From: Leptolyngbyaceae cyanobacterium SM1_4_3
Lineage (GTDB): Bacteria > Cyanobacteriota > Cyanobacteriia > Elainellales > Elainellaceae
Length of the DNA: 35,034 bases
Reading direction: 5' to 3'
Assembly: GCA_012031415.1 (NCBI GenBank)
Contig: JAAUTN010000027.1
Span: 1 to 35,034 of the forward strand
Positions 1-35,034 of the stretch are shown piece by piece; positions within the stretch are counted from its first letter, which is position 1; every line of letters begins with the position of its first letter. Position numbers and translations under genes: made by a program. Under the pieces are notes generated by a model, which did not search any database, was not told the origin of the DNA, and was given only the letters and a program-made list of their open reading frames with translations.

Positions 1-53
1 ATCCGGTGAGGGCCGTAAGCGGACCGTCGCCTACCTATATTTTGCAGATTTGG

Positions 54-446
54 CTAGCCTGCCACAGCCGCTTTATAAGCTGCCCAGCCGCCGTAATCTG
101 AAATATCAACCCAGCCATACTTCTCTACCAGTTCACGGGGATAGAGCATCGCTGTCAACACCTCCCCGTCTTCCAACACCACATCACCGGGATACAGATG
201 AGGCGGTTCATGGGTTAGCAAATACTCATACTGCTCTTGGGTGAGTTCGTACACCTCTCCAGGAATCGAAATCCCGCCTTTGACTTGATAAATTGCCGGA
301 TGCCAGCCATTCTCAGCCGCATGGAGCCGATAGAGCGGCTGAGTTTTTGCCGGACGAATAAATTCAGCAGACTGAAGATTTTGATGGTCAGGTTGCCCTC
401 GCAGCGCCGAACCGCAGATAAAAACTCGCTTGGTAGGAGAGGTCAT
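54..446 (-). CDS. gamma-glutamylcyclotransferase-fold protein (allophanate hydrolase C-terminal-like)
   Basis: A 130-aa protein with the small GGCT/AIG2-like fold. It opens with a beta strand and a glycine turn (VFICGSALRG, residues 8-17), a variant of the YGSL-type substrate loop. A central segment (IPGEVYELTQEQYEYLL, 61-77) matches the 'G.vy.l..e....ld..E' signature, with Glu80 at the place of the usual catalytic Glu. The closest named relative I can offer is the C-terminal domain of allophanate hydrolase; a true gamma-glutamyl cyclotransferase is the alternative. It is divergent from a PuuE-type allantoinase 81 bp away, which suggests a role in breakdown of ureides such as allantoin or allophanate, but the substrate is inferred from context only. 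It starts at an ATG. The fold call is fairly firm; the reaction is not. Confidence 0.75.
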   Translation of the reverse strand: MTSPTKRVFICGSALRGQPDHQNLQSAEFIRPAKTQPLYRLHAAENGWHPAIYQVKGGISIPGEVYELTQEQYEYLLTHEPPHLYPGDVVLEDGEVLTAMLYPRELVEKYGWVDISDYGGWAAYKAAVAG

Positions 447-479
447 AGACGTGAAATAATGGCTGAATTTTGTCTGTAG

Positions 480-490
480 GATACAGTATC
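480..490. promoter_or_regulatory. small palindrome in the divergent allantoinase promoter region
   Basis: The 81-bp gap between the two divergent ureide-type genes holds gatacagtatc, a perfect 5+1+5 palindrome inside a slightly longer dyad (ggata...tatcc, 479-496). Its position between two divergent starts suits an operator. It could equally be chance, and no regulator is known here. Confidence 0.2.
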
Positions 491-527
491 TTATCCGGTA
501 GCGATATTAAGGTAGTGGCTTTAACGT

Positions 528-1442
528 ATGACCTCACCGTATCCGCGAGACCTGATTGGGTATGGGCGCACCCCTCCTGACCCACAGTGGACCAACCAAG
601 CCAGAATTGCTGTGCAGTTTGTGATTAATTACGAGGAAGGCGGCGAGAATTGCATTCTGCATGGCGATCAGGCTTCAGAAACTTTTCTTTCTGAAATTGT
701 CGGAGCAGTCCCACTACAAGGGTTACGCCACATGAACATGGAGTCCTGCTATGACTATGGCAGTCGGGCTGGCTTCTGGCGCTTGCACCGATTGTTTGTC
801 GAACGAGGCATTCCAGTCACGGTATATGGCGTTGCGATGGCGCTAGAACGCAATCCAGAAGCGGTGTCTGCTATGCTGGAGGCAGACTGGGAAATTGCCA
901 GTCATGGCTATCGCTGGATTGACTATAAATATTTTGGGGAAGCAGCGGAACGGGAGCATTTGGAGCAGGCGATCGCCCTCCATACTCAAGTCACAGGCAA
1001 CCGTCCCCTGGGTTGGTACTTAGGGCGCAACAGTCCCCATACGCGCCGCCTGGTTGTTGAGGAAGGCGGATTCCTTTATGACTCTGACAGCTATGCCGAT
1101 GACCTGCCCTACTGGGTGCATGATTACGGCAAGCCGCATCTGGTGATTCCCTACACGCTAGACAACAACGATATGCGGTTTGCGACACCACAGGGATTTA
1201 ACTCTGGCGATCAGTTTTTTGCTTATCTGCGCGATGCCTTTGATTGTCTCTATGCCGAAGGTGAGACAGCACCCAAAATGATGAGCGTTGGGCTGCACTG
1301 TCGGCTGGTCGGCAGACCTGGCAGAGCAGCAGCCCTGGCAAGGTTTCTAGACTACGTGCAAAAGCATGAGCAGGTGTGGCTTTGCCGTCGGATTGACATT
1401 GCAAAACATTGGCATGAACACCATATGAGGGATGAGGGATGA
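528..1442 (+). CDS. puuE: PuuE-type allantoinase (polysaccharide deacetylase family)
   Basis: A 304-aa member of the NodB/polysaccharide deacetylase superfamily, of the subgroup recruited as allantoinase, which hydrolyses (S)-allantoin to allantoate in urate breakdown. Subgroup features visible: an N-terminal PRDLIGYG (6-13), a first strand ending FVINYEEGGEN (31-41), the conserved MESCYDYGSRAGFWR (71-85), and the family motif EIASHGYRW (122-130) whose His126 is an active-site residue. Length fits PuuE (about 300-310 aa). It probably acts in the cytoplasm, since no signal peptide is seen. The last five residues (MRDEG) are encoded by the start of a short GA-rich repeat, so the C-terminal end may be variable. 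Urate oxidase or allantoicase genes are not in the window and could lie to the left. Confidence 0.88.
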   Translation: MTSPYPRDLIGYGRTPPDPQWTNQARIAVQFVINYEEGGENCILHGDQASETFLSEIVGAVPLQGLRHMNMESCYDYGSRAGFWRLHRLFVERGIPVTVYGVAMALERNPEAVSAMLEADWEIASHGYRWIDYKYFGEAAEREHLEQAIALHTQVTGNRPLGWYLGRNSPHTRRLVVEEGGFLYDSDSYADDLPYWVHDYGKPHLVIPYTLDNNDMRFATPQGFNSGDQFFAYLRDAFDCLYAEGETAPKMMSVGLHCRLVGRPGRAAALARFLDYVQKHEQVWLCRRIDIAKHWHEHHMRDEG

Positions 1443-1500
1443 GGGATGGGGGATGAGGCTGAACCTCAGACAAATGAGGCAAGACGAGGCAAGACGAGGC
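1429..1500. repeat. GA-rich short tandem repeat between puuE and the response regulator
   Basis: Four imperfect 7-bp units of the gatgagg type, overlapping the last codons of puuE, are followed by two units of gaggcaagac. Similar gatgaggg tracts occur just after ycf3 (34984-35015). These look like the simple repeats common between cyanobacterial genes. No function can be read. Confidence 0.5.
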
Positions 1501-1527
1501 AACTCGCCCTATGGAATATTGCTGAAA

Positions 1528-2172
1528 CTAGCACAGGAGGGTTTGAAAGGAGCTAGCGTACATTGCCGCCTGGGTGCGATTGCCCAAGTTCAGCCGACTG
1601 AGGATGCTGGTGATGTGATTCTTGACGGTTCGTTCTGAAATGAAGAGAGTTTGAGCAATTTCCCGATTGCTAGCTCCAGCGACAATCAAGCACAAAACTT
1701 CTCGCTCTCTGGGTGTTAGCTCAGCCAATTTGGGTGGAAGCTGTTGAGGTCGCTGAACATTAGAACCATTCAACACTTTTTCAAATAGTCCTGGCCCAAG
1801 CTGGGTGTAGCCCTTGTGAACTGAGCGAATCGCCTGTGCCAGTTCTTCTGAGTGAGTGTCTTTGAGTAAATAGCCTCTTGCGCCAAACTGCATGGCACGG
1901 GACACGTATTCATCGTCGTCAAAGGTGGTGAGGATCAGGACTCGCGTTTGGGGGAATTGCTGACCAATCGTTCGAGTGGCTGCAACGCCATCCATGATGG
2001 GCATTCGGACATCCATCAACACAACGTCGGGTTGCAAAAGCTCAATCTGCTCGATCGCCTGCTGCCCATTCTCAGCCTCTCCCACAACTTTGAGGTCAGG
2101 TTTCGACTCCAACAAGCTCCTCAGACCTTGACGGATAATCAACTGATCATCGACCAGCAAGACCTGAATCAT
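1528..2172 (-). CDS. NarL/FixJ-family response regulator
   Basis: A 214-aa two-domain response regulator. The N-terminal receiver has the acidic pair in VLLVDDQ (residues 8-9), the phospho-acceptor Asp54 in VVLMDVRMP, a Thr in the TT pair near residue 83 and the conserved Lys in LLKD near 104. A linker leads to a LuxR-type helix-turn-helix (LTPREREVLCLIVAGASN, then ISERTVKNHITSIL) near residues 150-205. It is thus a phosphorylation-controlled DNA-binding transcription factor. It lies 13 bp downstream of a histidine kinase of the matching HisKA_3 class on the same strand, so the pair very likely forms one operon and one phosphorelay. The signal and target genes cannot be read from the sequence. 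Confidence 0.95.
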   Translation of the reverse strand: MIQVLLVDDQLIIRQGLRSLLESKPDLKVVGEAENGQQAIEQIELLQPDVVLMDVRMPIMDGVAATRTIGQQFPQTRVLILTTFDDDEYVSRAMQFGARGYLLKDTHSEELAQAIRSVHKGYTQLGPGLFEKVLNGSNVQRPQQLPPKLAELTPREREVLCLIVAGASNREIAQTLFISERTVKNHITSILSRLNLGNRTQAAMYASSFQTLLC

Positions 2173-2185
2173 GGCTTCACATTTC

Positions 2186-3451
2186 CTATAGCGGCAGTTT
2201 AGGTTGAGGAATTTGACCGATCATCAAGCAGCCGCATCCCGGTTGGCTGACCAGATTAAGTTCTCCTCCCAGGGCGACAATTCGCTCCTGGATTCCTTGT
2301 AGCCCAAAGCCAGTGGTGTTTTGATCTGGGTTAAACCCTTTACCGTTGTCATTTACCAGGAAATGTATCACAGTGTCGCTCTCTTGCAGCGAGAGGGTGA
2401 CTTGAGTGGCGTTGGCGTGTTTGGCAATGTTGGTTAACGCTTCTTGAAAGATGCGGTAGATGGCGTTGCTAATTTCGGGCGGCAGGGAGCGAGGGAGATG
2501 GATGTTGCAATCGGGGGCGATCGCCGTTGTCGCCTGAAAATCACGAACTAGAGTGGCGATCGCCTCTGATAAATTCTGTCCCAACAAAGGATTTGAGCGC
2601 AGCGTTGCCACAGACTGACGCACCTCCCTCAGCGCCTGAGTGCCAAGCTGCCTTGCTTCGGTTAAGAACGCTCTAGCTTTGTCTGGATCGGTTTGCAGAA
2701 ACAGCAGCGCATTTTCTAGCTGAATGCTTTGAGCCGTCAGCGCATGACCGACAGCATCATGAATTTCGCGGGCAATCCGATTCCTTTCCTGGAGCGTTGC
2801 CTGGTCTTCAATTCGCAATGCATACTGACGAAGCTGGTTGTGAGCGGTGGCTAACTTTTCGCGGCTCTGGCTCTCTGCCTGCAAGGAATTAATCAGCAGC
2901 AGCCCAAAAGCCAAAATTAGACCGATTGGAAACGCCGAGAGCAGGCGCAAGAGAAACACGATATTGTCGAATTGCTCTGACTCAATGCTGCTCACCTGCC
3001 CACCCGCCCGAACGACCAAACCAATGGCTGGGTTTCTCAGGAACAGCGTCAGCAGCGCCAGAATGGGAGTCACCACGACGACCACGATTCGTCCAAGCTG
3101 CCCAAACATCCGAAAACTGCGGATGAGAATCACCAATCCCAGTAAGGACATCGGCAAAAACCGAGGACTCAGCAAGGACGGCAGAAAAATAATGCCAAAT
3201 TCAAGCAGGGTGTAAGCAATTTTATTTCGCCGCCGCTGAGTCGGCACCTTTAAACCCATTGCTCCAAAAGCTGCAATTAGCAGAATCTGCGGCAGCAACA
3301 AAATTTCTGAAGCGGACGAAACTTTGACGACCAGCGGAATGGTAATCAAGACATAAATTACTAGAATCCATTCCAGATAAAGCAAAAGCCGAGAAGAAGG
3401 CGTAGCTTGCTGTACCAAAGAATCAGCAGCAAAACGACGTAGCCTCTTCAT
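2186..3451 (-). CDS. membrane sensor histidine kinase, HisKA_3 (NarX/DesK-like) class
   Basis: A 421-aa membrane kinase. Residues about 21-190 hold several hydrophobic segments (about six, in pairs), with no sizeable extracytoplasmic sensor domain, so it may sense a membrane or intramembrane signal. A short coiled-coil-like stretch leads to the HisKA_3 dimerisation domain, with phospho-acceptor His231 in RNRIAREIHDAVGHALT. The ATPase domain follows (about 300-415): N box in IFQEALTNIAKHANAT, G1 box NDNGKGF, and GFGLQGIQERI. It starts at an ATG and is the upstream partner of the NarL-type regulator, 13 bp apart. The layout resembles DesK-type thermosensors, but that is only a resemblance. Confidence 0.93.
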   Translation of the reverse strand: MKRLRRFAADSLVQQATPSSRLLLYLEWILVIYVLITIPLVVKVSSASEILLLPQILLIAAFGAMGLKVPTQRRRNKIAYTLLEFGIIFLPSLLSPRFLPMSLLGLVILIRSFRMFGQLGRIVVVVVTPILALLTLFLRNPAIGLVVRAGGQVSSIESEQFDNIVFLLRLLSAFPIGLILAFGLLLINSLQAESQSREKLATAHNQLRQYALRIEDQATLQERNRIAREIHDAVGHALTAQSIQLENALLFLQTDPDKARAFLTEARQLGTQALREVRQSVATLRSNPLLGQNLSEAIATLVRDFQATTAIAPDCNIHLPRSLPPEISNAIYRIFQEALTNIAKHANATQVTLSLQESDTVIHFLVNDNGKGFNPDQNTTGFGLQGIQERIVALGGELNLVSQPGCGCLMIGQIPQPKLPL

Positions 3452-3495
3452 AATCTGTTCATCAAGTTAACAATCTATAAAACCGCTCAGAAGCG

Positions 3496-3528
3496 AGATC
3501 TGCGACTTCTTCGAGAAGTCGCAGATCT
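3496..3528. repeat. 33-bp perfect palindrome, dispersed cyanobacterial type
   Basis: The arms agatctgcgacttct and agaagtcgcagatct are exact reverse complements of 15 bp around a 3-nt tcg loop. It lies 45 bp upstream of the kinase start. The sequence closely resembles small palindromic repeats of the 'agatc..cgacttctt' type that I recall being scattered through many cyanobacterial genomes. It could form a strong RNA hairpin in the kinase leader. Confidence 0.75.
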
Positions 3529-3621
3529 GGGCAATCGCCTAAGAAAAACAATTGCTAAAACCCTACCATTTTCGTAAATCAAGCAAGAGCGCTAGACATC
3601 CCATTTCTGCTGAATTGCGAG

Positions 3622-3660
3622 TAGGACTAAACTCCTAAGAAGGGTAGGAATTTAGTCCTA
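3622..3660. repeat. 39-bp imperfect palindrome (taggactaaa type)
   Basis: The arms taggactaaactcct and aggaatttagtccta pair over 15 bp with one mismatch, around a 9-nt loop. It lies 94 bp after the palindrome at 3496 and 136 bp before the PEP-CTERM gene. The taggactaaa core resembles another dispersed cyanobacterial repeat family. No T-run follows, so a terminator role is unlikely. Confidence 0.6.
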
Positions 3661-3796
3661 AACCAGTTGGGAAGTTTGATCCATGTGAACTTTTCGTATT
3701 CAACCTTACGATTTGATTGCGAAATGCTGCTTCCATTTTTCTTAATAAAGGGTGGAAGGGCGATCGCCAACTCCTTTAATCTTTCAGAGGTTAACA

Positions 3797-4471
3797 ATGC
3801 GATTCAACCAGATCACGGCAATTCTTGGGTTAACAACTGCTGCTGTTGTTTCAACTGCCCTGGTGCCTGCTCAGGCGACGGCTGAAACCTTCCAAGTTGA
3901 GTCCGGTGTAACCAGCGTTTTTCTCGATTTGCCCCTATTAGAATCGATTGGACTGAATTTAACCGGAACTTCTGATAATATCGTGCCGCCCGTTTCAGAC
4001 GATTTCCTGGTCGGCTTTGAAATCACGGACGACACCGACTTTAGCTTCAGTGACGAGGGTGGTTTCACGTTGATCGGTGGCTCCATCGAGCATACAGGCT
4101 CGATCACCTTCAACGATGCAATTACCGTTGGCGATTTCTCCATTGGGTTTGATGCCTCTCGTGTTAGCGATGCGGCAACCGGATTTTTTGTCCAGGATAC
4201 GCTGGATACAGGAGCCATCTTATTTGATGTTGCCAGCATCGTACCCACCGTTGACGGCGAAGACCTGACCATTGCTGGAGGCTTGCTAGTTTCTCCAGAA
4301 TTTGCCGGAGTGTTGGGCAACCCTGACCTGACAGGAGCCTTAGTGGGTCAGGCTCAAACCAACGCGGAGACTGAACCCGTCTCCGTCCCAGAGCCAACTA
4401 GCGGACTCATGCTGTTAGTAGCAGGTGCGGCCATTGCAGCAGGACGGCGACAGTTGACCGCTAAGCAGTAA
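3797..4471 (+). CDS. PEP-CTERM sorting-signal exported protein
   Basis: A 224-aa secreted protein. The chosen ATG follows an agagg ribosome-binding site and gives a clean signal peptide: Arg at position 2, a hydrophobic core, and an A-x-A cleavage site near residue 29 (PAQATA). An upstream in-frame start at 3752 would bury this signal and is rejected. The mature part is acidic and rich in Gly, Thr and Val, probably beta-rich, with no Cys. The C-terminus carries a PEP-CTERM tripartite signal: VPEP, a short hydrophobic helix (LMLLVAGAAIAA), then the basic tail GRRQ. PEP-CTERM proteins are handled by exosortase and linked to the exopolysaccharide matrix. The body's function is unknown; no exosortase gene is in the window. 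Confidence 0.85.
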   Translation: MRFNQITAILGLTTAAVVSTALVPAQATAETFQVESGVTSVFLDLPLLESIGLNLTGTSDNIVPPVSDDFLVGFEITDDTDFSFSDEGGFTLIGGSIEHTGSITFNDAITVGDFSIGFDASRVSDAATGFFVQDTLDTGAILFDVASIVPTVDGEDLTIAGGLLVSPEFAGVLGNPDLTGALVGQAQTNAETEPVSVPEPTSGLMLLVAGAAIAAGRRQLTAKQ

Positions 4472-4538
4472 AACCTGCTGAATAATTGAGTTTTCTCACT
4501 TCTAAGCATCACATCAATTACTCTAGGTCCATAACAGG

Positions 4539-4568
4539 AAGGGAAAGGCAAAGTTCTTTCCCTTTTTT
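4539..4568 (+). terminator. rho-independent terminator after the PEP-CTERM gene
   Basis: The arms aagggaaag and ctttccctt pair perfectly over 9 bp with an 8-nt loop and run straight into ttttgtttt. It lies 67 bp after the stop codon, in the gene's direction. Confidence 0.8.
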
Positions 4569-4614
4569 GTTTTGGCTTCTATCACTGAAGAAATTAAATC
4601 ATCCGCAAAAGCTG

Positions 4615-4642
4615 TAGGTTGAATTTCGCAAAGCTCAACCTA
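4615..4642. repeat. small inverted repeat (taggttga...tcaaccta)
   Basis: Perfect 8-bp arms flank a 12-nt centre reading atttcgcaaagc. Inverted repeats with a 'gaatttcgcaaagc' centre and 'caacct' arms are a familiar intergenic type in cyanobacteria. The surrounding 4569-4790 stretch holds no gene I can support. Confidence 0.45.
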
Positions 4643-4792
4643 ACAACCTGAAGCATTAGGTTTCATTCTCCAACCCAATCTACGCAAGTTGTTGAATCGC
4701 GATTCTAAGCAGAAGTTGACCCTGACCCCGAAATGACACACGAATTAGTCTGCTAACTCTTGTCATTCAGCTTCCACCCTCGGAAAGTTAAC

Positions 4793-5086
4793 CTCGGAAC
4801 TGGGAACTTTGCCTTCAGAACCCAACGTTTCGCCTTCGGAATTGGGAACTTCGCCTTTAAAACCCGACGTTTCAGCTTCAGAACTCGGAACTTTGCCTTC
4901 GGAACTCGGAACTTCAGCTTCAGAACTCGGAATTTTGCCTTCGGAACTTGGAGCTTTGCCTTTAGAACCCGGAATTTTGCCTTCGGAACTCGGAACTTTG
5001 CTTTCGGAACCCGAAGCTTCGCCTTCAGAACTCGGAACTTTCCCTTCCGAACCCGAAGCTTCGCTTTCGGAACTCGGAACTTTGGA
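4793..5086. repeat. 21-bp tandem repeat, 14 imperfect units
   Basis: Fourteen consecutive units of exactly 21 bp, with a consensus like ttcggaactcggaactttgcc. Units differ by a few substitutions, mostly C/T and A/G, with no length change. Because 21 is divisible by three and units rarely contain stops, long open frames appear in two frames on each strand (heptapeptides such as FRVPKAK on minus and SELGTLP on plus). None has a recognisable domain, so I call it non-coding minisatellite DNA with moderate confidence. The last unit abuts the dispersed element starting at 5084. Confidence 0.85.
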
Positions 5087-5187
5087 ATGGAAATTAAATA
5101 AACTGTACATTCTGTGGGATGGGCATCTTGCCCGTCCGGGCGGGTGAGACAACCCATCCCACAGGTTATTTAATCCGCAATCCGAAG
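5084..5187 (+). repeat. ~100-bp dispersed hairpin repeat, copy A
   Basis: The same sequence, about 85% identical by eye, occurs on the opposite strand at 28621-28722. Shared blocks include aactgtacatt, gggcatcttgcccc/g, tccgggcgggtg and ccacaggttattt followed by atccgcaatcc. This copy folds into a long hairpin: ctgtgggatggg pairs exactly with cccatcccacag, with gcccg/cgggc inside. It carries no coding capacity. A MITE-like or REP-like element is the best reading. Confidence 0.75.
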
Positions 5188-5318
5188 TTGCCCCATTGGG
5201 GGATGCCTTCTCAATAACCAGCTTCTAAAGTAAGGAAACTATCTCTAGATTCAGGTAGTCTTGTTTCAAGTCTTGTAACCGCTCTGCTAGAGTTTGCTTT
5301 GTGCCGTAGTTTAGACGT

Positions 5319-5924
5319 ATGCCTTCTACCGTTAAGTCACCCCATTCCCAAAACGCTGCCTGGGAGGAGCTAACTTCAGGCATTCAGCCAGACCCGGCTC
5401 AGTTGGACAACATCAAGGCCCAGCTTGATTTGGTGTTGCTGGCGCTGGAGGCGTTAGCCGGAATTGGCTCAGAGGCAATGTTGCGAACGGCGGCTGAGCT
5501 AAATCTGGCAGATGTGGTGGCCGATCGGGTTTCGCTGTGGCGGCTGAGGCAGTCTAGCCCTTTGCGAAAGGGGCAGGGACGCAAGCGGTTAGATGTAGAG
5601 GAGGCGCGATCGCTCGTCTTAATTGCCTGTCATCTGGCAAATCAGCATCAAGAGCTAATTCGCCGTGCAGTCGGGTTGCTAGAACAACTGGCTGAACAAA
5701 ACCGCGAACCTCACCAGGCTGCTCTGTTGGGAGATTACATTGATAACTTCAGCAACGCCTACCAGGAACGCATGGAAGACGGCGACAATACATCGCCCGA
5801 CCAGTTAACTCACCTGGCGCTGAAACTGCTGATTGACCTGCTGTTTTACAGCGCTCCCAATGGTTCGCGGCGGCTGTGGATGGCGCTAATCGACCGCACA
5901 GGCGTAGCAGTTCACGCCCTATAG
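5319..5924 (+). CDS. DUF3038 domain-containing protein
   Basis: A 201-aa soluble, mostly helical protein of the cyanobacterial DUF3038 family, recognised from its sequence style (LDLVLLALEALAGIGSEAML near residues 36-55, and the VADRVSLWRLRQSSPLRKG region) and from its partner. The DUF4335 gene starts 67 bp downstream on the same strand, a pairing that recurs in cyanobacteria. No signal peptide or membrane segment is seen. No biochemical role is known to me. The pair ends against kaiC, but nothing in the sequence ties it to the clock. It starts at an ATG (atgccttctaccg). Confidence 0.8.
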   Translation: MPSTVKSPHSQNAAWEELTSGIQPDPAQLDNIKAQLDLVLLALEALAGIGSEAMLRTAAELNLADVVADRVSLWRLRQSSPLRKGQGRKRLDVEEARSLVLIACHLANQHQELIRRAVGLLEQLAEQNREPHQAALLGDYIDNFSNAYQERMEDGDNTSPDQLTHLALKLLIDLLFYSAPNGSRRLWMALIDRTGVAVHAL

Positions 5925-5991
5925 CTCTCCCTGTAGCCAGAGTCATGAGCTTTGTGTACCTAGAAGAAAGCCAACCTTCTCTTCCTTAACC

Positions 5992-7469
5992 ATGTCTTTG
6001 CCCAATTCTGTTTTGCGTCGATATACTCCCCCTACCTGCACGCTGGAAATTGCGGCAAAAGGGTCGCCGTTGTCCCGTTGGGCAGGTCGTCCCGTGTTGA
6101 AGCAGTTACGGTTTCATCTGAGCTTTGACGACCCGCGCCTACCCCCCGAAGAGCAGGTGCAGATTACGGGCGATCGCACTCAGTTGGAGGCATTGTGCGA
6201 AGCGGTCGAGCGATATGTGCAAACTGTCTTGGGCAATGCTCCTATGCCAGGGCAAGCCGTTCCGCTTTTGGTCGAGTCCTTTGACCAGCTAGAGTCTTTG
6301 CCCGATGGCGCTTCGGGTCGGGCGGAGAATGGCACAGCCGTCATCCACCCGATGAATGAAAGCTATGCGAGTGAGGGATACGCGAACGAAAGCTATGCGA
6401 ATGAAAGCTATGCGGATGGCAATGGTGCTGGGGTAGCTGGGATTCACCTTAAGCCAAAGGGTCTGCTATCCCACGATCTTTGCCTGGGCGAACTATCTAC
6501 GGGTGAGTCAAATGTTGTGAGGCTCAGTGCTTTGCAGCTATTTGATCTGGCAAATGCGCTTGATGAATACAGCGCAGAGGCGATCGCCCTCCCCACTCTC
6601 AACCGCCCCACCTGGTTTAATACCACGCCTGCCTGGGCAAAAGTCGCCGCTGTTCTAGTGCTAGCAGTGGGAGTCTCTACTGCGATCGTTCGCTTTGTCG
6701 ATCCCTACGCCGGACAGCCTACCATCACCGCTGCTAACGAAGACACCAGCGAAACTGCAACGACAGAAGGCATCTTTGACGAAGACCCACCAAACACTGC
6801 GCTTGAACCGCTGCCATCGGGTAAAGACGCAAGCCCTCCTAACTCTCAACCGCTCGATATTCCGCTGCCGCCCAGTGCAGAGACTTTACCTTCACCCGGT
6901 ACGGGTTTGCCATCGATTGGAGTGCCCCGCACAGCCACACCCAATGCGCCTGTTCCCAGCGCTCCCCGGACTCCTGCAAATTTGCCGGATGTGGCGATCG
7001 CCCCTTCCCAGCAGCGATCGGATGCACCTGGAACTGGCAGCAACCCGTCTCAGCTACAGATTCCAGAGGGTGAGACTCCCAATGCAGCGCGATCGTCGGG
7101 ACAGAGTGACGCATTGCCTTCGCTAGAGTCTGCACCGTTGAGTCAAGAGGGAGGCGATCGCCCTAACCCCACCAGCACCGCCTTTGACACCATTCCCCAG
7201 GTCGCCGAAGCCCGTACCTTTTCCAGGAACGCTGGCAGCCGCCCGAAAGCCTCGACCAAACCCTAGAATATCGGCTACAACTGGGTGCTGACGGCACAAT
7301 CCAGCGCATCATTCCCCTCGGACGAGCCGCCGGAGACTACATCGATCGCACCGGAATGCCCCTTCCTGGAGAACCCTTCGTCTCTCCCATTGAGAATGGT
7401 GGCAGTCCCCAAATTCGCATCGTCCTTGACCCCAATGGCAGGGTTCAAACCTTCCTGGAAAGCCCCTAG
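5992..7469 (+). pseudogene. DUF4335 domain-containing protein, broken by a one-base frameshift
   Basis: The first frame runs to a stop at 7264-7266 (424 aa). The family's conserved C-terminus continues in another frame from about 7219 to the tag at 7467-7469 (TLEYRLQLGADGTIQRIIPL, then DYIDRTGMPLPGEPFVSPIE). The run of four T at 7219-7222 is where five are expected, which would read ARTFFQERWQPPE. Adding one base gives 492 codons. The N-terminal DUF4335 domain (about 5-200) holds a short YANES-type repeat (125-142), then one membrane helix (about 215-235) and a Pro/Ser/Thr-rich linker. It partners the DUF3038 gene upstream. A sequencing error is more likely than decay, because both parts are otherwise well conserved. 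Confidence 0.85.
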
Positions 7470-7474
7470 ATCAA

Positions 7475-9033
7475 TTATTCATCGTCAGACTTTTCCTGGA
7501 AGCCGCGTACAATCCGCGAAAGCTCATTTTTCTCATCCACTGCGATGCGCGTGGGAGAGCCGCTGATGATTCCCTCAAAGTTGCGGAAGGATTCTCTGAT
7601 TTGTGGACCTTGAGCGCTAATCGTGTATTCCCGAATGCCCTTGTCGTGCCACGAGCCGCGCATCTTAAACACGTTTAGCGCTCGTGCCATTTCGCCGCGA
7701 ATCTCGACATATTGCAGCATTAAGATCGTGTCGGTAATCGTAGAAATATGGGAATCAGTGATGGAGTGCGATCCCATGAACTGATCGGTCGTGTTGGTGA
7801 AGAAGCCTGTGATTTCTTCCTGCTTTGCAAAACCCGTCACACCGATGACAAACTGGCGGAAGGCATTGTTGCTCACGCCTCGTGCCAGGGCAGAAAGCGA
7901 GTCGATCGCGATTCGAGAGGGCTTAAATTCGGCAATTTCAGACTTGATAATTTGCAAATGATCCTCCAAGCCCGCCGACTCTGGATAAGCACAGAGAATT
8001 CTCAGCAAGCCCTTCTGCTCCAGTTCTTCAAAATCAATTCCCCAAGAATAAGCGTTGCGGGAAAGCTGGGCGCGGGATTCTTCATAGGCAAACAGCAGGG
8101 CGCGTTCGCCAATCATGCAGGCATCTTGCAAAAACTTGCTGACCAGCATCGTTTTGCCTGTACCTGTGGCTCCCGTTGCCAGAATGATGGAATCTTTGAA
8201 AAAACCGCCGCCGCACATTTCATCTAGCGTCCTCACACCCGAAGACACGCGGACGTTAGACGATCGCTGAGTCAAGCGCATAGCTCCAAGTGGGAAAATA
8301 TTGATGCCGTCGTTGGTGATGGTAAAGGGATATTCGCCCTTCATGTGGGTTGTGCCGCGCAGCTTGAGAATTTCGATCGTGCGGCGGCGGCGTTCTCCCT
8401 CCAGCACGTTGCGGACGATCGCCACGTTATCCGAGACAAATTCTTCAACGCCAAAGCGAGCAACCGGGCCATATTCCTCAACCCGCTCGGTCGTCATGAT
8501 GGTGGTTGCGTTCATTTGCTTGAGGCGGGCCACCAGTCGAAAGATTTCGCGTCGCACCACGAAGCCGCATCATACTGCTGAAAAACAGCCGTAACAGAGT
8601 CAATGGAAACTCGCTTGGCTTTGTATTTGCGAATCGCGTATTGAATTCGCTCAATTAGCGCAGAAAGATCGAAATTGCCAACTACATCTTGCCCTTCGGG
8701 ATCAGGCGATGCATCAAGAATAAACAGCTTGCCCTGGTCGATTAACTGCTGCAAATTCCAGCCAAAGCTGTAGGCATTTTTGATGATGTCGGCCGGAGAT
8801 TCTTCAAAGGTGACAAACACCCCTGCTTCGTCAAAATGAGTGATGCCGTTGTAGAGAAATTGGACGGCAATCAGCGTTTTTCCAGTTCCAGAAGTGCCGC
8901 TGACGAGGGTGGTTCTGCCAATAGGCAAACCGCCGTGACTGATATCATCAAAGCCTTCAATGAGGGTACGAATCTTCTGGACACTTGCTGTGGTCGATTC
9001 AATGGATTGCCCAGTTTGATTAGCTTTATTCAT
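7475..9033 (-). pseudogene. kaiC: circadian clock protein KaiC, broken by a one-base frameshift as given
   Basis: KaiC is the hexameric ATPase, autokinase and autophosphatase at the core of the cyanobacterial clock. The CI half (9033 to about 8560) has Walker A SGTSGTGKT; the CII half has Walker A ATGATGTGKT, the paired phospho-sites Ser-Thr in DSHISTITDT (Ser431/Thr432 in Synechococcus) and an intact C-terminal tail. At 8560-8561 one C is missing on the plus strand (caccacgaag where caccaccgaag is expected, encoding SVVRRE), which throws CI out of frame. Restoring it gives 519 codons, exactly the usual KaiC length. The ATG at 9033 is preferred over the TTG at 9054. It is the last gene of kaiABC, 86 bp after kaiB, and ends 5 bp from the convergent DUF4335 gene. 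Confidence 0.95.
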
Positions 9034-9119
9034 AAATCTGTCAACAGCTGCCAAAAGAGTTTTAAAGTCAATTCAATGGTGTGAAATGTGAGGTGAAATC
9101 GACAAGTTTTGAGTTGAAC

Positions 9120-9437
9120 TTATTCTTCCTCCCGTTCATCTTCTCGCAATTCGTCGTATAGAAGGTCTAAACCAATTAAAACCTTCTCCCGATCTGATAA
9201 GTCTCCGATGATTTTTCGCACGGGCGGAGGCAGAATTTTGGACAAGGTTGGAGTTGCGAGAATTTTGTCTTCTTCGGCAAGCTGAGGGTTTTTGAGAACG
9301 TCAATTACCTTCAGCGCATAAACACCCTGAAATTCTTTTTCCAAAATGTTATTTAAAGTTTTTAGCGCACGAATCGAGTTAGGGGTGTTTCCCGCGACGT
9401 AAAGCTTCAAGATGTAAGTTTTTTTAAGTGGACTCAT
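9120..9437 (-). CDS. kaiB: circadian clock protein KaiB
   Basis: A 105-aa thioredoxin-like, fold-switching protein. KaiB binds phosphorylated KaiC, sequesters KaiA and displaces SasA to close the clock's negative loop. The start of [16 protein letters not shown], the [21 protein letters not shown] segment around the switching region, the core [19 protein letters not shown] and the acidic tail are all typical. I chose the ATG at 9437 because ggag lies 4 nt upstream and the length fits KaiB (about 102-108 aa). An in-frame extension to 9566 would run into kaiA and has no family match. It lies between kaiA (73 bp) and kaiC (86 bp) on the same strand. Confidence 0.97.
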
Positions 9438-9510
9438 GGATCTCCGGTGAGGAATTCGGGTGATTTTGGCGAGAGAGGGTGAGGGTTGTAAATTGCTAAG
9501 AGCGATCGCT

Positions 9511-10410
9511 CTACGACTCTCTGGGAATGGAGCGACGGTACATTTCACAGAGGTGAGCGATCGCATCGATCAAAGTCAGCCGATAGTCCAGCAAGATATC
9601 ATCACTGCGTCCTTCTAGCTGTAGCTGTTTAGAAAATTCATCCATCAATTCCATATGAATTTCGACAATGGTTGAAACTGAAATATCAGCGAAAAAAGCT
9701 ACATTGACAAAATTATCGATTTTTTCGTTGAGATTGCTGTTTCGAGAAAAATAACTCAAGATAATTTCTCGATAATCTTCCCTAAGCTGCCGAAGTAGCT
9801 CTTTTCGCTCAGACGCGGGCATATGCCGGAGGAAATTTTGGGGATTCCTTTTGTAGTACACACCGAGGTATCCTAATCGTTCCTTCAATTTCTCAGACAG
9901 GCGTTTTTGTTGGGCGACAAGAGACGTTTGGGTTGTCAGGGCAGCTACAGAACCAGGAGTGGACTGATGCTCAGGCAGCGGACAGGAAAGCGAGAGCATC
10001 AGGAATTGGTCGATCGCCCGATCAATAGTTTGGTCAATTTGGTGTAACTGATTAATTGACGTTCTCAGAATAGCCGTGTGATAGGAAACATCGACGTTTT
10101 TCTGCTCAGTTGCTGCTAGTGAAGCCGAAGAGGGGGCTGCGTCTAGGTCTAGAACAATAGTCGGCAAAAAGGTGGCTTGCTCTCTTAAATGCTCAAGCGT
10201 GATTAGAAGCTTTGGATTATCTTGCAAGACTAGACAGTCTAACTGCTTTTCTCGCTCAATGAAGTTGAGAAACTCAGTTTCAACCGAAAATTGAGTCAGG
10301 CTGTACTGTCCACTCAACGCCCCCTCTAAAGAATTCTGAAGAGAATGCTTGAAGGATTGCGCTAGTGCATCAGAGGAAATCAGGCAACAAATAAACAGTT
10401 GAGGACGCAA
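9511..10410 (-). CDS. kaiA: circadian clock protein KaiA, full length
   Basis: A 299-aa KaiA, which binds the KaiC C-terminal tail and promotes CII phosphorylation. Both parts are present: an N-terminal pseudo-receiver (about 1-135, with the [10 protein letters not shown] strand but no usable phospho-Asp site), a linker, and the C-terminal four-helix KaiC-binding domain (about 175-295: [20 protein letters not shown], then [20 protein letters not shown]). Some filamentous strains have a KaiA lacking the N-terminal half; this one is not shortened. The start is the TTG at 10410, because no ATG or GTG lies upstream in frame before a stop and RPQLFICCL lines up with known N-termini. It has no clear Shine-Dalgarno. 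Confidence 0.95.
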
Positions 10411-10654
10411 AGCTATAGCTGGAAAAAGGACAGTAACTGCAACAGGAACTATAAAGCTGAACTGATAGGAAAATAAGACTGAATAGACTTGTCAAGAATC
10501 CTAGCGAAAATTGGGCGATCGCTAAGTAGCATCAAAATACTTAACATTTATTGTAATTGCAAACGTCTTTACTTCTTCGGCTATCCAGCCATAATTGAGC
10601 TAAGACGGCCACTCTGTTGGTCAAGCTCTCACCGAGGTTCGCTTTCTCCTCTTC
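10411..10654. promoter_or_regulatory. divergent promoter region between kaiA and the hybrid kinase
   Basis: This 244-bp gap serves both kaiABC (minus) and the kinase (plus). On the minus strand a consensus -35 hexamer ttgaca lies at 10495-10490, but its -10 partner is weak. A HIP1 octamer sits at 10516-10523. The leader to the kaiA TTG is about 50-60 nt. I see no palindrome long enough to name as an operator. Confidence 0.4.
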
Positions 10655-13600
10655 ATGTATGTTGCTGCTGTTGGCGAATTTATCCAAGCCACGCCCGTCT
10701 GTACTCAAACTGCCAGACTGAAAGCGGTGCTGCGGCTGTTTCGCCAAGCTCGCTGTCAACGAGTCATTGTTGCGGATGGGCAGCATCTCGTGGGAACGTT
10801 GAGCCTTCACCGTCTTACGTCTTTCCTGTTTGAGGCAGAAGTTGAAGCCCCAGACAGTAGAAGTCATGGAAGTGAAGCAGCGATCGCTCCCTGGCAGCAA
10901 ACTCTTCAAGAATTGTTCTTAAGTGCAGAAAATGCAGATTTGCTCGAGCCGCTATACGAACCGCTGGTTGAGCTATCTGCAAATTTGCCAATCAGCCAGC
11001 TTGCACCTTACTTAAAAGATTTAGAACAGCGGCAATATGCTCTGATCGATCAGTCGGGTGACTGTTTGGGGCTGTTAAACCAGACGCAACTGCTCAAGTT
11101 TTTGGCGCTGAACCCAACGCCTGAGTTGCAGGAGCGATCGCCAGGGATAGCAGAGATGCAAAGGCTGGGGCAGTCGGGTGAGAAGACGGTGGCTGATGAC
11201 CATTCAAGGCGATCGCCCTCAGCAGAGCCAGCCTTTACAGAGTCGATTAGCGAAACTATTTCTGCGGACCTGCTGATTGATTTGCTAGAGCGACTGCCCC
11301 TGCCGATGATGCTGCAAACTAGCACTGGGCAAGTTGTTGCTCGTAATTTGTCGTGGCGGGAGCAGTTAGGCGAGTTGCAAGACCCCAGCACGATCGGTCG
11401 AGAGGCTGCTTTACTTTTACAAACTGCCACGTCCGTACTTCGGGGCAGCCAACCTGCTCATTCTCCATTCACTGAATCTTCGTTTGAGCTTTCGTTCGCC
11501 AATGCAGCCCACAAGTCTCATTCGTCGGAACCCTGGAGTGTTGAAAATCAGATTGATGGCGATCGCCTCAGTTTTTGTCAATTAGGAACCGATTTAGATA
11601 CCTGTATCTGTACCTGCCCGATGAAAAACGGACAGGAGCGAATCTGGCAATTCCTCAAAATTCCGCTAGGAAATCGCTCAACTCAGGCACAGTTCAACAT
11701 GGCGGCTCTTCTATCAGCAGTAGAATCTCGCCGCCGTACCTATGCCAGCCAGCCCTATGAAGGATCAAACCTCACTGCTGAGATCCACTCCTCTCAGGCA
11801 AATTCTCAACCGCTATGGCTGGTGATGGCTCAAGACACCACCGAGCAGCATCGGGTGGCCAAAGAGCTAACCGCTAAAAATGCCGATTTGGTTCAGCTTA
11901 ACCGCCTCAAAGATGAGTTTTTAGCCTGCATTAGCCATGAGCTAAAAACGCCGCTGACTGCGGTTTTGGGGCTGTCAACGCTGCTTAAAGACCAGGCATT
12001 GGGGGAGCTAAACAATCGCCAGACTCGCTACGCGCAACTGATTCACCAGAGCGGGCGGCATCTGGTGCTGATTGTAAATGACATTCTGGATTTAACCCGG
12101 ATTGAAACAGGGCAACTAGAGCTAACGTTAGAGCCAGTTCATATCAAAACCGTGTGCGATCGCGCCTATGAACAGGCACGCCGATTGCAGCCGCAAGAAG
12201 AAAGTTCTGGAACTGAGTCCTCTAGCACCTCAGAGTCAGATGTCCGCTTTAGCTTAAATGTGCAGCCCGGTCTAGAAACCCTGATCGCCGATGAGCTACG
12301 GCTACGGCAAATGTTGACCAACTTGCTCTCTAATGCATTTAAGTTTACAGAAGTGGACGGCGAAGTAGGGCTAACCGTCGAAACCTGGGAAGGCTGGATT
12401 GCCTTTACCGTGTGGGATACCGGAATTGGCATTCCAGATGAAAAGCAACACCTGATTTTTCAGAAATTTCAGCAGCTAGAAAATCCGCTGACTCGTCGCT
12501 ACGAAGGAACCGGGCTAGGACTGGTGTTGACCCAACGGCTAGCCCGACTGCACGGCGGCGATGTAACCTTTACCTCGGTTGAAGGAAAGGGTAGCCAATT
12601 TACAATTTTGCTGCCGCCTAGCCCGCCTCAAACTGCAACAGACCCGTCTCAACCATCAATCAAGCCTCTAGCTCAGACCCACAGCAATCGTCTGGTGCTA
12701 GTGGTGGAGGCAGTGCCGCGATTTTTGGAAGATTTGACTGATCAATTGGCAGGGTTAGGCTATCGAGTGGCGATCGCCGCGCTGGCACTGAGGCTCTAGA
12801 AAAAGTGCGGCGGCTCCAGCCTGCAACCATTTTTCTCAATCCCGCTTTGCCCTTGCTCTCCGGTTGGGATGTTTTAACTCTGTTGAAATCGGATGCTGAA
12901 ACCCGCCACATCCCCGTTGTTGTCACAGCCAGCCATCTAGAAAAAACTCAGGCCTATCGCAACGGAGCGAACGGATTCCTTAGCTTGCCGATCCAGCCGA
13001 ACGCTTTGGTGCAAAGCCTGGAACCCCTCATCCACAAATCGTCTGAGTCGCAAAATATAGCCTCTAGTCTGACCATTCTGCACCTTAACGCAGGAGGTCA
13101 GTCGCTTTCTTCTCAGTCAGAGCATTATTCTCAGTCAGAGCATTATTTAGCTGCTCACTTCAATAGCCTGCTCCATCCTCACAACTGCCGAATGCTAGAA
13201 GTTGATGATCTAGATCAAGCCGATCTCCTGGCAAAGGTCTGGAAGCCGAACGTGATCTTGCTGGATGGGGTTATCTCTGACCCCATGACTTACCTGAAGC
13301 AGTTAAGCGACTATCCAGCGCTGGCATCTCTGCCCCTGGTGACGCTCACCGCAGAAATTACGCAAGCTGCAAATCAACTGTCAGAGCTAACGGTTTTTCC
13401 CTGTCTGGCTTCATTGCCCACGCCCGGAGAGGCGATCGCCGATTCAAATTCAGATTCGGCGCTACTCCAGGTGATTCAGGTTGCTGCGGGAATGAGTTGG
13501 GCACCGCACGTCTTAGTCGTGGATGTAGCGGCACTCCAGCAAGACTGGACTACCTTCCCTCAGATGGACTGGGCAGAAGGGACAGCACCAAACCCCAGCG

Positions 13601-13962
13601 CCAAACGTACCGCAGAATGGCTGCAAGCCTCAATGCAATATTTTCAGGCAGCGGGCTTTCGTAGCTCGATTAGTCGCTCCTGGTCTGAGGTGTTAGAGCA
13701 AATCCAACATCAGAGCGTCGATCTGCTGCTGCTCTGTGTGCGTCACGCTGATCCTCATCCCTCGGTGCTGAAGGCGCTGCAAACTCTGGCTCAAGTGGGG
13801 ACAAAGCCGCCCATTCTAGTTTGGAATTGTCAGCCTCAACCGTTAGAAATGGGAGCAACTTTAGGCGAAGTGCTGGAGGCGATCGCCGCTCAAGTCCTGC
13901 CTCCCTCTCTCTCCATGAAAGAACTGCTCGATCAAATTAACCAAACTCTGGTCAGACGATAG
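10655..13962 (+). pseudogene. CBS-PAS-like hybrid histidine kinase with three receiver-like domains, one-base frameshift
   Basis: The first frame (714 aa) has a CBS-like pair (about 1-155), a PAS-like stretch (about 205-400), HisKA with His428 in CISHELKTPL, and an HATPase domain (about 540-655; DTGIGIP, GTGLGL). At about 12776-12780 one base appears missing within a receiver domain: AIA should continue as AGTEALEKVRRLQP, which is read in the second frame to 13962. Restoring it gives 1,102 aa. Receiver 1 has Asn for the phospho-Asp (IFLNPALP) and lacks the acidic pair. Receiver 2 keeps an Asp (VILLDGVI). Receiver 3 has Cys there (LLLLCVRH). It is divergent from kaiA, and a degenerate receiver on a kinase recalls CikA. 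A clock role is inference. No Shine-Dalgarno is seen before the ATG. Confidence 0.88.
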
Positions 13963-13971
13963 GGCTGTCTC

Positions 13972-15528
13972 CTAATTCGTTTTTGCGGTTAATTCTACGC
14001 TTGCTCTGAGTGGTTTATCATCACAAGCTTTAGCTAGCAGCCAGTAGGTCGTCATTTCCCCCTTGCCCTTGACGGCGATCGCCCCTCGTTTTTCAAACCG
14101 ATAACTGTGCTTGATGCGCTGATAAGTCGCTGCCGTCACCTGAATTTTTCCAGCTTCGCCCTGGGTTTCCATGCGGGAAGCGACGTTAACGGTGTCTCCC
14201 CAGAGGTCGTAGCTAAATTTTTTGATGCCAATTACGCCTGCAACAACGGCTCCGGTGTTGATGCCAATTCGCAGTTGAAACGGTTCGCCATTGTCGCGAT
14301 GAAACTGCTGAATGGACTGCTGCATATCCAGAGCGAGGTCAGCGATCGCCTCAGCATGGTCATTTCGGGGAATTGGCAACCCGCCTACCGCCATGTAAGC
14401 ATCCCCAATCGTCTTGATTTTTTCTAAGCCGTGCTGCTCAATCAACTGGTCAAAGGTCGAAAAAATTTGGTTGAGCAAACTCACCAGATCTGTTGGACGA
14501 GTCCGCGCTGCCTGGGAAGTAAAGTCAACAATGTCAGCAAATAAGATGGTGGCTTCACTGAACTGTTCTGCGATCGCCCCATTTTCCTGAGCCGCTGAGT
14601 CCTGATTTTTCTTTAGCTGATCTGCAATGACTTTAGGCAAAATGTTTAACAGCAGAATCTCAGATTTGCGTTGGGCTTCGTAAAGCGCCCGTTCAATTCG
14701 ACGGCGATCGCCAATATCGCGCACAATGAACAGCACTTCATCTTCGCCGCTGACAACAATACGCACTTCTTCCTCGTAGAGCCTGCCATCTACCTCATAC
14801 TGCTGTTCATAAATCTCAATTTCACCCGTTTGCAGCACTAACTCCATGTACTGCTGCTGTCGTAGGGCCATCTCTGCGGGAATCACATCGCTCATTTGTC
14901 GCCCGATTCGCTCTACACCGGGCATCAGCGGTTCATAAAACCCTCTAGACGGGAAATAGTCTAGATAAACTCCGTCGCGGCGAACGCGAAACATTAGGTC
15001 AGGAATTGCTGCCAATACCGCCTGGTTTTGAGCTTCGCTGCGGCGCAGAGCGGCTTCGGCCTGTTGGCGATCGCGAATTTCCTGCTGAAGTCGAGCATTT
15101 TGCTCAGTCAGTTGTCTCTTTTGCCGCTGAATCGTCAACTGATTCTCAACTCGAATCAGCACATCTTCTAACTGAAACGGCTTCGTAATATAGTCTGCTC
15201 CCCCCACCTCAAACGCATAAACCTTGTTTAGCGCCTCCGATGCAGCACTCAGAAAAATCACAGGCAAATCGCGGGTTCGCTCGGCTGCCTTGATCTGAGA
15301 GCAAACTTCATAGCCACTCATTTGAGGCATATTGACATCAAGCAAAACAATGTCAGGCAGAGCCGTCTCAATAAAATCTAGAGCAACTTGCCCGCTTAAC
15401 GCTTCTTTGACCTGATATCCCTGTTTCTCAAGCATCATGGAGAGCAGACGAAGATTGGCCGGATAATCATCCACAACCAAAATGTTTGCCTTGCCTGATT
15501 CCGCTTTGCCTGCGTCTGCCTTGCTCAC
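13972..15528 (-). CDS. receiver-PAS-class III adenylate cyclase
   Basis: A 518-aa signalling enzyme that should make cAMP. Domains: a receiver (about 15-130) with acidic pair Asp20/Asp21 and phospho-acceptor Asp64 in VLLDVNMP; a coiled-coil linker; a PAS domain (about 168-275); and a class III cyclase domain (about 323-500). Catalytic residues are complete: metal-binding Asp332 (FADIVDF) and Asp376 (KTIGDAYM), purine-selecting Lys372 and Asp441 (YDLWGD), and transition-state Asn448 and Arg452. The Lys/Asp pair indicates ATP, not GTP. Activity is likely switched by phosphorylation from an unidentified kinase. It ends 9 bp from the stop of the hybrid kinase, tail-to-tail. Confidence 0.95.
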   Translation of the reverse strand: MSKADAGKAESGKANILVVDDYPANLRLLSMMLEKQGYQVKEALSGQVALDFIETALPDIVLLDVNMPQMSGYEVCSQIKAAERTRDLPVIFLSAASEALNKVYAFEVGGADYITKPFQLEDVLIRVENQLTIQRQKRQLTEQNARLQQEIRDRQQAEAALRRSEAQNQAVLAAIPDLMFRVRRDGVYLDYFPSRGFYEPLMPGVERIGRQMSDVIPAEMALRQQQYMELVLQTGEIEIYEQQYEVDGRLYEEEVRIVVSGEDEVLFIVRDIGDRRRIERALYEAQRKSEILLLNILPKVIADQLKKNQDSAAQENGAIAEQFSEATILFADIVDFTSQAARTRPTDLVSLLNQIFSTFDQLIEQHGLEKIKTIGDAYMAVGGLPIPRNDHAEAIADLALDMQQSIQQFHRDNGEPFQLRIGINTGAVVAGVIGIKKFSYDLWGDTVNVASRMETQGEAGKIQVTAATYQRIKHSYRFEKRGAIAVKGKGEMTTYWLLAKACDDKPLRASVELTAKTN

Positions 15529-15807
15529 GTTTGCTTCGTCCGTTGCTGCTTACCTACTTTTGCTTTGCGCTTTTCCTGCCCAATCAAAACACAAAGATGG
15601 GATGCCTCCAATGAAGTTTCCCATAGTCAGTTTCTATTTTCAGTTTTTACATTAAGGTCAGAGAAGTTCTTATTTAAGTATCGTAACTATCGATTGAGAT
15701 CACCAGTCCTTTTAGGCAAATGCATAAAGCCTTTACCGACACCTCATGATTTTTTGCAGTACGGTCAGGCTCTGTCAAACTCTTGCGGACTCTTGCAGTT
15801 TTGTGAC

Positions 15808-16554
15808 CTAACGAACATCTTCATAAAACTGCTTCAGGTAGCTGGGCGAAACGCCAATGCCCCAGAGCAACCCAATGTAGAGATAGATTGCAGTAGCTTT
15901 CAACGATCCCCATTGGGCTACGCGGCGATCGCACGATTGTACCACGCGATTCACCTGCCGAATCCGACCGCGCCGTACCAGTTTCAAACACAAATCTGCC
16001 TCCTCCATAATGGGCATCGCTGCATCAAAGCCGCCACACTCCCAAAAGTCCTCACGCCGACAAAACATCGCCTGATCGCCAAACAGCAGCCGCAACCCTT
16101 TGAGGAATAGATGTGGACGGAAAATCAGCGGCGCGTAGTACGTTTTCAAATAGTTGTGCAGCGATACGCCCCAACGGGTTGTGCGGCGGCCAGCCATCAG
16201 CGAGACGAATCCTCCACAGGCAACGGTGGAATCGGTCAGGGTTTCGCTCACGATCGCAACTAAATCATCCGGAACCAGGGTGTCTGCGTGTAAAAAGCAA
16301 AGAATATCGCCCGTTGCGGCTTCTGCACCCCGATTCATTTGCAGCGATCGCCCACGCTCCGTTGACAAAATGTGAATCTTCGTCTGGGTAGTTTGGCAAA
16401 ATTGATGGGCGATCGCCAGCGTCTCATCCGTACTGCCCCCATCTACAATCAGCACCTCTGCCGCAGGAGGCTCAAGCAAACTCAGGTGACGTAAAGTGCG
16501 TCCCAAACAGCCTGCCTCATTCAGCGTTGGCATCACAATCGAAACGCGAGCCAT
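15808..16554 (-). CDS. family 2-type glycosyltransferase (TIGR04283-like)
   Basis: A 248-aa GT-A glycosyltransferase. The N-terminal strand VSIVMPTLNEAG and the sugar-nucleotide pocket VLIVDGGSTDET (near 35-46) are typical, followed by the metal-binding region CFLHADT (DxD-like HAD, near 85) and IMEEADLCLKL (ED motif near 195). The short single-domain form, the ERGRSLQMNRGA segment and the FGDQAMF motif match the TIGR04283 subgroup. A C-terminal hydrophobic stretch (YLYIGLLWGIG) may touch the membrane. Start ATG 16554 has aggaa upstream; a GTG at 16602 would overlap the upstream gene. It lies 16 bp after the histidine phosphatase on the same strand, so they are probably cotranscribed. The substrate is unknown. 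Confidence 0.88.
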   Translation of the reverse strand: MARVSIVMPTLNEAGCLGRTLRHLSLLEPPAAEVLIVDGGSTDETLAIAHQFCQTTQTKIHILSTERGRSLQMNRGAEAATGDILCFLHADTLVPDDLVAIVSETLTDSTVACGGFVSLMAGRRTTRWGVSLHNYLKTYYAPLIFRPHLFLKGLRLLFGDQAMFCRREDFWECGGFDAAMPIMEEADLCLKLVRRGRIRQVNRVVQSCDRRVAQWGSLKATAIYLYIGLLWGIGVSPSYLKQFYEDVR

Positions 16555-16570
16555 TTTCAAAGTTCCTACT

Positions 16571-17209
16571 TCAAGTTCCCGGAAGGGTGCGTAACCGCTC
16601 ACTCAGGTGAATGCGATCGGCAACTGCCTTCACCAGCGGGCCATGAGAGCCAAACTCTACCACGCTAACGGAACCAACCGGACAGCCCAACCGATAGCGA
16701 AACCGCCCTACGTCAATTCCCAACAGGCTACAGAGAATAATCCGAATTGTGGCCTTGTGAGAAACAATCAGGACGTTGCCCTTGGGGTAACTTTGCTGAA
16801 TTTCTTCGATCACACCGAGGGCACGATTGGCAATGGCGATCGCTGCCTCTCCTTCCGTCGGTGGGTTCCAAGCCGGGTCAGCCAGCCAGCGAATATAGTC
16901 ATCATGATAATCCTGCTTGACCGTCTCAACCGTCTGCCCCTCCCACTTGCCGTAATTAATCTCCTTCAGCCCATCGCGCAGTTCAATAGATTGCCCAATA
17001 GCCTCGCAGAGAGGTTGAGCCGTTGCCTGGGTCCGCTGCATGGGGCTACCAAAGATTGCTTCCCAGACAGTAGAGCGGTAAGCCACCGCAAACTCCTGGG
17101 ACATCTCCATTCCTTCAGGCGTTAACTCAGGATCAATCGAGCCACAAAACAAATTAGCGCGACTGCAAGCAGTTTGCCCGTGTCGAAGCAAGTACAGCGT
17201 TAGACTCAA
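16571..17209 (-). CDS. histidine phosphatase family protein (phosphoglycerate mutase-like)
   Basis: A 212-aa enzyme of the histidine phosphatase superfamily. The catalytic LLRHGQT stands at the N-terminus, the second arginine lies in GSPMQRTQATA (near 55), Glu is in LKEINYGKWEG (near 85) and the second catalytic His in VLIVSHKATIR (near 150). I choose the TTG at 17209 because ggagga precedes it by 7 nt and the usual SLTLYLLRHG N-terminus follows directly; the GTG at 17227 would place this ribosome site inside the gene. The substrate is not deducible: members act on phosphoglycerate, sugar phosphates or cobalamin precursors. It is transcribed with the glycosyltransferase and divergently from guaB3. 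Confidence 0.9.
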   Translation of the reverse strand: MSLTLYLLRHGQTACSRANLFCGSIDPELTPEGMEMSQEFAVAYRSTVWEAIFGSPMQRTQATAQPLCEAIGQSIELRDGLKEINYGKWEGQTVETVKQDYHDDYIRWLADPAWNPPTEGEAAIAIANRALGVIEEIQQSYPKGNVLIVSHKATIRIILCSLLGIDVGRFRYRLGCPVGSVSVVEFGSHGPLVKAVADRIHLSERLRTLPGT

Positions 17210-17299
17210 CTCAATTCCTCCAATCACTAGGAACTACTGCATTATTTGGTTCTAGATTTGATAGTCTAGCCTTAACGGGTTATAGAAGAATTAAAAAGC

Positions 17300-18463
17300 G
17301 TGGACATTCAAATTGGCAGGGGCAAAGCGGCCCGTAGGGCATATGGGTTTGACGAAATTGCGCTCGTCCCTGGACAGCGAACGCTAGACCCAAAACTGGC
17401 AGATACCCGCTGGCGCATCGGTGGAATTGAACGCGAAATTCCGATCATCGCCAGCGCAATGGATGGAGTTGTTGACGTACAGATGGCAGTCCGCCTTTCC
17501 CAAATGGGCGCACTCGGCGTACTCAACCTGGAAGGCATTCAGACTCGCTATGAAGACCCCAATCCCATCCTCGATCGCATTGCCTCAGTCGGCCCCACCG
17601 AATTCGTGCCGCTGATGCAAGAACTCTACGCCGAGCCAATCAAACCAGAGCTAATCAAGCAGCGAATTCAGGAAATTAAACAGCAGGGCGGCATTGCTGC
17701 GGTCAGCGCGACTCCCCTGGGTGCGACCCGATACGGCATTGATGTAGCTAAAGCCGGGGCAGACCTGTTCTTCATTCAGGCAACCGTCGTTTCAACGGCT
17801 CATCTCTCACCCGAATCTGTCACTCCGCTCAACCTGGCAGAATTTTGCCAGCAAATGCCGATTCCGGTTGTGTTAGGCAACTGCGTCACCTACGAAGTTG
17901 CCCTCAATTTGATGAAAGCAGGCGCAGCCGCAGTATTGGTTGGCATTGGTCCAGGCGCAGCCTGCACCTCACGCGGCGTGTTGGGCGTTGGCTTACCCCA
18001 GGCTACCGCAGTGGCAGACTGCGCCGCAGCACGGGACGACTATCACCAGGAAACGGGCAACTATGTCCCAGTTATTGCGGATGGCGGTCTGGTTACAGGA
18101 GGAGACATTTGCAAATGCATTGCCTGTGGTGCCGATGGCGTGATGATTGGTTCTCCCTTTGCCAGAGCTAAGGAAGCTCCTGGACGGGGCTATCACTGGG
18201 GCATGGCAACCCCCAGCCCTGTCCTGCCTAGAGGCACCCGCATCCGCGTGGGCACCACCGGAACGCTAGAGCAGATTTTGCGTGGTCCCGCCCAACTCGA
18301 CGACGGCACCCATAATCTGCTTGGCGCATTGCAAACTAGCATGGGCACTCTTGGCGCTAAGGACATCCGGGAAATGCAGCAGGTAGAAGTGGTGATTGCC
18401 CCCGCTTTGTTAACCGAGGGTAAAGTCTACCAAAAAGCGCAGCAGCTAGGAATGGGCAAGTAA
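17300..18463 (+). CDS. guaB3: GuaB3-type IMP dehydrogenase family protein
   Basis: A 387-aa TIM-barrel enzyme of the IMP dehydrogenase/GMP reductase family, GuaB3 clade. Seen: [20 protein letters not shown] at residues 6-25, the phosphate/nucleotide loop [17 protein letters not shown] (about 213-229) with the catalytic Cys, and [21 protein letters not shown] (about 258-278). It lacks the CBS (Bateman) module that canonical GuaB has inserted, which fits its shorter length. GuaB3 proteins of cyanobacteria have been described as IMP dehydrogenase-like, oxidising IMP to XMP in guanine nucleotide synthesis. The start codon is GTG. The order guaB3 - Yfr1 - trxA downstream is a conserved cyanobacterial arrangement. 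Confidence 0.93.
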
Positions 18464-18518
18464 GCGTAGTTTTGTCAAGTTATTTCAATAAGTTTATCCT
18501 TTCCCTTCAGGTAAATCA

Positions 18519-18547
18519 CTGGAAAAACTATAACTATCGCTTACAAT
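18519..18547 (+). promoter_or_regulatory. putative promoter of the Yfr1 small RNA
   Basis: A good -10 box, tacaat, lies at 18542-18547, with a weak -35 (ctggaa) 17 nt upstream. Transcription would begin near 18553-18556, just ahead of the first Yfr1 stem. Position supports this more than the -35 does. Confidence 0.55.
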
Positions 18548-18555
18548 AGAAAGTA

Positions 18556-18625
18556 GCGGAGACGTATGTTTCCGTTCACTCCTCACACCACACTCCGCCT
18601 GGACTACCGTTCAGGCGGTTCCTCC
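18556..18625 (+). ncRNA. yfr1: Yfr1 small regulatory RNA
   Basis: Three features match Yfr1, a short trans-acting RNA found across cyanobacteria. First, a 5' hairpin cggagac-gtat-gtttccg (18557-18574). Second, a single-stranded centre carrying the hallmark actcctcacac (18578-18588), the part that pairs with target mRNAs. Third, a 3' hairpin ccgcctg/caggcgg (18595-18618) followed by a pyrimidine-rich tail, ttcctccttt, serving as terminator. It lies between guaB3 and trxA, the conserved location reported for Yfr1 in many cyanobacteria. In other strains Yfr1 is linked to outer-membrane porin mRNAs and growth under stress; targets here are unknown. Exact ends are estimated. Confidence 0.9.
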
Positions 18626-18848
18626 TTTAAAGAGAACTACCTCCCTAGAACAGACGATTCAGAAAGGTTGGTAGAAAAATATTGAATCTTTACCTTTTAA
18701 GAACTGACCACTCAAGGACTGACAACAACATGAGTGGCTTTAACATTCCGTTAAGTTGTGTCTAGTTGTATACATTCTCTGGTTAAAAGTGGCTCTTTTC
18801 GCTATGGTAAGATTTTGACAGACTCACGTAGGCAAGGATTTTTCAGGC

Positions 18849-19172
18849 ATGTCAGCAGCCGCGCAAGTTACAGATTCTACTTTTAAGCAAGAAGTACTTG
18901 ATAGTGAAGTTCCAGTTTTAGTGGATTTTTGGGCACCCTGGTGCGGCCCCTGCCGCATGGTCGCACCCGTCGTTGATGAAATCGCTGAGCAATACACGGG
19001 ACAGGTTAAAGTCGTTAAGGTTAATACTGACGAAAATCCCAGCGTTGCGAGTCAGTATGGCATTCGCAGTATCCCAACTTTGATGATTTTCAAGGGAGGG
19101 CAGCGAGTCGATATGGTTGTTGGAGCAGTTCCTAAGACAACTCTAGCCAACACGTTAGAGAAGTATCTCTAA
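18849..19172 (+). CDS. trxA: thioredoxin
   Basis: A 107-aa classical thioredoxin with the redox-active CGPC in [14 protein letters not shown] (Cys33 and Cys36 region) and the cis-Pro loop [13 protein letters not shown] (about 75-87). Length and sequence fit the cyanobacterial TrxA (m-type) that reduces target disulfides and passes light-derived reducing power from thioredoxin reductases. The ATG follows aaggatttttcaggc, a rather distant Shine-Dalgarno. It is transcribed in the same direction as guaB3 and Yfr1, but the 230-bp gap after the RNA's terminator suggests its own promoter. Confidence 0.97.
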
Positions 19173-19216
19173 GCGACGGAAGAAAGATCTCTGAAGATTG
19201 CACTATCCTCCGAATA

Positions 19217-19257
19217 ATCTTGAGTGGGGTGTAGCAAAGAACTCTCCCCCTCAAGAT
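19217..19257 (+). terminator. stem-loop downstream of trxA
   Basis: atcttgagtgggg pairs with a matching arm at 19244-19257 over 13 bp with one mismatch, around a 14-nt loop. It lies 45 bp after the trxA stop. No T-run follows, so it may be a 3' stabilising or factor-dependent structure instead of an intrinsic terminator. Confidence 0.5.
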
Positions 19258-19503
19258 AATCAAGACTATTGAGTTTTAGCTGATAGCGCCTCTAAGTGTG
19301 CAATTCTGGAGAAGAGTTGTTCCTAGCGATGTAGGCTTTATCTGTAATGACTGAGGATATTTCGGGTTTGTGCCACACATAGTCGAAACTTTAAGAATTT
19401 GATGGTCAGGCAAAGTTTGTCTATCCGGAGGGATGGCTTTGCTCTGTTCAGGGCTATCTAGCTGAAACCTCGGTAGAATAGAGTGCTTCCTGTTGAGAAT
19501 TTC
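19258..19503. other. rest of the trxA-LOG gene gap, no gene seen
   Basis: The full gap between trxA and the LOG-family gene is 331 bp. After the trxA stem-loop it holds no supported reading frame, tRNA or strong repeat. It must contain the promoter of the LOG-family gene, but I see no clear boxes. Confidence 0.4.
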
Positions 19504-20568
19504 ATGGTACCTTCTTCATCCCATTCGCTTGATTCGCTGCGGGTAGAGGTCAACAGCTTGATCGACCAACTGCCAGATATGATGCATGGGGAGTTGATTC
19601 AACAGGCAATTACGACGCTGGTTCGCATGGCCGAGGTTGAGGCGGATCGGCTGGACTGGAAGATTTTGAATGCTTCTTTGCAAGATATGGAGAGGGCATT
19701 CCGAGGGTTCTATCCTTATCGTCATGTGCGTAAGGTGACAATTTTTGGCTCGGCCCGAATTTTACCGGAGAGTCTTCATTACAAAATGGCGGCAGAGTTT
19801 GCGCGGTACATCACCCAGCAAGGATTTATGGTGATGACGGGGGCAGGCGGCGGCATTATGCAGGCTGGAAATGAGGGGGCGGGTGCCGATCGCTCCTTTG
19901 GGCTAAACATCCAGCTTCCGTTTGAGCAGGGCGCTAACCCATTTATTGAGGGCGATCGCAAGCTAATTAACTTCAAATATTTCTTTACCCGTAAGCTCTT
20001 CTTCTTGCGTGAAAGCGACGCTCTAGCGCTATTTCCGGGCGGCTTTGGGACTCAAGACGAGGCATTTGAATGTCTCACATTGATTCAAACGGGCAAATCA
20101 GATTTGCTGCCACTAGTGCTGATTGATCAACCGGGAGGCGAGTATTGGTTGGAGTGGCAGGATTATGTGAAGAATCAACTGCTGCGAAATGGCTTGATTA
20201 GCCCGGATGATTTGAGCCTTTACACCATCACCGATCGTCTGGATGTGGCATATGAGGCGATCGCTGGCTTTTATCGCGTATTCCACTCCAGTCGATATAG
20301 TCAGGGAAAGCTGGTGCTGCGGCTCAAGTGTGAGCTATCTGATGCAGATGTAGCTTACCTGAATCAGACCTATTCCGACATTTTGCTAGAAGGGAAAATT
20401 GAGCAACACCCAGCCGTGCCCGAAGAGATTAATGGCGAAATTGCCGAACTGTCGCGCCTGATGATGAGCTTTAACCAGCGAGATTTGGGACGGCTTTACC
20501 AGATGATCAGAATGATTAATCAAATGGGTGCGCCTTCTGCTGAGCGCGATCATCCGGAGCAGAAGTAG
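19504..20568 (+). CDS. LOG-family protein (TIGR00730-like), long cyanobacterial form
   Basis: A 354-aa protein with a Rossmann-type LOG/lysine decarboxylase-like core at about 80-270. It has the nucleotide loop VMTGAGGGIMQAGNEGA (about 113-129) and the signature PGGFGTQDEAFE (about 180-191), the PGGxGTxxE motif of cytokinin-activating phosphoribohydrolases, which release a base from its ribotide. It is much longer than plant or bacterial LOG (about 180-220 aa), with an N-terminal helical region and a C-terminal extension. The real substrate in cyanobacteria is not known to me. I use the ATG at 19504 (gagaa upstream) instead of the GTG at 19483. Confidence 0.85.
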   Translation: MVPSSSHSLDSLRVEVNSLIDQLPDMMHGELIQQAITTLVRMAEVEADRLDWKILNASLQDMERAFRGFYPYRHVRKVTIFGSARILPESLHYKMAAEFARYITQQGFMVMTGAGGGIMQAGNEGAGADRSFGLNIQLPFEQGANPFIEGDRKLINFKYFFTRKLFFLRESDALALFPGGFGTQDEAFECLTLIQTGKSDLLPLVLIDQPGGEYWLEWQDYVKNQLLRNGLISPDDLSLYTITDRLDVAYEAIAGFYRVFHSSRYSQGKLVLRLKCELSDADVAYLNQTYSDILLEGKIEQHPAVPEEINGEIAELSRLMMSFNQRDLGRLYQMIRMINQMGAPSAERDHPEQK

Positions 20569-20829
20569 TCATTTGTCCTTAGTCATGGGTCCTGGGTGAG
20601 GAGAATGGATTGCACCCATGACCCATGACCCATCACAAAAATTAGATGTGGCGATCGCCGCTGTGCATAAATACTCAGTAAACCTGTGCAAAAGTGGCGA
20701 TCGTCGTGTAAATTTGTGTAAATATAGTTAGACAGAGTGACCGAAACACGCTGCCGAAATCTACAGTCATAAGGCTTGTTTCGTTTAACGCGCACCATTA
20801 CAAAAATTATTCAAGCGGAGCAGGAGCTG
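20569..20829. other. gap before the NADH dehydrogenase gene, with short repeats
   Basis: This 261-bp gap holds catgggtcctgggtgag and inverted/direct copies of acccatgaccc near 20584-20634, a simple repeat type common in cyanobacterial spacers, and a HIP1-like site at 20651. The second half is AT-rich and presumably carries the promoter. No gene is seen. Confidence 0.4.
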
Positions 20830-22179
20830 ATGTCAGACGCAGAGAATCGTCTATCCCCCCACAAGGTTGTAATCGTTGGCGGTGGTTTTGGTGGGCTGTA
20901 TGCAGCCAAAGCCCTGGGCCGCGCTCCTGTAGAAGTGACGCTGATTGATAAGCGCAACTTTCACCTGTTTCAACCCTTACTTTATCAAGTAGCAACCGGA
21001 GGGCTATCTCCAGGAGATATTTCCTCTCCTCTGCGGGCGGTTCTCAGCAGTAGCCGCAATGTCAAGGTACTAATGGACGAGGTGACGGACATTAATCCTG
21101 AGCAGCAGCAGGTGACGCTGCGAAACCAGAGTCTGAGCTATGACAGCTTGATTGTGGCAACGGGTGTGAGCCACCATTATTTCGGCAACGATGCCTGGGA
21201 GAATGTTGCTCCTGGCTTAAAAACCGTTGAAGATGCGCTAGAAATGCGGCGACGGATCTTTATGGCATTTGAGGCGGCTGAGAAAGAGCCTGATCCTGAA
21301 AAGCGCCGCGCCTGGTTGACGTTTGTGGTGGTTGGCGGCGGCCCAACCGGGGTGGAGCTAGCGGGCGCACTGGCAGAGTTAGCCCACACGACGCTTAAGC
21401 ATGATTTCCGTAACATTGACACGACTGAAGCCCGCATCTTTTTACTGGAAGGGATGGATCGGGTGTTGCCCCCTTACCCGCCTGAGCTATCGGCAAAGGC
21501 AGAAAAGTCACTCACTCACTTGGGTGTGACCGTGCAGACGCGCACTCTAGTCACCAATATTGAAGATAATGTGGTGACGATGAAGCAGGGCGATCGCACC
21601 GAGCAAATTCAATCACGCACCATTCTCTGGGCGGCTGGGGTGAAAGCTTCAGCAATGGGCAAAGTGCTATCAGAGCGCACAGGTGCAGAACTCGATCGCG
21701 TCGGTCGAGTGATCGTAGAATCGGATCTTTCTGTTCCAGGACACCCAAACATTTTTGTAGTCGGCGATCTGGCTCATTTTGCTCACCAGGGCGACAAACC
21801 TCTTCCGGGCGTAGCGCCTGTTGCCATGCAGCAGGGAAATTATATCGCCAAGCTAATCAAGCAACGGCTTGCAGGTCAGGCAGTGTCCGCTTTCAAGTAT
21901 TCCGATGGCGGCAGTCTGGCGGTGATTGGACGCAACGCCGCAGTAGCTAACCTGGGCAAGCTCAAGTTTGCCGGACTACCTGCCTGGTTAATCTGGATTT
22001 TCGTTCACATCTATTATCTGATTGAGTTTGATAATAAGCTGATCGTCATGACCCAGTGGGCATGGAGCTATTTCACCAAAAATCGAGGCGCTCGATTAAT
22101 CACGGGTGAAGATGATGAACTGCTCGGAGAAGTCACCCCTGCGGTGGGTATGCCGGATAAGTCGGTTGTGAATGTTTAA
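20830..22179 (+). CDS. type II NADH dehydrogenase (NDH-2, single-subunit)
   Basis: A 449-aa flavoprotein that oxidises NAD(P)H and reduces quinone without pumping protons. Two dinucleotide folds are visible: FAD-binding VVIVGGGFGGLYAAKAL near the N-terminus and NADH-binding FVVVGGGPTGVELAGALAEL in the middle, plus the second FAD contact NIFVVGDLAHF and the quinone-side PGVAPVAMQQG. The C-terminal stretch LPAWLIWIFVHIYYLIEF is probably the amphipathic or membrane anchor. I use the ATG at 20830 because aggag lies 4 nt upstream; a TTG at 20776 is possible but less likely. Cyanobacteria carry several Ndb proteins; which one this is cannot be fixed here. Confidence 0.93.
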   Translation: MSDAENRLSPHKVVIVGGGFGGLYAAKALGRAPVEVTLIDKRNFHLFQPLLYQVATGGLSPGDISSPLRAVLSSSRNVKVLMDEVTDINPEQQQVTLRNQSLSYDSLIVATGVSHHYFGNDAWENVAPGLKTVEDALEMRRRIFMAFEAAEKEPDPEKRRAWLTFVVVGGGPTGVELAGALAELAHTTLKHDFRNIDTTEARIFLLEGMDRVLPPYPPELSAKAEKSLTHLGVTVQTRTLVTNIEDNVVTMKQGDRTEQIQSRTILWAAGVKASAMGKVLSERTGAELDRVGRVIVESDLSVPGHPNIFVVGDLAHFAHQGDKPLPGVAPVAMQQGNYIAKLIKQRLAGQAVSAFKYSDGGSLAVIGRNAAVANLGKLKFAGLPAWLIWIFVHIYYLIEFDNKLIVMTQWAWSYFTKNRGARLITGEDDELLGEVTPAVGMPDKSVVNV

Positions 22180-22246
22180 GTAACTTCCCAGAACACCGTA
22201 GGATGAGCACGCTTTGCTTTGCCCATCTCGGCTTATGAACCTGTGT

Positions 22247-22277
22247 GATGGGCACGGGCGGTTGCCCTTTGCCCATC
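22247..22277. repeat. hairpin repeat between convergent genes (gatgggc...gcccatc)
   Basis: Arms gatgggc and gcccatc enclose an inner gggc/gccc pair, giving a strong hairpin between the ends of the NADH dehydrogenase gene and the pseudokinase gene. A degenerate copy precedes it (gatgagc...gcccatc, 22202-22227). It may act as a bidirectional transcription barrier, though no T-runs flank it. Confidence 0.5.
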
Positions 22278-22312
22278 CTGGTTGATTGAGATGTGAATTC
22301 TTGCAGGAAAGT

Positions 22313-24178
22313 TCACTCTGATTCTTCCTGAAGCTGCTCGATTTGATATTGAGCGTCTTCGTAGCAGCCAGTTCTGCCGGAATCGAGACAGAGTTTGGCA
22401 GATTGGTGGAAATCAGCGATCGCCCCCTCCTGATCCCCAGCGTCTAGCCTGGACAGCGCCCGATCATAGTAGGCGAAGGGATGGTTGGGGTTGCGCTCAA
22501 TGGCTTCGCTGTAGTCGGCGATCGCCCCGGTTTCATCTCCATATTCTGACCGTGCCAACCCCCGGTTGTAATATGGGTCAGCATCATCGGGATCAAGCCG
22601 AATCGCAATGTTGAAATCTTCGATTGCACCCGTAATATCACCCAGGCGGCGGCGCACCAGTCCCCGGTTTTGGTAAGCCTCAACGGAGTTAGGCTGCAAA
22701 CCAATCGCTTGAGTACAATCGTCGATTGCTTCTCGGTGCTGTTCCAGGTTAGAGCGAGACAAACAGCGGTTGAGGTAGGCGGCGGCCAGGTTGGGATCAA
22801 TTTGAATGGCCTGGGTGTAGTCCTCAACCGCACCCCGATCGTCACCCTGGTCAGCCCGAACACTGCCCCGATTTACGTAAGCGCGAGCCGATTGGGGGTC
22901 AAGCCGAATCGCCTCAGTGTAGTCTGCCAGCGCCCCCTGGCGATCGCCCAACTCATAGCGCACATTGCCCCGAAAAAAGTAAACCTCTGGCTGATTGGGG
23001 TTAAGCTGAATCGCCTGGGTTAAATCATCTAACGCAGATTGCTGATCGCCCAAACGGGAATGGGCAACCCCTCGATTAAAGTGCGCTTCACTGCTGGGAT
23101 TTGTGCGAATGGACTGGCTGTAGCGGGCGATCGCCTGCTGGTCATCCCCTTGTTCTTCCTGCTCTAAGCCCTGGTTGAGCAAATAGCCAGACAGCAGCCT
23201 TTGGGGAAAGCGTGAATGAAGGGCGATCGCCAACGCGCCCAGAACTAGCAACGCAACGCCAGCAGGCAGCCAAGAACGACGCACAGGCAATGCCGCCAGG
23301 TTAGAGCGCTGAGGGCGAGGTGGCGAAATAGGCACCGCTTCTTCCCCCGAAACCAGTCGATTCAAATCGTCCAGCACTTCCGCTGCCTCCTGGTAGCGCT
23401 GGCTAGTATCAGGATGTACCATTCTGTCGAGAATAGCTGCCAGTTCCGAGCTAATTTGAGTGCGTCCGTTCCAGATTTCGCCCTGGCTAAACCGTCCGGC
23501 ATTCTGCAACTTGATCAACTCAGGGGCAGTCAGTCCGGTAATTGCCTGAATGCCAATCATTCCAACCGCGTAGATGTCACTGTTGGACTGAAGCTGTCCC
23601 TGGGTTTGCTCAGTCGGAATGTAGGCCGAAGCGCCATTGGTGCCAAAGGGAGAAGCGTATTCGGGCGATCGCATCACCTCGGCGCTAATCTCCTTAAAAA
23701 TGCCAAAGCCCGTCAGTACAAGACGGCTATCGGAATGGCGACGTAGCAGGTTGGAGGGCTTGATTCGGCGGTGAATGAATCCCCAGCGATGCACCACCAC
23801 CAGAATTTCCATCACCTCACGCAAGAACTGCAACACCCACAGCTCAGACAGCGCTTGCTTAGGCAAAATCTCGTCACTCAGAGGATGACCAAGAATAAAT
23901 TCTTCAACTAGATAGAAATTGTTGTTTTCCTCGAAATAGTCCAAAATTTGCGGGATCTGGTCGTGTTTTCCGACCTTTTGCAGCGCTTCTGCCTTTTTCT
24001 TGAGCAGAATTAACACAAACTTGAGCGTCCTGGGATTGCGATCGGGAAGCTGTAAATGTTTGGCAACCCGTTTGGGATGTCCTGGAAATTGCGTATCCCC
24101 GACCAGATAAGTTTGCTCTAGCTCGTCTGATCCTAAAATTTTGATGAATTGATAACGACCACCCAATAGTTGGCTCAC
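22313..24178 (-). CDS. serine/threonine pseudokinase fused to a TPR domain
   Basis: A 621-aa protein. The N-terminal kinase fold (about 8-275) has the Lys of VAK (Lys40) but lacks two key residues: the HRD Asp is Arg (HRRIKPSN, 136-143) and the DFG Asp is Gly (LTGFGIF, 155-161). The glycine loop is also degenerate (LGSDELEQTYL). I checked both losses at DNA level (cac cgc cga; acg ggc ttt ggc). A membrane helix follows (about 305-322), then about eight 34-residue TPR units (335-600) of the NxAxAYxNRG type. It is likely a membrane-bound scaffold, not an active kinase. I choose GTG 24178, since SQLLGGRYQ is the usual N-terminus; an ATG at 24238 is the alternative. Confidence 0.88.
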   Translation of the reverse strand: MSQLLGGRYQFIKILGSDELEQTYLVGDTQFPGHPKRVAKHLQLPDRNPRTLKFVLILLKKKAEALQKVGKHDQIPQILDYFEENNNFYLVEEFILGHPLSDEILPKQALSELWVLQFLREVMEILVVVHRWGFIHRRIKPSNLLRRHSDSRLVLTGFGIFKEISAEVMRSPEYASPFGTNGASAYIPTEQTQGQLQSNSDIYAVGMIGIQAITGLTAPELIKLQNAGRFSQGEIWNGRTQISSELAAILDRMVHPDTSQRYQEAAEVLDDLNRLVSGEEAVPISPPRPQRSNLAALPVRRSWLPAGVALLVLGALAIALHSRFPQRLLSGYLLNQGLEQEEQGDDQQAIARYSQSIRTNPSSEAHFNRGVAHSRLGDQQSALDDLTQAIQLNPNQPEVYFFRGNVRYELGDRQGALADYTEAIRLDPQSARAYVNRGSVRADQGDDRGAVEDYTQAIQIDPNLAAAYLNRCLSRSNLEQHREAIDDCTQAIGLQPNSVEAYQNRGLVRRRLGDITGAIEDFNIAIRLDPDDADPYYNRGLARSEYGDETGAIADYSEAIERNPNHPFAYYDRALSRLDAGDQEGAIADFHQSAKLCLDSGRTGCYEDAQYQIEQLQEESE

Positions 24179-24460
24179 TATCTTTAACACCCTGGCACTG
24201 TGAAAATTATTGCATAGCAGTTTGAGACTCCTACACATCAAGCGGTAAGAGGGACGTTACCCCGCTCACTTGGCACCGACAGCCTCAAGATGAACCAGTC
24301 TTAAACTAGCAGGGATTTTAAGGCTATTCGCTCTTGCGGAAGATTCCTCTAGTCGGCACCTTGTATTAGATAAGAAGCAAGAACTGTAATCTTCAGCCCT
24401 TCTGCAAGAAGATTGCAACTGCTGCAAAGGCTGATTTCATCTCAACAAGGACGGGCGGCT

Positions 24461-25489
24461 GTGAGCTTAAAGAAAATTTGGAGACTGTTAAAAGAAGCAT
24501 TTACGGAGTGGAATAAGGATAAAGCATCACGGTTAGCCGCATCTCTGGCATACTACACCGTATTTTCCTTAGCGCCGCTCCTGGTGATTGTGATTGCGAT
24601 CGCCGGTGCCGTTTTTGGGGAAGAGGCTGCTAGAGGGCAACTTGTAGGGCAGATTCAGGGGCTGTTGGGTCGAGAAGGAGCCGAATTTGTCGAGACTGCC
24701 ATCAACAATGCCAATCAGCCTGGAGAAAACACAGGCTCGATTGCTTCGCTCATTAGCATTGCGATTTTGCTATTTGGAGCCTCCGGCGTATTTTCTCAGC
24801 TTCAGGACGCGCTTAACACCATCTGGGAAGTCACTGAACGACCCAATAGCAGCATATTGGAGATGGTGCGTAAACGAGTTTTGTCCTTTGGCATGGTGCT
24901 GGGAATCGGCTTTTTGCTACTTGTATCCCTCGTTATTAGCGCCGTTCTAGCTGCCTTGAGCAATTATCTAAATGGTCTGTTGCCAGGTTTTGATGGACTC
25001 TGGCAACTGGTCAACTTCGCGATTGGATTTGGCGTAACGGCGTTGCTGTTTGCAATGATTTACAAATTCTTGCCAGACGTGAAAATTACCTGGGGAGATG
25101 TTGCGATCGGGGCAGTCTTAACTTCATTGCTATTTTCGATCGGCAGATATCTGATTGGGCTGTATTTGGGCAACAGCGGTTTTGCTTCAGCTTATGGTGC
25201 GGCGGGTTCGGTGATTATTATTCTGGCGTGGGTTTATTACTCTGCTCAAATTCTGTTTTTTGGGGCAGAGCTAACTCAGGTGTACGCCAGACGCTATGGC
25301 TCAAAAATTGTCCCTGATGACCACGCGATCGCCATTACAGACGATGCACGAGCGGAGCAGGGTATCCCCTCCAAAGAAATGGTGGAAGAAGCAGACCGAC
25401 TCGATCGCGACCATCGGGGCAACCGTCGCATGAGGCGATCGCCTCACCGCTATCCCTTCCCCCCCAACCCCAGAGGAAAGCGCAGGTAA
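24461..25489 (+). CDS. YihY/BrkB-family membrane protein
   Basis: A 342-aa integral membrane protein with the YihY signature: an amphipathic N-terminus, KDKASRLAASLAYYTVFSLAPLLVI, then about six hydrophobic segments, including the GASGVFSQLQDALNTIWEV motif between helices and the closing SAYGAAGSVIIILAWVYYSA. The family was once called ribonuclease BN in error; its true function is not settled. The hydrophilic C-terminal tail is rich in Arg and His. I choose the GTG at 24461 (aagga upstream) because homologues begin close to LKKIWRLLKEAF; a TTG at 24413 would add 16 residues. It ends 4 bp from the convergent acetyltransferase gene. Confidence 0.9.
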   Translation: MSLKKIWRLLKEAFTEWNKDKASRLAASLAYYTVFSLAPLLVIVIAIAGAVFGEEAARGQLVGQIQGLLGREGAEFVETAINNANQPGENTGSIASLISIAILLFGASGVFSQLQDALNTIWEVTERPNSSILEMVRKRVLSFGMVLGIGFLLLVSLVISAVLAALSNYLNGLLPGFDGLWQLVNFAIGFGVTALLFAMIYKFLPDVKITWGDVAIGAVLTSLLFSIGRYLIGLYLGNSGFASAYGAAGSVIIILAWVYYSAQILFFGAELTQVYARRYGSKIVPDDHAIAITDDARAEQGIPSKEMVEEADRLDRDHRGNRRMRRSPHRYPFPPNPRGKRR

Positions 25490-25493
25490 TCCC

Positions 25494-26063
25494 CTACACT
25501 CTTAACTCCCGAATCACCCGACAGGGATTGCCAACTGCTACCACGTTAGCGGGAATGTCTTTCGTGACAACACTACCCGCGCCAATGGTGGTGTTGTCGC
25601 CAATTGTCACACCAGGGCAAACGATGACTCCGCCACCCAGCCAAACATTATTGCCAATCGTTACTGGAGAAGCTAGCTCCAGCCCTGTCAGCCGCTCTGC
25701 TGGACTGATGAGATGATGAGCAGCATAAATCTGGACATTGGGCGCACAGAGCAAATTGTCACCCAGGCAAACAGTGCTGCAATCCAAAATAATGCAGCCA
25801 AAGTTCATGTACACATTTTCGCCTGCGTAAATGTTGCTGCCATAGTCACAGCGAAACGGCGGCTCAATGTAAATTTTTGGGCCTACCTGGCCAAATAGCT
25901 CTTGTAGGAGGTGCGATCGCCGTTCGATTTCTTCCTCTGTAGTTGCGTTATATTCACGGGTCAACCGAGCCGCCCGTCGTCGCCCCACAACTAGCTCTGG
26001 GTCAGCAGCCCAGTACAACTCACCCCCTAACATTTTTTGTTTTTCGGTCTTATCAGGCTGCAT
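25494..26063 (-). CDS. hexapeptide-repeat sugar O-acetyltransferase (maltose/NodL type)
   Basis: A 189-aa acetyl-CoA-dependent transferase of the maltose/galactoside acetyltransferase group. The N-terminal helical part (KMLGGELYWAADPELV, 10-25; then a TREYNAT motif) is typical, and the left-handed beta-helix follows with hexapeptide repeats (IGNNVWLGGGVIVCPGVTIG). The likely catalytic His lies in QIYAAHHLI (about 115). The ATG start and length fit the family. Its sugar substrate is not known, and it has no operon partner: it is convergent with YihY and 75 bp upstream of nothing but a separate small gene on the same strand. Confidence 0.92.
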   Translation of the reverse strand: MQPDKTEKQKMLGGELYWAADPELVVGRRRAARLTREYNATTEEEIERRSHLLQELFGQVGPKIYIEPPFRCDYGSNIYAGENVYMNFGCIILDCSTVCLGDNLLCAPNVQIYAAHHLISPAERLTGLELASPVTIGNNVWLGGGVIVCPGVTIGDNTTIGAGSVVTKDIPANVVAVGNPCRVIRELRV

Positions 26064-26138
26064 CGCACTTCCTCACCCACCTAATCCATAAACCTATAGG
26101 GCTACGCGCATACATCTAATAACCTTTAGAATTTACGG

Positions 26139-26666
26139 TTAGCCAGCTTTTCTTAGCACAATGGGTGGGTCATCTTCTCCTTTTGCGACTAGGGCGATCG
26201 TCCCATCCGGCTGAAACTCGCCGATCATTTCACTGCCATTGGTTGTGAAAACTACAGCATTTTCCTGTTCGCGGACAAGTTCCAGGGATTTGCTAAACGG
26301 CTGATCTAGCAATACACCGGAGTAAACGCCCTGCTTCCAGTCAAACGTCACCGTCATCAAATCTGATGACCAGGTTCCTTCTAGCTGTTTATAAAGCGGC
26401 GTTGAAGGCTGTTCCTGCTCAGGTGAGGCAGCGCTAGAAGAATCCTGCTCAGGTGAGGCAGCGCTAGAGGAATCGTCAACGGAGATAGAAGCAACTGGGG
26501 TTTCTAGAAGCGGAAATGACGAAGGTAGCGGAGACGAGGAATCAGAGCTAGTCGAGGTCGAGGGCAGAGCAACTGATGCAGGCTCTACAGAATTGACTGC
26601 ACCGTAGACAATGCCGCCAGTCGCAATCAGCCCTAGCAACCCTACCGCCAGTGGTTGAATCTTCAT
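26139..26666 (-). CDS. hypothetical exported or membrane-anchored protein
   Basis: A 175-aa protein I do not recognise. It starts MKIQPLAVGLLGLIATGGIVYGA, a signal peptide or membrane anchor, followed by a Ser/Pro-rich low-complexity linker (about 33-90) that contains two copies of SSSAASPEQ from a recent 30-bp duplication. The C-terminal part (about 92-175) looks like a small beta domain: LEGTWSSDLMTVTFDW, GEFQPDGTIALVAKG. The pattern 'G.W......' with repeated strands recalls small lipocalin-like or extracytoplasmic beta domains, but I cannot assign one. The ATG start is supported by the signal sequence. Confidence 0.7.
   Translation of the reverse strand: MKIQPLAVGLLGLIATGGIVYGAVNSVEPASVALPSTSTSSDSSSPLPSSFPLLETPVASISVDDSSSAASPEQDSSSAASPEQEQPSTPLYKQLEGTWSSDLMTVTFDWKQGVYSGVLLDQPFSKSLELVREQENAVVFTTNGSEMIGEFQPDGTIALVAKGEDDPPIVLRKAG
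26413..26472. repeat. 30-bp direct tandem duplication inside a gene
   Basis: Two adjacent 30-bp copies beginning tcctgctcaggtgaggcagc differ at one base (agaa versus agga near the end). They encode ten residues each in the linker of the small exported protein and keep the frame. Confidence 0.85.
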
Positions 26667-26911
26667 GAGTCAGCAACGAATGTTATGTGTGTGAACGATG
26701 GGCGAGATAGTGACGCTTCAGTGATGCGGTCGAGCTTGTCTAGCAATTGAAACGAGATGCATTCAGAACGGCCAGAAGTGTCAGCAAACGTTTTGGTTCA
26801 ACACTCAATCGCTTGAGTTTAGGGACTGTGACCTGTAAAACTAAGTTCCACAACCCAGCTTAAAAGGTGCAGCGTAAAAAGCAAATGCCACAACGAACAC
26901 TACAAGGTGTT

Positions 26912-28069
26912 TTATGGTTCTATTCTGGCTCCTGGCAAGACTAGCATCGCATCTCCAAAGGAATAGAAGCGGTAGCTGTGGGCGATCGCCTCTTGATATA
27001 GCGCCAACAGTCGCTCCCGCCCAATCAAAGCGCCAACCAGCATCAGCAAGCTGGACTTGGGTAAATGAAAATTGGTAATCAGCCCTTCCACCACTCGCCA
27101 CCGATAGCCGGGGTAAATAAACAGATCAACCTTACCGCGATAGGGCTGAAGCGTTCCTGACTGAGCCGCACCTTCCAGGGCACGAGTAACAGTGGTGCCA
27201 ACCGCAAAGACGCACCCGCCCTGAGCTTGGGTTTGACGAATTTTCTCTACGGTTTCACGGGGGACTTCTACCCACTCTCCATGCATCTGATGGGTGGTAA
27301 TGTTGTCAGCTTCTACAGGGCGAAATGTCCCCACTCCAACGTGTAGCGTGATAAATGCCTGAGCAATTCCTTTTGCCTCAAGCTGAGCCAGCAGTTCTGG
27401 CGTGAAGTGTAGCCCTGCGGTAGGGGCGGCGACGGCACCGGGGCGATCGCCATACACCGTCTGATACTGTTCTGGATCGGCGTTGGATTTAGTAATGTAG
27501 GGCGGTAGAGGAACTTGACCCAACCGCTCTAGCATCGGGTAAAGGAACTGTCCTTCCGGCAAGTTAAATTGAATGATTCGTCCGCCCGTCGGCTCATCTG
27601 TTGATAAAATCTCCGCACTTAATGACAACCCAGACTGCACATTACTTTCATCCAGACCTTCCTCCAGCCCAAATTGAATCTGCGCTCCTGGCTTGAGTCG
27701 TCTACCAGGCTTGACGAGTGCCAGCCAGCGGTTAGGCTGCTGTTCTTCTAACAGCAAGACTTCTACTTCAGCGCCTCTGGGTTTGCGACCGTAGAGACGA
27801 GCAGGAATCACACGGGTGTTATTTAGCACCAACAAGTCGCCAGATCGAAGCAAATTGGGCAAATTGCGGAAAACGCTGTGTTGGTGTGTGGTCTGTGAAG
27901 CAACCACGAGCAAGCGGGCGCTGTCTCTGGGTATAACGGGGTTTTGAGCAATTTGCTGCTCTGGCAACTGATAATCATAGGCGGTCAATGACCAGTCCGA
28001 TGGGTCAAGGGGGGGTGAGTAGGGCGATCGCTCCCAGTTCTCATGCTCGTTCGTTTGCTCAATAGTCAT
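26912..28069 (-). CDS. queA: S-adenosylmethionine:tRNA ribosyltransferase-isomerase QueA
   Basis: A 385-aa enzyme that transfers and rearranges the ribosyl part of SAM onto 7-aminomethyl-7-deazaguanine at the tRNA wobble position, making epoxyqueuosine. Family marks: YDYQLPEQQIAQNPV near the N-terminus, LLVLNNTRVIPARLYGRK (about 80-97), PLPPYI, the AAPTAGLHFTPELL motif, HVGVGTFRPV and the C-terminal LITNFHLPKSSLLMLV. Length is slightly above the common 340-360 aa because of an N-terminal lead and an internal insert (about 140-160). ATG at 28069 is preferred over the GTG one codon upstream. No other queuosine gene is in the window. Confidence 0.97.
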   Translation of the reverse strand: MTIEQTNEHENWERSPYSPPLDPSDWSLTAYDYQLPEQQIAQNPVIPRDSARLLVVASQTTHQHSVFRNLPNLLRSGDLLVLNNTRVIPARLYGRKPRGAEVEVLLLEEQQPNRWLALVKPGRRLKPGAQIQFGLEEGLDESNVQSGLSLSAEILSTDEPTGGRIIQFNLPEGQFLYPMLERLGQVPLPPYITKSNADPEQYQTVYGDRPGAVAAPTAGLHFTPELLAQLEAKGIAQAFITLHVGVGTFRPVEADNITTHQMHGEWVEVPRETVEKIRQTQAQGGCVFAVGTTVTRALEGAAQSGTLQPYRGKVDLFIYPGYRWRVVEGLITNFHLPKSSLLMLVGALIGRERLLALYQEAIAHSYRFYSFGDAMLVLPGARIEP

Positions 28070-28235
28070 CACTGTTTGACTTTAAGTGCCTGCACTGAGG
28101 GTTCTATCTTATCGGTTGCGGTTTGGTCAAATTGGGTGAACCTCCCTACCCCAGGTCGGGGATGATTCCCCTATTGGTTATTTCTGATTCCATCCAGAAT
28201 AAAGAAGTAGCATTTGCCCGGACATCCAAACCCTT

Positions 28236-28625
28236 ATGGAATATCTTTATTACCTCGCAAATGCCAGCCTGACGTTGAGAGTTGTTGAACATCTCCACAC
28301 TTCACACTGGCTTCCAGTCCGCTTCATGACTGTGATTCACCAGATTGATGGCTGGGTAGTTAAGGTAAAGCTTACTCACAATCTGGACTCACAGCAGCAT
28401 GGAGATTTCCGCGCCTTCCTGAGCGAATTGGGTATCCCTTATGAACCCGAAATTCGCGTCAAAATGGCGCTTTGGGGACTAGAAACGGGACAGTCTCCAG
28501 TCGATGTGATGCATCGCTATCAGGTTGCTGTTGTCTCACATGGAAATCCCGATCGTGGCGAAATTGAAGAATTTCGCAAGCAGTTCGTTCACGGCCTTGG
28601 CTATTGCCCAGAGACTCTAGCTTAG
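28236..28625 (+). CDS. hypothetical protein
   Basis: A 129-aa soluble protein with no domain I recognise. It starts MEYLYYLANASLTLRVVEHL, holds a likely helix-strand mix with a conserved-looking WVVKVKLTHNLDS, and ends near GLGYCPETLA. It has no signal peptide and few low-complexity residues; its codon use resembles its neighbours, so it is probably a real gene. Its stop codon lies inside the first bases of dispersed repeat copy B, so the repeat landed at the very end of the gene. It is divergent from queA with a 166-bp gap and convergent with rnz. Confidence 0.7.
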   Translation: MEYLYYLANASLTLRVVEHLHTSHWLPVRFMTVIHQIDGWVVKVKLTHNLDSQQHGDFRAFLSELGIPYEPEIRVKMALWGLETGQSPVDVMHRYQVAVVSHGNPDRGEIEEFRKQFVHGLGYCPETLA

Positions 28626-28722
28626 GATTGCGGATGAAATAACCTGTGGAGCGGGTGAGACACCCGCCCGGAGGGGCAAGATGCCCCTCACACAAAATGT
28701 ACAGTTTGTTTAATTTCATTCC
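28621..28722 (-). repeat. ~100-bp dispersed hairpin repeat, copy B
   Basis: On the minus strand it matches copy A (5084-5187) nearly end to end, including aactgtacattt, gggcatcttgcccc, tccgggcgggtg, ccacaggttatttc and atccgcaatcc. The outer stem differs from copy A: here gcgggtg and cacccgc pair in the centre. It overlaps the last codon of the hypothetical gene and precedes a terminator. Confidence 0.75.
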
Positions 28723-28767
28723 TTAGTGAAAGTTGAACGGAATTGATATGAGGCGATCGCTCATAAG

Positions 28768-28789
28768 AAAGGGGCTTTAAGCCCCTTTT
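28768..28789. terminator. bidirectional intrinsic terminator
   Basis: aaaggggct and agccccttt pair perfectly over 9 bp with a 3-nt loop, with A-rich sequence on one side and T-rich on the other. It sits between convergent genes (hypothetical on plus, rnz on minus) and can serve both. Confidence 0.85.
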
Positions 28790-28829
28790 CCCATTTTCTA
28801 GGTTCTATGCGCCCTGATCAGGACGTTTC

Positions 28830-29783
28830 TTAGACCACCGCCAGAGTTTCCGCTTGGCGACGGGGAATGTCATAGGTAAAAAAGTCGTGAGCCATGACCG
28901 TGTTTGGAAAAATTGCTTGCGCCTCAGACAGCAAATCGGTGAGGGCGATCGCATTTCCCGGTGCATAGCGGGGGCTAAAGTGGGTCATAATTAGCCGCTT
29001 AGCTCCTGCCGACAGCGCCACCTGGGCCGCCATTGTAGAAGTCGAATGCAGCCGCTGATAGGCTAGCTCAGCATCCTGATGGGCAAACGTCGCTTCGTGT
29101 ACCAGCACATCGGCATCCCGCGCTAACCCCACCGAATTTTCACAGAAAATCGTGTCCGTGCAGTAGACAAACTTACGCCCAATCTGAGTTTCGCCACACA
29201 GGTCAGCCCCGTTGATTTTGCGGCCATCCGGTAAAGTAATCACTTCCCCCCGCTTGAGCTTGCCGTACAGCGGGCCAGAAGGAATGCCCAGTGCCGTTGC
29301 CCGCTCTACGTCAAACCGTCCTGCTTTGTCTTTTTCCGAAATGCGATAGCCAAAAGCGGGCACCCGATGGGTCAGGGGGCTACAGCTTACCGTAAATTCC
29401 TCATCCTCAAATACCACTCCTGGCTGCACAGTGTGTACCTTCACTGGATAGGAAAAATGAGTCTGGGAATAGCGCCCACAGGCTCGCAGATACTCATTCA
29501 AGTGGGGGGGTCCGTAAACATCAATCCGACTGGGATTACCCGCCAACCCACAGCTTGCCAGCAGACCCATCAAGCCGTAGATATGATCGCCGTGCATATG
29601 GGTGACAAAAATGCGCGTAATCTGGCTGATCTTAATGTCGCTGCGGAGAATTTGATGTTGGGTGCCTTCGCCACAGTCAAATAGCCAGGTTTCTGCTCGT
29701 TGCGGCAGCCGCAGAGCAATGCTGGAGACGTTGCGCGATCGCGTCGGCACGCCCGAACTTGTTCCTAGAAAAGTGATCTGCAA
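28830..29783 (-). CDS. rnz: ribonuclease Z (tRNA 3' endonuclease)
   Basis: A 317-aa metallo-beta-lactamase-fold endonuclease that trims the 3' trailer of tRNA precursors. It carries the zinc motif [10 protein letters not shown] (about 61-70), the [16 protein letters not shown]-terminus, the RNase Z flexible-arm region (about 160-185) with [14 protein letters not shown], the fourth-motif Asp in YCTDT, and the late His motifs VHEATF and MTHFSPRY. Length fits the short (bacterial) form. The start is a TTG at 29783, since [11 protein letters not shown] is the family N-terminus and no closer ATG exists. It is divergent from the SpoIID gene. Confidence 0.97.
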
Positions 29784-30065
29784 GATGAGTCAACCTGATT
29801 TCTGGCACAAATGCTTGGCACAAATCTCTTTGCCCAAATCTATAGTGACATAGGATGCAAATTCATCGCCGTGAATTCGAGCGAGTTCTAAAATTGACCC
29901 AAAACTGATCGAGATCACGGTCTTAAATTCAGGTCAAATTAGTCTATATTGGGCAGGGTTATTGCTTCTCTTCAGCTATTCCCTGGCATCGGCTGTCCTC
30001 TATCATTCGTGAATCCCTAAGTCCACTGCAAATCAATCGCTCTCAGTGTGAGGAGTCCGCAAGTT

Positions 30066-31265
30066 ATGACTGGATGCTATGCCAAATCTCGCTGGTTTCG
30101 GCTTCAGCAATTCGCCCGTGTCGCAAAACATTCCTGGTGGTTTTCGCTGCTGCTGTGGCTGGTGGCGATCGCCCCTGCCTATGCCCAACGTTTGGAAATG
30201 CGCGTTGCCATTGAGCAAGGTGTATCTCAAATCGACGTGGGTAGCTCCACCAATGCTGTAGTGCGTGATGGCGCTGGTCAAGTTCTGGCAAACATTCCCG
30301 CAATGGAAGCAAAGCAGGCAGAATCGGAAGCGGGTAGAGTGGCGCTCGGCGACTGGCAAGCCAGTCAGATCTGGGTTGAGCCGAGTGACAATGGCTATGT
30401 CTGGATTGGCGACAAATGGTACCGCGGCCGTACTTTGGTGGTTCCCACCGGAAATGGGCTAACTGCCGTCAACTACGTCGATCTAGAACATTACCTTTAC
30501 AGCGTCGTTGGAGCCGAAATGCCGACCAGTTGGCCCATCGAAGCCCTGAAAGCACAGGCGGTCGCTGCTAGATCCTATGCGCTCTACCAGCGCCAGACAG
30601 GAGCCAACGAAATCTTTGACGTGGGTGATACCCAAGCCTGGCAGGTCTATGGTGGCTTAGAAGAAGAAACAGTCAGCACCCAAACCGCCGTAGACCAAAC
30701 CCAGGGGCAGGTCTTGACCCACAACGGGCAGATCATCAACGCCGTCTTCCACTCCTCATCAGGTGGCCACACTGAAGACGTAGAAAGGGTTTGGGTCAGC
30801 CCACTGGCTTACCTGCGCGGCGTACCCGACTTCGACCAATACTCCCCCGACAGGCAGTGGGTTGCAAACTTCTCCGCAGCCGACTTGCAGCAGCGAATTC
30901 CTGGACTGGGCAATATCGTTTCCTTTACTCCAGTAGAATTTACTCGCCCCAACGGACGCATTAGAAGAATGCAGGTTGTTGGAGAATCGGGTAGCCGCAC
31001 CATGACGGGAGACGAAATTCGCCGCGCTCTAGGGCTAAAAAGCACCCTATTCTCAATCACCCCTCAGTTTGACCAGGTTGCCAGTGCGGGTGATACTGTT
31101 CCGGCTAGCCCGATTAGCTTTCAGGTAGTTGGCGGTGGCTTTGGTCACGGAGTCGGCATGAGCCAGTGGGGAGCCTACGGCATGGCAACGCAGGGGCAGA
31201 ACTACCAGCAAATCGTTCGCTACTATTACACAGGCGCAATCCTGGCTCAAATTGAGGTGCGTTGA
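30066..31265 (+). CDS. SpoIID/LytB-domain protein
   Basis: A 399-aa exported protein. A signal peptide (about 25-41: WWFSLLLWLVAIAPAYAQ) is followed by a SpoIID/LytB domain (about 130-395), with the conserved VGAEMPTSWPIEALKAQAVAARSYAL (about 145-170; the Glu is the catalytic-type residue), SSSGGHTEDVERVW, and the C-terminal GHGVGMSQWGAYGMA. In spore formers SpoIID is a lytic transglycosylase for peptidoglycan; cyanobacteria do not sporulate, so a role in wall remodelling is inferred. I use the ATG at 30066 with aggag 10 nt upstream; a GTG at 30048 would add six residues. Confidence 0.92.
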   Translation: MTGCYAKSRWFRLQQFARVAKHSWWFSLLLWLVAIAPAYAQRLEMRVAIEQGVSQIDVGSSTNAVVRDGAGQVLANIPAMEAKQAESEAGRVALGDWQASQIWVEPSDNGYVWIGDKWYRGRTLVVPTGNGLTAVNYVDLEHYLYSVVGAEMPTSWPIEALKAQAVAARSYALYQRQTGANEIFDVGDTQAWQVYGGLEEETVSTQTAVDQTQGQVLTHNGQIINAVFHSSSGGHTEDVERVWVSPLAYLRGVPDFDQYSPDRQWVANFSAADLQQRIPGLGNIVSFTPVEFTRPNGRIRRMQVVGESGSRTMTGDEIRRALGLKSTLFSITPQFDQVASAGDTVPASPISFQVVGGGFGHGVGMSQWGAYGMATQGQNYQQIVRYYYTGAILAQIEVR

Positions 31266-31328
31266 TAGGTGAATGGGGCGATCGCGCTCCTCCACCTAAA
31301 CCAAAGACGATCCTAATCCCAGTCCTCC

Positions 31329-31733
31329 CTAGAGCAACCAATTTTCTAGCCGCAGGGCGGGCACACGCTCAAACTCACGAGTGTTTGCTGTGACAAGGAT
31401 CAGATCGAAAGCTAAGGCATGAGCGGCAATTAGGAGATCATTTGGTCCAATCGGTGTTCCTGATTGGACCAAATGAGTACGAATCGCAGCATAGTGCTGG
31501 TCTACGGGTAGTTCTAGAGGAAGAACTGGCAAGATTTCAAGAATTCGTTCTAGTTGCTGAACAAGACGGGAGGAACCACTCTTAGTGGCTCCAAACTGAA
31601 GTTCGCAGGACACAATAATACTCGTACAGACGTTCTCCTCTCCAACAGCAGCAATACGCTGAAAAATTAGACCTTGAGGATGCTTGACCAAATCTGACAG
31701 GATGTTGGTGTCAAGCAAGTACTGGTAGGTCAT
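31329..31733 (-). CDS. vapC: VapC-type PIN-domain toxin
   Basis: A 134-aa PIN-domain ribonuclease. The acidic active site can be read as Asp8 (YLLDTNILSDLV), Glu44 region (IVSCELQFGA), Asp98 region (IGPNDLLIAAHAL) and a late TANTREFERVPAL. VapC toxins cut tRNA or rRNA when freed from their antitoxin. It lies 8 bp downstream of the antitoxin gene on the same strand, the usual antitoxin-first order, and all four catalytic positions are kept, so it is probably active. The target RNA is unknown. Confidence 0.93.
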   Translation of the reverse strand: MTYQYLLDTNILSDLVKHPQGLIFQRIAAVGEENVCTSIIVSCELQFGATKSGSSRLVQQLERILEILPVLPLELPVDQHYAAIRTHLVQSGTPIGPNDLLIAAHALAFDLILVTANTREFERVPALRLENWLL

Positions 31734-31741
31734 TGGTGGTA

Positions 31742-31981
31742 CTAAAGCGTAATGTCGTCAAGGGGCATTAGTCCCTCATCTGTGTTAGAAAAATTATCTG
31801 TAATATCTTGTAGGGTAGTCAGCAAGGAAAGCAGAGAACTGGAAGAAAGGGGTTCAATGATTAAGCGATCGCCTTCCTTACGCAGCAGAACCTCTGTACC
31901 CGATAGAGCAAATTCATGAGGAATGTTTAGGACTTGATCCTGTCCATCTATTGACAAAGAGACATGACATGAGTTCTGCAT
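31742..31981 (-). CDS. vapB: VapB-type antitoxin, AbrB/MazE-like
   Basis: A 79-aa protein with an N-terminal swapped-hairpin AbrB-type DNA-binding fold (QVLNIPHEFALSGTEVLLRKEGDRLIIEPL, positions about 15-45) and an acidic C-terminal tail (about 46-79) suited to wrapping its toxin. Start: ATG at 31981; the TTG just upstream is less likely. VapB antitoxins neutralise VapC and repress their own promoter through the dimer. It heads a two-gene operon with vapC. The 75-bp gap to the next gene upstream (on the same strand) should contain the operator. Confidence 0.88.
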   Translation of the reverse strand: MQNSCHVSLSIDGQDQVLNIPHEFALSGTEVLLRKEGDRLIIEPLSSSSLLSLLTTLQDITDNFSNTDEGLMPLDDITL

Positions 31982-32056
31982 CAAACAACCTTTTGATTCT
32001 TTAAAGATCCTATAAAATCTGTAAAGCGTAACCCAAGAAACCTAAGGCTAGGCAAA

Positions 32057-33388
32057 TCAAAGCCCTTGCTCTAGCCTGCGTCGCCACTCTGCGTCAACTT
32101 TGTCGGGGTTTGAGGCTTCTTGCTCCAGCAGGTCTTGCTCGGTGGTGTAAGCCAGGTTGTCTGCGGTGATTACGGTTTCGGCGGCGAACTGTTTAGCGTA
32201 GGCGATTTTGCTTTGAATTTCGGGGTTCGCCTGATTCAGCAGCATGGCTTGCTCTTGGCGCTGGCTGTTGCGGGCTTCAATCTTTGGATTGCGCCATTTG
32301 ATCCAGACGTAGCGGATTAGCGGAATTCCCATGAAGGCGATGCCGTAGGCCAGTAGCAGCGGGTAGATGACATCGACGAAAGCAATTAGGCCGCCTATTT
32401 GCGCGACGAGTGCCTGGTCGGTGAGAAGGCTTCCGAGGAACAAGGCTCCGGCCAGGTTGGCAACGCCTAAACCAATGGCGATCGCCATCTGCCCCGGACC
32501 AGCGTGACTAAACTTCCACAAAGATTCCTTTAAATAGGCCGCTACCGAGCGGCTGCGGTTTTCCTTTGCTGTCACCTGTAGCTCTGGAAAGTGGTAAATG
32601 ATTTGACCATCAGGGCTAACCTCTGGGCGACCGTTAAAGCGGCTGAGGACGGGGAGCATATAGTCTTCATATTCCCGGTTGTAGCCCGTGCCCAGGTCAT
32701 CTAGATAAGGGGCAACTTGCTCAGCGGCGATCGCACCTTCATTGTTGCGAATCACAGTGGCGATCGTCTGCCAGCGGCGTTCCTCCAGGTCAGCGTTGGG
32801 GTTGCCATCACCAAACAAGAAGGAGAAAACAGACTCCAGAAAATTCATCTCATTTTCTGGCTCAATTCCGCGACGGGAGGTAGTCTGACGCTGGCGATAG
32901 TAAGATCGACGGCTGTAATAGTCAGGGTAAAAAATCCAAAACAGGTCAGGCCCAAACCAAAACCGAGGAATGAAAATAAATCCGCCGCCACCACTATCTC
33001 GGCGATCGTCTCCACCCTCGCGACTGGAATTCATCGCGGTAATTAGGACAAGGATCGAAATCGCGATCAGTACGAGCGACGCAATCAGCAAAATGCCAAA
33101 GGAGATACGAATCAGGTAAAACAAAACCTTCCAAATTTTGTCCCACCATTCCTGCAAACGCAGCCTCAAATATTTGTTCCGCAGTACCCCTCTAAAGTTG
33201 CGGGGAAAGAGATAAGCGATCTCTCCTGCGTCGGACACCTGAAGATGTCCCCCAGCCTCAGATGCCAGCGCCAGCAAATCACGCTCAGCTAGCTTAATGT
33301 CCAAGCCTGATTGAGAAGCCACGTCACCAATGGTGACGCGGTAATCCAGCTTCTCAACGGCTTGCATGACGATGGGATTTGGAGCCAT
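32057..33388 (-). CDS. conserved cyanobacterial/plastid-type membrane protein of unknown function
   Basis: A 443-aa protein. Its first 70 residues look like a winged-helix-type domain (VTIGDVASQSGLDIKLAERDLLALASEAGG). A membrane helix follows (about 88-118), then a Gly/Tyr/Arg-rich loop (about 120-170) and a second domain resembling the first (about 205-270: WQTIATVIRNNEGAIAAEQV). Two more membrane helices (about 295-365) precede a charged C-terminal tail. I recall chloroplast proteins of similar build (At5g03900-like), so it may be a conserved photosynthetic-lineage protein, but that is a weak memory. The two related winged-helix-like domains are my reading of the sequence. Function unknown. 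Confidence 0.8.
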   Translation of the reverse strand: MAPNPIVMQAVEKLDYRVTIGDVASQSGLDIKLAERDLLALASEAGGHLQVSDAGEIAYLFPRNFRGVLRNKYLRLRLQEWWDKIWKVLFYLIRISFGILLIASLVLIAISILVLITAMNSSREGGDDRRDSGGGGFIFIPRFWFGPDLFWIFYPDYYSRRSYYRQRQTTSRRGIEPENEMNFLESVFSFLFGDGNPNADLEERRWQTIATVIRNNEGAIAAEQVAPYLDDLGTGYNREYEDYMLPVLSRFNGRPEVSPDGQIIYHFPELQVTAKENRSRSVAAYLKESLWKFSHAGPGQMAIAIGLGVANLAGALFLGSLLTDQALVAQIGGLIAFVDVIYPLLLAYGIAFMGIPLIRYVWIKWRNPKIEARNSQRQEQAMLLNQANPEIQSKIAYAKQFAAETVITADNLAYTTEQDLLEQEASNPDKVDAEWRRRLEQGL

Positions 33389-33484
33389 GCCAATCTCTCT
33401 GTGAAAACTACGGGGTATACCTCCAGTATAGGATTCTGTTTTTCTGATCTACCCCACAGTAGAGCGATCGCTTTGCTTCTCCAA

Positions 33485-33853
33485 TCATCGCAACACTCGC
33501 TGAAAAGACATCACTCGCCGCCTGACCATTCGTTTGATCAAGGCAACCGCAGATAATGCCCGATGATTGCGGTTTTGGACATAGCTTTGTCTGGGCAGGC
33601 GATTAGCGTAGGGTAGCGACATTTCGCCCTGCATCGCAGCCTCTTCGCCGATATCCTCTGTAACATCACTGCAAGGCACCCACATAACAGAGCCATCTGG
33701 GAAGACGACAACCCCGTCTAACAGTGAGCCAGAAATTGCCTGCGCTTCTATTTTTGCAGAATCGCTTTTGACAAAATCGCTTTTAACCTCGTCAACATTC
33801 AAATCGTTGCTTAAAAAGCTATCTACAAACTGCTGTTTTGAGTCGGACATCAT
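33485..33853 (-). CDS. small hypothetical protein
   Basis: A 122-aa protein I do not recognise. The N-terminal 40 residues are acidic and polar (SDSKQQFVDSFLSNDLN), a short hydrophobic strand follows (ISGSLLDGVVVFPDGSVMWV, about 40-60), and the C-terminus is strongly basic (IKRMVRRRVMSFQRVLR). There is no signal peptide. ATG codons at 33853 and 33850 are both possible, with no strong ribosome site. It may be a real lineage-specific gene; confidence is limited by the lack of any family match. Confidence 0.5.
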   Translation of the reverse strand: MMSDSKQQFVDSFLSNDLNVDEVKSDFVKSDSAKIEAQAISGSLLDGVVVFPDGSVMWVPCSDVTEDIGEEAAMQGEMSLPYANRLPRQSYVQNRNHRALSAVALIKRMVRRRVMSFQRVLR

Positions 33854-34461
33854 CACGAACTAGCTCCGTAGTTTTATAGAATCAAGAGAGGCAAGGTCTT
33901 ACCTGCCCCAGCACGTGACGGAACACCCGTGAATGGCATTGTTTCAGGAACGTCCAACCTCATCAGCAATTGACTACTCTCCCCGCAGCAAGGCGGCTAC
34001 CTGTTGCAAGAACTCTTGATTTCAAGCTAACCAGCACTCGATCGATTCTCAATTACCCGCACCCCAGGATTAGATTTTAAGCACTGCTGTTCTGCCAGGG
34101 AATCAATTTTGAGACATAATCTGCTCAGTTGCGGCCATACGTCTTTGTAGCTAGAACGCTGCTTTCGTTGGACTTGAGTTTGTTGTATTTGAGAACAGTA
34201 TGCGGGACTTGGAGACGGGGCGTGGTGATCATTTTGGGAGAAAGGTGTGACAATTTCTTAGAATTAGAGTGACTCACACAGAGGGTTAGACGTGACCAGG
34301 TTGGATAGGTTAGGTGATTTGGGTCACGCGATCGCCCCTTACCCTCGAAATTCGGTCTCAAGGTTCGGCATTAAATTAGTTGGTAAAGGGGCGATCGCCC
34401 TTTGTAAATGGGCTACTCTAAGCAATTAGTCCTTACATAACAAGCACTATCACAAGCAGCT
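33854..34461. other. 608-bp stretch without a supported gene
   Basis: I see no tRNA, known small RNA or domain here. One minus-strand frame stays open for 76 codons (34257 down to a stop at 34027) without any ATG, GTG or TTG near its start, and the 78-codon frame at 34125-34361 is not protein-like. It may be a decayed gene. The right end holds HIP1-containing dyads (gggcgatcgccc, 34388-34399) 60 bp before ycf3, and presumably the ycf3 promoter. Confidence 0.45.
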
Positions 34462-34989
34462 ATGCCTAGATCACAGCGAAACGATAATTTCATTGATAAG
34501 AGCTTTACGGTCATGGCAGACCTGATCCTCAAAATTCTGCCAGCCAGCAAAAGTGCTAAAGAAGCGTTTGCTTACTATCGGGATGGGATGTCTGCTCAGG
34601 CGGATGGCGAATATGCCGAAGCGCTAGCAAACTATGAAGAAGCATTAGGTCTGGAGGAAGATCCCTACGATCGCAGCTACATCCTTTACAACGTTGGGTT
34701 AATCCACGCTAGCAACGGCGAACACGAGCGGGCGCTGGGACACTACAACGAGGCGCTAGAGCTAAACCCCCGAATGCCTCAGGCCCTCAACAATGTCGCC
34801 GTAATTTACCACTACTTGGGCGAACGGCAGGAAGAAGCAGGCAATTCTGAAGCCGCTGAGCAATACTTTGACCAGGCAGCCGAATACTGGCAGCGGGCAA
34901 TTCGCATGGCTCCCAACAACTACATCGAAGCTCAGAACTGGCTGAAAACGACTGGGCGATCGAAGATGGACGTATATTTTAAAGGATGA
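34462..34989 (+). CDS. ycf3: photosystem I assembly protein Ycf3
   Basis: A 175-aa TPR protein needed to assemble the photosystem I core on the thylakoid membrane, where it contacts PsaA and PsaD during assembly. The hallmark start [20 protein letters not shown] is followed by three TPR units (about 35-68, 72-105 and 110-150): [39 protein letters not shown] and [11 protein letters not shown]. The family ending [17 protein letters not shown] is intact. Length matches Ycf3 (about 170-173 aa). No membrane helix is present; it is peripheral. It stands alone, preceded by a gene-poor 600 bp. Confidence 0.98.
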
Positions 34990-35019
34990 AGGGTGAGGGA
35001 TGAAGGATAAGGATCTGTC
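34984..35019. repeat. GA-rich simple repeat after ycf3
   Basis: Imperfect units aggatgaagggtgaggg and gatgaaggataagg begin at the ycf3 stop codon. They are of the same kind as the tract after puuE (1429-1500). Confidence 0.4.
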
Positions 35020-35034
35020 ACCGATAAGGTCGGT

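Follow-up and report, generated by a model that had tools for sequence, protein, structure and literature searches.

Input to and output from the cyanobacterial clock are known chiefly from S. elongatus. The clock protein KaiA has an N-terminal domain that is receiver-like without phosphate chemistry. The S. elongatus kinase CikA (PDB 2J48) joins HisKA and HATPase domains to a receiver fold without phospho-Asp, and SasA is likewise a HisKA/HATPase kinase of organisms with kaiABC. In filamentous species, alternative CikA-like kinases were still being sought by the authors of a recent diel study (PMC12691664).

A histidine kinase gene divergent from kaiA was analysed in Leptolyngbyaceae cyanobacterium SM1_4_3, for which the source assembly (GCA_012031415.1) is a draft of 700 contigs. 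The window is the whole stretch analysed, 35,034 nucleotides of contig JAAUTN010000027.1. The gene represents a kinase family that is conserved, linked to kai and equipped with a pseudo-receiver, an assignment well supported by linkage and architecture. Like CikA, the encoded protein has HisKA/HATPase domains followed by a receiver fold without phospho-Asp and is found in cyanobacteria with kaiABC. Unlike CikA, it has a CBS pair and a PAS-like stretch where CikA has GAF, three receiver modules (R1–R3) instead of one, and its own kinase clade; it adjoins kaiA, and a cikA-type gene lies elsewhere in the genome. It differs from SasA in having no KaiB-like N-terminal domain. The features of the locus are as follows.

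7475..9054, minus strand: kaiC, as two overlapping ORFs (7475–8560 and 8512–9054)
9120..9566, minus strand: kaiB ORF, with the KaiB domain at 9165–9407
9511..10410, minus strand: kaiA, the divergent neighbour (Pfam KaiA 2.4e-64, KaiA_N 2.8e-28)
10411..10654, no strand: intergenic region of 244 bp common to kaiA and the kinase gene
10655..12799, plus strand: ORF 1 of the split kinase gene (714 aa), with the CBS pair, PAS-like stretch, HisKA, HATPase and the start of R1
11576..11617, plus strand: Cys motif C308-x8-C317-x-C319-x-C321 in the PAS-like stretch
12779..12780, plus strand: frame break in R1, one codon short by a base, open in relatives
12805..13962, plus strand: ORF 2 of the split kinase gene (385 aa), with the rest of R1 including IFLNP, R2 and R3
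12829..12843, plus strand: IFLNP motif, its Asn at the receiver phospho-acceptor position

The 244-bp gap between the divergent genes is as the earlier note on this DNA had given it. Conservation of the kaiA neighbourhood, a test set beforehand, was surveyed in an even phylum sample of 292 genomes, 121 of them with kaiA. Orthologs were defined as family matches to ORF 2, and leaving out weak matches confined to a generic receiver gave 80 genomes. The gene is divergent from and upstream of kaiA, on the same contig and within 8 kb, in 71 of the 80, and no other arrangement relative to kaiA on the same contig was found among them. Eight of the nine non-linked orthologs lie on contigs without kaiA, and the ninth is in a genome without a kaiA match. 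At least one of the eight is a contig break (genome G097), because an N-terminal family match sits on the kaiA contig there; several others look truly unlinked. For a genome that has the kinase gene and no kaiA match (L140), other genomes of the same genus carry unlinked copies. The linkage was also seen in a set of 80 best-scoring loci from named genomes, weighted to Nostocales and Leptolyngbyaceae, with kaiA divergent upstream in 77. Within 6-kb flanks of these loci kaiA, kaiB and kaiC were each found in 75–76 of 80; as a control, five of six other window neighbours were found in none and the sixth, a cyclase gene, in six. This cyclase gene (13972–15528) is convergent with the kinase gene, and its product combines PAS_4 and an adenylate/guanylate cyclase domain with a receiver that looks intact.

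As a kaiA neighbour conserved in Nostoc, Leptolyngbya, Fischerella and relatives, the kinase gene is a specific candidate for filamentous species. Its pairing with kaiA is retained over much of the cyanobacteria. The family gene is absent, however, from a genome whose KaiA marks it as S. elongatus-like. It is also missing from about 20 kaiA-bearing genomes that do not belong to the marine picocyanobacteria family; in general, therefore, the clock can do without it. No paper describing the kinase as a clock gene was found; since the search covered open-access papers only, this is weak evidence of novelty.

The earlier note suggested a CikA/SasA-like protein; membership in the CikA or SasA family is not supported. 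In a kinase-core tree the family clade (100/98) and the CikA clade (100/99) are separate, and their order in the wider group is not settled. No GAF domain was detected by Pfam in the window protein or four orthologs. The kinase gene has no KaiB-like domain, and PF07689 matches in the genome are limited to kaiB and contigs C668 and C500. The search for canonical clock kinases that the same note had called for gave a sasA-type gene on C668, and on C481 a kinase with a CikA-type pseudo-receiver (L149, 18500–23500), whose pre-kinase part is in an overlapping frame with no GAF seen. The pseudo-receiver of the CikA query matches PDB 2J48 at 117/117 residues. The kinase is thus neither CikA nor SasA, given its separate clade, the missing GAF and KaiB-like domains and the genome's own sasA and cikA-type genes, though it could work like CikA; the linkage and the receiver folds, the two points on which that broader proposal had been staked, both held. 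The C500 match (L151, 10500–13500) is neither kaiB nor sasA; it encodes a protein of 260 aa whose C-terminal domain is KaiB-like. The best NCBIfam model for the kinase is the hybrid kinase HrmK, far under its cut-off, and none of the models shown is above cut-off.

ORF 2 starts within a receiver domain (Pfam Response_reg, 1e-8). Three alpha/beta modules were predicted in the C-terminus of the Scytolyngbya ortholog (434 aa, pLDDT 85); the best fold matches of the whole were to PleD, and single domains matched DivK and other receivers. The modelled folds, also a test set beforehand, thus agree with the three receiver-like modules read from the window alone. Receiver fold and kinase core are shared with ordinary hybrid histidine kinases that have PleD/DivK-like receivers, from which the family differs in an R1 mostly without the phospho-Asp, second acid and Lys.

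Residues were counted in 109 non-redundant family members. The Asn at the R1 phospho-site, seen in the window as IFLNP, is present in 97/109, and in every one of the 69 named loci that gave a reading of the motif. Leu replaces the catalytic Lys in 94/109. R1 had also been described as having no acidic pair, which is true of one position of the two: E685, the first acid, is kept in 100/109, and Ala or Thr mostly stands in place of the second. R2 has Asp at the phospho-site in 88/109. The Cys noted at this site in R3 of the window is borne out and is the commonest state in the family (60/109, with Tyr in 15/109), and R3 is absent in 22/109. Read against a phosphate-accepting hybrid kinase, R1 departs at the Asp, the acid pair and the Lys (Asn, Glu plus Ala, Leu), and the HisKA/HATPase boxes conform. 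The stretch around the R1 Asn (residues 707–745) is the best-conserved part measured, with a mean pairwise identity of 0.78 versus 0.74 for HisKA and 0.72 for HATPase. Such conservation would fit a docking surface, since it is a strong constraint on a receiver unable to take phosphate on Asp.

That R1 might be a particular relative of the CikA pseudo-receiver was considered and rejected, as R1 aligns equally well with an ordinary receiver (hhalign E about 1e-14 in each comparison). Descent of the modules from the KaiA N-terminal domain was likewise rejected. That domain is similarly receiver-like without phosphate chemistry and belongs to the neighbouring clock protein, but R1 and R2 have no sequence relation to it (hhalign probability 1–3%); R3 is borderline at 50%.

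The HisKA (aa 419–486, 2e-18) and HATPase_c (aa 546–655, 9e-29) domains were matched by Pfam. The catalytic His is kept in 109/109 members, the N-box in 104/109, the G1 Asp in 103/109 and the Gly in 100/109, and the HExxT motif is kept in most. The core, called active-looking in the earlier note, is intact in nearly all of the family.

The sensor half begins with a CBS pair (aa 1–160 of ORF 1). A Pfam CBS match covers aa 15–58 (24.4 bits against a cut-off of 24), and the best PDB matches of the N-terminal model (mean pLDDT 75) are CBS pairs, which agrees with the CBS-like domains first noticed in the sequence. In CBS nucleotide sensors, ribose is bound by the Asp within the [ST]xxD motif. The fold is that of CBS-pair (Bateman) sensors such as AMPK gamma and CBSX2, but this Asp is replaced in both repeats, the sites (53 and 145) holding Arg, Gln or Lys in most members. 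The earlier proposal that the CBS pair senses adenine nucleotides is therefore doubtful and was set aside.

The PAS-like stretch (aa 205–412) was called on PAS-like motifs and strand order; no Pfam PAS match was found at E up to 1 in the window protein or four orthologs. Within it, the Cys residues are kept at C308 in 83/109, C317 in 68/109 and C319 in 76/109 members, and carriers of the motif are mostly longer, Nostocales and Leptolyngbya-type proteins. This motif may sense redox state or a metal, a guess that suggests itself because clock input in cyanobacteria is known to involve the sensing of iron-sulphur and quinones (PMC13421787).

The kinase may have a role in the clock. The reading placed first, at about an even chance, is that of an old histidine kinase family linked to the kai locus, with putative sensing and a putative docking like that of CikA; the split seen here would most likely be a sequencing or assembly error. 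The family architecture runs from a CBS pair and a PAS-like stretch through HisKA/HATPase to the pseudo-receiver R1, a receiver-like R2 and, in many members, R3. The CBS/PAS half may sense a small-molecule or redox state. The core would add phosphate to a response regulator in trans, remove it, or do both, because the catalytic His and HExxT are kept and R1 is unable to take phosphate on Asp. By analogy with the CikA pseudo-receiver, R1 might be a docking module through which the enzyme binds KaiA, KaiB or KaiC of the clock, or else its target. A more specific form is offered tentatively: a further clock-coupled kinase beside SasA and CikA, old and lost in S. elongatus, with redox or metal sensing through its Cys-PAS stretch and Kai docking through its pseudo-receiver.

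The linkage may reflect shared transcription and not direct contact. The kinase could then be co-regulated without being a clock partner, answering a daily signal (redox, energy or nutrient) while the divergent promoter gives it clock-timed expression. This is possible, though not favoured. All linked cases are divergent pairs with no operon with kaiABC, and some genera retain unlinked copies, as co-regulation would allow. However, the distance between the kinase gene and the kaiA match varies widely, from about 100 to 1700 bp, and the gap in the window contains no HLR1-like (RpaB-type) site, the one motif searched. An HLR1-type site in the shared promoter was accordingly dropped as a candidate; matches across the window were at chance level. 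A shared promoter also leaves the pseudo-receiver core as the most conserved part unexplained.

A role as dedicated regulator of kai transcription, in which the kinase or phosphatase works on an unlinked response regulator and through it on the shared promoter, is improbable. The intact catalytic core would suit it, and local regulators are commonly placed divergently, as this gene is. Pfam scans found no DNA-binding domain in the protein, however, and the adjacent cyclase with its receiver was rejected as a conserved neighbour of the kinase (6/80 loci, about 34% identity).

The earlier note had treated 10655–13962 as one gene, but the ORF list of the window fills this plus-strand interval with two ORFs in different frames, and the break inside R1 was missed. 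Three-frame translation of 12600–12960 follows the family sequence in ORF 1 up to ..GYRVAIA and continues in another frame with AGTEALEKVRRLQP, where relatives have the single frame ARSGTEALEKARRLQP. At the break the window reads ..VAIA[two bases]AGTEAL.. and relatives read ..VVIARSGTEAL... The GTG at 12805 corresponds to a codon well within the reading frame of the family and is not a likely start codon. A GCGATCGC site at 12770–12777 adjoins the break. None of the other family members compared is broken at 12779–12780, although they were chosen as long ORFs and broken ones may be under-counted. The kaiC gene of the window is split too, with an apparent one-base loss near 8560–8580, where the expected reading needs one extra base. 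A sequencing or assembly error is the most likely cause of the kinase split, because relatives are open at the break and kaiC is broken in the same window.

A true pseudogene in this strain, through loss of one base, is quite unlikely. The break does stand in the assembled sequence, and degenerate or shortened family members are known elsewhere. Against this, a break of the same type lies about 4.2 kb off in the core clock gene kaiC, and on C481 the cikA-type gene is likewise in overlapping frames, which together point to indel errors. Past the break, 385 codons are also open and family-like. A programmed ribosomal frameshift yielding a short and a long protein is barely credible: both gene halves are open and conserved, but no other member compared has a break at this place and the neighbouring kaiC is broken too.

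In the old kai-linked family, N-box or G1 residues are lost in seven members, including those of two Thermosynechococcus-like genomes, one of which was identified through a KaiA match to PDB 5JWR. These two members (L073, 3175–5304; L074, 3149–5338) have lost the N-box Asn and the G1 Asp and keep a HELKN box, so that the HExxN form of the motif persists. Because of this pattern, a pseudokinase or phosphatase role is possible for them.
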